From: Crocinitomicaceae bacterium
Lineage (GTDB): Bacteria; Bacteroidota; Bacteroidia; Flavobacteriales_D; Crocinitomicaceae
NCBI GenBank assembly: GCA_029251865.1
Contig: JAQXCN010000008.1
Coordinates: forward strand, 1 to 64,000
DNA length: 64,000 nt
Direction: 5' to 3'
A model generated the notes under the pieces. It did not search any database. It was not told the origin of the DNA and was given only the letters and a program-made list of their open reading frames with translations. Made by a program: the position numbers and the translations under genes. Position 1 is the first letter of the stretch; the number at the start of each line of letters is the position of its first letter. Below, one piece after another: positions 1 to 64,000 of this stretch.

Positions 1-42
1 ATAATTTTTGTTAATAGCGCTTTTTAAATTAAATTTAGTTGT

Positions 43-50
43 TAAATTTG
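43..50 (+). promoter_or_regulatory. Candidate promoter -7 box for tRNA-Gln
   Basis: TAAATTTG is an exact match to the Bacteroidota -7 motif TAnnTTTG and lies 29 nt before the tRNA. I see no convincing TTG -33 element at the usual spacing, so only the -7 part is supported. Confidence 0.5.
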
Positions 51-79
51 CACCGAAATTAAATACTAATTCCAATCAT

Positions 80-152
80 TGACCCATAGTGTAACTGGCA
101 ACACGTCTGTTTTTGGTACAGAAGAGTCTAGGTTCGAGCCCTAGTGGGTCAA
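80..152 (+). tRNA. tRNA-Gln (anticodon TTG)
   Basis: A full cloverleaf can be drawn. The 7-bp acceptor stem is 80-86 with 145-151, the D stem 89-92 with 101-104, the anticodon stem 106-110 with 118-122, and the T stem 128-132 with 140-144 (loop TTCGAGC). The anticodon loop is TTTTGGT, giving anticodon TTG at 113-115, which reads CAA and makes this tRNA-Gln. The discriminator base is A152. CCA is not encoded. The gene is followed directly by a hairpin terminator. Confidence 0.93.
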
Positions 153-159
153 CAGTTAT

Positions 160-191
160 AAAGAGTGAATGTTAGCGCATTCACTCTTTTT
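160..191 (+). terminator. Intrinsic terminator after tRNA-Gln
   Basis: A perfect 12-bp inverted repeat (160-171 with 178-189, 6-nt loop) runs into a T-rich tract. It sits 8 nt after the tRNA and ends 15 nt before the thiL start. This explains why upstream in-frame start codons inside the hairpin should not be used for thiL. Confidence 0.8.
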
Positions 192-206
192 ATTTTACAA
201 CAAATT

Positions 207-1247
207 ATGAGCGAAACAGAAAAAAAACATCGTGAAATTGATGCACTAGGCGAATTTGGTTTAATTGAAACTTTGACGAAGGATGCGATTCTTAAAAACC
301 CATCAAGCTTAAAAGGTGTCGGTGATGATGCTGCTGAAATCGAGATTTCAGCGAAGGAATCCATGCTGCTTTCGACAGACATGCTTATAGAGGGTGTACA
401 TTTTAATCTTTCTTATGTTCCTTTGAAGTCCTTGGGTTTTAAAGCAGTATCCGTAAATGTCTCTGATGTTTTGGCTATGAATGCAAAACCAGAGCAAATA
501 ACGATTTCATTAGGCATTTCAAGTAAGTTTCCAGTTGAAGCATTGGAAGAGTTATACAAGGGAATTCATGCCGCTTGTGAGTTTTACAATGTTGATTTAG
601 TGGGTGGAGATACTACCTCATCGTCATCAGGCCTTGTGCTATCTGTTACTGTTACTGGTCGCGCAGCAAAGGACAGAATTTGTTACCGAAATGGAGCTAA
701 AGAAAATGATTTAATTGTAGTTACTGGGGATTTAGGCACCTCTTATTTAGGGTTGCAGATTCTTGAGCGAGAAAAAGGGGTGTTTTTAGAAAACCCGGAC
801 ATACAGCCAAAACTGGAGGGTTATGATGATTTGATTAAGAAACAAATTCAGCCGATAGCGCGCCAAGATATTATTGAAATATTTGAAAAAATCGACTTGG
901 TTCCGAGTGCCATGATAGATATCTCAGACGGATTAGCCTCAGAAGCGCTTCATATTGCAAAAGCGAGCGAATGTTCTGTTTCAATATACTCCGAAAAACT
1001 TCCAATTACTGAAAAGGTGATATTGACTGCGGACGAACTTAATTTAGACCCATACATGTGTGCTATGAATGGCGGCGAGGATTACGAATTATTATTTACA
1101 GTTGCTCAGAAGGATTACGAAAAAATCAAAAACCATCCAAGTTTTACTGTTATTGGTTTTGTTACTGATAAATCACAGGATAGTTTGTTGATTGATAAGA
1201 ACAATAGTGCCGTACGAATTGCTGCACAGGGATGGAAACATTTCTAG
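207..1247 (+). CDS. thiL: Thiamine-monophosphate kinase ThiL
   Basis: ThiL phosphorylates thiamine monophosphate with ATP to give thiamine diphosphate in the cytoplasm. The 346-residue protein has the PurM/ThiL-family features: the opening GEFGLIETL, the metal-binding GVGDDAAEI near residue 37, VGGDTT near residue 135, and the C-terminal ISDGLASEALHI and NGGEDYELLF motifs. I chose ATG 207 because the longer frame, opening at 165, starts inside the tRNA terminator hairpin. The gene converges on the next one, and the two stop codons share the palindrome CTAG at 1244-1247. Confidence 0.95.
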   Translation: MSETEKKHREIDALGEFGLIETLTKDAILKNPSSLKGVGDDAAEIEISAKESMLLSTDMLIEGVHFNLSYVPLKSLGFKAVSVNVSDVLAMNAKPEQITISLGISSKFPVEALEELYKGIHAACEFYNVDLVGGDTTSSSSGLVLSVTVTGRAAKDRICYRNGAKENDLIVVTGDLGTSYLGLQILEREKGVFLENPDIQPKLEGYDDLIKKQIQPIARQDIIEIFEKIDLVPSAMIDISDGLASEALHIAKASECSVSIYSEKLPITEKVILTADELNLDPYMCAMNGGEDYELLFTVAQKDYEKIKNHPSFTVIGFVTDKSQDSLLIDKNNSAVRIAAQGWKHF

Positions 1248-1642
1248 TCTATTCTCGGGAGTTGAATGAGGTCTTGATGAATGATACAGATCACAAATTC
1301 TCCGAAGATTTTCCGTTTTATTTTTTCAGCCTCTAAACGCGTTCTGAAGTCACCAACTTTGAGATTAAAATGCGGTGCTTCGAATTCAACATAGGTGTCA
1401 ATCATAGGGTAAAGTTTCAAAAAACGATCTCGAGCTTCGTCAATAACGCGCTTGTCAGAGTCAAAGCAAATCTGAAGACGATAACCTTGAATTTCGTCAA
1501 TACTATTTTCAAGCGCAACTAAATCGTCAACTCTTGAATCAATGATGACCTCAACGCTACCGTTTTCAATCTTGGTTTGTGCGATAGTTACGTTTGCACA
1601 GAAAAGAAGAAACAGAATTATACTTGTAGTTTTTTGTATCAT
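1244..1642 (-). CDS. Secreted SPOR-domain-like protein
   Basis: A 132-residue protein with an N-terminal signal peptide (hydrophobic ILFLLFCANVTIAQ) followed by a region resembling the SPOR peptidoglycan-binding fold. It contains GYRLQICFDSD, a YP...YVEFEAP segment and VGDFRTRLEAEKIKR, a pattern typical of small periplasmic SPOR-like proteins of Bacteroidota. SPOR domains bind denuded glycan strands; whether this one does is inferred from resemblance. ATG 1642 is preferred to a GTG two codons upstream. It overlaps the thiL stop by 4 nt and has no room for a separate terminator. Confidence 0.75.
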   Translation of the reverse strand: MIQKTTSIILFLLFCANVTIAQTKIENGSVEVIIDSRVDDLVALENSIDEIQGYRLQICFDSDKRVIDEARDRFLKLYPMIDTYVEFEAPHFNLKVGDFRTRLEAEKIKRKIFGEFVICIIHQDLIQLPRID

Positions 1643-1781
1643 ATACACCGATTACTTAACAGTTTATACGAATTTACTGAAAATAGTTACAAACATCAAT
1701 TTTCTTATTTAGAATGATTTTAAATTAATATTAATGGGAGTCTTTTTGTCATAAAAGTGTCATGTAAACAATGAAACTTCA

Positions 1782-1789
1782 TAATTTTG
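1782..1789 (+). promoter_or_regulatory. Candidate promoter -7 box of the act-cox operon
   Basis: TAATTTTG matches TAnnTTTG exactly and is 57 nt upstream of the actA start, giving a predicted 5' leader of roughly 50 nt. No well-spaced TTG -33 element is evident. Confidence 0.5.
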
Positions 1790-1846
1790 CATCGTTAAAA
1801 TGTGTTAATGCCGAATTGTTATTAACCTATATTTAGTTTACTTTTC

Positions 1847-3208
1847 ATGAAAATAACTAACATTCAGAAAGTTACAGAGTTGGGTAGGGGCCTTAAAGCC
1901 TTAGTACTCATTTCCTTTCTAGCCCTAGCCCCATCGTATTTTTCTCAAGGAGAAGGCCTTTTTAAGGCGAAATGCGCAACATGTCACGCTGTATTCAAAA
2001 ATGGAACAGGACCAAAACTTTATGAAGCCCGACAAAGATGGGACGATGCAGGTGAAGGTGATTTGATCTATGAATGGGTGCGAAATAACGGCGCTTTAAG
2101 AGCGAGTGGTAAGTCTCAAAGAGCGAATGAAATATTCCAAGAATACAAGGGAAGTGTAATGTCAATCTTTGCAGATCTAACGGATGATCAAATCACTTCA
2201 ATTTTTGATTGGGTAGATGCACAAGACCCAAATGCGCAGGCTGCTGGAGCAGGAGTTCAAGCATCCGCTGCAAATGGTGTTGAGATGGAGGAAGACAAAG
2301 GTCTGCCTTGGTTGTGGATCATATTGGGAGTAATGTTTATTATTATCATAATGGCCGTTGGTGGCGTTAGACGTCAATTGAAAATTGCAACGAAAGAAAG
2401 TGAAGAGGGACAAGAAGGTCTTACTTACGTTGAAGAATTTAAAACTTGGGCTTGGAAATATAGATTGTATGTTGGTCTTGTAAGTCTAGTAGTTGTGCTT
2501 TCACTATTAGTTGGGTTCTTTCAAACCCTCTATGGCGTGAATTTGATGGAAGAATATCAACCTTCTCAACCAATTGCGTTTCCGCATGATGTCCATGCAG
2601 GCGTCAATGGAATAGATTGTAAATATTGTCACAATTCAGTTACAAAATCAAAATCAGCAGGACTACCTACTGTCAATGTTTGTATGAACTGTCACAAGAA
2701 AATTAATGGTGAAGGAAAGGAATATCAAGGAGAAATAAATAAAATATACGCAGCGGCAGGATGGGATCCAACGAAAGGTCCATCGGGTGAATATACAAAC
2801 GAAATATCTCCAATTGTTTGGAATAAAGTGCACAACCTCCCTGACCATGTTTATTTCAACCACTCACAACACGTTGTTGTTGGAGGATTGGATTGTAAGC
2901 AGTGTCATGGCGACATGGCAAAGCTCAAAGAAACCGCGAAAGTGCAACCGAGAGCAGCTTTAAATAAAATTCAAGAGAACATTGATAGTAAAATAGAATT
3001 CGATAGAGCGACGCTAACGATGGGCTGGTGTATTCAATGCCACGAACAATCAGGGATTTCTATTACGGATGGTAAGAATAATTACTATACAGAAATACAT
3101 GACCGCCTCAAGAAAAATGATTACGACTTATTGAACGCTTATAATGAAGATGGACGTGTTTCTGTGAAAGAGTTAGGTGGATGGGAATGTTCAAAATGTC
3201 ATTATTAA
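1847..3208 (+). CDS. actA: Alternative complex III multiheme cytochrome c subunit ActA
   Basis: ActA carries electrons through covalently bound c hemes in alternative complex III (ACIII), the bc1 substitute that oxidises menaquinol. The 453-residue protein has a signal peptide and six CXXCH motifs: CATCH at residue 43, then CKYCH, CMNCH, CKQCH, CIQCH and CSKCH in the C-terminal half. Two hydrophobic segments lie at about residues 153-173 and 206-228. The first heme sits in a separate class I-like domain before the membrane segments; the other five form the usual pentaheme module. It is the first gene of the actABCDEF-coxBA run. Confidence 0.9.
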   Translation: MKITNIQKVTELGRGLKALVLISFLALAPSYFSQGEGLFKAKCATCHAVFKNGTGPKLYEARQRWDDAGEGDLIYEWVRNNGALRASGKSQRANEIFQEYKGSVMSIFADLTDDQITSIFDWVDAQDPNAQAAGAGVQASAANGVEMEEDKGLPWLWIILGVMFIIIIMAVGGVRRQLKIATKESEEGQEGLTYVEEFKTWAWKYRLYVGLVSLVVVLSLLVGFFQTLYGVNLMEEYQPSQPIAFPHDVHAGVNGIDCKYCHNSVTKSKSAGLPTVNVCMNCHKKINGEGKEYQGEINKIYAAAGWDPTKGPSGEYTNEISPIVWNKVHNLPDHVYFNHSQHVVVGGLDCKQCHGDMAKLKETAKVQPRAALNKIQENIDSKIEFDRATLTMGWCIQCHEQSGISITDGKNNYYTEIHDRLKKNDYDLLNAYNEDGRVSVKELGGWECSKCHY

Positions 3209-3236
3209 AACGAATTTACTACTGAAAGAATACGGT

Positions 3237-6200
3237 ATGGCAAGTAAAAATAAATATTGGAAGGGAATGGACGAGCTGCAGGAAACGCAGTCTTTTCAAG
3301 CATCCAAATCGGTTGAATTCCCAGAGCAAAATAACCTAGAAAGTATTTTAGCTGATGATGAATTGAACGAAGCTTCGACAGGACGAAGAGACTTTCTGAA
3401 GTTTCTCGGTTTTTCTGTTGCAGCTGCTACTGTTGCAGCTTGTGAGGCACCGGTTATTAAGGCAGTTCCTTATGTAATGAAGCCTGAAAACGTAATCCCG
3501 GGAATGCCAACTTGGTATGCTTCGACTTATTATGATGGAAGTTCATACGCAAGTATTTTGGTGAAAACTAGAGAAGCGCGACCTATTTTTATTAAAGGAA
3601 ATAAAGACTTCGGTATTACGAATGGCTCCGTAACCCCTCAGGTTATCGCCTCTGTATTGGGTTTATATGACAGTGAAAGACTCCAAAGCCCATTAAAATC
3701 AGGAAAAGCGACAAAATGGTCAACTTTAGATAAAGAGGTTAAGTCGTCATTAAAAACTGCAAAAAATGTAGTTTTGATATCAAATACGGTTATCAGCCCT
3801 TCGGTTCTTTCATCTATTGATTCCATGGCGGCTTCCATTGATGGTGACTTTGATCACATACAATATGATCCAATTTCCTATTCAGCAATTAGACGCGCCA
3901 ATGAGTTGAACTATGGCAAGTCAATGATTGCAAGCTATGATTTCTCAAAAGCGAAAACGATTGTATCGGTAGGTGCAGACTTTCTGAGTACATGGTTAAT
4001 GCCTACGGAGTTTGCTAGCCAATATGGTGAAACAAGAAATCCAGATGCAGCTTGGATGTCAAAGCACTTTCAGTTTGAATCCGTCATGAGCGTTACAGGT
4101 TCAAATGCTGATTATAGAGCAATGACAAAGCCATCTGAAGAAGAAGCGGTTTTAAACTATATTCTGTCCAAATTAAATGGAACTTCATCGCCGTTGACAA
4201 AAGCGCTAAAGACAACAGCGGATTTGGCAATAACGGCATTGAAAAGCTCCGGAAAGGAATCTTTAGTTGTTTGCGGATCGAATAATACCGGTCTCCAACA
4301 ATTAGTGAATGAAATCAATAATAAACTAGACGTAAATGGTACAACCATTGATTTGTATAACGAACTCAATCTTTTTAAATCTGAGGATGGTAAAATGCTT
4401 GACCTTGTTGACGCGATGTCAAAGGGGAAGGCTCCAGACGTTGTTTTAGTTTACAATTCGAACCCTGTATACTCGCTTCCTAATGGTTTAGAGTTTGCAA
4501 AAGGTTTGAAGGCGGTTAAGACCACTGTCTCTATGAATGCTCATGCAGATGAAACAGGTGTGTTGTGTAAATATGCAGCTCCAGTCCACCATGCTCTAGA
4601 GTCTTGGATGGATTTCCGTCCAAAAACGAAGCATTACGCTTTGGCTCAACCAATGATTACACCAATTCACAATACGGCATCTGTAATTGAATCCTTTTTA
4701 GTTTGGTCTGGCACTACACTGAGACCAGGAAAAAGCTCAACAGTGGCCTATGATAAGGTTAAAGAAACATTTTCTGAATTAAGTAGTGGCGACTTTGATT
4801 TAGCTGTACACAACAGTTGTACGGATATTGCTCCTTCCACAATCGAGGAAACCTTGGTTTTTAACAATGCAGCAATTTCTAAAACTCCTGGATTTAACAA
4901 AGGCCTCGAGATTGTAGCATACCAAAAGACGGCAATTCGTTCTGGGGAATTCTCAAACAACCCTTGGTTACATGAACTTCCCGATCCGATAACCAAAGCA
5001 ACGTGGGATAACTACATAACGATGAATCCTGTTGAAATGTCTAAAGCTGGTTATGCAACGACATTTGATCAAGAAAATGGTCTATCGATGGCTTCTATAA
5101 CTTCAAATGGTATCAAATACAAACTGCCTGTATACCCATCCCCAGGTCAAGCTTTGGGTACAGTTGGAGTTGCACTTGGATATGGCCGAGGAGGTAATGG
5201 AGAAAAAATAGGTAAAGCAGCATATCAAACCAAAGAATACGGTGGGCATGTTACAGACGCAAAAGGGAATCCAAAACCTATTGGAGAAAATGCTTTTAAG
5301 TTATTGACAGCGGTATCTAGAGAATTAAGTTATGCCAACTCTGCTAAAATCACAAAGGTGGAAGGAGAGTACATTATAGCAGCAACTCAAATTCATCATA
5401 CTGTAATGGGTAGACATTCAATTGTTAGAGAGACAACAAAAGGAATATATGATGCAAAAGGAAAAGAATCGTACAACCCAGCACATACATTACAGACTTT
5501 AGATGCGGATGCAAATCATGTTGAAAAGCCAGTTGGAGAGTTTGACTTATGGGATGCTCATCCTGTTGAGAATATTGGTCACAGATGGGGGATGACAATT
5601 GACCTTTCATCCTGTATTGGATGTTCGAATTGTCTTGTTGCTTGTCAATCAGAAAATAATGTTCCGGTTGTAGGTAAGGATGAAGTAAGACGAGGTCGCG
5701 AAATGCATTGGTTAAGAATTGACCGTTATTTCGCAAGTGATCAAGAAGCTGCAGTAGGAACAAGGAAGGATAAAGATACCTTCTCATACAGCGAGGCAGA
5801 AATAGCTGCACTAAATCCAAAGGTCGTTCATATGCCAATGATGTGTCAGCATTGTAATCATGCACCGTGTGAAACAGTTTGCCCAGTTGCTGCAACAACG
5901 CACAGTAACGAAGGGTTGAATCAAATGACATATAACAGATGTATCGGTACAAGATATTGTGCGAACAACTGTCCTTACAAAGTGAGACGATTTAATTGGT
6001 TCAATTACCCAGCTTATAAGAAATTCACAGAGATTAACCCAGCACAAGATGACCTAGGCCGAATGGTACTCAATCCAGATGTTACTGTTAGAACACGGGG
6101 TGTCATGGAGAAGTGTTCTTTCTGTGTACAAAGAATTCAGTCCACTAAACTTGAGGCGAAGAAGGATGGCGTACCTGTTGCTGATGGTAAATTTGCGACA

Positions 6201-6413
6201 GCATGTTCAGATGTTTGTCCTACAAACGCAATCGTTGTTGGTGACTGGAACGATATCGAGTCTAAAGTAAGAAAGAGCTCTGAAGATAAAAGATCGTATC
6301 AAGCACTAGAAGAAGTTGGTGTAAAACCCAACGTATGGTATAAAGTTAAGGTTCGTAATGAAGAAAATGATTTACTCGCAAAGTTGCAAGTAGAAAAAAA
6401 GGCTCATCACTAA
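3237..6413 (+). CDS. actB: Alternative complex III iron-sulfur/MopB-like subunit ActB
   Basis: A 1058-residue periplasm-facing redox subunit of ACIII. Near the N terminus (residues 50-69) is a Tat-type signal, RRDFLKF followed by a hydrophobic stretch and a Cys that could be lipidated. The middle resembles the molybdopterin oxidoreductase fold, which in ActB lacks the cofactor. The last ~300 residues are a ferredoxin-like module with clustered cysteines: CIGCSNCLVAC, CQHCNHAPCETVC, CIGTRYCANNC and CSFC...CSDVCP, fitting one 3Fe-4S and three 4Fe-4S clusters as in the family. I chose ATG 3237, 28 nt after actA, because a longer frame would overlap actA. Confidence 0.92.
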   Translation: MASKNKYWKGMDELQETQSFQASKSVEFPEQNNLESILADDELNEASTGRRDFLKFLGFSVAAATVAACEAPVIKAVPYVMKPENVIPGMPTWYASTYYDGSSYASILVKTREARPIFIKGNKDFGITNGSVTPQVIASVLGLYDSERLQSPLKSGKATKWSTLDKEVKSSLKTAKNVVLISNTVISPSVLSSIDSMAASIDGDFDHIQYDPISYSAIRRANELNYGKSMIASYDFSKAKTIVSVGADFLSTWLMPTEFASQYGETRNPDAAWMSKHFQFESVMSVTGSNADYRAMTKPSEEEAVLNYILSKLNGTSSPLTKALKTTADLAITALKSSGKESLVVCGSNNTGLQQLVNEINNKLDVNGTTIDLYNELNLFKSEDGKMLDLVDAMSKGKAPDVVLVYNSNPVYSLPNGLEFAKGLKAVKTTVSMNAHADETGVLCKYAAPVHHALESWMDFRPKTKHYALAQPMITPIHNTASVIESFLVWSGTTLRPGKSSTVAYDKVKETFSELSSGDFDLAVHNSCTDIAPSTIEETLVFNNAAISKTPGFNKGLEIVAYQKTAIRSGEFSNNPWLHELPDPITKATWDNYITMNPVEMSKAGYATTFDQENGLSMASITSNGIKYKLPVYPSPGQALGTVGVALGYGRGGNGEKIGKAAYQTKEYGGHVTDAKGNPKPIGENAFKLLTAVSRELSYANSAKITKVEGEYIIAATQIHHTVMGRHSIVRETTKGIYDAKGKESYNPAHTLQTLDADANHVEKPVGEFDLWDAHPVENIGHRWGMTIDLSSCIGCSNCLVACQSENNVPVVGKDEVRRGREMHWLRIDRYFASDQEAAVGTRKDKDTFSYSEAEIAALNPKVVHMPMMCQHCNHAPCETVCPVAATTHSNEGLNQMTYNRCIGTRYCANNCPYKVRRFNWFNYPAYKKFTEINPAQDDLGRMVLNPDVTVRTRGVMEKCSFCVQRIQSTKLEAKKDGVPVADGKFATACSDVCPTNAIVVGDWNDIESKVRKSSEDKRSYQALEEVGVKPNVWYKVKVRNEENDLLAKLQVEKKAHH

Positions 6414-6444
6414 TCAAATTGTAAATAACACTAAGAACTAGCGT

Positions 6445-7833
6445 ATGCAAAAGGAAGCTGCAATAAGAGAACCCCTCATACTTGGTCACAAGTCGTATCA
6501 TGATATCACTGAGGACGTATGTCGACCAATAGAAGATAAAGCACCTAAAATGTGGTATATCTTATTCGGTATAGCATTGGTTATTGGATTATATGGGATC
6601 GGTTGTATTCTATACTTGCTTGGAACAGGTGTTGGTGTTTGGGGATTGAATAAGACTATTGGATGGGCTTGGGATATTACAAACTTCGTTTGGTGGGTTG
6701 GAATTGGTCACGCAGGGACCTTGATTTCGGCAGTACTTCTTCTGTTCAGACAGAAATGGCGTATGGCAATTAACAGATCTGCTGAGGCAATGACGATTTT
6801 TGCTGTATTTATGGCTGGATTGTTTCCACTGATACACATGGGTAGATTATGGGTAGGTTATTGGGTAATGCCAATTCCAAATCAATTTGGTTCATTGTGG
6901 GTGAATTTTAATTCACCGCTTTTATGGGATGTCTTTGCAATTTCGACTTATTTATCTGTATCCGTTGTGTTTTGGTATATTGGTTTAATTCCTGATTTTG
7001 CAACGATACGTGATCGTGCAAGAAAGCCAATTTCGAAAAAAATGTATTCAATATTAGCTTTCGGTTGGTCTGGAAGAGCAAAACACTGGAATCGTTTTGA
7101 ATTGGTTTCATTAGTCCTCGCAGGATTAGCTACGCCGTTAGTATTTTCTGTTCACTCTATTGTATCTTTTGACTTCGCTACGTCAGTGATTCCTGGATGG
7201 CACACAACAATCTTTCCACCATATTTTGTGGCAGGGGCTGTTTTCTCTGGCTTTGCTATGGTTCAGACCTTACTTCTTATTATGCGTAAGGCCATGAATC
7301 TAGAGGCATATATCCACACAAAACACGTTGAATATATGAATATTGTAATTATGGTAACGGGATCTATAGTAGGTACGGCATACATTACAGAACTATTTAT
7401 TTCTTGGTATTCAGGAGTAGAATATGAAGCATATGCGTTTATAAACAGGGCTACTGGTCCATATTGGTGGGCTTATGCGGCAATGATGACGTGTAATGTT
7501 GTTTCTCCGCAGTTAATGTGGTTTAGAAAACTTCGTAGAAGTCTGCTTTTCACCTTCTTTATCTCAATTGTTGTGAATATTGGAATGTGGTTTGAACGTT
7601 ACGTGATTATCGTAACCTCCTTGCACAGAGATTACCTTCCGTCATCTTGGAGTATGCATTACCCAAGTCCAATTGATATCGGAGTATATATTGGTACAAT
7701 CGGTTTGTTTTTCGTGTTCTTTTTATTGTTTGCAAGATTCTTTCCTGTATTGGCATTAAATGAGATTAAATCAATATTGAAAGGTTCAGGTCAATCTTAC
7801 AAAGAGTCACCTGATTATTATAAAAACCATTAA
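6445..7833 (+). CDS. actC: Alternative complex III quinol-binding membrane subunit ActC (NrfD-like)
   Basis: A 462-residue integral membrane protein of the NrfD/PsrC family with about ten hydrophobic segments. In ACIII it binds menaquinol and passes electrons to the ActB iron-sulfur module. Family-typical segments are visible, such as NFVWWVGIGHAGTLISA near the first third and FINRATGPYWWAYAAMM later. It lies between actB and actD with short gaps (31 and 11 nt), consistent with one transcript. Confidence 0.92.
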   Translation: MQKEAAIREPLILGHKSYHDITEDVCRPIEDKAPKMWYILFGIALVIGLYGIGCILYLLGTGVGVWGLNKTIGWAWDITNFVWWVGIGHAGTLISAVLLLFRQKWRMAINRSAEAMTIFAVFMAGLFPLIHMGRLWVGYWVMPIPNQFGSLWVNFNSPLLWDVFAISTYLSVSVVFWYIGLIPDFATIRDRARKPISKKMYSILAFGWSGRAKHWNRFELVSLVLAGLATPLVFSVHSIVSFDFATSVIPGWHTTIFPPYFVAGAVFSGFAMVQTLLLIMRKAMNLEAYIHTKHVEYMNIVIMVTGSIVGTAYITELFISWYSGVEYEAYAFINRATGPYWWAYAAMMTCNVVSPQLMWFRKLRRSLLFTFFISIVVNIGMWFERYVIIVTSLHRDYLPSSWSMHYPSPIDIGVYIGTIGLFFVFFLLFARFFPVLALNEIKSILKGSGQSYKESPDYYKNH

Positions 7834-7844
7834 GAAAGATAGCT

Positions 7845-8375
7845 ATGTCTGAAAAAGTAATATATGTAATGTATGACGACGACGGAGTGTTGAAGGATGG
7901 CGCGAAGAAATTAGTCTCAAAAGGCGTAAAGATTTCTGACACATTTTCACCTTTTCCGATTCACGGAATTGACCCTATCATTGGGGTTAAAAATACCAGA
8001 CTTGGCATTATGGCCTTTTTATATGGCTTAACCGGTCTGACGCTTGCCACGATTGGTATGCGTTTCTTTATGATCGAGGATTGGCCCATGAATATTGGTG
8101 GTAAACCAAGTTTCACCTATTTAGAAAACATTTTGTCTTTCGTGCCAATTACATTTGAGTTCACTGTAATGTGCGCGGCACACGGTATGGCTATTACTTA
8201 TCTGTTAAAAAACAAAACACTGCCTGGAATGCCGGCTCAGAACCCTGACCCAAGAACTACGGATGATAAATTCGTTATGGAGATTAGAACTTCTGAAAAC
8301 GCACTAGAAGAAAAAGAGTTGGATAAGTTAATTAAGGACACAGGGTTTATTGAAATTGACAAAAAGACCTTATAA
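7845..8375 (+). CDS. actD: Alternative complex III subunit ActD (DUF3341)
   Basis: A 176-residue protein of the DUF3341/ActD family. It starts with a soluble region, including the typical FSPFPIHGID at about residues 36-45, followed by two transmembrane helices (about 61-81 and 103-125) and an acidic tail. In ACIII structures ActD packs beside ActC and ActB on the membrane. It carries no cofactor motif here, as expected. It sits 11 nt after actC. Confidence 0.9.
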   Translation: MSEKVIYVMYDDDGVLKDGAKKLVSKGVKISDTFSPFPIHGIDPIIGVKNTRLGIMAFLYGLTGLTLATIGMRFFMIEDWPMNIGGKPSFTYLENILSFVPITFEFTVMCAAHGMAITYLLKNKTLPGMPAQNPDPRTTDDKFVMEIRTSENALEEKELDKLIKDTGFIEIDKKTL

Positions 8376-8398
8376 GTAATTTGAGAAAAGCTTTTAAA

Positions 8399-9133
8399 AT
8401 GAATAAGAAATTTAATTTATACGTGAGTCTGTCGTTTTTAATGTTTGTGACATTACTCACCTCTTGTAGTACAGATCCTGATAGTCCAGGAACTGAATAC
8501 ATGCCAGATATGTATCGATCTCCTGCTATTGAAACCTATGTTGATTATGGTGAAATACGAGGTCGGGAGAACAAGGAGTTAAAGTCCAAACAATCTGCAA
8601 GATTGACACCAAAGTATACCATACCTTATGTCGGCACAGATTCTTCTCATGTCCAAATGATGTTGCCAAATAAAAGAAAAGGTGGCGCTGCTTGGCAAGA
8701 AAGCCATGGTCTTTATGGATGGGATTTGGTCGCGGAAAGCGGTTATGATTTAGCGAGGTTAGATACGATTAATCCGCTCACTATGAACGCAGAAAATGCA
8801 TCCTCAATCCTCAAAAAAGGAGAACAACTTTACGCCTCTATGTGTATGCACTGTCATGGTGAGAAGGGAGATGGTAACGGGACAATGATTCAAAGTGGAG
8901 CTTATGGTGATCTAGGAGTAGTGCCAGCATACAAAAGCCTAGATACGTTATCTGAAGGAAAAATATTTCACAGTATTTATTACGGTAAAGGATATATGGG
9001 AGCGCATGGTTCACTTTTGAATAAAAAAGAAATTTGGACATTAGTTCATTACGTTCGCCAATTTCAACGTGACGGTTATGGTAAATTTGAAGACGTAGCA
9101 GAAACAGGATCAAATCAAGAATCAGCTGAGTAG
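8399..9133 (+). CDS. actE: Alternative complex III monoheme cytochrome c lipoprotein ActE
   Basis: A 244-residue lipoprotein: the N-terminal hydrophobic segment ends in a lipobox with Cys (LLTSC), so the protein should be membrane-anchored in the periplasm. One heme c site, CMHCHGEKGDGNG, lies in the C-terminal cytochrome domain, and the segment YGKGYMGAHG supplies a candidate Met axial ligand. In ACIII, ActE is the exit cytochrome towards the oxidase or a soluble carrier. I use ATG 8399; an in-frame TTG 18 nt earlier is less likely because it only adds basic residues before the signal. Confidence 0.9.
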   Translation: MNKKFNLYVSLSFLMFVTLLTSCSTDPDSPGTEYMPDMYRSPAIETYVDYGEIRGRENKELKSKQSARLTPKYTIPYVGTDSSHVQMMLPNKRKGGAAWQESHGLYGWDLVAESGYDLARLDTINPLTMNAENASSILKKGEQLYASMCMHCHGEKGDGNGTMIQSGAYGDLGVVPAYKSLDTLSEGKIFHSIYYGKGYMGAHGSLLNKKEIWTLVHYVRQFQRDGYGKFEDVAETGSNQESAE

Positions 9134-9154
9134 AATTAATAAAATTTTAGAATA

Positions 9155-10342
9155 ATGGAATTTCAAATAACACAAAAAGCTAAAAGAAACATATACCTGC
9201 TATTAGGTATTGGGCTTGTTTTGACTCTGATAGGTGTCCTTACAGGAATGGATAGTCATCATTTTTCAACGCGTCTTTTAACGAATGGTTTAATCGATAC
9301 TTTCTTCTTTTTTGCAATGGGACTTGGCGCCCTTTTCTTCTTGGCATTGGCTTATGCGACTGAGACAGGGTGGTATGCTTCCGTGAAACGAATTATAGAG
9401 GCAGTTGCTGGTTACTTGCCATACGGTATGGTTCTGATGGGACTTGTTCTTTTGATTATTACAGTTATGGATGGTGCACATGTTTATCAGTGGATGGATC
9501 CAGAAGTAGTTGCTCATGATGAAATCATTCAAGGCAAAACGGCTTATCTTAACCCAGCATTCTTTTGGATAAGAACACTAATTTATTTCGCAGTCTATTT
9601 GATGTTTCTTCGAGGTTTTAAAAAGAGATCTCTGGAAGAAGATAAGATTGGAGGTACGGAGCTTCACTTTATGAATTACAAAAAAGGAGCATTATTCCTT
9701 GTCTTTTTCGCTGTATTTAGTTCAACTTCGTCATGGGATTGGTTAATGTCAATAGATGTTCACTGGTTCTCAACTTTATTCGGTTGGTATACATTTGCCG
9801 GAATGTGGTGCACAACAATGGTTGTATTAATCATGGTAACATTATACCTAAAGAAACAGGGGTATCTTGAAAAGGTTAATGATTCTCATATTCATGATCT
9901 TGGAAAATGGGCTTTCGCAACTTCTTTTCTCTGGTCTTATTTGTGGTTCTCCCAATTCATGCTCATTTGGTATGCAAACATTGGCGAAGAAGTTTCATAC
10001 TTCCAAATGCGAATAGACAACTACAAACTTCTTTATTTCGGGATGTTTATTATCAACTTTGCTTTCCCTATGTTGATTTTAATGTCAAGAGACGCTAAAC
10101 GTCATGCAGGTATTCTAACTTTTATTGGTTTAATTATACTTGCAGGACACTGGCTAGATGTATACATCATGGTCACTGCTGGTTCATTAGGCCCTGCTGC
10201 TCATATTGGGTTACTAGAAATAGGAATGGCTCTAACGGCCTTAGGGGTATTTATTCTAGTAATTCTCAGAAACTTAACTAAGGCTCCATTGACACCAGTC
10301 AATCATCCGTTTTTGGATGAGAGCATACATCATGAAATTTAA
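9155..10342 (+). CDS. actF: Alternative complex III membrane subunit ActF
   Basis: A 395-residue membrane protein, distantly related to ActC, with about ten hydrophobic segments and family-typical stretches such as SSTSSWDWLMSIDVHWFSTLFGWY. ActF is structural in ACIII and may form part of a proton path; it carries no redox centre. It follows actE by 21 nt and precedes coxB by 21 nt. Confidence 0.9.
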   Translation: MEFQITQKAKRNIYLLLGIGLVLTLIGVLTGMDSHHFSTRLLTNGLIDTFFFFAMGLGALFFLALAYATETGWYASVKRIIEAVAGYLPYGMVLMGLVLLIITVMDGAHVYQWMDPEVVAHDEIIQGKTAYLNPAFFWIRTLIYFAVYLMFLRGFKKRSLEEDKIGGTELHFMNYKKGALFLVFFAVFSSTSSWDWLMSIDVHWFSTLFGWYTFAGMWCTTMVVLIMVTLYLKKQGYLEKVNDSHIHDLGKWAFATSFLWSYLWFSQFMLIWYANIGEEVSYFQMRIDNYKLLYFGMFIINFAFPMLILMSRDAKRHAGILTFIGLIILAGHWLDVYIMVTAGSLGPAAHIGLLEIGMALTALGVFILVILRNLTKAPLTPVNHPFLDESIHHEI

Positions 10343-10363
10343 CCAAACAAGTCGATAGATAAA

Positions 10364-11746
10364 ATGGAAAAAATTATAATACTTATTGTCCTTATCACTG
10401 GAGTTATTGCAATTGCTCAGCTTGTAAGAGTATATGAGCTTACCTACAAACTCAAGAATAAAGGAGAACACGAAATACCAGATAGAGATAATAACCTCAA
10501 TGCCAAGCTAATGCTAGGCTTTATGATGTTCCAGTTTCTTGGATTCATTTATTTGATGTTGAAATATGGCTGGACAGGTCGTGGCGAAGCGGCATCACTT
10601 CAGGGAGCAGAAACGGATTGGTTATTGAACGTCAATTTTATAATCATTATTGCAGTATTCTTCTTAACGAATTTTTTACTGTTTTTCTTTTCTTACAAGT
10701 ACGTTCGTAAACCAGGAGTAAAAGCCACATATTATTCTCATAATAATAAATTAGAATTGATTTGGACAATTGTTCCTGCAGTTGTTTTAGCTGTAATTAT
10801 CATCTTGGGTTTAAAGTCATGGACGGATTTAACCTCTGGCCCTTCCAAGGATTCGGAAAAAGTGGAATTATTCGCTTATCAGTTTGCCTGGATTGCGAGA
10901 TACGGTGGTGAAGACAATACTTTAGGTAAATTCGATTATAAACTAACTACTGGAAACAACGAACTGGCCTTAATGACTTCAAGTACCATAGATTCATCTG
11001 TAAATGAGATGGGGAAATCGATTGCGAACGTTGAGGAGAAATTAAAGCGAGTGAATTTTGAGTACTTAACGTCTGAGTATCGTAATCTCCTTGCTACTTC
11101 TGACTACAAATCTGACGTCGAGAAACTAGTAGCATCAATTTCTGCCTCGGACTTCAATCTTGTAGATGCAGAAGATAAGCTGAAGCATGTTTATGCTGAA
11201 CATATTGGTGCTCACGGTCACATTGATGTAAAACTTAACGAACCGAATGCAGAAACGCAGTCTATTATTGGTGATCTCGAGCAAGAGCTATCGACTAAAG
11301 AAAGACTCTACAGAAGTTTAGTTCAAATGAAACAAAATCACAATCCTGATGTTGATAAATTTGCATTGAATGATATTGTACAAAAAGACACACTTTACTT
11401 ATGCAAAGGTAGAGAATATGAATTCTCCTTCAGAGCAAAAGACGTGATCCATTCGGCTTACTTCCCGCACTTCAGAGCACAAATGAATGTGGTTCCAGGA
11501 ATGCCTACGAGATTTAAGTTTACGCCAACAATCACGACTGCTGAAATGCGCGTAAAGAAAGAGGATTCAAAGTTTAATTATGTCTTAATGTGTAACAAGA
11601 TATGCGGAGGAGCACATTATAAAATGAAAATGATTGTTGTCGTCTACCCAGAAGCGGAGTACAACGCATGGATAGACACTAAAAAATCAGCTACTTTCAA
11701 GGATCAATATTTCCCTAAGGAAGAAGCAGAAGAGGTATCTAAATAA
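10364..11746 (+). CDS. coxB: Cytochrome c oxidase subunit II with an enlarged CuA domain
   Basis: Subunit II takes electrons from cytochrome c through the binuclear CuA centre. CuA ligands are all present: H363, C410, C414, H418 and M421 (CNKICGGAHYKM). Hydrophobic helices lie near residues 1-20, 46-68, 89-111 and 132-152. At 460 residues it is longer than usual because about 130 mostly helical residues (roughly 200-332) are inserted in the periplasmic domain between FAYQFAWIARYGG and LYLCKGREYEFSFRAKDVIHSAYFPHFRAQMN. It follows actF by 21 nt, so ACIII and the oxidase are probably made together. Confidence 0.93.
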   Translation: MEKIIILIVLITGVIAIAQLVRVYELTYKLKNKGEHEIPDRDNNLNAKLMLGFMMFQFLGFIYLMLKYGWTGRGEAASLQGAETDWLLNVNFIIIIAVFFLTNFLLFFFSYKYVRKPGVKATYYSHNNKLELIWTIVPAVVLAVIIILGLKSWTDLTSGPSKDSEKVELFAYQFAWIARYGGEDNTLGKFDYKLTTGNNELALMTSSTIDSSVNEMGKSIANVEEKLKRVNFEYLTSEYRNLLATSDYKSDVEKLVASISASDFNLVDAEDKLKHVYAEHIGAHGHIDVKLNEPNAETQSIIGDLEQELSTKERLYRSLVQMKQNHNPDVDKFALNDIVQKDTLYLCKGREYEFSFRAKDVIHSAYFPHFRAQMNVVPGMPTRFKFTPTITTAEMRVKKEDSKFNYVLMCNKICGGAHYKMKMIVVVYPEAEYNAWIDTKKSATFKDQYFPKEEAEEVSK

Positions 11747-11772
11747 AATTATAATTTAAAAAATTCACTACG

Positions 11773-13623
11773 ATGTCATCAGTAGCACACGACGAAAACC
11801 ATCACGAAGAACATTTTGTTTCTAAGTATATCTTTAGCCAAGATCATAAAATGATTGGTAAGCAGTTCTTAATGACTGCAGTATTCATGGGGTTAGTTGC
11901 CATGATGCTTTCAATTTTGTTCAGAATTCAATTGGCTTGGCCAGGCGAAGAGTCAACATTCTTAAATATTTTCTTGGGAGACGCATGGGCGCCAAATGGT
12001 ATTATGAAAGAAGATATGTACCTGGGACTAGTAACTCTGCATGGTACGATAATGGTATTTTTTCTTTTGACGGGAGGTTTGTCAGGAACCTTTTCGAACA
12101 TTCTAATTCCGTTACAACTTGGAGCAAGAGATATGGCTTCTGGTTTTCTGAACATGTTATCCTATTGGTTTTTCTTCTTGTCATCGCTATTGATGTTTGC
12201 TTCGTTATTTGTTCATGAAGGCGCTGTCTTTGGTTTGCAGCTTGGTGATGCCACAACCTCAATGCCAGGTGTTTGGGACGGCTCCGGGCCTGCAATGGCT
12301 GGTTGGACAATTTACCCGCCATTATCGGCTTTACCACAATCCGTTTCAGGCTCAGGTTTAGGAATGACTTTATGGTTGTTTTCTATGACAATTTTTATTG
12401 CATCATCCTTGATAGGTTCACTAAATTATATTGTAACAGTATTGAATTTGAGAACAAAAGGAATGACAATGACGAGAATGCCTTTAACGATTTGGGCCTT
12501 TTTTGTAACGGCAATTCTAGGGGTTCTTTCCTTCCCTGTACTACTTTCCGCCGCCTTGTTACTCATGATGGATAGAATGGCTGGTACAAGTTTTTATTTG
12601 TCAGACATCATCGTTGGTTCTGAAATGCTTGCGAATCATGGAGGGTCACCTATTTTGTACCAACACTTGTTTTGGTTCTTAGGACACCCTGAAGTTTACA
12701 TCGTATTACTTCCGGCTCTTGGTTTATCTTCAGAAATTATAGCAACGAATTCAAGAAAACCGATTTTCGGTTACAAAGCAATGATAGGTTCTATTATGGC
12801 AATTGGTTTCCTATCATTCATTGTTTGGGGGCACCATATGTTTGTCACGGGAATGAATCCTTTCTTGGGCTCCGTATTTGTTTTCACAACTTTATTGATT
12901 GCTATTCCTTCTGCGGTTAAAGTATTTAATTACTTAACGACTTTATGGAAAGGTTCATTGGTCCTTACCCCGGCAATGATGTTTGCGATTGGTCTGGTTT
13001 CAACCTTTATTACAGGTGGAGTTACGGGAATAATTTTAGCGGATTCAGCATTGGATATAGCATTACATGACACCTATTTTGTTGTGGCTCACTTCCATAT
13101 TGTAATGGGAATGTCAGCTGTATTTGGAATGTTTGGTGGCGTTTACCATTGGTTCCCAAAAATGTTTGGACGAATGATGAACACTAGACTTGGTTACGTT
13201 CATTTTTGGATCACAATTATTGGGGCGTATGGTGTGTTTTTCCCTATGCACTTTGTTGGTCTTGCAGGAGCACCGAGAAGATATTACAATTACTCTGTAT
13301 ATGAAGAATTTGATCAAGGGGCTTTAGATATGATGATGGACTTAAATGTGATTGTCACCTTTTTTGCAATCTTTGCAGCATTAGGTCAAGCCTTATTCTT
13401 ATTTAATTTCTTTTACAGTATTTTCAGAGGACCGAAAGCACCACAAAACCCATGGAGATCGACGACTTTGGAATGGACGACCCCTGTAGAGCATATTCAT
13501 GGTAACTGGCCAGGTGACTTGCCAACTGTTCATAGATGGCCATACGATTATTCTAAGCCAGGTGCCTCAGAAGATTTCATTTCACAAATAGAGCCTTTAG
13601 CAGAGGGTGAAGAAGAACATTAG
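11773..13623 (+). CDS. coxA: Cytochrome c oxidase subunit I
   Basis: Catalytic subunit of an A-type heme-copper oxidase that reduces oxygen and pumps protons. The 616-residue protein has 12 or more helices. The CuB/active-site motif GHPEVYI carries the Glu and cross-linked Tyr typical of A1 enzymes, WGHHMF gives two CuB His residues, VAHFHIVMG gives the two heme His residues, and IAIPSAVKVFNY carries the K-channel Lys. HGTIMVFF supplies the low-spin heme ligand. It is the last gene of the respiratory operon; no subunit III or IV gene is in this window. Confidence 0.95.
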   Translation: MSSVAHDENHHEEHFVSKYIFSQDHKMIGKQFLMTAVFMGLVAMMLSILFRIQLAWPGEESTFLNIFLGDAWAPNGIMKEDMYLGLVTLHGTIMVFFLLTGGLSGTFSNILIPLQLGARDMASGFLNMLSYWFFFLSSLLMFASLFVHEGAVFGLQLGDATTSMPGVWDGSGPAMAGWTIYPPLSALPQSVSGSGLGMTLWLFSMTIFIASSLIGSLNYIVTVLNLRTKGMTMTRMPLTIWAFFVTAILGVLSFPVLLSAALLLMMDRMAGTSFYLSDIIVGSEMLANHGGSPILYQHLFWFLGHPEVYIVLLPALGLSSEIIATNSRKPIFGYKAMIGSIMAIGFLSFIVWGHHMFVTGMNPFLGSVFVFTTLLIAIPSAVKVFNYLTTLWKGSLVLTPAMMFAIGLVSTFITGGVTGIILADSALDIALHDTYFVVAHFHIVMGMSAVFGMFGGVYHWFPKMFGRMMNTRLGYVHFWITIIGAYGVFFPMHFVGLAGAPRRYYNYSVYEEFDQGALDMMMDLNVIVTFFAIFAALGQALFLFNFFYSIFRGPKAPQNPWRSTTLEWTTPVEHIHGNWPGDLPTVHRWPYDYSKPGASEDFISQIEPLAEGEEEH

Positions 13624-13629
13624 TAAAAC

Positions 13630-13660
13630 GAAGAGCTAACTTTTATTTAGCTCTTCACTT
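13630..13660 (+). terminator. Terminator of the act-cox operon
   Basis: A perfect 10-bp stem (13630-13639 with 13647-13656, 7-nt loop) starts 7 nt after coxA and is followed by a T-rich stretch. It overlaps the last codons of the convergent DUF3109 gene, so it may act in both directions. Confidence 0.6.
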
Positions 13661-14214
13661 ACTTTTTCCATTTCCTGGTAAAATTCCTGTCCGTAAGCTC
13701 TTACTAGTGGTTCCTTAAGAAATTTAAATACTGGTATTTTTAAAGAACTACCTAAACTGCATGCAGCACTGCAAATGTCCCACCTTTCATAGTTTATAGC
13801 GGTGAACTCATTGAAGTCTTTAGTCCTAATCGGATACAGATGGCATGAGATGGGTTTGTTAAAGGGGATTTCACCTGCTTTATATGCTGTTTCAATAGAA
13901 CACATAGCATTCTTGCTGTCTTTATCAAAATAGACAAAAGCACATTCTTTTTTATTCACAAGTTGGGTAGCAGGTTCATCATTTTCATCGAGATAAAAAA
14001 AACCGTTATGCGCTATCGTATCAGAACCTTTTTTGTTCATAAAAGGTTTGATTTTATTTAAATTCTCCTCAATAAGAGAAACCTCCTTTTCTTTTAAGGG
14101 TGCTCCTCCATCGCCTTCAATACAGCACGCACCATGGCATTTTGATAAATCGCAAACGAAGGCTTCTGAAAAGACCTCTGTTGAGACGATTTTATCTTTA
14201 ATTTCTACTAGCAT
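13636..14214 (-). CDS. DUF3109 family cysteine-rich protein
   Basis: A 192-residue protein of the DUF3109 family, common in Bacteroidota and of unknown function. A cysteine cluster near the N terminus (CDLSKCHGACC, residues 21-31) and further Cys residues (CAFVYFD, CSIE, ISCHLYPIR, CSAAC) suggest a metal or iron-sulfur site; this is inference. The 3' end overlaps the act-cox terminator hairpin. The start ATG lies about 47 nt from the divergent rimP promoter box. Confidence 0.85.
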   Translation of the reverse strand: MLVEIKDKIVSTEVFSEAFVCDLSKCHGACCIEGDGGAPLKEKEVSLIEENLNKIKPFMNKKGSDTIAHNGFFYLDENDEPATQLVNKKECAFVYFDKDSKNAMCSIETAYKAGEIPFNKPISCHLYPIRTKDFNEFTAINYERWDICSAACSLGSSLKIPVFKFLKEPLVRAYGQEFYQEMEKVSEELNKS

Positions 14215-14260
14215 AACTATAAATGTAAGGGTTATTACTTTTTTATTTAGGTAAATGTTG

Positions 14261-14268
14261 TATCTTTG
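14261..14268 (+). promoter_or_regulatory. Candidate promoter -7 box of rimP-nusA-infB
   Basis: TATCTTTG is an exact TAnnTTTG match 68 nt upstream of the rimP start. Transcription from here would begin near 14275 and run straight into the leader hairpin at 14293-14318. Confidence 0.5.
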
Positions 14269-14292
14269 TTCTCACAAATATGAGGTATACAG

Positions 14293-14322
14293 AAAGAGGG
14301 GACGAAAGTCCCCTCTTTTTTT
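14293..14322 (+). terminator. Terminator-like hairpin in the rimP leader (possible attenuator)
   Basis: A perfect 11-bp GC-rich stem (14293-14303 with 14308-14318) is closed by a GAAA tetraloop and followed by a run of Ts. It has all parts of an intrinsic terminator, yet lies between a promoter box and the rimP start, so it would control entry into the rimP-nusA-infB operon. No minus-strand gene ends here. Confidence 0.65.
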
Positions 14323-14335
14323 AACCAAGATTGAC

Positions 14336-14812
14336 ATGATTTCAAAAGAGCGTATAACATCCTTAATAGATGAAAGAATTCAAGAGCTGGAGAAAGACCT
14401 GTATGTTGTTGATATGACGATATCTTCTAGCAATGTAATTCGGGTGGAATTAGATCGTGTTGATGGTAATGTAGCTGTTGAGGATTGTATGTCTGTATCT
14501 AGGAATATTGAACACAATTTGGACAGAGAGGTAGAAGATTTTGAATTACACGTGTCGTCCGCAGGACTAGACAAGCCCTTTAGACATGAAAATCAATACC
14601 GTAAGAATATTGGAAAGCGTGTCAAAGTCAAGATGCACGATGCCTCCAAATATGAAGGTGAGTTGATAGAATATACTTCTAATGAAATTAAGCTTAGTGA
14701 TAAGGTTAAAAAGAAGATAGAAGGAAAGAAAAAGAAAGAGTGGGTAGAGGAGATATATACCTTAGAGATGAAAAGTATAAAAGAAACAAAAATTGTAATA
14801 TCATTTAAATAA
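14336..14812 (+). CDS. rimP: Ribosome maturation factor RimP
   Basis: RimP helps assemble the 30S ribosomal subunit. The 158-residue protein has the two-domain family pattern, with NVIRVELDRVDGNVAVEDCMSVSRNIEHNLD near residues 28-60 and ELHVSSAGLDKPFRHENQYRKNIGKRVKV following. I chose ATG 14336; the longer frame reads through the upstream hairpin. The rimP-nusA-infB order is widely conserved, and here nusA follows 6 nt later. Confidence 0.93.
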   Translation: MISKERITSLIDERIQELEKDLYVVDMTISSSNVIRVELDRVDGNVAVEDCMSVSRNIEHNLDREVEDFELHVSSAGLDKPFRHENQYRKNIGKRVKVKMHDASKYEGELIEYTSNEIKLSDKVKKKIEGKKKKEWVEEIYTLEMKSIKETKIVISFK

Positions 14813-14818
14813 TAGCAT

Positions 14819-16054
14819 ATGAATAGTATTGAATTGGTAGATTCGTTTTCTGAGTTTAAAGAGCTCAAAAACATTGATAAGCAGACGATGCAACATGTTC
14901 TTGAGGATGTGTTTCGTGCAATGTTTAAGCGGAAGTTCAACACGGATGAGCATATCGATATCATTGTGAACATTGATAAGGGTGATGTCCAAATATTTCT
15001 AAATAAAGAAATTGTTGACAACGGAGAAGTAGAAGATCCAAACACCGAGATAGCATATTCTGATGCTATTAAAATTGAACCTGATTTTGAAATAGGTGAA
15101 GAAGTTACAGAAGAATTCAAATTCGCTGATTTTGGAAGACGTAACGTCCTTTCATTAAGACAAAATTTAATTTCACGGATATTAGAGCTTGAAAAAGATC
15201 ATATCTACAAGAAATACAAAGAGCGTGTCGGTGAAATCATGACGGGTGAAGTCTATCAGGTATGGAAAAAAGAAATCCTCGTTATGGATGATGACGGGAA
15301 TGAGCTTATTTTACCTAAGTCAGAGCAGATTCCTTCAGATTTTTTCAAGAAAGGAGAATCTGTTCGAGCTGTTGTTTCGAAGGTCGATATGCGGAATAGT
15401 ACACCTGTGATAATTCTTTCACGAACTGCGCCTGAGTTTTTAGAGCGTTTATTTGAATTAGAAGTCCCTGAAGTTTTTGATGGCTTGATTACGATTAAGA
15501 ATATCGTTCGTGAGCCGGGTGAAAGAGCAAAGGTTGCTGTTGAATCCTATGATGATCGAATTGACCCTGTTGGCGCATGTGTCGGTATGAAGGGTTCAAG
15601 GATTCATGGAATCGTTCGCGAGCTTAGAAATGAAAATATAGATGTTATTAATTTCACGACCAATAACCAATTACTCATCCAAAGAGCATTATCTCCGGCT
15701 AAAATCACTTCGATAGAAATTATAGAAGAAGAAGGCCGAGTAAAAGTTTTCTTAAAACCAGATCAGGTTTCTCTAGCTATTGGACGAGGTGGTAATAATA
15801 TCAAGTTGGCTGGAAGACTTTGCGGCTATGAAATAGATGTTTATCGTGATGGCGAGGTTGATATTGAAGATGTTGATTTAGAAGAATTTGCAGATGAAAT
15901 TGACAGCTGGATAATTGATGAATTAAAAGCTATTGGTTGTGATACAGCTAAGTCTGTTCTAGAAATCAATGTTGAAGATATGGTCAAAAGAACGGACTTA
16001 GAAAAAGAGACGATTGAGGAAGTATTTCGTATATTGAATGCGGAATTTGAATAA
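14819..16054 (+). CDS. nusA: Transcription termination/antitermination factor NusA
   Basis: NusA binds RNA polymerase and modulates pausing, hairpin termination and antitermination. The 411-residue protein shows the N-terminal polymerase-binding region, an S1 domain (GEIMTGEVYQVWKKEILVMD near residue 138), then two KH domains with GACVGMKGSRIHGIVRELRNENIDV and VSLAIGRGGNNIKLAGRLCGYEIDV, and an acidic C-terminal region. It lies between rimP and infB in one operon, and could act on the leader hairpin of its own transcript. Confidence 0.95.
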   Translation: MNSIELVDSFSEFKELKNIDKQTMQHVLEDVFRAMFKRKFNTDEHIDIIVNIDKGDVQIFLNKEIVDNGEVEDPNTEIAYSDAIKIEPDFEIGEEVTEEFKFADFGRRNVLSLRQNLISRILELEKDHIYKKYKERVGEIMTGEVYQVWKKEILVMDDDGNELILPKSEQIPSDFFKKGESVRAVVSKVDMRNSTPVIILSRTAPEFLERLFELEVPEVFDGLITIKNIVREPGERAKVAVESYDDRIDPVGACVGMKGSRIHGIVRELRNENIDVINFTTNNQLLIQRALSPAKITSIEIIEEEGRVKVFLKPDQVSLAIGRGGNNIKLAGRLCGYEIDVYRDGEVDIEDVDLEEFADEIDSWIIDELKAIGCDTAKSVLEINVEDMVKRTDLEKETIEEVFRILNAEFE

Positions 16055-16087
16055 ATTTGGAAATCGATTTTAAATCGAAATTAAATT

Positions 16088-18718
16088 ATGGCAGGAAGAC
16101 CAATTAGATTAGGTAAAGCAGCAGGTGAACTCAACGTAGGTTTGCCAACAATCATAGAATTTTTAAGTTCTAAAGGTATTACTATTGATACGAATCCAAA
16201 CACGAAACTTGACAAAGAACATTATGCTATGTTGTGCGATGAGTTTGCTGCAGATCAAGATTTAAAAGAAAAATCTAAAGGTGTCATAACTAGTCGTGAA
16301 AAAAGAGAATCATTATCTATTGAAGATTCTAAAAAAGAAGAAGTTCCTGAAGTAAAAGAGGAACCACAGCTTAATGTTGAGGAGATTAAACGACAAGTTG
16401 CAGAAGAAGAAGCGCCGAGTAAACCAGAAGCTGGTCTTAAAGTAGTTGGCAATATCGACTTGAATGCACTTAAGCCAAAGAAGAAGGAGCCTGAAAAAGT
16501 TGCTCCGGTAGAAGATAAAAAAGAAGAAGAACCACCAAAGGTTGTGGAGGAAAAAGAGGAAGCTCCTAAAAAAGAGGAAGCTCCCAAAAAGGATGAGATT
16601 GAGACCATTAAAATTGAGCGTAAAAAAATTACGGGACCTACTGTTCTAGGTAAAATCGAATTGCCAGTTGAAAAGCAAAGAACCTCTAGTAATTCTCGCT
16701 CTGATAACGCAAATAAGAGAAAGCGTAAAAGAATTAAAAAGGTAGAAACTCCTTCTCAAGGTTCTAAAGGAGGGAATCCGAAGTTCCAATCAAACAAACC
16801 TCAAAAAGCTGAGATTTCTGAAAAAGATATTCAGAAAGAAATTAAAGACACGCTAGCAAGATTGTCAAATAAAGGCGGTAAATCAAAAGCGTCTAAAAAC
16901 AGAAGGCAAAAAAGAGAAAGCGTTGCGCAACGTCGCCAAGAAGAAATGGAGGCTGCAGAGTTACAAGAAAAAATCTTGAAACTGACTGAATTTGTGACGG
17001 TTTCTGAGCTCGCTGTGATGATGAGCATTCAGCCAACACAAGTTATCTCTGTCTGTATGTCTCTTGGTATTTTCGCTTCCATTAATCAGAGACTTGACGC
17101 AGAAACAATCCAAATCGTCGCTGATGAGTTTGGATATGAAACACAATTTGTAAGTGCCGAGGTTCAAGAAGCCATTCCAACAGTTGAAGACAGTGAAGAA
17201 GACCTCATAGATCGTCCACCAATTATTACGGTTATGGGTCATGTTGACCACGGTAAAACGTCTCTTTTGGATAGAATTCGAGATGCGAATGTAACTGAAG
17301 GTGAAGCTGGAGGTATTACACAGCACATCGGTGCCTATTCATTGATCTTGAAGGATGGACGTAAAATGACCTTCTTGGATACTCCTGGTCACGAGGCTTT
17401 TACAGCAATGCGTGCAAGGGGTGCACAAGTAACAGATGTTGCGATAATTATTGTCGCTGCAGATGATGACGTGATGCCACAGACAAAAGAGGCAATATCT
17501 CATGCCCAAGCTGCTGGGGTTCCTATGATTTTTGCGATTAATAAAATCGATAAACCAGGTGCAAGTCCGGATAAAATTAGAGAACAACTGTCAGGAATGA
17601 ATATACTTGTTGAAGATTGGGGAGGAACTTTTCAGTGTCAAGAAATTTCAGCAAAACAAAATTTAAATATAGATGAGCTTTTAGAAAAGGTTTTACTTGA
17701 AGCCGAAATGCTTAATCTTAAAGCGAATCCTGCGAAGCCAGCCTTAGGGACAGTAATTGAGGCTTCTTTAGATAAAGGAAAGGGATATGTGACGAACATG
17801 TTAGTTCAAGCAGGAACACTGAGAATAGGAGATGTACTTCTCGTTGGAAGACACCACGGTCGTGTACGAGCAATGCATGATGAAAAAGGAATTGCAATGA
17901 AAGAGGCAGGTCCATCTCAAGCAATTTCTGTTCTAGGAATCAATGGTGCACCAAGTGCTGGTGATAACTTTAACGTAATGCTTGACGAAAAAGAAGCCAA
18001 GTCTATCGCAACCAAAAGAGAGCAATTGTATCGTGAGCAGGGTCTCCGGACCACCAAGCATATAACCTTAGATGAAATTGGAAGACGATTAGCAATTGGA
18101 GATTTTAAAGAGTTAAATTTAATTATCAAGGGTGATGTTGATGGTTCTATCGAGGCATTATCAGATGCATTACTAAATCTTTCAACACAAGAAATCCAAG
18201 TTAATATTATTCACAAGGGTGTTGGTGCAATATCTGAGGCAGATGTGAATCTCGCTTCAGCCTCGGATGCTATTATTCTCGGATTCCAGGTAAGGCCAAC
18301 AATTGGTGCAAGAAAGTTAGCAGAAAATGAGCAAATAGATATTCGATTATATTCGATTATTTACAAAGCTATTGAGGAAATTAAAGCCGCTATGGAAGGT
18401 ATGCTTTCTCCAGATATTGAAGAGAAAATAGTAGGTTCTGCGGAAATTAGAGAAACGTTTGACATCACAAAAGTTGGAACGATCGCAGGTTGTTATGTTC
18501 TCGAAGGGGTAATCAAAAGAAATTCAAATATTAGAATTATTAGAGACGGAATTGTTGTTCACTCAGGAGAGCTTGGATCATTGAAGCGTTTTAAAGATGA
18601 CGTTAAAGAGGTCAAGAACAACTATGAATGTGGTCTAAATATTGACAAGTACAATGACATCCAAGTAGGCGATGTTGTTGAGGCTTATGAAGAGGTTGAG
18701 GTGGCGAGAAAACTATAA
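16088..18718 (+). CDS. infB: Translation initiation factor IF-2
   Basis: IF-2 is the GTPase that places initiator tRNA on the ribosome. The 876-residue protein has an N-terminal winged-helix element (first ~55 residues), a long charged low-complexity linker rich in Lys, Glu and Pro (about 60-290, including near-repeats of EEAPKK), a second IF2N domain, then the GTPase domain with G1 [13 protein letters not shown]2/G3 [10 protein letters not shown] and DTPGHEAF, and G4 NKID. C-terminal domains bind fMet-tRNA. It ends the rimP-nusA-infB operon. Confidence 0.96.
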
Positions 18719-18759
18719 AACGTTCGCTTTTCACAAGTTTTAAGCTGAGTTTTATTCAT

Positions 18760-18767
18760 TACATTTG
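18760..18767 (+). promoter_or_regulatory. Candidate promoter -7 box of the tatA-gatA operon
   Basis: TACATTTG is an exact TAnnTTTG match 23 nt before the tatA start, in the 72-nt gap after infB. It suggests that the run tatA-gatA-lytic transglycosylase-DUF4837-glycosyltransferase-UbiA starts here. I see no clear -33 TTG. Confidence 0.45.
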
Positions 18768-18790
18768 TTTGTACAAAAAAGTTAAGATAT

Positions 18791-18988
18791 ATGTTTTATT
18801 TAGGCGTTGTAGGTGGTCCTCAGGTTCTGATTATTGTTCTCGTAATTGTAGTGTTGTTTTTCGGAGGTAAAAAAATTCCGGAGTTAATGAAAGGGCTCGG
18901 AAAAGGAGTCAATGAGTTCAAGAATGCTTCTAAAGGCGATGAGGTAGCAGAGAACGGTGAAGCAAACGACGATCAAGAGTCAAAGTAA
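18791..18988 (+). CDS. tatA: Sec-independent translocase subunit TatA/TatE
   Basis: TatA forms the conducting part of the twin-arginine pathway, which exports folded proteins. The 65-residue protein has a short N-terminal membrane helix ([14 protein letters not shown]), the family hinge [20 protein letters not shown] and an acidic tail. A Tat-type signal occurs in ActB in this window, a plausible client. gatA starts 6 nt after its stop. Confidence 0.92.
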
Positions 18989-18994
18989 CCTAAA

Positions 18995-20392
18995 ATGTAC
19001 AGGACGATTGCCGACATAAAAGGGGCTATTCAATCTGGCACATCGGCAATAAGTATTGTTGAAGAAAGTCTTTCAAGAATAGAATCCAAAAAAGAGCTTA
19101 ACGCTTTTGTTGAAGTTTTTAGCAGTTCGGCTATTACAACAGCTAAAAGTGTAGATGAAAAAATTAAGGAAGGAACAGCAGGTAAACTTGCTGGGGTTAT
19201 TCTAGGGATTAAGGATAATATATGTTTCAAGGGGCATAAGGTTTCTGCAGCATCCAAAATATTAAACAATTTTGAATCTTTATTTACAGCCACTGTTTTA
19301 CAGAAGCTTCTTGATGAAGATGCCATCGTAATAGGGCGTTTGAATTGTGATGAGTTTGCGATGGGTAGCACAAACGAAACTTCATATTATGGACCGGTAA
19401 AAAATAATATCAACACGAATTATGTTCCAGGAGGCTCCTCAGGAGGCTCAGCAGTGGCAGTTTCTGCCGGAATGTGCACAGTTTCTTTAGGTAGCGACAC
19501 AGGAGGTTCCGTTCGTCAACCAGCATCTTGGACAAATGTTTTTGGATTAAAGCCTTCATATGGAAGGCTGAGCCGATACGGTCTAATTGCCTATGGTTCT
19601 TCTTTTGACCAAATAGGTATTTTTGCTAATACCATTGAAGATATAAAATATGTTTTTGACCTGTCCCAAGGTAAAGATCCTTTAGATTCAACATCGCTTT
19701 CAGCCCCTTGTATTTCTTTTGAAAATAATAAGCCACTTCGGGTCGGTTTTTTAACCGAGTACATGAACCATGATGGTTTAGACAAAGAGATAAAGAAAAA
19801 AGTAGAAGTGCTTCAAGCTGAGCTAGGTAAGGATATCGAAGTGAAGGATTTTAGTTTTCCTTATCTCGAACATCTTGTGCCTACATACTATGTGCTGTCA
19901 ACTGCAGAAGCATCTTCAAATCTTTCTAGATTTGATGGTGTGCATTATGGTCATCGTAGCGCTGAGTCAAAAGGTGTAGATGAAACATATAAGAACTCAA
20001 GGTCCGAAGGTTTCGGAAAAGAGGTAAAACGAAGAATAATGACAGGTACGTTTGTGCTTTCTCATGGCTACTATGATGCTTACTATACTAAGGCACAGAA
20101 AGTTAGGAGATTAGCGAAAATAGCTACAGATGAAATCTTCAAAAACGTCGATGTTTTAATAACGCCAACCACGGCCTCAACAGCTTTTAAAATCGGTTCA
20201 GTTTCAGACCCCTTACAAATGTATCTACAGGATATTTTTACCGTTCACGCCAACATAACAGGTCATCCCGCTATCAGTGTTCCTTTTGGAACACATTCTA
20301 ATGGCATGCCTTTTGGACTTCAAATCATGTCTCCATGTAACGAAGAAGCTAAACTTCTTTATTATGCAGAGCTGCTCAAAAATTATTTCTAA
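18995..20392 (+). CDS. gatA: Amidase, probable Asp/Glu-tRNA amidotransferase subunit A (GatA)
   Basis: GatA releases ammonia from glutamine for the conversion of Glu-tRNA-Gln (or Asp-tRNA-Asn) by the GatCAB complex. The 465-residue protein is an amidase-signature enzyme: the catalytic Lys is in GVILGIKDNICFKG, and the Gly/Ser-rich signature NYVPGGSSGGSAVAVSAGMCTVSLGSDTGGSVRQPA carries the cis-Ser and nucleophile Ser. GatB and GatC are not in the window. Its stop codon overlaps the next start by one base (TAATG). Confidence 0.9.
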   Translation: MYRTIADIKGAIQSGTSAISIVEESLSRIESKKELNAFVEVFSSSAITTAKSVDEKIKEGTAGKLAGVILGIKDNICFKGHKVSAASKILNNFESLFTATVLQKLLDEDAIVIGRLNCDEFAMGSTNETSYYGPVKNNINTNYVPGGSSGGSAVAVSAGMCTVSLGSDTGGSVRQPASWTNVFGLKPSYGRLSRYGLIAYGSSFDQIGIFANTIEDIKYVFDLSQGKDPLDSTSLSAPCISFENNKPLRVGFLTEYMNHDGLDKEIKKKVEVLQAELGKDIEVKDFSFPYLEHLVPTYYVLSTAEASSNLSRFDGVHYGHRSAESKGVDETYKNSRSEGFGKEVKRRIMTGTFVLSHGYYDAYYTKAQKVRRLAKIATDEIFKNVDVLITPTTASTAFKIGSVSDPLQMYLQDIFTVHANITGHPAISVPFGTHSNGMPFGLQIMSPCNEEAKLLYYAELLKNYF

Positions 20393-21870
20393 TGGTGAAT
20401 AAGTATTTAATGTTTTTCTTTCTTTTTCATTGTTTTATGGGTGTCTCGCAGACTAACCCGCCGAAAGTGGGTGATTCCTTACACAAAGATCCTTTTTTGA
20501 ACACCGTAGAACAGAGCTTAAGTATATTTTATAAGTCTTATGGAAAAGGTGTGAATGTGGATTCTGTTCGTGCGGCGTTAAACTACTTACCTTCAGATTT
20601 ACCTATTTATTCCGATGAGGTTTATTGTGAAAGATTAAATACAATGAATGAAATGAGTCCATTTCATTTGGATTGTAATCCGAGTACCTTAAGTACTATA
20701 AAGTATTTTTTGCAAAAAAGAAGGGGTTTTATAAAGGTTGTCTTAGGCCGTTCTCCGTTATTTTTTGATATGTTTGAGTCTAAACTTTCTTCTTACGGGC
20801 TTCCAATTGAATTGAAGTATTTATCTGTAATAGAAAGTGGGCTGCGTCCAACGGTGAAATCTCGAGTCGGTGCTTTAGGACTTTGGCAATTCATGTATAG
20901 AACTGGTTTGTATTTCGGTTTAAAAGAAAACTCTTACGTAGACGAACGTATGGATCCTGAAAAGGCAACTGATGCTGCGTGCAGATATTTAAAGAAGCTC
21001 TATGGTATATATGGTGATTGGAACCTGGCATTAGCAGCTTATAATGCTGGCCCTGGAAACGTGAATAAGGCCATAAGAAGATCGGGTAATAAAAAAACGT
21101 ATTGGGAGGTTCGCCCTTATTTACCTCAAGAAACAAGGGGTTATGTTCCCAATTTCATTGCAGCAGCATACTTAATGACTTACCATAAGGAGCATAATAT
21201 TTTCTCAGAGAAACTTAATATCCATAATATCGAAACAGATACATTATGCTTTAAATCGTCGATTCATATGGGGACAATCTCAAAAGTTGTTGATTGGTCA
21301 TTGGAGGAAATTAGAGCATTGAATCCAATTTATAAATCTACATATATTCCTAAAGCTGATCCTCCGTATTGTTTAACAGGTCCATTTGATAAAATAAGTT
21401 TAGTTGCGGGAATAGAGGATTCTCTAATGGCTCTTGAACACTCAATATACGGAACGGATGAAGTTCAGGTCAAACAGATCTTGCTTAAAGATTCAATCTC
21501 TGGTGACACTATAAAGAAAACCTTAAATATTTATTACCACAAGGTGCAGACAGGCGATGTTCTGAAATCTGTAGCGAGTTATTATGGCGTATCATCAGAT
21601 CAAATAATGAACTGGAATGGTCTGAAAACTTCGAATATTTATATTGGACAGCACCTAAGAATAGAAACGGAAAAGAAGATTACAGCCCCCAAACCGAAAC
21701 CAAAACCAGTTGTAAATACGGCTACTAGAAAATACTACACTGTAAGAAGTGGAGATACCTTTGGCCATATTGCGGAAAAGCATAAAATATCTCAATCAAG
21801 ATTGAAGCGATTAAATCCTAGAGTCAATATCAATAGGATATCTATAGGTCAGAAACTAAGAATAAGATAG
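20392..21870 (+). CDS. Membrane-bound lytic murein transglycosylase with two LysM domains
   Basis: A MltD-like enzyme that cleaves peptidoglycan glycan strands, probably periplasmic. The 492-residue protein has a signal peptide, then an SLT domain with ELKYLSVIESGLRPTVKSRVGALGLWQFM (catalytic Glu in VIESG) and YGDWNLALAAYNAGPGNVNKAI, and two C-terminal LysM domains: YYHKVQTGDVLKSVASYYGVSSDQIMNWNGLK and YYTVRSGDTFGHIAEKHKISQSRLKRLNP. The start overlaps gatA by one base, and the next gene starts 1 nt after its stop, so all are likely co-translated. Confidence 0.92.
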   Translation: MVNKYLMFFFLFHCFMGVSQTNPPKVGDSLHKDPFLNTVEQSLSIFYKSYGKGVNVDSVRAALNYLPSDLPIYSDEVYCERLNTMNEMSPFHLDCNPSTLSTIKYFLQKRRGFIKVVLGRSPLFFDMFESKLSSYGLPIELKYLSVIESGLRPTVKSRVGALGLWQFMYRTGLYFGLKENSYVDERMDPEKATDAACRYLKKLYGIYGDWNLALAAYNAGPGNVNKAIRRSGNKKTYWEVRPYLPQETRGYVPNFIAAAYLMTYHKEHNIFSEKLNIHNIETDTLCFKSSIHMGTISKVVDWSLEEIRALNPIYKSTYIPKADPPYCLTGPFDKISLVAGIEDSLMALEHSIYGTDEVQVKQILLKDSISGDTIKKTLNIYYHKVQTGDVLKSVASYYGVSSDQIMNWNGLKTSNIYIGQHLRIETEKKITAPKPKPKPVVNTATRKYYTVRSGDTFGHIAEKHKISQSRLKRLNPRVNINRISIGQKLRIR

Positions 21871-21871
21871 T

Positions 21872-22927
21872 ATGAGGGGCTTATATTATTTAATAGGCTT
21901 ATTCATAATACTTTCTTTTTCGAGTTGTGATGTAAAGAGTTTATCCGGTTTAAATGTAACTGGCAAGGTAGGAGAAATTCTTGTTGTTTGTGATGATGCA
22001 ATTTGGGCATCTCCCGTAAAATCAGAATTGGACACGGCATTAACACAATTCATTATGCCTTATTTTCCGGATGTCCCGACGTTTGAATTAGTGCATCGTA
22101 ACAGTAAAACTTTTGACGGTGCAATTAAAAGACATAGAAATGTCCTTTTTTTGAATTTAGATAAAAGTCATGGCGACCCAAATCCAATTGTGGAATCCAG
22201 AAAAGATGTTTGGGCCAATCGACAACTAGTCATTGAGGTGACAGCAAAAAACTTAGAGCAACTTTATAGTTTTTGTGCCAACGGATTACCAGAGATTCAT
22301 TCACAATTTGATTTTGCGGAGTGGAATCGCATACGTAGATATTTTGCAGAAAAGCAAAGCACTTTTGTAAATGATAAAATCGCAGGTAATTTTGGTTTAC
22401 ATATAGAATTACCGGATGGTTCAAATGTTGTTGCAAGTCAACCTAATTTCTATAGAGTTCAGCTACCTAACGCATCTAGGCCTATCGAGTTTTTAGGCAC
22501 CGGACAGCAAGATGTAGGTGCGATTTATTCTGGCGTTATGATTTATCAATATCCGTTTATTGATTCTACACAACTCACTCTGAAAAATTTGCTTCAAGCG
22601 CGAGACACGATGCTTAGGTACAATGTTCCTCACGAAACTTCTCGGTTATATATGGGGACGCAATATACTGATCTAGTTTACCCTGAAGCATCATGGACCC
22701 GAAATTATAATGGTGAAATTTCCGGGATTGAAATGCGTGGAATGTTTGTTTTTAAAGGGAAAGCGATTCATACTACTGGTGGCGCTTTTTGGTCTTTCCA
22801 TTTTATACATCCCAAAACAGAAAAGCTCATTTGTATTTCAGGTTATGTAGATGCGCCATCTACTACGTCCTGGACGCACTCGTTGAGAGAAATTGAGGCG
22901 ATTTGGAAAAGTGTTACAATTCTATAA
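21872..22927 (+). CDS. DUF4837 family lipoprotein
   Basis: A 351-residue predicted lipoprotein (lipobox LSFSSC at residues 14-19) matching the DUF4837 family of Bacteroidota, whose function is unknown. Typical features are GKVGEILVVCDDAIW near residue 30, and later GAIYSGVMIYQYPFID and ARDTMLRYNVPHE. It lies 1 nt after the lytic transglycosylase and 1 nt before the glycosyltransferase, so a role in the cell envelope is plausible but only inferred from neighbours. Confidence 0.82.
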   Translation: MRGLYYLIGLFIILSFSSCDVKSLSGLNVTGKVGEILVVCDDAIWASPVKSELDTALTQFIMPYFPDVPTFELVHRNSKTFDGAIKRHRNVLFLNLDKSHGDPNPIVESRKDVWANRQLVIEVTAKNLEQLYSFCANGLPEIHSQFDFAEWNRIRRYFAEKQSTFVNDKIAGNFGLHIELPDGSNVVASQPNFYRVQLPNASRPIEFLGTGQQDVGAIYSGVMIYQYPFIDSTQLTLKNLLQARDTMLRYNVPHETSRLYMGTQYTDLVYPEASWTRNYNGEISGIEMRGMFVFKGKAIHTTGGAFWSFHFIHPKTEKLICISGYVDAPSTTSWTHSLREIEAIWKSVTIL

Positions 22928-22928
22928 A

Positions 22929-23684
22929 ATGGTAAAGGTTGCAGCTGCTATTATAACGTTGAATGAAGAAAAGAATCTTGAAAGATGTCTTAAAGCGCTG
23001 AAGCAATGCGTAGATGAAATCGTTGTGTTAGACTCTTTTTCCACAGACAAAACCGCTGAGATTTGTGCGGCGTACAAAGTTACTTTTATCCAAAAAGATT
23101 GGTTGGGATATGCGCAGTCGAAAAATGAACTAAACAAGAGCATAAATTCAAGTTATATTTTATCTATTGATGCTGATGAAGTACCCGATCAAGAATTAAT
23201 AGATGATTTAAATCGCATAAAGGCTGAAGGACTCGATGGTATTTATCAAGTTAATAGAAAAACCAATTATTGTGGAAAGTGGATTTATCATTGTGGATGG
23301 TACCCTGAATTTAAGCTTAGGTTATTTCCTAAAAAGGGTGTGAAATGGGAAGGTGATTTTGTGCATGAAACATTATCCTTCCCTAAGAGTCTTACAGTAA
23401 ATAAATTAAATGGACACTTAGAGCATTTCTCTTATCACAATGAGAGCGAACACAGGATAAAGGCCTTTCAGTATGCTGATCTTTCCGTTCAGAAGTATTT
23501 AAAAGAGAAAAAGAAAACCTATTTCTTACAGCCTGAGTTAAGCGCTTTAACTAAGTTTTTGTCTATTTATGTTTTTAAAAGAGGTTTTTTGGATGGTCGC
23601 TCAGGCTGGGTTATTGCAAAAATTAGTGCTTCTGCAAATCATTATAAATATCGAAAGCTTAAAGACTTAAACAAAAGACGTTAA
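22929..23684 (+). CDS. Family 2 glycosyltransferase (WaaE/KdtX-like)
   Basis: A 252-residue GT-A fold glycosyltransferase resembling the lipopolysaccharide core beta-glucosyltransferase group. Visible motifs are AAIITLNEEKNLERCLKALK at the N terminus, VLDSFSTDKTAEIC, the metal-binding SIDADEVPDQEL, and WIYHCGWYPEFKLRLFPKKGVKWEGDFVHETL. The acceptor is unknown. I use ATG 22929, one base after the DUF4837 stop; a longer frame would overlap that gene. Confidence 0.85.
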   Translation: MVKVAAAIITLNEEKNLERCLKALKQCVDEIVVLDSFSTDKTAEICAAYKVTFIQKDWLGYAQSKNELNKSINSSYILSIDADEVPDQELIDDLNRIKAEGLDGIYQVNRKTNYCGKWIYHCGWYPEFKLRLFPKKGVKWEGDFVHETLSFPKSLTVNKLNGHLEHFSYHNESEHRIKAFQYADLSVQKYLKEKKKTYFLQPELSALTKFLSIYVFKRGFLDGRSGWVIAKISASANHYKYRKLKDLNKRR

Positions 23685-23707
23685 GCCCGTGTTTGATTCG
23701 TAAATTA

Positions 23708-24505
23708 ATGCATCCTTCTATGCGTACATTCATTGAATATGCTATTCGTTCCCATTTACATCTTGCTTCTTTTTGTTTTATTTATGTTTTTGGTCTTTAT
23801 TCTATTAACACAAATGCATGGATTTATGCTTTAATGTTATCTCTAGGAATCCTAGGGATTTATAATGCGCATAGGTTATGGAAGGATTATACAAACGATT
23901 TGCCTGATTATATTCTCGATTGGCTTTCCACCAACAGATTTTCTGTGATAATCATCTCAACATGTTCTTCTGCTGGAGCATTATTTTTGTATTTGTCTTT
24001 TTTTTGGCAATATAGAGGCATTCATATGCTCACAGGGTTTGCAGTTACATTGAGTTTTTTCTACGTATATCGTCTTCGCAGATATAACTTAAGAGAAATC
24101 CCCTACTTAAAAATATTTTTAGTTTTTTTGATATGGTTTTTTTTATTGCATTACCTACCTTTTTTGATCTTCGGTAAACTTGTTTACCCAATAAATGGAG
24201 CAATACTATTGTTTGCTATATTAATACCATCTGATATGAAGGATGTTTCTTTTGACCCTTTGCATATGCGAACCATACCTCAAGTAATTGGGATAAAACG
24301 TTCACTTCTTTTATTAAGAACTCTTGTAAGTTTAGGTGTTTTAAATACGTTAATAGTTCCCTCACTGCATACAAAAGCTTGGCTTATTGGCTTTATATAC
24401 CTCTTTGGGCTCACTTTTTTTTACCAGCGAATTAATGCGCGTTATTATTTTTCATGGATTGACTTAGGCTTTTTTATTGTTGGTGTTTCAATTATTTTAA
24501 CCTAA
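23708..24505 (+). CDS. UbiA-like membrane protein with a degenerate first Asp motif
   Basis: A 265-residue protein with about eight membrane helices. The second prenyltransferase-type motif is recognisable, SDMKDVSFDPLHMRTIPQVIG, matching the UbiA pattern DxxDxxxD...TxPxxxG. The first Asp-rich motif is replaced by YNAHRLWKDYTND, so prenyl-diphosphate binding may be weak or lost. A polyprenyl transfer reaction is possible but not established. ATG 23708 is chosen; an in-frame TTG lies 15 nt earlier. It closes the run that starts at tatA. Confidence 0.6.
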   Translation: MHPSMRTFIEYAIRSHLHLASFCFIYVFGLYSINTNAWIYALMLSLGILGIYNAHRLWKDYTNDLPDYILDWLSTNRFSVIIISTCSSAGALFLYLSFFWQYRGIHMLTGFAVTLSFFYVYRLRRYNLREIPYLKIFLVFLIWFFLLHYLPFLIFGKLVYPINGAILLFAILIPSDMKDVSFDPLHMRTIPQVIGIKRSLLLLRTLVSLGVLNTLIVPSLHTKAWLIGFIYLFGLTFFYQRINARYYFSWIDLGFFIVGVSIILT

Positions 24506-24524
24506 TCTTCTCGGCAACAAAAAA

Positions 24525-24540
24525 CCCGGATGACTCCGGG
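24525..24540. terminator. Hairpin, probable terminator downstream of the tatA-UbiA run
   Basis: The perfect stem CCCGGA-TGAC-TCCGGG starts 20 nt after the UbiA-like gene. It is preceded by an A tract (24518-24524) and followed by CTTGATGTG before four Ts, so the best U tract is on the minus strand. It could serve plus-strand transcripts, minus-strand transcripts, or both. The rest of 24506-24733 holds nothing else I recognise except the leuS promoter candidate. Confidence 0.5.
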
Positions 24541-24707
24541 CTTGATGTGTTTTAAAAACATTGAATTATGAAAAAAAGTATGTGTTAAAAAGTAAAAAGT
24601 AAGAAATAATATTTCTATATTTTATTTCACTTAATGCAATTTTTGTGCCAAAATTTAGGGCGCATCTTTTTTGATTCAAGTTTTCTTTTAAGATGAATGA
24701 CATTGAC

Positions 24708-24715
24708 TATCTTTA
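24708..24715 (+). promoter_or_regulatory. Candidate promoter -7 box of leuS
   Basis: TATCTTTA differs from TAnnTTTG at one position and lies 18 nt upstream of the leuS start, the right distance for a short leader. Confidence 0.35.
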
Positions 24716-24733
24716 CACACTTAAAATCAAGTA

Positions 24734-27511
24734 ATGGAATACAATTTTAGAGAGATAGAATCTAAATGGATTTCTTTTTGGAAAGAAAAAAAAAGCTACA
24801 AGGTAAGTGAGGAGTCTACCAAAGAGAAGTATTATGTTTTAGATATGTTTCCTTATCCATCCGGGGCAGGACTTCACGTAGGTCACCCATTAGGCTATAT
24901 TGCATCTGATGTTATTGCACGTTATAAAAAACTTTCAGGGTTTAATGTGCTCCATCCTATGGGGTATGACTCGTTTGGATTGCCAGCTGAACAGTATGCA
25001 ATACAAACGGGACAACACCCAGCAATAACGACCGAGGAGAATATTAAAAGATACCGAGGTCAATTAGATCAACTTGGTTTTTGTTATGATTGGGATCGAG
25101 AGGTAAGGACATCTTCACCTGAATACTACAGATGGACACAATGGATTTTTAAGCAGCTTTTTGACTGCTATTATGATAAAGCGACAAATAGCGCGAAACG
25201 TATTTCAAAGCTCATTCAAAAATTTGAATTCTCCGGTAACGCAGAAGTTTGTGCAGTAAGCGATTTTGAGCAGATTTTTAGTGCGAAGGATTGGTCGAGT
25301 TACAATGAGAAACAGAAGGAGACAATTCTTCAAGAATATAGACTCGCATATTTAGCGGAGAGTTGGGTCAATTGGTGCCCTGAATTAGGAACAGTCCTTG
25401 CAAATGATGAGGTGATTAATGGTAAATCTGAGCGAGGTGGTTATCCAGTTCTTCAAAAGAAAATGCGACAGTGGTCCATGCGCATAAAGGCATATTCTGA
25501 ACGACTACTTCAAGGACTTGATAGCATAGACTGGACTGATTCGCTCAGAGAACAGCAAAAAAATTGGATAGGAAAATCAGTGGGTTGTTCTGTGAATTTT
25601 TCAATAGAAGGAAGTGTTTCTAAAATTGAAGTTTTCACTACGAGACCTGATACGATTTTTGGTGTTTCTTTTATGGTTTTGGCCCCAGAACATCCCTTTG
25701 TTTCAGAAATTACAACGAAAGAGAATATTGCTGCAGTTAAAGATTATCAGGAAACGGCTTCAAAAAAATCTGAAAGAGACAGGCAAAGTGATGTTAAGTC
25801 CATAACAGGTGTGAATACCGGAGCATTTGCTATTCATCCATTGAGTGGAGAAAAGATTGAGATTTGGATCGCGGATTATGTTCTTGCGTCTTATGGTACG
25901 GGTGCAGTAATGGCCGTTCCTTGCGGTGACCAACGTGACTATGATTTTGCAAAACATTTTAATATTGGGATTAAAAATATTTTTAAGGATATAGAAATAG
26001 TAGAATGTGCCCACACAGAAAAAAATGGAATACTAACAGCTTCAGACTTTTTAGATGGATTGAATGTTCGTGAGGGTATAGAAAAGGCAATTATTGTTCT
26101 TGAAGAAAGAGGAATAGGGAATGCTAAAATAAATTATAGATTGCGCGATGCTGTTTTTTCCCGTCAGCGATATTGGGGTGAGCCTTTTCCGATTTATTAC
26201 GATAAGGATATACCAAAGGCTGTTGCTGATGAACATCTACCGATTGAGTTACCAAAGGTTAATAGCTATTTGCCAACAAAAGACGGTGAGCCTCCTTTAG
26301 CTCGAGCAGAAAAGAATGCTTGGAATCACTTTGAAGGTGATCGTATGGAGTTTAATACTATGCCTGGCTGGGCAGGAAGTTCTTGGTACTTCCTAAGGTA
26401 TATGGATCCTAAAAATGCTAACGAATTTGTGTCTAAGGAACGTTCTGATTATTGGGGACAGGTCGATTTGTATATTGGAGGAGCGGAGCATGCAACAGGT
26501 CATTTATTATATGCTAGATTTTGGACCAAATTCCTTTTTGATCAAGGTTATATTTCTTTTGATGAGCCTTTTAAAAAGTTAATTAACCAAGGGATGATTC
26601 TCGGTAAAAGTAGTTTTGTATATAGGTTACAAGATACCAACACATTCGTTTCGAAAGGGAAAATTGAGGGTAGGCCTGTTCAAGCAATCCATGCAGACAT
26701 TTCGTTAGTCGATAATAATCTTCTAGATATAGTTGGGTTTAAAAATTGGCGTAAGGAATATTCAGATGCCACCTTTATTTGCGAAGACGATGGTTCCTAT
26801 ATTTGCGGCGATGAGGTTGAAAAAATGTCTAAGTCTAAGTATAATGTGCAAACCCCAGATGAATTAATTGAAAAGTATGGCGCTGACACGCTAAGACTTT
26901 ATGAAATGTTTCTAGGGCCTATTGAGCAGAGTAAGCCTTGGGATACCAAAGGTATTTCAGGGGTGCATAATTTTTTGAGAAAATGTTGGAGGTTGTATTG
27001 TGATACGGAAGGGAAATGTATCCTTGACAGTACCAATAAACCGCATAAAGACGCCTTGAAAACCTTACATAAAACAATAAAAAAAGTCAAAGAAGATTTA
27101 GACCGTTACTCTCTTAACACTTGTGTATCAACCTTCATGATTGCTGTAAACGAGTTCACAGAACAAAAATGTAAGAGTTCTGAAGTAATGCAACAATTCC
27201 TTCTTCTTTTGGCCCCGTACGCGCCTCATTTTTGTGAAGAATTGTGGGAGAAAATGGGTTATAAATCAGGCACGCTATTTACAGCTGATTTCCCAGTCTT
27301 CGAACCAAGTCATTTGGTGGAAGATTCGTTTGATTATCCAATTTCCTTTAATGGGAAAATGCGTTTTAAAGCGAAACTGTCTCTATCATTGAGTAAAGAA
27401 GAAATTCAAGCTGAAGTAGAGGGTTTAGATCTGACACAAAAATGGTTAGAGGGTAAAATGCCTAAAAAAGTTATTGTAGTACCTGGAAAAATAGTAAATA
27501 TAGTTATATGA
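24734..27511 (+). CDS. leuS: Leucyl-tRNA synthetase
   Basis: Charges tRNA-Leu with leucine. The 925-residue class I enzyme has the HIGH-type motif PYPSGAGLHVGHPLGY near residue 42 and the KMSKSKYN loop near residue 697, with the editing domain between them (TTRPDTIFGVSFMVLAPEHP). An insertion near residues 140-190 (KATNSAKRISKLIQKFEF...) is of the kind seen in Bacteroidota LeuRS. It converges on the MerR gene, with only one base between the two stop codons. Confidence 0.96.
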   Translation: MEYNFREIESKWISFWKEKKSYKVSEESTKEKYYVLDMFPYPSGAGLHVGHPLGYIASDVIARYKKLSGFNVLHPMGYDSFGLPAEQYAIQTGQHPAITTEENIKRYRGQLDQLGFCYDWDREVRTSSPEYYRWTQWIFKQLFDCYYDKATNSAKRISKLIQKFEFSGNAEVCAVSDFEQIFSAKDWSSYNEKQKETILQEYRLAYLAESWVNWCPELGTVLANDEVINGKSERGGYPVLQKKMRQWSMRIKAYSERLLQGLDSIDWTDSLREQQKNWIGKSVGCSVNFSIEGSVSKIEVFTTRPDTIFGVSFMVLAPEHPFVSEITTKENIAAVKDYQETASKKSERDRQSDVKSITGVNTGAFAIHPLSGEKIEIWIADYVLASYGTGAVMAVPCGDQRDYDFAKHFNIGIKNIFKDIEIVECAHTEKNGILTASDFLDGLNVREGIEKAIIVLEERGIGNAKINYRLRDAVFSRQRYWGEPFPIYYDKDIPKAVADEHLPIELPKVNSYLPTKDGEPPLARAEKNAWNHFEGDRMEFNTMPGWAGSSWYFLRYMDPKNANEFVSKERSDYWGQVDLYIGGAEHATGHLLYARFWTKFLFDQGYISFDEPFKKLINQGMILGKSSFVYRLQDTNTFVSKGKIEGRPVQAIHADISLVDNNLLDIVGFKNWRKEYSDATFICEDDGSYICGDEVEKMSKSKYNVQTPDELIEKYGADTLRLYEMFLGPIEQSKPWDTKGISGVHNFLRKCWRLYCDTEGKCILDSTNKPHKDALKTLHKTIKKVKEDLDRYSLNTCVSTFMIAVNEFTEQKCKSSEVMQQFLLLLAPYAPHFCEELWEKMGYKSGTLFTADFPVFEPSHLVEDSFDYPISFNGKMRFKAKLSLSLSKEEIQAEVEGLDLTQKWLEGKMPKKVIVVPGKIVNIVI

Positions 27512-27512
27512 T

Positions 27513-28385
27513 CTAGCGATCCAGTTGTTCAAGGAGTTCTGGAATGTCTTGAACTTCTATAATGAGATCTTGAAGGTCTTTACTGTTGGATTTGATTTGA
27601 GCTCCACCCGCGAAAACTTTCATGTTAGGCAGGTCTTTTTTCAATTGTTTAAAGTAGGACACAACAAATTTCTTGTCTACTGCTGTTAACCATGACGATA
27701 AAATCGCTTGAGGTTTTAGTTTATCGATGCTCTCGAGAAGAGACGGGTATGGTAGACTTTGGCCCAGATAACTCGTATGAACTCCTTTTTCTCGAAGCAG
27801 AAATTGATAAAATAAAAGCGATATTTCATGCCATTCGTGCTCAGGAAGGTACATCAAGATGGACTTGCTATTTTCCTTTGGAATGGGTTGTTTGTCAATT
27901 TCTGAAATGATTTTTTGTCGGATGAGATTCGACATGAAATGTTCCTGCGATGGATTTATCGAACCAATAAGCCACATAATACCTATTCGATCTAAAAACG
28001 GAATTAAGTGATTAACGAATGTTTTTTCTAAACCATATTTTTCAATTAGACCGTTCATGGTTCCTTTGAAAAGTTCTTCATCCAAAGAAACAAGTGCCAG
28101 AATAAGTTTATCCATACTGTCTTCCGGCTTCTTATTAACTTTAATATCCCACAGAAGTTTATTCATGTCCTCCTGTTCCAATTTGGCAATTTTGGAAATT
28201 TTGATTCCATTACGGTTTAACATACTTACCGTGAGTAAATGCGTTAGTTCATTATCAGAATAGGTTCTAATTTTTGTATCTGTTCGGTCTGGTGATAGAA
28301 TACTGTAACGTTTTTCCCAAATACGTATTGTATGAGACTTAATACCCGTAAGGTTTTCGAGATCTTTTATTTTATATTCTGCCAT
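27513..28385 (-). CDS. MerR-family regulator with a cobalamin-binding-like domain
   Basis: A 290-residue regulator of the CarH/LitR-like type. The N terminus is a MerR winged helix (YKIKDLENLTGIKSHTIRIWEKRYSIL, then RTYSDNELTHLLTVSMLNRNGIKISKIAKL). The C-terminal half resembles the B12-binding fold: EWHEISLLFYQFLLREKGVHTSYLG takes the place of the ExHxxG motif but with Ser for Gly, and VFAGGAQI supplies the later GG. True CarH-type proteins use B12 as a light sensor; whether this one binds it is open. No carotenoid genes are nearby, but a photolyase cluster lies 24 kb away. Confidence 0.8.
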   Translation of the reverse strand: MAEYKIKDLENLTGIKSHTIRIWEKRYSILSPDRTDTKIRTYSDNELTHLLTVSMLNRNGIKISKIAKLEQEDMNKLLWDIKVNKKPEDSMDKLILALVSLDEELFKGTMNGLIEKYGLEKTFVNHLIPFLDRIGIMWLIGSINPSQEHFMSNLIRQKIISEIDKQPIPKENSKSILMYLPEHEWHEISLLFYQFLLREKGVHTSYLGQSLPYPSLLESIDKLKPQAILSSWLTAVDKKFVVSYFKQLKKDLPNMKVFAGGAQIKSNSKDLQDLIIEVQDIPELLEQLDR

Positions 28386-28429
28386 TCTAAGATACTTGTA
28401 TACATATTAATAACAAGCAATAGACTTAA

Positions 28430-28462
28430 TTGTTCTTCTGCGCTATTAATATCTTAAATTTG
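28430..28462 (+). promoter_or_regulatory. Promoter of engB, close to the start codon
   Basis: TTG (28430-28432), a 22-nt spacer, then TAAATTTG (28455-28462) match both halves of the Bacteroidota promoter. The box ends only 4 nt before the ATG at 28467, predicting a leaderless or nearly leaderless mRNA. Confidence 0.55.
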
Positions 28463-28466
28463 TCAA

Positions 28467-29072
28467 ATGAAAATTGAAAATGCTTCTTTTTTAATATCCA
28501 ATACGACATTTAAAAAATGCCCTCAAGATGGCAAGCCTGAGTTCGCATTCATAGGCCGATCAAACGTCGGAAAGTCATCTTTGATAAACATGCTGACTAG
28601 CAAAAAAAAATTGGCTAAAACATCCTCAACGCCAGGAAAAACACAACTTATTAATCATTTTATCATTAACGAAGAATGGTATCTGGTTGATTTACCTGGG
28701 TACGGTTTTGCAAAGGCATCCAAAAAAAGTCGTCAAACTTGGGAAATTTTTATTACCGAATATCTTTTACATCGTGAAAGTTTGATGACAACATTCGTTT
28801 TAATCGACGCGAGATTAGCGCCTCAAAAAATAGATCTCGAATTTATGAATTGGTGTGGCTCTAAGGGAATCCCATTTTCAATTGTTTTTACCAAAACAGA
28901 TAAGTTATCAAGTTCTGCTTTACAAAGGAATCTATTGGCATATCGAAAAGAGTTATTGAAGTTTTGGGATGAATTACCTCCTCTTTTTGTCACCTCTGCA
29001 GAATCGAAATTTGGCCGTGAGCCTGTTTTGAATTATGTAGGAGAGATTCTGAAGGCTTTTCAAAGCGCTTAA
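28467..29072 (+). CDS. engB: Ribosome biogenesis GTPase EngB (YsxC/YihA)
   Basis: A small GTPase needed for 50S subunit assembly. The 201-residue protein shows G1 [14 protein letters not shown] (residues 31-44), G2 in [11 protein letters not shown]3 DLPGYGFA, G4 TKTDKL, and SAES near the C terminus. The length is normal for the family. The predicted promoter box ends 4 nt from the ATG, and yebC follows with its own promoter. Confidence 0.94.
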
Positions 29073-29073
29073 C

Positions 29074-29104
29074 TTGATGATACACGGTCAATTCGTTATT
29101 TTTG
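29074..29104 (+). promoter_or_regulatory. Promoter of yebC
   Basis: TTG (29074-29076), a 20-nt spacer, then TATTTTTG (29097-29104) match both elements of the Bacteroidota promoter at good spacing. The ATG is at 29117, so the leader would be about 5-7 nt. Confidence 0.6.
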
Positions 29105-29116
29105 TGAAAAGAAATT

Positions 29117-29827
29117 ATGGGAAGAGCATTTGAATATCGACGGGCGGCAAAGGAAAAAAGATGGGATAAAATGTCTAAGATTTTCCCAAAACTGGGGAAG
29201 GCTATAACAATGGCTGCTAAAGAAGGCGGAATCGATCCGTCTACAAATGCAAAACTTAGAACTGCAATACAAAATGCGAAGTCTGAGAATATGCCCAAGG
29301 ATAATATAGAGGCAGCTATTTCTCGTTCTATTCAAAAAGACACAGAGCTTTTTTCAGAAATGAATTATGAAGGTAAAGGCCCGCACGGTGTATTAGTATT
29401 TGTAGAATGCGCAACAGACAATTCAACAAGAACAGTTGCCAATGTAAAGTCTTATTTTAATAAAGCAGGTGGGAGCATTGTTCCTACAGGTTCGTTAGAG
29501 TTTATGTTTCAAAGAAAGAGTGTTTTTGAGATTGAGATGACAGCCGAAATGGACCTAGAGGAAATGGAATTCAATCTTATCGATGCGGGTGTCGAGGAAT
29601 TAGAAGCTCAAGATGAAATATTGTTTATTTATGGAGATTACACCTCATTTGGTACAATTTCTAAAGGACTCGAAGATCTGGGTATAGAAGCTCAGAAGTC
29701 TGGATTGAAAAGGTACGCTACATCTCCTGTCGAATTTACCGAAGAACAGCTTGTAGATATTGAAAAAATGTTAGATAAAATTGAGGACGATGATGACATT
29801 CAGCAGGTTTTCACAAACATTGCATAG
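29117..29827 (+). CDS. yebC: YebC/PmpR family regulatory protein
   Basis: A 236-residue member of the YebC/TACO1 family. Members have been described as transcription regulators and, more recently, as factors that help ribosomes through difficult sequences. Family signatures are [38 protein letters not shown], then NIEAAISRS and [32 protein letters not shown]. The length and start are standard. Confidence 0.92.
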
Positions 29828-29887
29828 AATAAGATCAATTATATACTAAAGTTCAATAATTAAAGTTATAGTAAGACACTAGCTCTC

Positions 29888-32518
29888 ATGAAATCAGGAT
29901 TTTACATTTTTTTATTGTTTTTTCTACTGTTTTCGTCATGTTCAACAGAAAATAATGCCTTTCTAAATAGAACCTATCATTCAACAACTGCGCGCTTCAA
30001 TGGCTATTTCAACGCCAATGAATTGTTAGATCAGGCATTGAGAACCTTTTATAGCGCTAACAAGGACGATTTTTATTCAATTTTAGATGTTAATCCGTTG
30101 CCAGACGAGGAAGAAGCAAAAGCCATGTATTCCGCAATAGATACAGCTGTGGTTAAGTGCTCAGAGGTTATTAAGAACCACAGCATGCCTAGCACGGAGG
30201 ATATGTACTACAAAGATGTTGAGCACAACAGGTGGATTGATGAGAATTGGATTACAATTGGAAAGGCCCTTTACTACAAAAGAGCCTATGAAAAAGCCTT
30301 AAAGAATTTTCAGTTTGTCAAACGTCTTTTTGCAAAAGACCCATCATTTTATGTCGCAAAACTTTGGATTGCGAAAATCCATATTGAACAAAAATCATAT
30401 GCCGATGCAAAGTTAACACTGGATGATTTAAATGCGATATCACAAGAGCAACGTCAAAAGACTTTTAAAGACTACATACCTTTTGTAAACAAAAAACCTG
30501 CAGGAGAAGATATTGTTCCAGAAATCAGTAGAGATCTTCAATACGACATTTATAAGTCCTATGCAGATTTAGCAATTAAAAGAAAGGAATATCCAGAGGC
30601 TATTCAAGGACTAAAGTCTGCAATTGTAAAATGTCCAACAGCAAAAGAAAAAACACGCTTAAATTTTATTTTAGGCCAGCTTTACCAAAGAAACAATCAG
30701 CTGGATAGCGCAGCATATCATTTTTCGAACGCTCTCAAATCAGCAGCGCCTTATGAGATTGCTTTCAATGCACGTCTCAGTCGTGCCATTTGCGGAGGAG
30801 GAGAAAGGCTAAGTAAAGATTTAAAACGCATGCTTAAGGATGCTAAAAACGCACAGTATAAAGATCAAATTTATTATGCCATGGCCAACCTTGAGCTTAA
30901 CCGAAACGAAAAAGAACTCGGCATATCTTATCTCACAGCTTGTGCTTTTTATTCTAATGGTAATGCGCGTCAGAAGGCAATGGCATACGAGAAATTAGGA
31001 GATATAAGCTATGGTGATCGCGATTATGTGTCTGCACAAAAATATTATGATTCATGTGCTCGATTTATTCCGGAAGGCTATCCTAATGCGGAATTTGTGA
31101 GAGAAAAAGCCGTGAAATTATCTGATTTGGTTGTGGCTATTGAAACTGTGAATTATGAGGACAGTGTTGAGCGGATTGCTTTGATGCCAGAAAAAGAAAG
31201 AGAACGTTTTTTAAAGGAAACATTAAAGCAGCTCAAACGTGAGGCGCAAGAGCGCAAAGAGCGCGAAGCCGCAAAACTATTAGCACTTCAAGAACAAAGT
31301 AATGCCAACTCAAATGCGAATGCAAGTAAATCAGTTTTTAGTAATCCTAAACTTCGGGAAGAGGGGTTTGAGGAGTTTAGAAAGATTTGGGGGACAACAA
31401 GGGAAAATGAAGACCATTGGCGACGTAGTGAGAAAATGAGTTTTGAACTGAGTGAAACGCCTGATTCTTTGAATTCAGATTCTTTACTTGTAGAAGATTC
31501 TGATTCAGATTCACTGTCTGTAGACGATTTGCGAAAAAACTTACCCTTAACGGATAGTTTGTTTGCTGTTTCTGAGTTGAGATTGTTTGAGGCGCTGTAT
31601 TTGAGTGGCGTTTTGTACAAAGAAATTTTAAATGAAACGGCACTCGCTCAACAGCAGTTTGAGCGTGTTTTGGAAAAAAATAAAAGAAACCTTACTGATT
31701 TATCTTCAGCTTTTCAGCTTTATAAAATCAATGAAGCTTCCGGAAATAACGCGCCATACGTGGCTCACATACTGGAGTATTACCCCGGTTCCGATGTCGC
31801 AAAATATCTTAAGGACCCTGATTTTTACATAAAACAAAAAGAGTCAGAGAAGATAAACGAACAAGAATATATTACCATGGCTCAGCGCTATTTTGATGGT
31901 AATTATCAAGAAGTGGCAGATGCTTCTTTAAAAATCATAGAGGAAGATGTTGCTAATGCATTTCGTGCGGAGTATTTACTACTTCATGTTTTTGCTATGG
32001 GTCAAATCACTGAAGATAAGTCAAGTTTAGAGCCCTTGATTCAGAAAGTCATCGATGAGAAGCCAGGAACACCACAGGCTGATATTGCTGAAGATTTATT
32101 AAAAATATTGAAGGATGGTTTTTCCGAAAATGAGTCCCTGTCATTTGAACCAGATTATATTTATAAAAGGGCGTTTTCTGAGAAGCATTACGTTTTTATT
32201 CTTCTCGATAAAGAGGAAGACGAAGAATTAGAGGACTTAAAATCTGCAGTAAAGGGGTTTAACAAGAAGAAGCATAAAGCTGGAGGTTTCCAGGTGAGCA
32301 CAAGTAAAACGGCAAAGAAAGAGCCATTTGTTTTAGTTAAGGAGTTTACAGGCTCACGGGAAGCACAATCCTATATAAATACTTACAAAGCGGGTTATGA
32401 ATACTTAGAGGAATTTCAAAACAATGCGATTTATTCGATAGGAAAAACGAACCTGAAGTTACTTATTGAATCATCGAAGCTCACCGAATATAAATCATTC
32501 TTCGATGATTTTTATTAA
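29888..32518 (+). CDS. SprE/PorW-type lipoprotein of the type IX secretion system
   Basis: An 876-residue lipoprotein (lipobox LLFSSC at residues 14-19) with tetratricopeptide-like helical repeats through most of its length. The opening NRTYHSTTARFNGYFNANELLDQAL is characteristic of SprE/PorW, which links parts of the type IX secretion and gliding machinery in Bacteroidota. A charged coiled-coil stretch rich in Glu, Arg and Lys lies near residues 430-475, and an acidic Ser/Asp-rich linker near 515-550. It is followed 8 nt later by a bactofilin gene, a pairing common in the phylum as far as I know. Confidence 0.85.
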   Translation: MKSGFYIFLLFFLLFSSCSTENNAFLNRTYHSTTARFNGYFNANELLDQALRTFYSANKDDFYSILDVNPLPDEEEAKAMYSAIDTAVVKCSEVIKNHSMPSTEDMYYKDVEHNRWIDENWITIGKALYYKRAYEKALKNFQFVKRLFAKDPSFYVAKLWIAKIHIEQKSYADAKLTLDDLNAISQEQRQKTFKDYIPFVNKKPAGEDIVPEISRDLQYDIYKSYADLAIKRKEYPEAIQGLKSAIVKCPTAKEKTRLNFILGQLYQRNNQLDSAAYHFSNALKSAAPYEIAFNARLSRAICGGGERLSKDLKRMLKDAKNAQYKDQIYYAMANLELNRNEKELGISYLTACAFYSNGNARQKAMAYEKLGDISYGDRDYVSAQKYYDSCARFIPEGYPNAEFVREKAVKLSDLVVAIETVNYEDSVERIALMPEKERERFLKETLKQLKREAQERKEREAAKLLALQEQSNANSNANASKSVFSNPKLREEGFEEFRKIWGTTRENEDHWRRSEKMSFELSETPDSLNSDSLLVEDSDSDSLSVDDLRKNLPLTDSLFAVSELRLFEALYLSGVLYKEILNETALAQQQFERVLEKNKRNLTDLSSAFQLYKINEASGNNAPYVAHILEYYPGSDVAKYLKDPDFYIKQKESEKINEQEYITMAQRYFDGNYQEVADASLKIIEEDVANAFRAEYLLLHVFAMGQITEDKSSLEPLIQKVIDEKPGTPQADIAEDLLKILKDGFSENESLSFEPDYIYKRAFSEKHYVFILLDKEEDEELEDLKSAVKGFNKKKHKAGGFQVSTSKTAKKEPFVLVKEFTGSREAQSYINTYKAGYEYLEEFQNNAIYSIGKTNLKLLIESSKLTEYKSFFDDFY

Positions 32519-32526
32519 ATTAAGAT

Positions 32527-32940
32527 ATGTTTAAGAAGAAAGAATCAGAAAATACAATTATGGGAAATTCATTTGCAGAGGACACGAATTTAATTATCGC
32601 AGGAACTAAACTTCTTGGAGATTTAGTAACAGACAATAATATTCATATAGAAGGTGAAATTCATGGTAATATTGCTTGCAAAGGAAAGGTGACGATTGGG
32701 GTCGCAGGAAGAGTTAAGGGGAATCTTAATTGTTTAACTTGTGAAATCCATGGTAAAATTGATGGTGAAATAAAGGTCGATGATTTATTGACCTTAAAAG
32801 AAACGTCACGAATTCATGGTAATATCGAAACGCTCAAGCTTAAAATTGACGAAGGTTCTTTTTTTGAAGGTAGTTGTAAAATGTCTTCAGCACTACCAGA
32901 TATGAGTAACATGTCTGAACTCGAACTTAATGAGGAGTGA
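32527..32940 (+). CDS. Bactofilin (polymer-forming cytoskeletal protein)
   Basis: A 137-residue bactofilin. These proteins polymerise as beta-helical filaments without nucleotide and organise envelope processes. The core shows the repeating pattern NIHIEGEIHGNIACKGKVTIG, GRVKGNLNC, GKIDGEIKVDDLLTLKETSRIHGNIE, with short disordered ends. Its stop overlaps the atpZ start by 11 nt. Confidence 0.9.
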   Translation: MFKKKESENTIMGNSFAEDTNLIIAGTKLLGDLVTDNNIHIEGEIHGNIACKGKVTIGVAGRVKGNLNCLTCEIHGKIDGEIKVDDLLTLKETSRIHGNIETLKLKIDEGSFFEGSCKMSSALPDMSNMSELELNEE

Positions 32941-33175
32941 ACCACCGAAACTCCGTCGGAAAGCTAATAAGTATGTTAAGTTTTCATCACTTGGTATCCA
33001 AATGGGACTTATTATTTTCGTTTTCACGAAAGGAGGATTATGGCTCGATAGTTACTATGAAACTGAAACGCCTTGGTATACTGTTGGACTCTCTTTAACA
33101 GGTGTTATTGGCTCGTTGAGTTTAATCATAAGAGAAGTTATTAAAATGAACGACAATGATTCGGAAAAAACTTAA
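32930..33175 (+). CDS. atpZ: AtpZ/AtpI family protein
   Basis: An 81-residue protein with two membrane helices (about 22-38 and 50-68) and the family pattern FSSLGIQMGLIIFVFTKGGLWLD. AtpZ with AtpI has been described as a Mg2+/Ca2+ transporter and assembly aid linked to F-type ATP synthases. It overlaps both neighbours (bactofilin and the AtpI-like gene), so these are translationally coupled. The ATP synthase genes themselves begin only at 44252. Confidence 0.82.
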   Translation: MRSEPPKLRRKANKYVKFSSLGIQMGLIIFVFTKGGLWLDSYYETETPWYTVGLSLTGVIGSLSLIIREVIKMNDNDSEKT

Positions 33176-33527
33176 CGGACTTGTTTTTTTATATGTATTT
33201 CTTCTTTGCACAATTCCAGTTGTGCATATTTACTTAACGCATCTTCCGCTCTCAGGGAATTTGATGAACGTAGGTTTCTTATTTCTATTATTTACGTTTT
33301 CTTGGTTTTTAGTTCATGTGCGGATTGAGAATGATCCTAAACGTTTCGTAGGGAATTTTATGGTTATGACCGTAGTTCAGTTTTTAGCTTTTTTGATTTA
33401 TGTGCTGGTCTTAGTCGTTTATAAGACAACATGGATACAGGTTATACACGCCCTGATTTTATGTCTAATCCTTGTTGTACTTCAGGCTATGGCTCTCGCT
33501 AAATCTGGGAAGTCACAATCTTCTTAA
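33156..33527 (+). CDS. AtpI-like four-helix membrane protein
   Basis: A 123-residue protein with four predicted membrane helices. Weak similarity in shape and position to ATP synthase subunit I (RFVGNFMVMTVVQFLAFLIYVLVL in the third helix region) suggests an AtpI-type accessory; this is inference. It overlaps atpZ by 20 nt. Its 3' end overlaps the convergent M28 peptidase gene by 15 nt. Confidence 0.6.
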   Translation: MIRKKLNGLVFLYVFLLCTIPVVHIYLTHLPLSGNLMNVGFLFLLFTFSWFLVHVRIENDPKRFVGNFMVMTVVQFLAFLIYVLVLVVYKTTWIQVIHALILCLILVVLQAMALAKSGKSQSS

Positions 33528-34793
33528 GAACAAGTCAAATAATACAGAAAGATTTTCAAAGGAATTGAATGAAAGGTTTTCGAACGTATCATTTACATCA
33601 TGGTAATTTTGATTGTAGCCTCGTGTATAAATGAAAAATCCGGGAACTCCTTTTTCTGTAAAAAAGTGATGGTCAGAGTTTGCTGCTCTTCCTCTTGATT
33701 TCACATTTGGAACGGATTTAAGACGTTTATTTAAATTCGAAAGCTGTCTAAATTGTTTTTTAAAAAGTGTACCGTTTACTGCTGTTATGCCTTTTTCACC
33801 ACTCCCCATGATGTCTAGGTTTAGCTGAAAGCAAATCTTTTCTAAAGGAAATAAGGGATGTTCTGATAGGTGTTTTGACCCCAATAATCCTATTTCTTCT
33901 CCCGCGAAGGCAACGAGTACGATATCGGTTTTTCTTAAAGGTTTAGTTTTGAATTTCTGTCCTAAATATAGCATCATTGCCACGCCGCTGGCATTGTCAT
34001 TTGCTCCTGGGAATAAAGTTTTATTCCCAAACCTTCCTAAATGGTCATAATGGGCACTAATCATAATTGAACCTTTCGATTTTCGTTTTGCAGGAATTAT
34101 ACCGATAACATTATTAGATGTATGTGAATTCTGAAGTTTTTGATCTATATGTATCGAGAATAGATCTGTAGATGCCATATTTTGCAGTGCGGATTTTTGT
34201 ATTTGAAGATATAAGTTGTCAAATGCATTTTGCCGCACGGACCATGTAAATTTATCCTCTACCACCTCAATGACATCGTGCTTTTTTGCATAGTCTTCAA
34301 TTAGGAAGTGCAAATTAAGCGAACTGTCTTTGCTTTGGGTATCGTTTTTAACGACAAGTATTTTATTCTTCTTGCCTTTGGCTAAATAGTAACGGTAATT
34401 TTCAATAAAGTCTTTTCCTGAGATGTAAATCGGGGTGTAAACTATTTCAGTACAAGATCTATTTTTCCATGTTCCCGAAGATTGTGGCATGGAAATAAAA
34501 TCAATTCCTGGTTGGAGGGCTTCATCATTAACTTTGAAACTAACCTCATTTGGAAAGGTGTTTACATTGAAAGAAAAAGACTGAAAGTAACTAGATTGAA
34601 TAGGTTTAATGCCAATTTTTGAAAATGCTGCTGCAATATATTGCGCTGCAATCGAGTCTCCTGCGTTTACATAACCTCTCCCGTGAAATTCAGAGGAACA
34701 CATGGTTTTCGTGAATTCTTTATAATCAAATTCTGATTGGGCCGTGGCATTGAGGAGTGATGCAAAGCTTAGAATGTATAAGTGCTTTTTCAT
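33513..34793 (-). CDS. Secreted M28 family zinc aminopeptidase
   Basis: A 426-residue peptidase with a signal peptide (first ~19 residues). Zinc-binding motifs are in order: ISAHYDHLG (His), GANDNASGVAMMLYLG (Asp), AGEEIGLLGS (catalytic Glu-Glu), LNLDIMGSG (Asp) and QNYHDVNDTFENL (His). The protein should be exported to the periplasm or outside and cleave N-terminal residues from peptides. No clear C-terminal T9SS domain is seen. Confidence 0.9.
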   Translation of the reverse strand: MKKHLYILSFASLLNATAQSEFDYKEFTKTMCSSEFHGRGYVNAGDSIAAQYIAAAFSKIGIKPIQSSYFQSFSFNVNTFPNEVSFKVNDEALQPGIDFISMPQSSGTWKNRSCTEIVYTPIYISGKDFIENYRYYLAKGKKNKILVVKNDTQSKDSSLNLHFLIEDYAKKHDVIEVVEDKFTWSVRQNAFDNLYLQIQKSALQNMASTDLFSIHIDQKLQNSHTSNNVIGIIPAKRKSKGSIMISAHYDHLGRFGNKTLFPGANDNASGVAMMLYLGQKFKTKPLRKTDIVLVAFAGEEIGLLGSKHLSEHPLFPLEKICFQLNLDIMGSGEKGITAVNGTLFKKQFRQLSNLNKRLKSVPNVKSRGRAANSDHHFFTEKGVPGFFIYTRGYNQNYHDVNDTFENLSFNSFENLSVLFDLFLRRL

Positions 34794-34861
34794 TGTTATA
34801 CTAAAACATATTTTGACTAATGTACATTAAAAAGTCCTTTTTTTTGACAGTAGGCAGGTGC

Positions 34862-34889
34862 TTTGTTCTCTTAAAAGTTGTTATCTTGG
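34862..34889 (+). promoter_or_regulatory. Candidate promoter of tdk
   Basis: TTTG (34862-34865), a 16-nt spacer, then TATCTTGG (34882-34889), one mismatch from TAnnTTTG. It lies 62 nt upstream of the tdk start. Confidence 0.35.
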
Positions 34890-34951
34890 TTGCACTCTTG
34901 AAAGGCAAGGATTTCTTTTTGTTTAAGAGCCATATTGAAAAATAAAAAACT

Positions 34952-35527
34952 ATGTTTTTAGAGCAGTTTCCGATTCAAAATAGATCTAATGGATGGATTG
35001 AAGTGATATGCGGCTCGATGTTTTCTGGTAAAACAGAAGAGCTTATTCGAAGACTAAGAAGAGCAGAGTTTGCTCGTCAAGATCTCGTGCTATTCAAACC
35101 ATCGGTAGATATACGCTACAGCGACAAAAACGTTGTGAGTCATCGTGGTACTGAATTCAATGCGGTGTTGGTCGAGAATTCAAAAGAAATCTTGGCAGCT
35201 GTTAAGAATCAAAAAGTTGTCGCGATTGATGAAGCCCAGTTTTTTGATTCACAATTGGTCGAGGTGGCCTCAGAGCTTGCAGGCCGAGGCATTAGAGTGA
35301 TCCTAGCAGGATTGGATATGGACTATACGGGCGCGCCTTTTGGCCCAATGCCCGCGTTACTTGCAGCAGCCGAGTATGTTTCAAAAGTTCATGCCATTTG
35401 TGTTTCTTGTGGTAATTTAGCGCAATTTTCAAATCGATTGGTTTCTGATACAGACCAGGTAATGCTCGGTGCTGTCGAAGAATATCGTCCTTTGTGCCGT
35501 TCTTGTTTTAATAAGTCTTCGTCGTGA
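34952..35527 (+). CDS. tdk: Thymidine kinase
   Basis: Phosphorylates thymidine with ATP in the salvage pathway. The 191-residue type II enzyme has the P-loop GSMFSGKTEELIRRLRRAE near residue 22, DEAQFF near residue 92, and paired zinc-binding cysteines (CVSCGN and CRSCF) in the C-terminal part. Its TGA stop overlaps the GTG start of the next gene (GTGA), which implies translational coupling. Confidence 0.93.
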   Translation: MFLEQFPIQNRSNGWIEVICGSMFSGKTEELIRRLRRAEFARQDLVLFKPSVDIRYSDKNVVSHRGTEFNAVLVENSKEILAAVKNQKVVAIDEAQFFDSQLVEVASELAGRGIRVILAGLDMDYTGAPFGPMPALLAAAEYVSKVHAICVSCGNLAQFSNRLVSDTDQVMLGAVEEYRPLCRSCFNKSSS

Positions 35528-37800
35528 ATTTTCAACTTTCGAGTCTTGAACTTGCCCATGTTTTAAAATGTGAGAAGGACACTTTTAATAAGGATTTTAT
35601 ACTTAGTGAGGTTGTCTGCGATACCCGTAAAATCATCAATGGTAAAGGCGTTGTTTTTTTTGCCTTACAGGGAAAATATCGGAATGGAGCGTCGTTTATC
35701 AACGAGGCATACCAAAAAGGAGTTCGTGTATTTGTTTTGCGTCAATTGCCGAACAAAACTTATGATGATGCCATTTATTTAAGAGTGGTAGAACCTTTAA
35801 ATGCCTTAATCGAGTTTGCTGGTTGGTACAGGGAAAAATTTCAAATACCTGTTATAGCAATCATTGGCACACATGGTAAAACGACAATAAAAGAGTGGGT
35901 TGGGTTATTGTTAAAAGAAAAATATCACCTCGTTAAATCTCCGAAAAGTTACAACTCAAAACTGGGAGTCGCTATGTCCCTTCTTGGTCTTCATAAAGAT
36001 GCGGAAATGGGATTGTTTGAGGTTTCTATTACCCAAAAGGGTGAAGGTGCATTATTTAGATCGCTTATTCAACCTACACACACAATCATCTCACATGTCG
36101 GTATTAAACATAATGAGAGCTTCTCATCCACCCAAGACAAACACCAAGAGTATACGGCGTTTTTAAAAGGGTGCGACGTTGTATTCAGAATTGATGATAA
36201 GAACAATGAGGTCAAGGTGGGTAATAAAAATTTAGTTCATTCAAATGCTACGGCTGAGATGCAAGATTTTGGCTTCAACGATAAATTCAAATCGGAAAAT
36301 TCTGCTATTTCAAAAAATGTAGCTTCGTTTTTCGGAATCAAAGTTCCTATTCATTATACTTTTTCTGATCTTGCAATGCGCCTGGAAACCTTTGCGGGTA
36401 TTCATGATTCTTTGATAATAAACGATACGTACAGCCTTGATCTTGAGTCGTTAGAAACAGCTTTGCAGTATCAACTTAATGTAGCCAAGAATAGAAAAAG
36501 GATATTGTTCCTCCCTAAGAGCTTGGAAGAACAGTCTCACCCTTCGGTTAAAGCTTTAATTAAACGCTTTGGGAGTATAGATTGTCGCTACATTGATACT
36601 TTGGAAAGCGATTTGACGTTCGTTCAAAACAGCGTTGTTTTAGTTAAGGGAAATCAGGGTGCTTTTATGAATAAGTTTGCGCACAGCCTAAAATTAAAGC
36701 ATCACAGAACTAAAATAAGTGTAAATCTAGGGGCTTTACGAAATAATATTCATGTTTTAAAAGATTTGATTCCTGATGGCACCAAAAGTTTAGTTATGGT
36801 GAAGGCGAACGCCTATGGCACAGGTCTAATTGAGACCGCTTCCTTTATTGAGGGGCTTGGAGTTGATTACCTTGGTGTGGCATACACTGATGAGGGTGTT
36901 ACACTTAGAGAAAATGGTGTTAAATGTCCGATTCTAGTCATGAGTCCTGGTCCAGACGACTTTCAAGACTGTATTTCCTATGAATTAGAACCTTCAATTT
37001 ATTCATTACAGTTGTTGGATGAGTTCATAAAGCTATTGATTTTGAAAAATAAGGTAGGTTTTCCTATTCACCTCAAACTTGATACAGGGATGCATCGTTT
37101 AGGAATTATACCTAAAGAGATCCCGAATTTTATAGACATTTTAAATACACAACCGGAAATACATTTAAAGGGCGTTTATTCACATTTTTCCGAATCTGAT
37201 AATACAAAAGATCATTCTTTTACCGAGCAACAGTTAGATATATTTGAAGTATCTTGCGACTTAATAAAGAAATATGTTTCCTATCCTTTTATTAGGCATA
37301 TTGCCAATTCAGGAGCGATCGTAAACTATCCGTATGCTTCATTCGACATGGTGCGAATGGGATTAGTGGTTTATGGTGTAACAGCGCATTCGGTTCTCGC
37401 TAAAAAGCTCAAACAAGTCATCGAATGGACGAGCGAGGTTGTTCAAGTTAAAAAACTGAAATTAGGTGATACTATAGGTTATAATCGTGCGTTTACAGCC
37501 CAACATGAAATGGATATCGCCGTAATTCCAGTAGGATATGCAGATGGTTTCAGGAGGGCTCTGAGTCAAGGCAAAGGATATGTGTTTATTGATGGCAAAA
37601 AATGCAAAACGTTAGGAAATGTATGCATGGACATGCTCATGGTTGATATTACAGGAATGAATGTTTTGGCAGGTGCATCTGTTGAGATAATTGGAAAACA
37701 ACAAAGCTTAATGAATTTTGCTTCGCAACTTGAAACGATTCCTTATGAAGTTTTAACCTCCTTATCTTTAAGGGTTCACCGGAATTATATCGTAACTTAG
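35524..37800 (+). CDS. Bifunctional MurF-alanine racemase fusion
   Basis: A 758-residue fusion typical of Bacteroidota: the N-terminal half resembles MurF, which adds D-Ala-D-Ala to the UDP-MurNAc-tripeptide, and the C-terminal half (from about residue 395) is alanine racemase. The ATP loop is IGTHGKTTIKEW (113-124). In the racemase half, VKANAYGTG carries the PLP Lys (K427), and the second catalytic Tyr is in IGYNRAF. The MurF half is short, and its late motif reads NDTYSLDLESL rather than the usual NDSYN. The start is GTG, overlapping tdk by 4 nt. Confidence 0.9.
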   Translation: MNFQLSSLELAHVLKCEKDTFNKDFILSEVVCDTRKIINGKGVVFFALQGKYRNGASFINEAYQKGVRVFVLRQLPNKTYDDAIYLRVVEPLNALIEFAGWYREKFQIPVIAIIGTHGKTTIKEWVGLLLKEKYHLVKSPKSYNSKLGVAMSLLGLHKDAEMGLFEVSITQKGEGALFRSLIQPTHTIISHVGIKHNESFSSTQDKHQEYTAFLKGCDVVFRIDDKNNEVKVGNKNLVHSNATAEMQDFGFNDKFKSENSAISKNVASFFGIKVPIHYTFSDLAMRLETFAGIHDSLIINDTYSLDLESLETALQYQLNVAKNRKRILFLPKSLEEQSHPSVKALIKRFGSIDCRYIDTLESDLTFVQNSVVLVKGNQGAFMNKFAHSLKLKHHRTKISVNLGALRNNIHVLKDLIPDGTKSLVMVKANAYGTGLIETASFIEGLGVDYLGVAYTDEGVTLRENGVKCPILVMSPGPDDFQDCISYELEPSIYSLQLLDEFIKLLILKNKVGFPIHLKLDTGMHRLGIIPKEIPNFIDILNTQPEIHLKGVYSHFSESDNTKDHSFTEQQLDIFEVSCDLIKKYVSYPFIRHIANSGAIVNYPYASFDMVRMGLVVYGVTAHSVLAKKLKQVIEWTSEVVQVKKLKLGDTIGYNRAFTAQHEMDIAVIPVGYADGFRRALSQGKGYVFIDGKKCKTLGNVCMDMLMVDITGMNVLAGASVEIIGKQQSLMNFASQLETIPYEVLTSLSLRVHRNYIVT

Positions 37801-37915
37801 CGCTTTAAATTAAGCATCAATGAAAATACCAGCAACACTTCTCTACTGCTTATTTTTTTAGTTTTAATACTTAACTTTTCTTAACTTAAATTGTTAGTTA
37901 CCTAAATACACGATT

Positions 37916-38437
37916 ATGAATAAAAGAGTAGAAGCAGCCCTCAACGACCAAATAAAGAAAGAAGCCTCATCTTCACAATATTATTTAGCTATGGCATCAT
38001 GGGCCGAGTCCAATGGTTTGAATGGAACAGCAAGTTTTATGTATACGCATTCCGATGAGGAGCGTTTTCACATGCTCAAACTTGTGAAGTTTGTTAATGA
38101 GCGCGGAGGAAGAGCCGTAGTTCCTCAATTAGAAAAACCACCTCATGAATTTAAAAACTTAAAGAATGTCTTTGAATCCCTTTTAGAACATGAAATAGGT
38201 GTAACAGCAAGTATCAACAACTTGGTTGACATATGTTTACAAGAAAAGGATTACACGACACATAATTTCGTACAATGGTATGTTTCCGAGCAACTTGAGG
38301 AAGAGGCTTTGGCAAGAACAATATTAGACAAGCTCAATTTAATTGGAACAGATTCGGGAGGGATGTACATGTTCGATCGTGATATGGAAAATTCTTTAAT
38401 TCAAGTCACCAATGCGAATGAAGCCTCCGGGCAATAG
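37916..38437 (+). CDS. ftnA: Ferritin
   Basis: A 173-residue non-heme ferritin that stores iron after oxidising it. The ferroxidase residues of bacterial FtnA are visible: Glu in EASSSQYYLAM, EERFHMLKLVKFVNERGG with the Glu and His, EHEIGVTASI and YVSEQLEEEALA. The length and helix pattern are standard. The 115-nt gap before it holds only weak promoter-like AT-rich sequence. The following sensor-cyclase gene starts 11 nt after its stop, so the two may be co-transcribed. Confidence 0.93.
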   Translation: MNKRVEAALNDQIKKEASSSQYYLAMASWAESNGLNGTASFMYTHSDEERFHMLKLVKFVNERGGRAVVPQLEKPPHEFKNLKNVFESLLEHEIGVTASINNLVDICLQEKDYTTHNFVQWYVSEQLEEEALARTILDKLNLIGTDSGGMYMFDRDMENSLIQVTNANEASGQ

Positions 38438-38448
38438 CTTTCAGTCGC

Positions 38449-41400
38449 ATGAAAAAACTCGTATTTCTCATTGCGTTCATACCTTGTTTTCTTGGCGCTC
38501 AATCCGTTTATCGTTTTAACAATTATACGATCAATGATGGCCTTTCTCAAAGTTCGGTTAACACGGTTATTCAGGATGGTAATAGTGCACTATGGATTGG
38601 TACACAAGATGGTCTTAACCGTTTCGATGGCGTAAAATTTGAGATCTTTAATTCAGATGAGAATAAAGGGATTGATAATCCATTTATAACGAGTTCAACA
38701 AAAGCCCAAGATGGTAGTTTGTGTTTTGGAACACGAAATGGCTTGACGGTTTATAATCTCGATAAGGAATCTTTTCAAACATATTCCCCTGAGGGAAATC
38801 AAAACTTGGATATTTCTTCGGTTTGTGCCGGAAAGGGTCAGGATTTATGGGTGAGTACGCTCAACCAAGGCATATTACAATTTAACTTTAAAGAAAAGAC
38901 CTTCAAAAAATTGAGTTGGGGAAATAGCGCAAAAGATATTCTCTCCCTTATCTATTTTCAGGGGGATTTAATTATTCACACAGGCGGTGAAGAATTATAT
39001 GTTTACAATATAGAATCCAAAAGTTTAAAGCGGATCAGGACTGATGTCCTTGGTTTTGAGGATTTTTCTATTTTAAATATATGTTTGGTTTCAGATGAGA
39101 ATATTTATATCGGTTCCAATTACGGTGTTTTTCAGTTGGATACAAAGTCACAATGCCTCCTTCGTGAATTTCAAAATTATCCAGTTTTAGGAACGGCAAA
39201 AATCAAGGATATTTGTTTATCACAAGGCCAATGGTTTTTTGCATCCTTAAATAACGGACTTTACACTATTGACGAAAATGGTGAATTAATTAATAGCACG
39301 CAGGACATGTTCCAAAAGAGTGCACTTATGTACAATAATCTCAGCTTCCTTTTTGAAGATATAAATCAAAAACTGTGGATTGGTAGTGAAAGAGGCATTT
39401 CTAGTTTTGACCCGAAATATTCAGGTTTTATTGGGGTTGGCCCTGGTGCGAACCCAAAAAAAAGCTTGCCTTCTCCGAACGTCTGGACGTTTTCGGAAGA
39501 CGCTACTGCGAAATATTTATTTGTTGGTTCGGATATAGGTATTTCAAGATTAAATAGGGAAACAGGGTTGTTTCAACATTTTAATCGTTGGAATAAAGAA
39601 GCTAAAGCAGGAGAGAAAGAGGGACGGTTTAATGTCCTTTCCTCCTATTGTATAGATTCAACTTTACTTCTCGTTGGTTTCGAAGATGGCCTCTTCAAAT
39701 TAGAAATAGAGGATGAGAAGCTTTTCAAATATACGAGGTTGAATTATGTCAATCCAATACTCTTATCAAAGTACAATCGAATATATGGTATTGAGCATTT
39801 GAATCAAAATAAATACCTTTTAGCCACCAAAGGAGCTGTCTTTTTATACAACCTAGAAACAGGTGATTCTCAAAGGTTTGAACACAATGTAAACCGCCCA
39901 AGTGAGTCACTCTCTCCTGGGGTATGTCGTGTGATTTATAAAGACCGAAAAAATCGTATTTGGTTCGCTACAAGCGCTGGTGGAATTAATTTACTAAGTA
40001 AAAACAAATCAGGGAATTATACGATTAAGCCACATCCGATTAATGCCAAAATTCAAAAAGTATGTAAGGACTATGCAACAGTGTTGTGTGATGATGCTCA
40101 AGGAAACCTTTATTTGGGAACCTATGGCTCAGGAATGCTTTATGTGGATTTAAAATCAGAGACCATAAAGAAAATCAACAAATCATCTGGCTTGCCAAAT
40201 AATATTATTTACGGCATTTTAAACGACGGGAAACGAATTTGGGTCAGCACGAATAAAGGGATTGCATCTTACCGGCCAAATAGTAAAGAGGTGAAATCTT
40301 ATCTCGAGATACATGGATTGGTTAGTAATGAATTTAATTCCAATGCGTTTTTTAGTTCATCTAACGGAGAACTTTATTTTGGCTCAATATACGGTTACAA
40401 TGTTTTTCGTCCTGATGCATTGAACATCGCGGATACTGACCAGGAAGTTATCATTACCAAGTTCAAATTGAATGGAGATTGGTTGAAGCCGGGAGAAGAA
40501 GGATCGCCATTAAAACGGCCAATTGCGAAAACCTCTTCTATTGAACTCCCTTATACAAATAGAAGTTTTACCATTCGGTTTCAAACAAGTGATCTTTCAA
40601 ACCCTGAATTGACACAATTTAAATATGAACTCACAGGCTCAGGCGAAAGGTTCATTGAGAATAATCGTGAAATAACCTTTAATTCATTATCTCCAGGCGA
40701 ATACACACTAAAGATTTATGCTAAACTTGGAGAAGGAGAGTGGAGTTCTAAACCGAGAGTCTTGGAAGTTTCAATCTTGCCGCCTTACTGGGGGACTTGG
40801 TGGTTTTGGACTATTGTTGCTCTAGTTATTTCTGTTTTTGTATTTCTCTTTTTTAGAAGAAGAATTGAAACTGAGCGAAGAGAACAAGTCAAATTAGAGA
40901 TTAAAGTCACTGAAAGAACCCGAGAGATAAGTAATCAGAAAACGCGTATTGAAGAACAAAGTAAACAACTTGAGTTAGAAAAGAACAATGTTGTTCGTCA
41001 ACAGGAACTACTCCAAAAGGAAAAGGACAATGCTGAACGCTGGCTTGCAAATGCGCTTCCTGAAGAGGTTGTTCGTGAATTAAAAGTAAAGGGAAAGGTA
41101 GATGCAAATGCCTTTGATCGCGTTTCCGTTATGTTTACAGATGTCGTTGGCTTTACAAATATTTCGAAGAGAATGCGTCCTAGTCGCTTGGTGAAACGTT
41201 TAGATGTTTTGTTTAGACGGTTTGATGAGATTATTCAAAACAATGATTTAGAGAAAATTAAAACAATTGGAGATGCCTACATGTGTGCCGGGGGAATTCC
41301 AATTGAAAATTCGACAAATCCTATGAATGCCTGTATTGCAGCACTGCACATACAAGATTACATGTCCAAGTTAAAATTTGATGCGATTGCGAACCATAGT

Positions 41401-42339
41401 GATTATTGGGAACTCAGACTAGGAATTCATACAGGTCCATTGGTAGCAGGGATTATAGGAGATTTGAAGCTCGCTTATGATATCTGGGGTCCAACCGTAA
41501 ATCAGGCGCAACAAATGGAGAAGTATGGGGCTCCTGGCGAGGTTACTATCTCGGGCAAAACATTCACTTTTATTGAGCCTTACTTCGAGTGCCTCCACAA
41601 AGGGAAGGTAACTATTAAGGGAGGGCTTGAGGTGGACATGTATGCTGTGTTAAATATTAAAACGGAATTGTCTGAAAAGGGAGAGGGGTTATTTCCCAAT
41701 GAAAAATTTAGTGAGATTGTAGAGCTTCATCATTTTAGCTCTATTAAATATTACAAAACAGAACATTTTGTTTTGGATTACTTGAAAAAGGGCTTATCAG
41801 AAAAACTTCTATATCATTCAGTTCATCATTCCATTGACGTAGTTCAGGCAGTTGAGAGGATCGCTTTGTCCGAAGGAGTGACAGATGAAGGACTTTTTTT
41901 ATTGAAAACGGCTGCGATTTTGCATGATGCTGGATTTGTGAAACAATATGAAAACAATGAGAGCATAGGTGCCGAAATGGCGGCGGAATGGCTTCCTAAT
42001 TACGGATATACAGAGCAGCATATAAAGACAATTGTAGAATTGATACATGTTACAGAAATCCCGCATAAACCGATAAATAAGCTTCAAGAAATTATTTGTG
42101 ACGCGGACTTAGACTATCTGGGGAGAGATGATTTTGAAAAGATTTCAAACCGTTTGCGTTTAGAACTTCGCGGAATGAAAAAATTAGCAAGCGATCGGGA
42201 ATGGGATAAAATTCAAGTTTCATTTTTGAAGAAGCATAAATACTTTACGAAAACATCTATAAAGGCGAGGCGTAAGAAAAAGAAAGAGAACTTAAAGGTC
42301 GTCCAAAAACGCGTTGAAGAAGATGAATATCAAGATTAA
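38449..42339 (+). CDS. Propeller sensor - class III nucleotide cyclase - HD phosphohydrolase fusion
   Basis: A 1296-residue sensor. It has a signal peptide, about twelve two-component-propeller repeats (25-660, e.g. ALWIGTQDGLNRFD), a Y_Y_Y domain (about 700-775), one membrane helix (785-803), a coiled coil (812-865), a class III cyclase domain (890-1065) and an HD domain (about 1120-1245). The cyclase metal ligands are D898 and D942. K938 and D1011 (YDIWG) match adenylate-type specificity, and N1018 is kept, but the transition-state Arg position is Q1022. The HD domain shows H1123, H1159-D1160 and D1218/D1220. The first part is as in hybrid two-component sensors, with a nucleotide-signalling output in place of the kinase. 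The ligand is unknown. Confidence 0.85.
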   Translation: MKKLVFLIAFIPCFLGAQSVYRFNNYTINDGLSQSSVNTVIQDGNSALWIGTQDGLNRFDGVKFEIFNSDENKGIDNPFITSSTKAQDGSLCFGTRNGLTVYNLDKESFQTYSPEGNQNLDISSVCAGKGQDLWVSTLNQGILQFNFKEKTFKKLSWGNSAKDILSLIYFQGDLIIHTGGEELYVYNIESKSLKRIRTDVLGFEDFSILNICLVSDENIYIGSNYGVFQLDTKSQCLLREFQNYPVLGTAKIKDICLSQGQWFFASLNNGLYTIDENGELINSTQDMFQKSALMYNNLSFLFEDINQKLWIGSERGISSFDPKYSGFIGVGPGANPKKSLPSPNVWTFSEDATAKYLFVGSDIGISRLNRETGLFQHFNRWNKEAKAGEKEGRFNVLSSYCIDSTLLLVGFEDGLFKLEIEDEKLFKYTRLNYVNPILLSKYNRIYGIEHLNQNKYLLATKGAVFLYNLETGDSQRFEHNVNRPSESLSPGVCRVIYKDRKNRIWFATSAGGINLLSKNKSGNYTIKPHPINAKIQKVCKDYATVLCDDAQGNLYLGTYGSGMLYVDLKSETIKKINKSSGLPNNIIYGILNDGKRIWVSTNKGIASYRPNSKEVKSYLEIHGLVSNEFNSNAFFSSSNGELYFGSIYGYNVFRPDALNIADTDQEVIITKFKLNGDWLKPGEEGSPLKRPIAKTSSIELPYTNRSFTIRFQTSDLSNPELTQFKYELTGSGERFIENNREITFNSLSPGEYTLKIYAKLGEGEWSSKPRVLEVSILPPYWGTWWFWTIVALVISVFVFLFFRRRIETERREQVKLEIKVTERTREISNQKTRIEEQSKQLELEKNNVVRQQELLQKEKDNAERWLANALPEEVVRELKVKGKVDANAFDRVSVMFTDVVGFTNISKRMRPSRLVKRLDVLFRRFDEIIQNNDLEKIKTIGDAYMCAGGIPIENSTNPMNACIAALHIQDYMSKLKFDAIANHSDYWELRLGIHTGPLVAGIIGDLKLAYDIWGPTVNQAQQMEKYGAPGEVTISGKTFTFIEPYFECLHKGKVTIKGGLEVDMYAVLNIKTELSEKGEGLFPNEKFSEIVELHHFSSIKYYKTEHFVLDYLKKGLSEKLLYHSVHHSIDVVQAVERIALSEGVTDEGLFLLKTAAILHDAGFVKQYENNESIGAEMAAEWLPNYGYTEQHIKTIVELIHVTEIPHKPINKLQEIICDADLDYLGRDDFEKISNRLRLELRGMKKLASDREWDKIQVSFLKKHKYFTKTSIKARRKKKKENLKVVQKRVEEDEYQD

Positions 42340-42740
42340 TTCAGCTCCTCACAGAGTTCTACGAGTATGCCATTTGTTGATTTAGGGTGTAGAAAAGCAA
42401 TTTTTTTATTATCAGCGCCTTCCTTTGGTGTTTCATGAATTAGAACGAATCCTTCTTTACCCAATCGGGCAATCTCAAATTCAATATCTTCTACCTCAAG
42501 CGCTAAATGATGAAATCCTTCTCGGTTTTTGCTCAGAAATTTGGCGATTGAAGAGGAAGGGTTTGTTGCCTCGAGAAGTTCGATTTTTGATTCACCAAGG
42601 GCTATAAATGCGGTTTTTACAGATTCAGAAGCAACGATCTCTGTCTTATACATTTCTTTACCCAAAAGTTTTTCAAATACGGAGATTGATTTTTCTATGG
42701 ATTCGACAGCAATGCCTAGATGCTCTATTTTTTTAATCAT
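42336..42740 (-). CDS. mce: Methylmalonyl-CoA epimerase
   Basis: Interconverts the (R) and (S) forms of methylmalonyl-CoA in propionate and branched-chain metabolism. The 134-residue protein is a double VOC fold with the metal ligands in place: H7 (KIEHLGIAV), E54 region (KIELLEA), FHHLALEV, and the C-terminal LVELCE. It is encoded downstream of the secreted-protein gene, overlapping it by 4 nt. It converges on the cyclase gene, with stops sharing TTAA at 42336-42339. Confidence 0.88.
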   Translation of the reverse strand: MIKKIEHLGIAVESIEKSISVFEKLLGKEMYKTEIVASESVKTAFIALGESKIELLEATNPSSSIAKFLSKNREGFHHLALEVEDIEFEIARLGKEGFVLIHETPKEGADNKKIAFLHPKSTNGILVELCEELN

Positions 42741-43543
42741 TTCCCCGCTTTTAAGAATTTTTCAGTTTTATTATCATAGTTCATGTAATATATGCCATTG
42801 ACAATATTTCGACAATCAACTTTATCGGAATAACCAATTTTCAATAAATTACCGAATGCATCCCATACCTCATACCTCGTTTTCTGTTTTTCTCCGTTAG
42901 AGTAAAAAAAGATATCATCGCGTACACTTGTAGGTGACATTGTGAATGAAGTAATCGAGGATTCTTGTATCACCTCTTTTGAAATTCTTTTTTCGCCAGA
43001 ATTATCTTTTTGGGTAACTCTGAATTTATTAAGGCCCGAATGAAGGGGTACTTTAAATGAGTATTTATTAATTGATTTTTTGCCTTTTCCTCGCACTTGA
43101 CCGACGCTTACCCAATTGTTCCACTTGTATTGTTCTACATCGAAATCTAAAACACCGAGTTCATTCGTTGTGACCCATTCTAACGTAGATTGGTCGCGCA
43201 TACTGATAGAGTTCAGTTCAAAAGTACTTGCTGGTAGTAAGATCTGGGGATTCAAAAAACGAGGCGTACACCCCTCAAAGTGTTCGATAACCACAAAAAC
43301 GTCATCACCAAGATCTAGATTAAAAAGACCAAAGTCCACTTCGAAATTAGGGGATTGAATTGAGGCAGGAAGCACATCTCCATTAACGGTAACTTTTATA
43401 ATACAGTAACCGAATCCATCGATTTGCTTTGGGTTTTTTATAAATAACTTCTCTCCTTGGTATTGCCCTTCAGTTGACAGCAGTTTGTATTGGCTAATAA
43501 GCGTAAATGGAATGATAAAAAGAAGGAAACTTAAAAACTTCAT
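42737..43543 (-). CDS. Secreted protein with a C-terminal T9SS sorting-like region
   Basis: A 268-residue protein with a signal peptide (KFLSFLLFIIPFTLISQ) and no recognised enzyme domain. The C-terminal ~75 residues look like a type IX secretion type A sorting domain: TMSPTSVRDDIFF, then YEVWDAFGNLLKIG, IVNGIYYMNYDNKTEKFLK, close to the usual pattern of G-N-L...L..GxYx...xxxKxxK. The cell has a SprE/PorW homolog, so export to the surface is plausible. ATG 43543 is preferred because it opens directly with the signal peptide. Confidence 0.6.
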   Translation of the reverse strand: MKFLSFLLFIIPFTLISQYKLLSTEGQYQGEKLFIKNPKQIDGFGYCIIKVTVNGDVLPASIQSPNFEVDFGLFNLDLGDDVFVVIEHFEGCTPRFLNPQILLPASTFELNSISMRDQSTLEWVTTNELGVLDFDVEQYKWNNWVSVGQVRGKGKKSINKYSFKVPLHSGLNKFRVTQKDNSGEKRISKEVIQESSITSFTMSPTSVRDDIFFYSNGEKQKTRYEVWDAFGNLLKIGYSDKVDCRNIVNGIYYMNYDNKTEKFLKAGK

Positions 43544-43617
43544 AGCGTGAATCAGTGAAACAATATTAGTGCCAATAAACTTAAAAAGCAAGACAAGGAC
43601 AAATGGACATTAAAATG

Positions 43618-43625
43618 TATTTTTG
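43618..43625 (+). promoter_or_regulatory. hemJ promoter -7 box next to the start codon
   Basis: TATTTTTG matches TAnnTTTG exactly and is separated from the ATG at 43630 by only 4 nt, the same geometry as at engB and ygiQ. It argues for ATG 43630 over in-frame upstream ATGs at 43603 and 43615, and for a leaderless mRNA. Confidence 0.5.
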
Positions 43626-43629
43626 CACT

Positions 43630-44163
43630 ATGAGTTTTGATATTGTAAAATCGTTACACATCATTTTTGTTGTTTGTTGGTTTGCGGGATTGTTTTATAT
43701 GGTCCGACTCTTTATCTATCATAAGGAAGCACAAATTGGACCTGTGGATGAAAAAACAATTCTATCAAAGCAATTTAAAATTATGGAGCACAAGCTTTGG
43801 TGGATTATAACAACACCATCGATGGTTCTGACTGTTCTTTTTGGTGCCTGGATGATTGTTTTAAATCATGAATATTACCTCTCTCAACCATGGATGCATT
43901 TGAAGCTTTTATTCGTTCTGCTTTTGATTGTATACCATTTTTTCACCCAAAGGATTATGTATCTAATTCAAAGTGAATCATTACGTTGGTCAAGTACCCA
44001 ACTTAGGCTATGGAATGAGCTTGCTACACTATTCTTAGTAGCTATTGTTTTCCTAGTCGTGCTTAAAAGCACGCTCAATTGGTTGTATGGAACAGTCGGT
44101 TTCTTTGCCGTAGGTTTAGGGCTAATGACAGCCGTCCGTATGTACAAGAGATTTAGGTCGTAA
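43630..44163 (+). CDS. hemJ: Protoporphyrinogen IX oxidase HemJ
   Basis: Oxidises protoporphyrinogen IX to protoporphyrin IX in heme biosynthesis. The 177-residue membrane protein of the HemJ/CopD-like family has four to five helices. H10 (KSLHIIFVVCWFAGLFYMVRLFIYH) and K92 (QPWMHLKL) match the essential His and Lys known from cyanobacterial HemJ. ATG 43630 follows directly after a promoter box. Heme supply fits the cytochrome-rich respiratory chain in this window. Confidence 0.88.
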   Translation: MSFDIVKSLHIIFVVCWFAGLFYMVRLFIYHKEAQIGPVDEKTILSKQFKIMEHKLWWIITTPSMVLTVLFGAWMIVLNHEYYLSQPWMHLKLLFVLLLIVYHFFTQRIMYLIQSESLRWSSTQLRLWNELATLFLVAIVFLVVLKSTLNWLYGTVGFFAVGLGLMTAVRMYKRFRS

Positions 44164-44192
44164 TACTACCCTTAAATCTTCACTAAATTGTA

Positions 44193-44222
44193 TTGTTTCT
44201 TTTAAAAGTTTAGTTACCTTTG
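44193..44222 (+). promoter_or_regulatory. Promoter of the ATP synthase operon
   Basis: TTG (44193-44195), a 19-nt spacer, then TACCTTTG (44215-44222) match both elements of the Bacteroidota promoter. The predicted start near 44229 leaves a leader of about 23 nt before the atpB GTG. It shows that atpBEFHAG need not depend on the distant atpZ operon. Confidence 0.65.
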
Positions 44223-44251
44223 CACAAAATTTTTGAAAAGACATTTTTAAC

Positions 44252-45352
44252 GTGAAGAAAGCACTAACATATTTCATAATCGCCTTAGTTTTTTCTGTGA
44301 CCTCGTTTGCTGTTATGGCAAATGACCACAAAGAAGAAAGTCAAGAGGAAAAAGAGTTTGATGTAAGCGAGATGATTATGCATCACGTTAAGGATGCCCA
44401 CGAATGGCACTTATGGGGCCCCGAGCACGGTGGAACATCAATCTATTTGCCGGTTATTTTAAAAACAGATGAGGGTATTGAGACTTTTTCGTCATCGCAT
44501 TTGTATCACGGAGAATTAGTTCATATCGGAGAAAACCATTACTACAAGGGTACAGGTCCTGCCGAAGGCTTTGCTATGTTTCATGAGAAAATATATGAAT
44601 TAGATGAGCATGGAATGCTTCATTTCGAGGATGGTCATGTACATGGTAATGTTAAACCAATGGATTTCTCAATAACCAAAAATGTCACTTCTTTATTCAT
44701 AGGATCATTCTTGGTTTTTATCCTTATGTTTTCTTGTGCTAGATTTTACAAAAAAAATGGCGCTGTAGCTCCAAGGGGGATTGCGAAGTTTTTGGAGCCG
44801 CTAATACTCTTCGTTCAGGACGATATCGCAAAGGCAAATATCAATGAAAAGAAGTACAAGAAATTTGTGCCATTTTTATTGACGGTTTTCTTTTTCATTT
44901 GGATCAATAACCTTTTAGGTTTAATCCCGATTTTCCCAGGCAGCGCGAATTTAACTGGAAATATATCTGTTACTTTCTTTCTTGCCTGTCTGACTTTAAT
45001 CATAATTTTAGTAAACGGTAATAAAAACTATTGGGGACACATTTTTGCACCTCCAGGCGTGCCGAAGGCATTGTTACCTATTATGATTCCAATTGAAATT
45101 GTTGGAATATTTACCAAACCTTTTGCCTTGATGATTCGATTGTTTGCTAACATAACAGCAGGACATATTATCATTTTGGCATTAATTTCAATCATATTTA
45201 TAAATAAAAATGTGGCATGGGGTGCACTCTCTGTTCCGATGGCTTTATTTATTTCTGTGTTGGAATTGTTAGTAGCTGCACTTCAGGCATATTTGTTTGC
45301 GATGTTGTCAGCTTTATTTATCGGTGCAGCCGTTGAGGAAGCGCACCATTAA
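44252..45352 (+). CDS. atpB: F-type ATP synthase subunit a
   Basis: Subunit a forms the proton half-channels of F0. The 366-residue protein is longer than the E. coli form because, as in other Bacteroidota, it starts with a signal peptide and a His/Glu-rich periplasmic domain (about residues 25-140). The membrane part shows the essential Arg in LMIRLFANITAGHIIIL and the C-terminal ELLVAALQAYLFAMLSALFI. The start codon is GTG at 44252. It is the first gene of atpBEFHAG. Confidence 0.94.
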   Translation: MKKALTYFIIALVFSVTSFAVMANDHKEESQEEKEFDVSEMIMHHVKDAHEWHLWGPEHGGTSIYLPVILKTDEGIETFSSSHLYHGELVHIGENHYYKGTGPAEGFAMFHEKIYELDEHGMLHFEDGHVHGNVKPMDFSITKNVTSLFIGSFLVFILMFSCARFYKKNGAVAPRGIAKFLEPLILFVQDDIAKANINEKKYKKFVPFLLTVFFFIWINNLLGLIPIFPGSANLTGNISVTFFLACLTLIIILVNGNKNYWGHIFAPPGVPKALLPIMIPIEIVGIFTKPFALMIRLFANITAGHIIILALISIIFINKNVAWGALSVPMALFISVLELLVAALQAYLFAMLSALFIGAAVEEAHH

Positions 45353-45366
45353 TTAGTAATTTTTAA

Positions 45367-45594
<228 letters not shown>

Positions 45595-45607
45595 TAATTA
45601 GAATGAG

Positions 45608-45641
45608 TTCTGCCACTACGGTTGGTAGTGGCAGAATTTTT
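45608..45641 (+). terminator. Terminator-like hairpin between atpE and atpF
   Basis: A perfect 12-bp stem (45608-45619 with 45625-45636) with the 5-nt loop GGTTG is followed by TTTTT. It has the form of a strong intrinsic terminator inside the ATP synthase operon. It could stop part of the transcripts or protect the 3' end of atpB-atpE mRNA, either of which would favour subunit c. Confidence 0.75.
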
Positions 45642-45660
45642 AAAATTTAAATTAAAAGAA

Positions 45661-46155
45661 ATGGATTTAGTATTACCAGATTTTGGATTGTTATTTTGGA
45701 CAGGGCTCGTTTTCTGTTCACTACTTTTCCTTTTGGCTAAGTTTGCTTGGAAGCCTATTCTCAGTGCTGTTAACGAAAGAGGGAACAGTATAGCTGAAGC
45801 ATTGGAGCTCGCAGAAAAAACACGAGAGGAAATGAAAACCTTAAAGGCTGAAAATGATCAGATTCTTAAGGTTGCAAAAGCGGAACGTGATGAGATTTTA
45901 AAAGATGCAAAGCAAACTTCGAATGCGATGATTGAGTCCGCTAAAGAGAAGTCAAAAGAAGAAGCACAGAAAATTGTAGATGCGGCTCGGGATTCGATAA
46001 GATCAGAAAAAGCAGCAGCAATGGCAGAACTTAAAACACATGTTGCGGCAATTTCTTTAGAAATAGCAGAAAAGGTTGTAAGAACAGAATTATCATCTGA
46101 TGAAAAGCAGAAAGCGCTTGCCAGTAATTTGGCATCAGATATCAATATGAATTAA
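45661..46155 (+). CDS. atpF: F-type ATP synthase subunit b
   Basis: Subunit b is the peripheral stalk joining F0 and F1. The 164-residue protein has one N-terminal membrane helix (about residues 8-28) and a long charged helix with alternating Ala, Glu and Lys to the end. I chose ATG 45661 because the longer frame would begin inside the hairpin that separates it from atpE. atpH starts 2 nt after its stop. Confidence 0.93.
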   Translation: MDLVLPDFGLLFWTGLVFCSLLFLLAKFAWKPILSAVNERGNSIAEALELAEKTREEMKTLKAENDQILKVAKAERDEILKDAKQTSNAMIESAKEKSKEEAQKIVDAARDSIRSEKAAAMAELKTHVAAISLEIAEKVVRTELSSDEKQKALASNLASDINMN

Positions 46156-46157
46156 CC

Positions 46158-46691
46158 ATGAGATCAACTAAGTCAGCGATTCGTTATGCGAAAGCATTTT
46201 TAGAATTGTCTTCAGAATCAAACTCTGTAGACCTTGTTGCCGTGGATATGGAACGCATTGTTGAAGCAGGTCTTGAGACTGGAGAATTTCAACTTTTCTT
46301 GAACTCCCCAATTGTTAAGACTGATAAGAAAATATCGATATTAAAGGCATTGTTCCCTGAGTTTACAGAACTCACATCCTCTTTCGTTGAATTGATTACA
46401 AAAAATAAAAGAGAGTATCTTCTTACAGAAATCGCAAGCGCTTTCGTGAATTTACTCAAAAAACAAAAAGGCATTGTCCCGGTATCAGTTACTAGTGCTG
46501 TGAAATTAGAAAAACAAACCCTCGTTCAGATACTCGATAAGTTAAAAACTCATGTTGACGGAGATTTTGAAGTAACTGAAGAGGTTGATCCATCGTTGAT
46601 AGGTGGATTTATTGTGAAAATGGATGATAAGCAAATAGATGCTTCCATAGCAACACAATTGAATAGAATGAAAATAGAATTGGCTAATTAA
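46158..46691 (+). CDS. atpH: F-type ATP synthase subunit delta
   Basis: Subunit delta caps F1 and binds the peripheral stalk. The 177-residue protein has the family layout: an N-terminal helical bundle (RYAKAFLELS at the start) and the C-terminal motif VDPSLIGGFIVKMDDKQIDASIATQLNRMK. It lies between atpF and atpA in the usual order. Confidence 0.93.
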   Translation: MRSTKSAIRYAKAFLELSSESNSVDLVAVDMERIVEAGLETGEFQLFLNSPIVKTDKKISILKALFPEFTELTSSFVELITKNKREYLLTEIASAFVNLLKKQKGIVPVSVTSAVKLEKQTLVQILDKLKTHVDGDFEVTEEVDPSLIGGFIVKMDDKQIDASIATQLNRMKIELAN

Positions 46692-46711
46692 TTTTTTAAA
46701 AAACAAATAAC

Positions 46712-48286
46712 ATGGCGGATATTAAACCAGCAGAGGTTTCAGCAATTTTGAGAGAACAGCTTTCCGGCTTTCGATCAGAAGCGGAATTGCAAGAAGTAGG
46801 AACAGTACTGCAAATTGGAGATGGTATTGCAAGAATTTATGGACTTACAGGTGTTCAGTACGGAGAATTAATTGAATTTGACGGCGGTATGCAAGGTATT
46901 GCATTGAACCTTGAAGAAGATAATGTAGGTGCAGTACTTCTTGGTAAGTCATCAAGTGTTAAAGAAGGAGATACAGTACGTCGACTCGGAAAAATTGCTT
47001 CTGTTGAGGTGGGTGAGGGTATTGTTGGTCGTGTTGTAAATACATTGGGTGAACCTATAGATGGTAAAGGGCCAATTCAAGGTGAATTACACAATATGCC
47101 GATTGAAAGAAAAGCACCAGGTGTTATTTTCCGTCAGCCCGTAAATGAACCACTTCAAACGGGAATTAAGGCTGTGGATTCAATGATTCCAATTGGAAGA
47201 GGTCAAAGAGAACTTATCATTGGTGACCGTCAAACAGGTAAAACGACAGTTGCGATTGATACAATTATAAACCAAAAGGAATTTTTTGATAGGGGAGAGC
47301 CTGTCTTTTGTATTTATGTAGCGATTGGTCAAAAGGGATCGACCGTTGCAGGAATAGTAAAGAAATTAGAGGATGCTGGCGCAATGGCGTATACAACTAT
47401 TGTTGCTGCAAACGCATCTGATGCCGCACCTATGCAATTTTACGCACCAATGACGGGAGCTGCTATTGGAGAGTATTTTAGAGATACAGGTAGACCAGGA
47501 TTGATTATTTATGATGATTTATCGAAACAGGCGGTAGCGTATCGTGAGGTTTCTCTTCTTCTAAGAAGACCTCCAGGTCGTGAGGCTTACCCAGGTGATG
47601 TATTCTACCTTCACTCGAGATTACTTGAGAGAGCAGCGAAAGTTATTTCCGATGATACAATCGCAAAAGAGATGAATGATCTTCCTGAATCATTAAAGTC
47701 TAAAGTTAAAGGAGGCGGTTCATTAACAGCACTGCCAATTATTGAAACACAGGCAGGTGATGTATCTGCATATATTCCCACGAATGTAATTTCAATTACA
47801 GATGGTCAGATTTTCTTGGAATCAGATTTGTTTAACTCTGGTATTCGTCCAGCTATTAATGTTGGTATTTCTGTATCCCGTGTAGGAGGATCAGCTCAGA
47901 TTAAATCAATGAAAAAGGTTGCAGGAACACTAAAGCTTGACCAAGCCCAGTATCGTGAGCTAGAAGCATTTGCGAAATTTGGTTCTGATTTAGATGCAGC
48001 AACAAAAGCTGTACTTGATAAAGGAGCTCGTAATGTTGAAATCCTAAAGCAAAAAGAAGGAGATCCGTTTACAGTTGAAAGACAAATCGCTATTATTTAT
48101 GTCGGTACGAAGGGATTGATCCAGAATGTGCCTATCAATAAAGTAAAAGAATTTGAAAACGAATATTTGGATTTCCTTGAAGCAAAGCATGCAGATGTAA
48201 TGGCCTCTCTGAAGTCAGGTAAATATACAGATGAGAATACAGCGGTACTTGAAAAAGTAGCTAAAGAACTCGCAAGTAAATACTAA
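46712..48286 (+). CDS. atpA: F-type ATP synthase subunit alpha
   Basis: The non-catalytic nucleotide-binding subunit of F1. The 524-residue protein has the P-loop [15 protein letters not shown] near residue 170, the arginine-finger region with [17 protein letters not shown], and the standard N-terminal beta-barrel. The subunit beta and epsilon genes (atpD, atpC) are not in this window; in many Bacteroidota they are encoded elsewhere. Confidence 0.96.
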
Positions 48287-48317
48287 GAAAACAGCTTAGT
48301 TCAGAAAAAAGTTATCG

Positions 48318-49199
48318 ATGGCAAACTTAAAAGAGATACGAAATAGAATTTCATCCGTTGGATCTACAATGCAGATTACCTCTGCAATGAAAATGGTTTC
48401 TGCGGCAAAATTAAAAAGAGCTCAAGATGCAATAGTACAAATGAGACCGTATGCTGTAAAGTTGAAAGAGATTCTAACGAACTTGAGCGCTACACTTGAT
48501 TTATCGGAAAATGCCTTTTCTGAAGCGCGTGAAGGTGGAAAAACCCTGATTGTTGGAGTTACCTCCAATAGAGGTCTATGTGGTGGATTTAACAACAATA
48601 TTGTTAAAAGCATTAACGAAACGATTTCAACTGAATTCAATAATTCTAATGAGGTCCATGTATTATGTTTAGGAAAGAAAATAAGAGATGCCTACAGGCG
48701 CTCAGATCGGTTTTACACGAATGATTACCTTACTGAACGTGAGGATGTTTATGCCGACCTTACCTTTGAAAACGTATCTGAAGTAGCAAATGAGTTAATG
48801 GAATTGTACAATTCAGGAGCATTCAATAAAATTTATGTTGTTTATAATAGATTTGTGAATGCAGCTACACAAAGAATTGAAACTGAACAATTTTTGCCAA
48901 TTCAAGCTCCTGAAGTCGATAGTTCTAAAGCGACCACAGGGGATTATATTTTTGAGCCTTCAAAAGAAGAAATCATTGAGGATCTAATACCGAAATCATT
49001 GAAAGTTCAACTTTTCAAGGCTATTCTTGATTCGAACGCAGCAGAGCATGGAGCTCGAATGACAGCTATGCATAAGGCTACAGATAATGCTAGTGACCTT
49101 CAAAAGGAGTTGAAATTGAGCTACAACAAAGCACGTCAGGCAGCGATTACAAACGAAATTTTAGAGATTGTTGGTGGAGCGGAAGCTTTGAATGCTTAA
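48318..49199 (+). CDS. atpG: F-type ATP synthase subunit gamma
   Basis: The rotating central shaft of F1. The 293-residue protein has the conserved N-terminal helix (LKEIRNRISSVGSTMQITSAMKMVSAAKLKRAQ), the motif GVTSNRGLCGGFNNNI, and the C-terminal helix SNAAEHGARMTAMHKATDNASDL...YNKARQAAITNEILEIVGGAEAL. It is the last ATP synthase gene of this operon; a response-regulator gene follows 20 nt later. Confidence 0.95.
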   Translation: MANLKEIRNRISSVGSTMQITSAMKMVSAAKLKRAQDAIVQMRPYAVKLKEILTNLSATLDLSENAFSEAREGGKTLIVGVTSNRGLCGGFNNNIVKSINETISTEFNNSNEVHVLCLGKKIRDAYRRSDRFYTNDYLTEREDVYADLTFENVSEVANELMELYNSGAFNKIYVVYNRFVNAATQRIETEQFLPIQAPEVDSSKATTGDYIFEPSKEEIIEDLIPKSLKVQLFKAILDSNAAEHGARMTAMHKATDNASDLQKELKLSYNKARQAAITNEILEIVGGAEALNA

Positions 49200-49219
49200 A
49201 TTAGTGCAAAACACTCTTT

Positions 49220-49855
49220 ATGGATTCGAATATCAAAGTTCTTATTGTTGATGACCACAAACTCATTAGTGAAGCTTGGTCCTCACTTTTAAAAGATGCC
49301 CCAAATATTTCAGTAATAGGGACGGCGGACAATGTCGATGATGCCTATACCATGTCAATGCAGTACAAACCAGAGATTGTACTGATGGATATAAACTTGG
49401 GAGAGGGTAGTGGTTTTGATGCCACAGAAAAAATAAATGATAGTTTACCGAAAACAAGAGTTATAGGCCTTTCTTTGCACGATGATATTACATACGTCAA
49501 AAAATTCCTTTCCATAGGAGCAAAGGGATACCTAACCAAGAATACAACCAAAAGCGAATTAATAGAGGCAATTCATAGTGTTTTCAAAGGTGAGACCTTT
49601 ATCGCATCCGACATTAAAGACCGTTATTTCACCTCACTTTTAAATGTTGATTCTGAGGCTAAAAAAGAATTAACGATGAAAGAAATTGAAATCGTTAAGC
49701 ACATCGCAAAAGGCCTTACTTCCAAGGAGATTGCCGAAAAGCTTTTCATCTCTCATAGAACAGTTGAAACACATCGACACAATATTCTTAAAAAATTAGA
49801 TATGCCGAATTCTGCACAGCTCAGCAGTTGGGCAAAGGATAAGGGGTATGTCTAA
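49220..49855 (+). CDS. NarL/LuxR-family response regulator
   Basis: A 211-residue DNA-binding response regulator. The receiver domain has the acidic pair in VLIVDDHK, the phosphoacceptor D57 (VLMDINL) and the conserved Lys in YLTKN. The C terminus is a LuxR-type helix-turn-helix: GLTSKEIAEKLFISHRTVETHRHNILKKLDM. No sensor kinase gene lies beside it. The 20-nt gap after atpG suggests read-through from the ATP synthase operon, so its level may follow that operon. Confidence 0.88.
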   Translation: MDSNIKVLIVDDHKLISEAWSSLLKDAPNISVIGTADNVDDAYTMSMQYKPEIVLMDINLGEGSGFDATEKINDSLPKTRVIGLSLHDDITYVKKFLSIGAKGYLTKNTTKSELIEAIHSVFKGETFIASDIKDRYFTSLLNVDSEAKKELTMKEIEIVKHIAKGLTSKEIAEKLFISHRTVETHRHNILKKLDMPNSAQLSSWAKDKGYV

Positions 49856-49922
49856 GGAAGCAATTCAGGTCTTACTTCTTTGAAATATTTATAAATAATT
49901 ACCGTTTTCAATTTAGCTAAAG

Positions 49923-49946
49923 AAACGAAAGCCTAAGATTTCGTTT
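49923..49946. repeat. Perfect 8-bp inverted repeat
   Basis: AAACGAAA (49923-49930) and TTTCGTTT (49939-49946) flank an 8-nt loop, in the gap between the response regulator and the beta-propeller lipoprotein. It could be a weak terminator for the upstream operon or an operator; there is no clean T tract. Confidence 0.4.
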
Positions 49947-49963
49947 GTATTATAAAAAGCTTC

Positions 49964-51178
49964 ATGAAAACGTCTGATCTATTTTTTCTAAGTATTTTCT
50001 ATATTATTTTCGGATGCAGAAAAGTCAATAATACCTGTACTGTTGCTGACTATCCGGATGCTCCAGGTTCCAATGGGTATAACTTCTATGGGGGGTCAGG
50101 CGAAGAAGCCCACGGTCATTTTATCCTGACGTGTTCTGATGGTGGTTATCTTCAGGTTGGTGAAACGGGATTTATTCCCAATTCAGCAAAAGTTTTAGTG
50201 GTAAAAATCGATCAAGGGGGAGCTCTCCAATGGTCAAAGGAATTTTCAAGCGGATCTGGTCACAACCTAGGTAATTCCGCATTTGAAGCAGACGATGGCT
50301 ATTTTATTTGCGGTTCTTTAAATGAAAATAGTGCCATAATCAAGCTCAATAAATTAGATGGTAGTGTTGTTTTCGAAAAAACACATGACAATGGCGGAAG
50401 TGATGCTTTTGAGCACATGAGCGTTACGCCAGAAGGTATCATTGCGGTTGGATATGTTCAAGCCGAAGACAATTTAAATACCTTTTTTACGGAAGGCCAA
50501 GGATATCTTACCATTCTTGATGGAAACGGAAATAAATTAAGTGGGATTAATCTCGAAAACACTATAGCTCATGCTTATCGGATTAAAAAATCAGGGTCTG
50601 ATTTCATGGTTTCCGGTCTTACAGAGGGAGCGAATGATTATGCACTTTTAAAGATTGATGCTTCAGGAAATATTATTTGGAATAAAACCTTTGGTGGCGC
50701 TAATTTAGACCATTGCTTTGCAATGGACTTGTCGACAGAAGGTGATATATTTCTCTCGGGGCATACGTTAACTGGAACTGAAAACTGGGATGCATACACC
50801 ATGAAAATTGATATGGATGGCAATCAGCTTTGGGAATCTAAAACCGGAAATCCTCGTGGCTTTGACCCCAAATACATCCATGATGAAGTTTGGGGAATAA
50901 AAGCAACTTCAGACGGGGGTTGTATTATTGTTGCTGGTACAGGTGATGAATACAGCACCTATAAAAGACGCTGTGGTAATGATGGAGATGATTCCAATAC
51001 CTGGCATGTTTATTTGGTGAAATATGATGGCAATGGCAATGTCCAATGGCAAAAGACCTATGGCGACGCTGAGGGTAGCGATTGGGCGGGAGAAGATATT
51101 GATTTAACTGCAGACGGTGGAGCTATTGTTGCTGTGGACAATGGTTCTTTTGGTTTTCTTAAAATCTCACCTTTTTAA
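49964..51178 (+). CDS. Lipoprotein with beta-propeller-like repeats
   Basis: A 404-residue predicted lipoprotein (lipobox IIFGC, residues 14-18). The body consists of repeats of about 45-55 residues of the type DGGYLQVGET...VLVVKIDQGGALQWSKEF and SEGDIFLSGHTLTGTENWDAYTMKIDMDGNQLWE, as in delta-60/PQQ-like propellers that are common in Bacteroidota surface proteins. No enzymatic motif is seen. It lies 18 nt before an outer-membrane barrel gene and may work with it; this is inference. Confidence 0.65.
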   Translation: MKTSDLFFLSIFYIIFGCRKVNNTCTVADYPDAPGSNGYNFYGGSGEEAHGHFILTCSDGGYLQVGETGFIPNSAKVLVVKIDQGGALQWSKEFSSGSGHNLGNSAFEADDGYFICGSLNENSAIIKLNKLDGSVVFEKTHDNGGSDAFEHMSVTPEGIIAVGYVQAEDNLNTFFTEGQGYLTILDGNGNKLSGINLENTIAHAYRIKKSGSDFMVSGLTEGANDYALLKIDASGNIIWNKTFGGANLDHCFAMDLSTEGDIFLSGHTLTGTENWDAYTMKIDMDGNQLWESKTGNPRGFDPKYIHDEVWGIKATSDGGCIIVAGTGDEYSTYKRRCGNDGDDSNTWHVYLVKYDGNGNVQWQKTYGDAEGSDWAGEDIDLTADGGAIVAVDNGSFGFLKISPF

Positions 51179-51196
51179 ATTTATCTATTGATCACT

Positions 51197-51925
51197 ATGA
51201 AAACACAAAACTATTTACTTCTTCTTTTTCTGATTACCTCGGTCTTATCCATTAATGCACAGGACAAATCTGATATAGGATTGAATTTCTCTTCTAATTT
51301 CACTTTTAGAACCCTAAAAACGAATGATACAGACTTTCAATGGCTCATTGACCATAGAAATGAGGACGAGCAGGCTAAATTTGGCTTTAATATTGGAGGA
51401 ACATATTCGTATCAGTTTGACAAAGGGCTCACAATTTTGATGGGTATTCAGTATACTAGGTTTGGTAACAGAAGAAGCAATATTTTATTTCAAGGTCCAG
51501 AGATCAATGGAATAGGATCTTTTCAAAACAGCTATGGATACGTAGGAGTGCCCCTTACAATGGGTTATACTTATGATTTTAATGACAAATGGGGGCTTAC
51601 GGCTGCTGTTGGAGCTATACTAAGTGTTTTATTAGATGATCGAGGCTCATATATCATTCAGTGGTCGGATGGCACTGCTATGTCAGATGCAGTTGTGAAT
51701 TTAGATAATCCTAATGACTTTTATCGATTCCACCCCATATTTAGATCGAGTATCGGCTTAAAATATCAGCTTTGGGATGCTTTTTATGTTAAATTCGAGC
51801 CCACCTTTCAATATTCTTTAACACCAATAAAGGACGCACCAGTTCATGAAAGATTATACAGTATTGGCTTGAATACGGGGGTTCATTATATTCTCGGTTC
51901 TAGAAAAAATAATCCTTTACCATAA
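51197..51925 (+). CDS. Outer-membrane beta-barrel protein (PorT-like)
   Basis: A 242-residue protein with a signal peptide (ending VLSINAQ) and alternating amphipathic strands rich in Tyr, Phe and Gly (GFNIGGTYSYQF, LTILMGIQYTRFG, YVGVPLTMGYTYDF, RSSIGLKYQL, YVKFEPTFQYSL), typical of small outer-membrane barrels. It ends in YSIGLNTGVHYILG before a short tail. I use ATG 51197 rather than an in-frame TTG 9 nt earlier. The photolyase genes start 33 nt later. Confidence 0.75.
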   Translation: MKTQNYLLLLFLITSVLSINAQDKSDIGLNFSSNFTFRTLKTNDTDFQWLIDHRNEDEQAKFGFNIGGTYSYQFDKGLTILMGIQYTRFGNRRSNILFQGPEINGIGSFQNSYGYVGVPLTMGYTYDFNDKWGLTAAVGAILSVLLDDRGSYIIQWSDGTAMSDAVVNLDNPNDFYRFHPIFRSSIGLKYQLWDAFYVKFEPTFQYSLTPIKDAPVHERLYSIGLNTGVHYILGSRKNNPLP

Positions 51926-51958
51926 ATCAAAAGCCAGACTTGTTTGTTGTAATGATAT

Positions 51959-53077
51959 ATGCAAACTCAAACAACGGAACATCAATTCTATTTCCCTACG
52001 GATTGGAAGTCTATTTACGAACGCATTCAGGCCATTGATCCAATTAAATATGCATCAACGCGCAATTTTCAGAATGGTGCCTTAACTTTATTGGGCCCGT
52101 ATATTTCTCGTGGTGTGATTTCTACAAAGTTTGTTTTCGAACATGTCAATTCTTTGGATTTGGAATGGAAGGTAACTGAAAAACTTGTTCAAGAATTGGC
52201 TTGGAGGGATTATTGGCAGCAGATATGGGTTGTAAAACATAACCAGATAGAATCAGACTTTAATTTTGAGCAAAAAGATATTTTGCATACAGGAGTTCCT
52301 ACTTCTATTGTTGAGGCAAATACCGGGATTGAAGCCATTGATGAAGCCGTTGAAAATTTTTATAAAACTGGCTATTTGCACAACCACATGCGAATGTATA
52401 TTGCAGCAGTATGCTGTAATATTGGAAAGTATCACTGGAGTGCACCGGCCAAGTGGATGTACGCAAACCTACTTGATGGTGATTTGGCAAGCAATCATCT
52501 GAGCTGGCAATGGGTCGCTGGTACATTTTCCAATCGAAAATATGTAGCCAATCAAGAGAACATCAATAAATACTTCAACAGTACTCAGCGCAATACTTTT
52601 TTGGATGTTCCTTATGAGGCATTTAACAATCTAGAAGTCCCTGCTGAGTTACTGCAAAGTCAAAATAGTATAACCGAGATCAAGTACCCTGAGTCCATTT
52701 CACCTTTAGACCTAGAAGAGAAGAAAACGTTGGTTTATAATTATTATAATCTTGACCCATTATGGCATGAAGGAGAAGACGTACAGCGTGTATTATTAAT
52801 TGAGCCAGTTGTTTTTGAGCGTTATCCAATCAGCCAAAAGTGTATGGACTTTGCATTAGGTCTTTCTTCGAGTATCAAGGGTATTAAGATTTTTGTCGGA
52901 TCCTTTACCTCACTAAAAACACAGCTAAAGGATTCAGAAATTATCTTCAAAGAGCACCCATTAAATGCCCACTATCAAGGTGTTCTAGAGGATCGAGATT
53001 GGATGACTTCCGTTGAAGGCTATTTTCCGGGATTCTTTAAGTTTTGGAACAAAGCAAAAAAGGAGTTGGTCAAGTGA
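51959..53077 (+). CDS. Photolyase-superfamily protein with FAD domain first and an extra C-terminal domain
   Basis: A 372-residue protein that begins almost directly with the photolyase FAD domain. Family motifs are in order: [14 protein letters not shown] (43-54), LAWRDYWQQ (80-88), [25 protein letters not shown] (122-146) and [13 protein letters not shown] (173-185). N179 and W183 match the FAD-side Asn and first Trp of E. coli photolyase, and W160 matches the middle Trp. The usual N-terminal antenna domain is absent; residues ~265-372 look like an alpha/beta domain ([24 protein letters not shown]). DNA repair or light sensing are both possible. GTGA links it to the next gene. Confidence 0.75.
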
Positions 53078-54543
53078 AGGAAGCATTGAATATTGTTTGG
53101 TTAAAGAGGGACCTGCGCTTGCAAGACCACCTTCCCTTTTTTGAGGCTGAAAATAATTCAACGCATAATTACCTGCCTATTTATATTTTGGAGCCATCTG
53201 CAATTGCCTATCCAGATTGTTCTTTAAGACACTTACAGTTTGTATATCATTCTATTTTGGAGATGAATAGGGTCTTGAAAGCCTTTAACAGAAAGGTTCA
53301 TGTTTTACATGGAGAGGCGATAGAGGTTTTTAATTTCTTAATAGAAAAATTTGACATCCAAAATGTATATTCCTATCAGGAGAGTGGTGTAAAGGTGACT
53401 TGGGATCGCGACAAAAATGTTTCTTCCTTATTTAAAAGCAAAGGTATCAAATGGACAGAATTTCAACGTGATGGAATTATTCGAGGTATTAAAAATAGAG
53501 TCAATTGGGACAAAAATTGGTTTGCTGCTGTGAACTCTCCGCTGATATTGAATGTATACTCGCAGAATGAAGCGCTTGAAAAATGCTTTCCTTTTGAGTT
53601 GCCAGAAACCCTTCTTAAGTCACTGCAAAATTATCCTGAAGCGTTTCAGAGAGCCGGCGAAAGTTATGCCATGCGTTATATAAGTTCCTTTTGTGAAGGA
53701 CGTGGTTCGAACTACAGCCGTCATATTTCAAAACCTAAAGAGAGTCGAAAATCTTGTGGAAGAGTATCGCCTTACTTGGCTTGGGGGAATTTATCGGTGC
53801 GTCAAGCCGTTCAATTTGTTCGGAACCACCCAAACTATGATGCGAATAAGCGCAGCTTTAACAATCAACTTACGCGACTAAAATGGCGCTGTCATTTTAT
53901 TCAAAAATTTGAAGTAGAGTGCACCTACGAAACGCATTGTGTAAACCGAGGATATGAAACTTTGGAATATGAAAGCAACTCTGAATTCCTTGAAGCTTGG
54001 AAAAAAGGACAAACCGGTTTTCCATTGGTCGATGCTTGCATGCGGTGTTTGATTGCAACGGGTTGGATCAATTTTAGAATGCGGGCCATGCTGGTCTCCG
54101 TATTGTGTTTTCACTTAGATTGCAATTGGAAAAAAGGGGTGTATTATGTTGCGCAACAATTCTTGGACTACGAACCAGGGATTCATTTTCCACAATTTCA
54201 GATGCAGGCAGGAACGACTGGAATAAATACCATTCGGATGTACAACCCCATCAAGCAATCTCAAGAGCACGATCCAAATGGTGTGTTTATCCGAGAATGG
54301 GTCCCCGAATTAAAAAACATCCCAGTTGAATTTATTCACGAACCTTGGAAAATGACCGTTATGGAGAAAGAGTTTCATGACATAGATAATGATTATCCCG
54401 AGCCAATTGTAGATTTAACAGCAGTTGCCAAAATTGCAAGAGTAAAAATTTGGGGACACCGAAAGCATAAAGAAGTCAGAATAGACAGCAAAAGAATTGT
54501 TGCATTACACACTAGAAACAATGGAAAAAAGAAAAGCCGTTAA
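53074..54543 (+). CDS. Photolyase/cryptochrome with altered flavin pocket and Trp chain
   Basis: A 489-residue protein with a complete photolyase layout: an N-terminal alpha/beta domain ([17 protein letters not shown]) and a C-terminal FAD domain ([50 protein letters not shown]). The active-site segment reads [18 protein letters not shown], giving H371, F375 and M377 where E. coli photolyase has Asn378, Trp382 and Trp384. This variant is one I have seen in other bacteria, but its activity is not known to me. The start is GTG 53074, overlapping the previous stop by 4 nt. Confidence 0.82.
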
Positions 54544-56011
54544 CCTTATTTTCCCGCACCAGCTTTTTGAGAAAAATGCGTTGCTTGAAATTACTTGTGA
54601 AACGTATATTATTGAAGAGTATCTGTTTTTTAAGCACTACAAGTTTCACAAACAAAAGATTGCATTTCACAGGGCTTCAATGAAAGCCTACGCTGATTTC
54701 CTGAAATCAAAAAACGCATCAATAAATTATATTGAAGCAACGGATACAAAGAGCGATATTCGGATTCTTTTAGAGGAATTATTAGCGTCTGGTATTACCC
54801 AGGTAAACTTCTATGATCCAGTTGACAATTGGCTATTAAAAAGGATAAAATCATTTTCAGGTCGTATACATTTCAACATACTTGAGACGCCTTATTTCAT
54901 AAATTCAAATGAGGATTTGAGTACCTTTTTTAGAGCGGACAAGAAGTCTTTTTTTCAAACCACTTTCTACAAACAGCAACGTGTAAAGCATAACGTTTTA
55001 ATGGATAAAGATGGCAGCCCAAGAGGAGGGAAATGGACCTATGATATTGACAACAGAAAAAAATACCCAAAAGGTCAGCAGCCTCCTGAAATCCAATTTC
55101 CTAAATCAAGTTTTTATTGGGAAGAGGCCATGCAATATGTAGGTACTCACTTTAAAGACTACCCCGGTGTCCTTGAGGCCAAACGCATTTACCCAATTAC
55201 CTTTGAGGAAACAAACCTATGGTTGGCACGTTTTTTAAAGGAGCGTTTTGAAGAGTTTGGGATTTATGAAGATGCTATCGTCAAAGAGGAAATATTTTTA
55301 AATCATAGCTTGCTTTCGCCACTAATGAATACAGGTTTGCTTTCGCCACGAGACGTGATCAATCAAAGTTTGCTCTTTGCGAATAAGAATGATATACCAT
55401 TAAATTCATTGGAGGGGTTCATTCGGCAAATTATGGGATGGAGAGAGTTCATTCGTGGGATGTATATCTGTAAAGGAAGCTATTCCCGAACGCAGAATTT
55501 TTGGGGTTTTGAACGGAAAATCCCGAAAAGCTTTTACGATGGCACGACCGGAATTGAGCCGATAGACGATACGATTAAAAAAGTTTTAGCTACCGGTTAT
55601 TGTCACCATATAGAGCGACTGATGGTGCTTGGTAATTTCATGCTGCTCTGTGAATTTCATCCAGATGAGGTCTACCGTTGGTTCATGGAATTGTTCATTG
55701 ATGCCTATGACTGGGTCATGGTTCCTAATGTTTATGGAATGAGTCAGTTTGCTGACGGGGGAACTTTTGCGACCAAGCCCTACATTGGTGGTTCTAACTA
55801 CATCAAGAAAATGAGTAACTACGGTCAAGGACCCTGGTCTGCTATTTGGGATGGTTTGTTTTGGCGTTTTATATCTGTTAATCAAGATTTTTTTCTTAAA
55901 AATCCTAGAATGTCAATGATGGTTCATTCTTTTAATCGAATGTCTGATGAGAAGAGAACGCTACACCTAGAAAATGCAGCAGCATTTTTAGCTCAGCTAG
56001 ATAGGAAGTAA
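54521..56011 (+). CDS. FeS-BCP-type (6-4) photolyase homolog lacking the iron-sulfur cysteines
   Basis: A 496-residue member of the bacterial cryptochrome/(6-4) photolyase family represented by PhrB (COG3046). Shared motifs include NLIFPHQLF at the start, [14 protein letters not shown] (302-315), the double His in [15 protein letters not shown] (H362, H363), and [20 protein letters not shown]. PhrB homologs then carry three Cys of a 4Fe-4S cluster, with a fourth upstream; here the segment is [15 protein letters not shown], with no Cys and a shorter loop, and the upstream site ([10 protein letters not shown]) lacks Cys too. ATG 54521 overlaps the previous gene by 23 nt. Confidence 0.82.
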
Positions 56012-56016
56012 GAATT

Positions 56017-56157
56017 TTGAAACATTCTTTTGACTTTAGAACCAACATAGGGATTTTCGATGTAAACGAGAATAATTGTGTTGATTTGAGATTGGTTGCT
56101 CTTAATGGCTCTGACCTTTACGCTTTGGGGGACATCAAGGACTATACACTACCTTAA
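56017..56157 (+). other. Possible 46-codon ORF after the photolyase operon
   Basis: A frame open from TTG 56017 to TAA 56155 encodes 46 residues, including IGIFDVNENNCVDLRLVALNG, which looks protein-like rather than random. It has no ATG. It could be a small gene, the remnant of a larger one, or chance. Otherwise the 157-nt gap between the photolyase and sufD stops holds nothing I recognise. Confidence 0.2.
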
Positions 56158-56168
56158 AAGTAGAGATG

Positions 56169-57383
56169 TTACTTTGAAAAATGAAGTTCAATCTGTTCCT
56201 CAACATAGGAGCTTACTTCTTCGTTTTCAACCGCTTCAAGAACTTCTCCCAAGAAGGCCTTAACCAAAAGCTCTTTAGCTGACTTCTCTGACAGTCCTCT
56301 TGAACGTAAATAAAATACAGCTTCATCATCCAATTGACCTGTGGTAGAACCATGAGAACATTTCACATCGTCGGCATAGATTTCTAGTTCAGGCTTTGAG
56401 TTTACCGTACCAGTCTCACTTAATAAAATATTTGCATTTGACTGAAAGGCATTGATTTTCTGTGCGTCTTTGCGAACAAATACTTTTCCATTGAATACGT
56501 TCGTTGCGCGATCGTCAATCACACCTTTGTATAGTTCCTTTGAGTAACAATTTGCAACTTTATGATCCACAGTTGTGTGATTGTCACAATGTGACTTACC
56601 TTTTAAAGTATAGGCTCCATTCATAAATGTTTCGCAATTGCTACCATTCACATTGATCAATAAATCATTTCGAGTCAACCTACCTGACAAAGGAAAGGTA
56701 TTCATTGTAAAAGAGCTATTTGCTGCTTGATTGACATATTCTCGTTGTAAATCGAACGTATCGTTACCATTCTTTTGAATTTTATGGATACTTAGGTTTG
56801 CATTTTCTCCAACATCAATATAGGTGGATGCATTGATGAAACTTGCGTTATTTTCAGCGCCTTGAAAGTTCAAAATAACTGTTCCTTTCGACCCTTTTTT
56901 GCAGTTGATAAAAAGCCTTGGGAAAATTGCGGTATTATGATTGTTATCGAACACCAATTCTATTGACTTATTCTCTGAATCATCAAAAGTAAGTTCAACT
57001 GCGCATGAACAATAGAGCAAGTTGAGGGCATCAAACGGGCTCTCTGTATAACGCTCTGGTAAACTATCCCATGAAGTTTTAATACCAGGGGTATCTGTCT
57101 GCCCTTCAGCGATATGACCGTTTATGATGTGAACCTTACGGCCATTATTTGATATGGTATTTGCCGGTTTATTGTTTGATTTTGAGGCTGAAGCATTGAG
57201 TAGAAGTTTATTCAGGCCATTAACATTTGTATATTTCCATGCTTCATTTTTTCTGGTAGGGAAATCTGAAATCTCAAGTAGCGACTGGGCTCTTTGTTTT
57301 GCTACCTCTGTTAACGGAAGCGCTGTTTCGTTCAGTTGCGTTCTAAGGCGATCAAATTTTGTTTGTGTAAGCAAGTCTTCCAT
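56169..57383 (-). CDS. sufD: Fe-S cluster assembly protein SufD
   Basis: Part of the SufBCD scaffold that builds iron-sulfur clusters. The 404-residue protein shows the family features: FPTRKNEAWKYTNVNGL near residue 37, and the C-terminal parallel beta-helix region ending in ADDVKCSHGSTTGQLDDEAVFYLRSRGLSEKSAKELLVKAFLGEVL, with the conserved Cys and His. It is the last gene of the minus-strand suf operon and follows sufC by 3 nt. Confidence 0.94.
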   Translation of the reverse strand: MEDLLTQTKFDRLRTQLNETALPLTEVAKQRAQSLLEISDFPTRKNEAWKYTNVNGLNKLLLNASASKSNNKPANTISNNGRKVHIINGHIAEGQTDTPGIKTSWDSLPERYTESPFDALNLLYCSCAVELTFDDSENKSIELVFDNNHNTAIFPRLFINCKKGSKGTVILNFQGAENNASFINASTYIDVGENANLSIHKIQKNGNDTFDLQREYVNQAANSSFTMNTFPLSGRLTRNDLLINVNGSNCETFMNGAYTLKGKSHCDNHTTVDHKVANCYSKELYKGVIDDRATNVFNGKVFVRKDAQKINAFQSNANILLSETGTVNSKPELEIYADDVKCSHGSTTGQLDDEAVFYLRSRGLSEKSAKELLVKAFLGEVLEAVENEEVSSYVEEQIELHFSK

Positions 57384-57386
57384 TAT

Positions 57387-58142
57387 TTATCCTACTTGTG
57401 TTTCCTCCTTGATCCAATCGTATCCTTTTTCCTCAAGCTCGAGCGCAAGTTCTTTATTTCCTGTTTTCACAATTTTCCCGTCATGAAGGACATGAACAAA
57501 GTCAGGAACGATGTAGTCAAGCAGTCTTTGATAATGTGTAATAACGATTGAAGCATTGTCAGCAGATTTCAAGGTGTTTACACCTTTAGCCACGATGCGA
57601 AGTGCATCGATATCTAATCCTGAATCAGTTTCATCAAGAACCGCTAATTTTGGATTCAGCATCGCCATCTGAAATATCTCATTTCTCTTTTTTTCTCCGC
57701 CAGAAAACCCCTCGTTTACAGATCTTGATGCAAGTTTACTATCTAATTCAACGATTTTAGATTTCTCTCGAACCATGGCCATGAATTCTTTCGCTGAAAT
57801 TGAATCTTCACCTTTGGCTTCTCTAATTTCGTTTATAGCTGTTCGAAGAAAGTTGACATTCGAAACTCCAGGAATCTCAACAGGATATTGAAAGGCTAAA
57901 AACAGCCCTAAATGTGCTCTTTCTTCTGTTGATAATTCAAGAAGATCTGCCCCCTCAAAAGTAACCTCTCCTGAGGTGATTTCATATTCCTCTCGACCAG
58001 CTAGTATACTTGCGAGTGTGCTTTTACCTGCACCATTTGGTCCCATTATGGCATGTACTTCGCCGGCCTTGACGGTCAGCGTAAGGCCTTTTAAAATCTC
58101 TTTGCCCTCTATGTTAGCGTGTAAGTTTATTATTTCAATCAT
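57387..58142 (-). CDS. sufC: Fe-S cluster assembly ATPase SufC
   Basis: The ABC-type ATPase of the SufBCD complex. The 251-residue protein has Walker A GPNGAGKSTLAS, the signature NEGFSGGEKKRNEIFQMAML, and Walker B LAVLDETDSGLDIDAL, the typical SufC form. It lies 9 nt after sufB and 3 nt before sufD. Confidence 0.96.
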   Translation of the reverse strand: MIEIINLHANIEGKEILKGLTLTVKAGEVHAIMGPNGAGKSTLASILAGREEYEITSGEVTFEGADLLELSTEERAHLGLFLAFQYPVEIPGVSNVNFLRTAINEIREAKGEDSISAKEFMAMVREKSKIVELDSKLASRSVNEGFSGGEKKRNEIFQMAMLNPKLAVLDETDSGLDIDALRIVAKGVNTLKSADNASIVITHYQRLLDYIVPDFVHVLHDGKIVKTGNKELALELEEKGYDWIKEETQVG

Positions 58143-58151
58143 ATCTTTTTT

Positions 58152-59600
58152 TTAGCCTACAGAGCCTTCTAGGCTTATGGCGAGTAATTTTTGAGCTTCT
58201 ACTGCGAATTCCATAGGAAGCTGGTTTAGCACCTCTTTACAATAGCCATTTACTATGAGGCTGATTGCTTTTTCTTCTGATATCCCTCTCTGTTTGCAAT
58301 AAAATAGTTGGTCTTCTCCTATTTTCGATGTTGTTGCCTCGTGCTCAATTTGTGCTGTCGGGTTTTTACATTCGATGTATGGGAAGGTATGAGCGCCACA
58401 ATGATCGGTCATCAAAAGAGAGTCACATTGTGAAAAGTTTCTTGATTTATGTGCGTTTTTATGAATCTGAACTAATCCTCTGTAGGAGTTTTGAGAATCA
58501 CCTGCAGAAATACCCTTAGAAATGATAGTACTTTTTGTGTTTTTTCCAAGGTGAATCATTTTTGTCCCCGTATCCGCTTGTTGGTAATTATTGGTAACCG
58601 CAACAGAGTAAAATTCACCTACAGCGTGGTCTCCCTTCAAAATACATGAAGGATATTTCCATGTTACTGCCGAACCTGTCTCAACTTGTGTCCATGAAAT
58701 TTTAGCATTCGTTTCGCAGAGTCCGCGTTTCGTCACAAAATTGAATACACCACCAATACCATTCTTATCTCCAGGGTACCAATTTTGAACGGTTGAGTAT
58801 TTTATTTCAGCATCTTTCAACGCTTTTAGTTCTACAACTGCCGCATGGAGTTGATTCTCATCTCTTTGAGGCGCTGTGCAACCTTCCAAATAAGAAACAT
58901 AAGCACCTTCATCGGCAATAACTAGGGTTCTTTCAAATTGACCTGTTCCCCCTGCGTTGATTCTAAAATAGGTAGAGAGTTCCATTGGACATCGTACACC
59001 TTTTGGAATATAGCAGAAAGAACCATCGGTAAATACGGCTGCATTCAGTGCTGCATAAAAATTATCAGTATGCGGTATGATTGTTCCCATGTGCTCACGC
59101 ACGAGTTCAGGATATTCTTGGACGGCCTCTGAAAATGAACAAAAAATTATGCCCAATTCTTTAAGTTTAGATTTAAAGGAAGTAGCAACTGAAACTGAAT
59201 CCATTACGAAGTCGACAGCAACACCTGTGAGTCGTTTTTGTTCTTCCATAGAAATCCCGAGTTTCCCCATGGTCTCTTTCATCTCAGGATCCACATCGTC
59301 CCATGATTCATACTTTTTTGTTTGTTTGGGAGCTGCGTAATAGGTTATATTCTGGAAATCTGGTTTTTGATAGCGGACATGTGCCCATTCAGGCTCGGTC
59401 ATCGTAAGCCATGTGCGGTAAGCATTTATTCGATAGTCCAACAACCATTTTGGTTCTTCTTTTTTTGAGGAAATTAAACGAATGATATCTTCATTCAGTC
59501 CAACTGGAATTTTTTCAGTTTCGACATCTGTGACGAAACCAAATTTATAGTCCTGGTTTTCAAGGTCTTTGGCTAATTCATTTTCCGTATACTGTCCCAT
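58152..59600 (-). CDS. sufB: Fe-S cluster assembly protein SufB
   Basis: The main scaffold subunit of SufBCD. The 482-residue protein carries [20 protein letters not shown], the beta-helix domain with [20 protein letters not shown], and the C-terminal [52 protein letters not shown], with the conserved Cys and Glu that hold the growing cluster. It follows the A-type carrier gene by 18 nt. The operon is needed by the ACIII and radical SAM proteins encoded nearby. Confidence 0.96.
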
Positions 59601-59618
59601 AATTGCTTAAATATTATA

Positions 59619-59942
59619 TTAAACTGAAAATGACTCTCCGCACCCACAGGTTCTATCGGCATTCGGATTTTTAAAAACAAATCCCTTGCCATTTAAGCCT
59701 CCTGAAAAATCAAGTGTAGTACCTAACAAATACAGATAACTCTTTGTATCTACTACGACTTCGATGCCATTATCTTCAAAACTTGAGTCTCCTTCTTTAC
59801 GCTCGTTATCAAATGTTAATTGATACATCAAACCCGAGCATCCGCCACCTTCAACTCCAACACGAATAAAAAAACCCTTTTTACCATCATCTTCCATGAG
59901 GCGAATTGCTTGTTTTTTTGCCGACGCTGTAACAGTAATCAT
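59619..59942 (-). CDS. A-type iron-sulfur carrier (IscA/SufA family)
   Basis: A 107-residue carrier that passes iron-sulfur clusters to client proteins. The three ligand cysteines are in GGCSGLMYQL and the C-terminal CGCGESF. It is the first gene of the suf operon, 18 nt before sufB, so SufA is the natural reading, although ErpA and IscA cannot be excluded by sequence alone. Confidence 0.92.
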   Translation of the reverse strand: MITVTASAKKQAIRLMEDDGKKGFFIRVGVEGGGCSGLMYQLTFDNERKEGDSSFEDNGIEVVVDTKSYLYLLGTTLDFSGGLNGKGFVFKNPNADRTCGCGESFSV

Positions 59943-59989
59943 ACTTAGCCTTTATTTAGATTTATTTTAAATAACCTTAATTCTAAGTG

Positions 59990-60017
59990 CAAAAATACGA
60001 CATTTTCGTGATTGCAA
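59990..60017 (-). promoter_or_regulatory. Promoter of the suf operon
   Basis: On the minus strand, TTG (60017-60015), a 17-nt spacer, then TATTTTTG (59997-59990) match both halves of the Bacteroidota promoter. The predicted leader to the A-type carrier start at 59942 is about 40 nt. I see no Fur- or IscR-like site that I would defend. Confidence 0.6.
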
Positions 60018-60075
60018 CAAAATTGATTTGAAACCTAATTATTAAACATTTCAATAACCAACTTGTTTTGTTTTC

Positions 60076-60738
60076 ATGGAAAAGAAAACATTAGTAATCG
60101 GAGGAACCAAAGGCATAGGATTGTCCATTGTCCAACATTTGAGTAAACATGAATGTCACACCATTTCAAGAGGGGAGTCTCCCCTTTCTAACCACTACGC
60201 TTTAGATGTGTTGACTGATGAACTTCCTGAAATTGAAGGTTTGACAGGTTTGGTTTACTGTCCTGGATCTATTACCCTGAAGCCATTTCACAGACTATCA
60301 CCCGATGATTTTTTAGCAGATTATCAAAAAAATGTACTCGGTGCTGTTCGTGTCTTACAATTTTACTTCAGAACGCTTAAGAAAAACCAAGGCTCGGTTG
60401 TACTATTTGGAACTGTTGCTAGCCAACAAGGAATGCCTTTTCATGCCTCTATTGCTGCAGCAAAAGGTGGCCTCGAGTCTCTTTCTCGCAGTTTAGCAGC
60501 GGAATGGGCGCCACACATTCGAGTAAATACTGTAAACCCGTCACTTACCGATACCTCACTGGCTGAAATGCTACTCAGTACAGATCAAAAAAGAGAAAAT
60601 GCTGCAAATCGTCATCCACTCAAGAAAATTGGAAGCCCTGCGGATATCGCTCAGGCCGCAGTATTTTGTCTTGAAAACGAATGGGTCACGGGTCAAACTA
60701 TAGGTGTAGACGGCGGAATGTCTACTGTTCGAGTTTGA
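60076..60738 (+). CDS. SDR-family protein lacking the catalytic Tyr
   Basis: A 220-residue Rossmann-fold protein of the short-chain dehydrogenase/reductase superfamily. The nucleotide-binding GGTKGIG is at residues 8-14, and the PG turn with VNPSLTDTSLAEML follows the core. Where the family has Tyr-x3-Lys, this protein reads HASIAAAKGGLESL, with Ile in the Tyr position and Lys kept. The substrate is unknown. A group of bacterial SDRs with a similar AIAAAK motif exists, so this is probably a stable variant rather than decay. Confidence 0.82.
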   Translation: MEKKTLVIGGTKGIGLSIVQHLSKHECHTISRGESPLSNHYALDVLTDELPEIEGLTGLVYCPGSITLKPFHRLSPDDFLADYQKNVLGAVRVLQFYFRTLKKNQGSVVLFGTVASQQGMPFHASIAAAKGGLESLSRSLAAEWAPHIRVNTVNPSLTDTSLAEMLLSTDQKRENAANRHPLKKIGSPADIAQAAVFCLENEWVTGQTIGVDGGMSTVRV

Positions 60739-60762
60739 TTATATTTGGCCAAAATATTATAA

Positions 60763-61356
60763 ATGAATGCATTTGAAGCGCTGTTTTGGTCTTTGGGAGC
60801 CTCATGGCAGTTCTCGGTCTTATATCCCTTCGTAGTTCTAATTTTTTCTGGTTTTATTGCTGTATATTTTTTAAGTAGTAAAATTTCAAGTATTGGTTTA
60901 AGATTATTTTTAACCTTCCTTTTGGGTTTACTTCCTGCTGTAATTTACTTTGTATTCTACCCCATATACGAATCAGATGTGGGAAATAATCCGAGAATCG
61001 TGCTCTTGGAACAAGGCAAAGCAGTAACCATCTCAACTTTTGAAGTGATTACATTACCCAATTGTCCTTACTGTGTGGAGTCAATAGATGCTATTGTACA
61101 GCTTAAGAAGAGAAATCCAGATTTAGATGTAATTTACAAGATACTTTCGTCAAGTAATAATGGTGGCCATGTTGCGGCATTATTAAAAAAATCGAAGATC
61201 AAATACGCATTTGTTCGTCACAACTCTGATTTAAAAAAAATAACAAAGGGGTCATTCCCGACTTTTGCATTTCGTCAAAAAGGGCGAAGCGACGTATTTG
61301 TTTGGAATAATAATACTTTTGGCAGTTGTGCTTTGGATTTTATTGAAGCCAACTAA
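60763..61356 (+). CDS. Membrane-anchored thioredoxin-fold protein with a CPYC motif
   Basis: A 197-residue protein with two N-terminal membrane helices (about residues 17-37 and 46-66) and a C-terminal glutaredoxin-like domain: STFEVITLPNCPYCVESIDAIVQLKKRNP, with the redox pair CPYC near residues 100-103, and GSFPTFAF as the cis-Pro loop. It may reduce or shuffle disulfides or move glutathione-like thiols; the partner is unknown. It lies 24 nt after the SDR gene and converges on ygiQ. Confidence 0.7.
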   Translation: MNAFEALFWSLGASWQFSVLYPFVVLIFSGFIAVYFLSSKISSIGLRLFLTFLLGLLPAVIYFVFYPIYESDVGNNPRIVLLEQGKAVTISTFEVITLPNCPYCVESIDAIVQLKKRNPDLDVIYKILSSSNNGGHVAALLKKSKIKYAFVRHNSDLKKITKGSFPTFAFRQKGRSDVFVWNNNTFGSCALDFIEAN

Positions 61357-61362
61357 ATCGAA

Positions 61363-63261
61363 TTAGCGTTTTTTATTTCTTCTTTTCTCGAGCCATTGTG
61401 GCATTTCTTTTTTGGCTTCAGGTTCAATAAGTTTTTCCAATAGATCGGGGCGATTCGCCTTTGATAACTTGTTCTTTATCCATGTTCTATTCTCCCTTTT
61501 ATACCAAAAGAAAAATTTGTTTTGGTCTTGTTTTTCTTGTTTTGTTTTAACCGTCTCTACAGGTTTAAGGGTGTAAGGATGAACACCGGCATAATAAATG
61601 ACTGTTGCAACGGTCATTGGTGTTGGTGTGAAGTCTTGAACCTGTTCAAGTTGAAATCCCATATCTTTTGTTTCCGCAGCTAAGTTGGCCATGTCAACCT
61701 CATCGCACCCAGGGTGTGAAGATATAAAATAGGGTACAAGTTGCTGGTTGATGCCTTTTTCAGCTGAAATCTTGTCGTACTTTTCCTTGAATTTATGAAA
61801 ATATTTAAAGGAAGGCTTGCGCATGACTTTAAGCGTTTTATCCGATGTATGTTCTGGTGCAACTTTCAATCTACCACTAACATGTCTCGTTATAACTTGT
61901 TCAATGTATTCATCGTGATTGCCATCTTCATTGTTTTTATTGAAATCATCTACCAAAAGATCATAACGGATACCCGATCCAACGAATGCTTTTTTTACTG
62001 CAGGTAGCGCATCAACTTTACGGTAAAGTTCGGTCATCGGTTTGTGCGATGTATCGAGGTTGTTGCATATAACAGGGTGAATGCAGCTTGGCGAAACACA
62101 GCGTTCACAAATCGCTTCATCCTTACCTTTCATTTTATACATGTTTGCCGAAGGACCGCCTAAATCAGAAATATATCCTTTGAAGTCAGGGTGAGCGGTA
62201 ACTTTATCCACTTCTGAGAGAATCGATTTTTCACTTCGTGAAGCAATAAATTTCCCTTGATGCGCTGAAATCGTACAAAAACTGCAACCTCCAAAACAGC
62301 CTCTGTGCATGTTTACAGAGAATTTAATCATGTCATATGCAGGGATATTTCCGCGTTTCTTGTATTTCGGATGTGGTTCACGCGTGTAAGGCAGGTCAAA
62401 AGAAGCATCTATTTCTTTCTCTACCATCGTTTTGTAAGGAGGGTTAATTACAAGAACCTGGTCACCTATGTCTTGTGTTATTCTATTTGCTTGCCATTTG
62501 TTAGATTCTACTTCAACTACTTTGAAATTGGCTGCATATTTTAGTTTATCATTTAGACATTCCTCATGGCTAGCAAGAGCAATTGTATTCCAGTTTTTGA
62601 CTTTCGGTAATTCATTTGATTTCTCTTGAAGAAAGGCAAACTGTTTTATTGTTTTGAGATGTTGAAATGGAACCCCTTTTTTAAGAAGTCTAAGAGCATC
62701 GCGAAGTGGTTGATCACCCATTCCGTAAACCAAAGCATCCGCTCTAGAATCAAACAGAATACTTGGCATAAGTTCGTCTTTCCAATAATCGTAATGTGTA
62801 ACGCGCCTCAACGAGGCTTCGATACCACCAATAAGCACAGGGACATCTGGGAAAATATCTTTTAAAATCTTGGAATAGACTGTGGTTGCATAATCGGGTC
62901 TAAAACCTGCCTTTCCTCCAGCGGTGTATGCGTCTGTAGATCTGAGCCTTTTGTTAGCGGTATAATGATTCACCATAGAATCCATGCACCCTGCTGTAAT
63001 TCCGAAAAAAAGCTTTGGTTTACCTAATTTTTTAAAATCGCGAAGGTCGTCTTGCCAATTAGGTTGAGCAACAATACCTACCTTAAGACCTTCATCCTCT
63101 ATTATTCGTCCAATTACTGCCGTTCCAAATGCGGGGTGATCTACGTAGGCATCTCCTGAAATTAATATTACATCAAAATCTTCCCAGCCTCTTTTTAAAG
63201 CCTCTTTTTTTGATAACGGAAGCCAATCTGATATTGGTCTTTGCGGTGAATCAGGTATCAT
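61363..63261 (-). CDS. YgiQ family radical SAM protein
   Basis: A 632-residue radical SAM protein of the YgiQ/UPF0313 family, whose substrate is unknown. An N-terminal domain (MIPDSPQRPISDWLPLSKKEALKRGWEDFDVILISGDAYVDHPAFG) precedes the radical SAM core with the cluster motif GCFGGCSFCTI near residue 323. Later segments include GSGIRYDLL and HVSGRLKVAPEHTSDKTLKVMRKPS. Its Fe-S cluster would be supplied by the suf operon next door. The start at 63261 is only 4 nt from an exact -7 promoter box. Confidence 0.9.
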   Translation of the reverse strand: MIPDSPQRPISDWLPLSKKEALKRGWEDFDVILISGDAYVDHPAFGTAVIGRIIEDEGLKVGIVAQPNWQDDLRDFKKLGKPKLFFGITAGCMDSMVNHYTANKRLRSTDAYTAGGKAGFRPDYATTVYSKILKDIFPDVPVLIGGIEASLRRVTHYDYWKDELMPSILFDSRADALVYGMGDQPLRDALRLLKKGVPFQHLKTIKQFAFLQEKSNELPKVKNWNTIALASHEECLNDKLKYAANFKVVEVESNKWQANRITQDIGDQVLVINPPYKTMVEKEIDASFDLPYTREPHPKYKKRGNIPAYDMIKFSVNMHRGCFGGCSFCTISAHQGKFIASRSEKSILSEVDKVTAHPDFKGYISDLGGPSANMYKMKGKDEAICERCVSPSCIHPVICNNLDTSHKPMTELYRKVDALPAVKKAFVGSGIRYDLLVDDFNKNNEDGNHDEYIEQVITRHVSGRLKVAPEHTSDKTLKVMRKPSFKYFHKFKEKYDKISAEKGINQQLVPYFISSHPGCDEVDMANLAAETKDMGFQLEQVQDFTPTPMTVATVIYYAGVHPYTLKPVETVKTKQEKQDQNKFFFWYKRENRTWIKNKLSKANRPDLLEKLIEPEAKKEMPQWLEKRRNKKR

Positions 63262-63265
63262 AGAT

Positions 63266-63273
63266 CAAATATA
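63266..63273 (-). promoter_or_regulatory. ygiQ promoter -7 box next to the start codon
   Basis: On the minus strand, TATATTTG (63273-63266) matches TAnnTTTG exactly and ends 4 nt before the ATG (63261-63259). I see no clear TTG -33. The geometry predicts a leaderless mRNA. Confidence 0.45.
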
Positions 63274-63403
63274 CGTATAAACAAAACGAAAGATTCGATG
63301 TTCGAAACATAATAGAGTTCAAAGCAAAAAAAAAGTAACTATCAAATTTATTTTGTCTCGAATTGTATATTTTTGAATTGATTAAAAACTTAAAATTAAA
63401 AAG

Positions 63404-64000
63404 ATGTCATTTGAATTACCAAAACTGAGCTATGCGTACAACGCACTTGAGCCACACATTGATGCAAGAACAATGGAGATCCATCATTCTAAGCATCACC
63501 AGGGATATACGAATAATCTAAATGCTGCTATTGCAGGTTCAGATCTAGAGGGAAAGTCTATACATGAAATCATGAATGCATGTGCAGACATTCCAGCTGT
63601 GAGAAATAATGGTGGTGGGTTCTTTAACCATACCTTATTCTGGGAAGTAATGTCCCCCGATGGAGGAGGCAATCCTTCAGGCGCTTTAGCAGATGCTGTT
63701 GACAATACATTTGGTTCTTTTGATGCTTTTAAGGACGCTTTTGCCAAAGCTGCTGCTACGAGGTTCGGTTCGGGTTGGGCATGGCTGTGTGTTAAAGATG
63801 GAACATTAGAGGTTTGTTCTACGCCCAATCAGGATAATCCTTTGATGGGTCTGGGTTGTTCAGGTACTCCCATTTTAGGTTTGGATGTTTGGGAGCATGC
63901 TTATTATTTAAATTATCAGAATAGACGTCCAGACTATATTCAGGCATTTTTTGAAGTTGTAGATTGGTCTGTTGTAGCAGAAAAATACGCGGCTGCGCTT
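63404..64000 (+). CDS. sodA: Superoxide dismutase, Mn type (truncated by the window end)
   Basis: Converts superoxide to hydrogen peroxide and oxygen. The frame is open for 199 codons to the end of the window, where only a few residues should be missing. Metal ligands are visible: the first His in [12 protein letters not shown], the second in FFNHTLFWE, and Asp/His in [21 protein letters not shown]. The segments NNGGGFFNH and NQDNPLMG are closer to Mn-type than Fe-type enzymes. It is divergent from ygiQ across a 142-nt gap. Confidence 0.93.

Follow-up and report, generated by a model that had tools for sequence, protein, structure and literature searches.

Synthesis and hydrolysis domains for one second messenger are joined in one chain in the GGDEF-EAL and GGDEF-HD-GYP proteins, in which one of the two domains is often degenerate; these differ from the protein described here in that their messenger is cyclic di-GMP and their hydrolase is either unrelated (EAL) or belongs to another HD subfamily. 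In the hybrid two-component systems (HTCS) of Bacteroidota, a propeller and a Y_Y_Y domain, as in the solved sensor domains 4a2l and 3v9f, are followed by a membrane helix and a helical linker, with a histidine kinase, a receiver and a DNA-binding domain as output. Liverworts and other streptophytes have CAPE (combined adenylyl cyclase with phosphodiesterase), a single chain in which a class III cyclase is joined to a phosphodiesterase for cyclic nucleotides (PMC5159850, PMC8115329), and for MpCAPE both activities have been demonstrated (PMC5159850). Little on cyclic-mononucleotide signalling in Bacteroidota was found in the open-access literature, as the original prediction had held for cyclic nucleotides; a 2005 census reports no adenylate cyclases in any of the four Bacteroidetes genomes available at that time (PMC1183210).

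The protein considered here is encoded within the window, by which is meant the whole stretch of 64,000 nucleotides that was analysed, by an uninterrupted open reading frame for 1296 amino acids (38449..42339, + strand, as are all features below). The extracytoplasmic region (residues ~20–700; 38506..40548) consists of propeller repeats (Pfam Reg_prop, 63.3 bits) and is followed by a Y_Y_Y domain (residues 717–776; 40597..40776; Pfam, 37.8 bits), and this outer part resembles the sensor domains whose structures are solved for hybrid two-component proteins from Bacteroides (4a2l, E 5.3e-78; 3v9f, E 1.5e-53). A hydrophobic stretch C-terminal to Y_Y_Y, read by eye rather than by a membrane predictor, is taken to be the single membrane helix (residues ~785–805; 40801..40863), and a coiled-coil linker (residues ~806–880; 40864..41088), which forms a long helix in the structure model, leads to the class III nucleotide cyclase domain (residues 885–1067; 41101..41649), identified by Pfam (Guanylate_cyc, 154 bits against a cut-off of 21.9, E 4.4e-45), by its active-site residues and by PDB matches. 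The HD domain covers residues ~1090–1225 (41716..42123), with the Pfam match (PF01966) at residues 1126–1220 (29.9 bits against a cut-off of 22, E 7.4e-7), and the model and the alignment show that helices extending the HD fold and a basic tail complete the C-terminus (residues 1226–1296; 42124..42336). Among the 12 Pfam families that match with E up to 1, histidine kinase, receiver and HTH/DNA-binding families are absent. The original prediction had read the gene as an HTCS-like sensor in which kinase and regulator are replaced by a class III cyclase (residues 890–1065) and an HD domain (about 1120–1245, with H1159 and D1160); the Pfam and PDB matches bear this out, the residue positions are correct and residues 1120–1245 do match HD in a domain search.

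A chance or artefactual reading frame is ruled out by conserved relatives, 13 of which are present in public genome contigs (11 at full length), all of them in metagenome-assembled genomes titled Flavobacteriales or Crocinitomicaceae. The HD domain (residues 1090–1225) is the most conserved part of the protein, at 92–98% identity to the window (13 rows), while the cyclase (residues 885–1067) is 75–97% identical (12 rows) and the propeller region 51–84% among close relatives. Cyclase dN to the window's two closest kin is 0.03; synonymous changes had reached saturation in 24 of the 25 comparisons between domains, so that dN alone is given and no dN/dS.

The arrangement is neither rare nor a one-off, as the same domain order recurs in several families of the order. 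Cyclase-HD genes of ~1260–1370 amino acids occur in families f1, f3, f6, f10, f11 and f13, with the propeller and Y_Y_Y confirmed by Pfam in examples from f1, f3, f6 and f13, and with an N-terminal match to the window protein in the long genes of f10 and f11. A profile of HD plus tail matches 258 of the 349 genomes of the order, a count that takes in unfused HD genes, and a class III cyclase is present in 118 of the 120 genomes of the family. The constant core is the cyclase and the HD domain, and it is the sensor that changes, being a propeller, a receiver, a GAF domain or none. Receiver-cyclase-HD forms are shorter genes (L151, 566 amino acids; L099, 581 amino acids); L153, of the same paralogous group, shows no receiver in Pfam at E 0.001. 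A GAF-cyclase-HD form is found outside the order (L110, given as ‘same class’). The window's genus and one further genus contain forms without the propeller that keep everything from the membrane helix onward (coiled coil, cyclase and HD), and the tree indicates at least two losses of the propeller with cyclase and HD retained. A tree of 73 HD domains unites 39 fused rows in a single clade (support 97/87) and places two more (L101 and L110) outside it.

The cyclase domain retains D898, D942, K938, D1011 and N1018. We take D898 and D942 to be the metal-binding aspartates of class III cyclases, K938 and D1011 to be the adenine-selecting Lys/Asp pair that marks adenylate cyclases, and N1018 to be, together with an arginine four residues later, one of the transition-state residues. 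Guanylate_cyc homology, the two metal aspartates and the Lys/Asp pair place the domain in class III, but the canonical active site is incomplete, with N1018 present and Q1022 (codon 41512..41514) instead of the arginine; the domain is for this reason classed as cyclase-family rather than as a proven active cyclase. Of 74 fused cyclase-HD rows (window excluded), 58 have Arg at this site, 15 have Gln and 1 has a gap, and Arg is found in 42 of 42 cyclase rows without HD; some loci are entered twice in this count and some genes are partial. Gln is confined to the window's 12-row clade (window included; support 100/100) and three sister rows, which attach to that clade at weak support (80/70). Loss of the transition-state arginine suggests that synthesis may be weak in the window's clade. 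The window's genome has no match to the class III family (PF00211) other than this cyclase; the lineage would therefore depend for class III synthesis on an enzyme whose activity may be reduced.

All 82 of the 82 rows aligned, fused and unfused and from many families, share H1123, H1127, H1159, D1160, D1218 and D1220 of the HD domain; the set was collected by similarity and is to that extent biased toward invariance. The H...HD...D pattern and a score over the Pfam cut-off identify a metal-dependent phosphohydrolase of the HD superfamily; for the long, Arg-bearing relative L131, which is among the 82 rows with invariant residues, Pfam nevertheless lists no HD at E 0.001. An AlphaFold model of residues 1077–1290 has a mean pLDDT of 96.1. 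Foldseek searches with this model gave no matches at E 0.001 or better, and in their ranking YpgQ comes first (TM-score 0.62 by query) and 2pq7 next, with PDE4D lower at similar TM-scores. Alignment with VIA-align 2 gave PDE10A (Z 18.2, rmsd 2.7, 195 residues), PDE7A (Z 17.4, rmsd 2.7, 198 residues) and 2pq7 (Z 17.0, rmsd 3.8, 165 residues), the last tied or nearly so with the phosphodiesterases. Sequence profiles place 2pq7 (E 3.4e-9), Lin1889 and YedJ closest among HD proteins of solved structure, and class I phosphodiesterases follow from E 0.0076; a single-sequence phmmer search of the HD part against the PDB returned no match. Assignment to the class I cyclic-nucleotide phosphodiesterases (PF00233) was rejected, the PDEase_I score of 12.2 bits being below the cut-off of 24.8 and the fold failing to separate them from other HD hydrolases. 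On the Pfam score, the sequence profile and the fold comparison, the domain is thus assigned to the HD superfamily.

The genomic surroundings of this HD subfamily link it to cyclases. In a survey of the phylum the HD profile matches 132 of 395 genomes, and outside the order, among the matches listed, most open frames are ~190–470 amino acids long, too short for an HD domain with a fused cyclase. Of 44 unfused HD relatives, 13 have a PF00211 cyclase no more than 3 kb away, compared with 1 of 135 control HD genes (Fisher p 3e-8), and 20 have one no more than 11 kb away, again compared with 1 of 135; the controls are other HD genes of the same genomes, drawn from the 150 HD matches, out of 250, that were listed, and although related genomes are non-independent the contrast is large. 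The other 31 of the 44 have no cyclase within 3 kb. In the 28 genomes of loci L103–L130, 12 of the 27 best non-fused HD genes have a class III cyclase within 3 kb, where uniform placement would give 0.18; in L103, for example, a TPR-cyclase gene ends ~40 bp upstream of a stand-alone 191-residue HD gene. Taken together, the invariant metal site and the proximity to class III cyclases make a role as a cyclic-nucleotide phosphodiesterase likely for the subfamily, as judged from sequence and gene order. The earlier proposal that nucleotide-making and nucleotide-degrading domains share one chain gains on the HD side from this link with class III cyclases elsewhere, and loses on the cyclase side, where Gln1022 implies that synthesis may be weak.

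Adjoining the gene are a methylmalonyl-CoA epimerase and a ferritin (37916..38437; Pfam Ferritin) whose frame is 11 bp upstream and which is, on synteny, possibly co-transcribed with it. A Pycsar system was considered and rejected: the same HD subfamily does occur fused to the effector domain PycTM (L120), but the window cyclase matches PycC weakly (E 1.7e-8, compared with 4.4e-45 for Guanylate_cyc), and neither PycTM nor another Pycsar effector was found in the eight neighbouring reading frames that were scanned. The window's genome has five cNMP-binding-domain matches, the best of which is closer to FNR-type regulators than to CRP. A motif scan found the canonical CRP cAMP pocket in none of the five, and no cAMP receptor is thus recognised in this genome. 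In eight other genomes, 30 of 55 cNMP-binding matches were scanned on the longest frame over the match, a weak scan in which at least one frame (L167) was wrong; the strict motif occurred in none and the loose motif only in L192.

We favour, at a probability of about 0.5, a membrane receptor of the one-component type whose two output enzymes, a class III cyclase and an HD hydrolase, both of predicted activity, would work against each other. A periplasmic ligand would bind the propeller/Y_Y_Y sensor, and the signal would travel along the membrane helix and then the coiled coil until it reached the class III cyclase, a homodimer that would produce a cyclic nucleotide, presumably cAMP judging by the cyclase residues. 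The fused HD domain would hydrolyse the same nucleotide at the same place, and the sensor would set the balance between synthesis and breakdown, yielding a local or self-limiting signal; such a protein could serve as the self-resetting second-messenger switch originally envisaged. This reading draws on the domains, the homology of the sensor, the cyclase residues and the invariant metal ligands and first histidine of the HD domain, on an HD domain more conserved than the cyclase, on the proximity of HD and cyclase genes, on variable sensors over a constant cyclase and HD, on the PDE10A alignment and on the CAPE precedent. Counting against it are Gln1022, nearest solved HD proteins that are not phosphodiesterases, the PDEase_I score, the lack of a canonical cAMP pocket in the genome and the 31 unfused HD genes that have no cyclase within 3 kb.

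Gln1022 makes a version in which hydrolysis dominates a serious rival for the window's clade, even if an unlikely one: the crippled cyclase would serve as a dimerising or nucleotide-sensing module, and the protein would mainly be a sensor-gated phosphodiesterase. GGDEF-EAL proteins with one degenerate domain behave in such a one-sided way. The confinement of Gln to this clade and its weakly attached sister rows, where 58 of 74 fused rows have Arg, fits such a role, as does a cyclase that has diverged further than the HD domain, with a cyclase/HD divergence ratio of 1.70 in the window clade compared with 1.25 in the Arg-bearing long forms of the family. The other Gln group, however, has a ratio of 0.93, and two small groups with Arg (3 pairs each) have 1.21 and 0.58, so that the comparison by clade is mixed and gives no decision. 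Moreover, the remaining active-site residues are retained, the low cyclase dN points to strong constraint, and, with a single PF00211 match in the genome, no second class III enzyme would be there to make the signal.

Less probable again is that the HD domain acts on another nucleotide, for instance by limiting the cyclase substrate or by coupling the receptor to nucleotide stress, in the manner of YpgQ, which is an NTP/dNTP pyrophosphohydrolase. The nearest solved relatives by profile (2pq7, Lin1889 and YedJ) and by Foldseek (YpgQ and 2pq7) are HD proteins of this kind, but a cyclic nucleotide common to both accounts best for the strong and specific link between the subfamily and class III cyclases. 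That the HD domain is instead a non-catalytic, allosteric nucleotide-binding module is a general possibility that we consider very improbable, given metal ligands that are all invariant across the many families aligned.

Plant CAPE is the closest characterised precedent for the proposed two-enzyme receptor. In CAPE the phosphodiesterase is N-terminal and of class I, whereas here the HD domain is C-terminal and by Pfam not of class I, and CAPE is eukaryotic, with no propeller sensor mentioned in the parts of the reports drawn on here (PMC5159850, PMC8115329). The open-access literature, searched mostly at title and abstract level, yielded no description of a bacterial cyclase-HD fusion and no characterised protein with the same domain order. 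The cyclase-HD protein is real, conserved and, as far as searched, uncharacterised, and the pairing of cyclase with phosphodiesterase was already known from plants (PMC5159850); the original view that no characterised protein has this architecture stands within that search, qualified by the recurrence in several families of the order and by the CAPE precedent.

A wider proposal, which we put forward tentatively and hold somewhat less probable than the receptor itself, is that the HD subfamily constitutes an unrecognised class of bacterial cyclic-mononucleotide phosphodiesterases that, throughout Bacteroidota, is devoted to working with class III cyclases. It would act fused to them under HTCS, receiver or GAF sensors, as a counterpart of CAPE, or from a neighbouring gene, with further fusions to PycTM, YitT-type and TPR domains, and in the window clade, whose sole class III cyclase has no transition-state arginine, the receptor would be tilted toward hydrolysis.

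The two predicted activities lie within one purifiable fragment, which makes a clear test possible. The locus raises the question of how a sole class III cyclase without the catalytic arginine is used in a lineage without an evident CRP-type receptor. More broadly, it reveals a subfamily of candidate phosphodiesterases identifiable from sequence, and a conserved family of receptors that carry their own candidate off-switch.

A ferritin gene (37916–38437) is located on the same strand as the cyclase-HD gene (38449–42339), 11 bp upstream of it, and the fused MurF-alanine racemase gene also found in this neighbourhood (35524–37800) adjoins a thymidine kinase gene. Ferritin is directly upstream of the cyclase-HD gene in all ten loci with flanking sequence from the window clade, the group of cyclase-HD relatives that includes the window's own gene, and outside this clade it is found just upstream in 9 of the 20 flanks fetched for long-form cyclase-HD genes (~1260–1370 residues), spanning several genera. 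The cyclase-HD gene may have a link to iron.

The window's own genome contains five cNMP-binding-domain matches (L015–L019, on contigs C12, C21, C19 and C82), and the canonical CRP cAMP pocket, as judged by motif, is absent from all five. The two matches on C19 are near-duplicates ~550 bp apart, the second of which is incomplete and runs into the contig end.

HD domains also occur in other gene arrangements. A YitT membrane domain and DUF2179 are joined to HD in one gene (locus L105, 1480–2937), and an HD gene very close to it in length (locus L113, 625–2079) adjoins a receiver-cyclase gene. At locus L120 (856–2109), the Pycsar effector PycTM (PF18967) is fused to an HD domain that belongs to the subfamily found in the cyclase-HD gene; this fusion would give one chain both a hydrolase and an effector of the Pycsar type.
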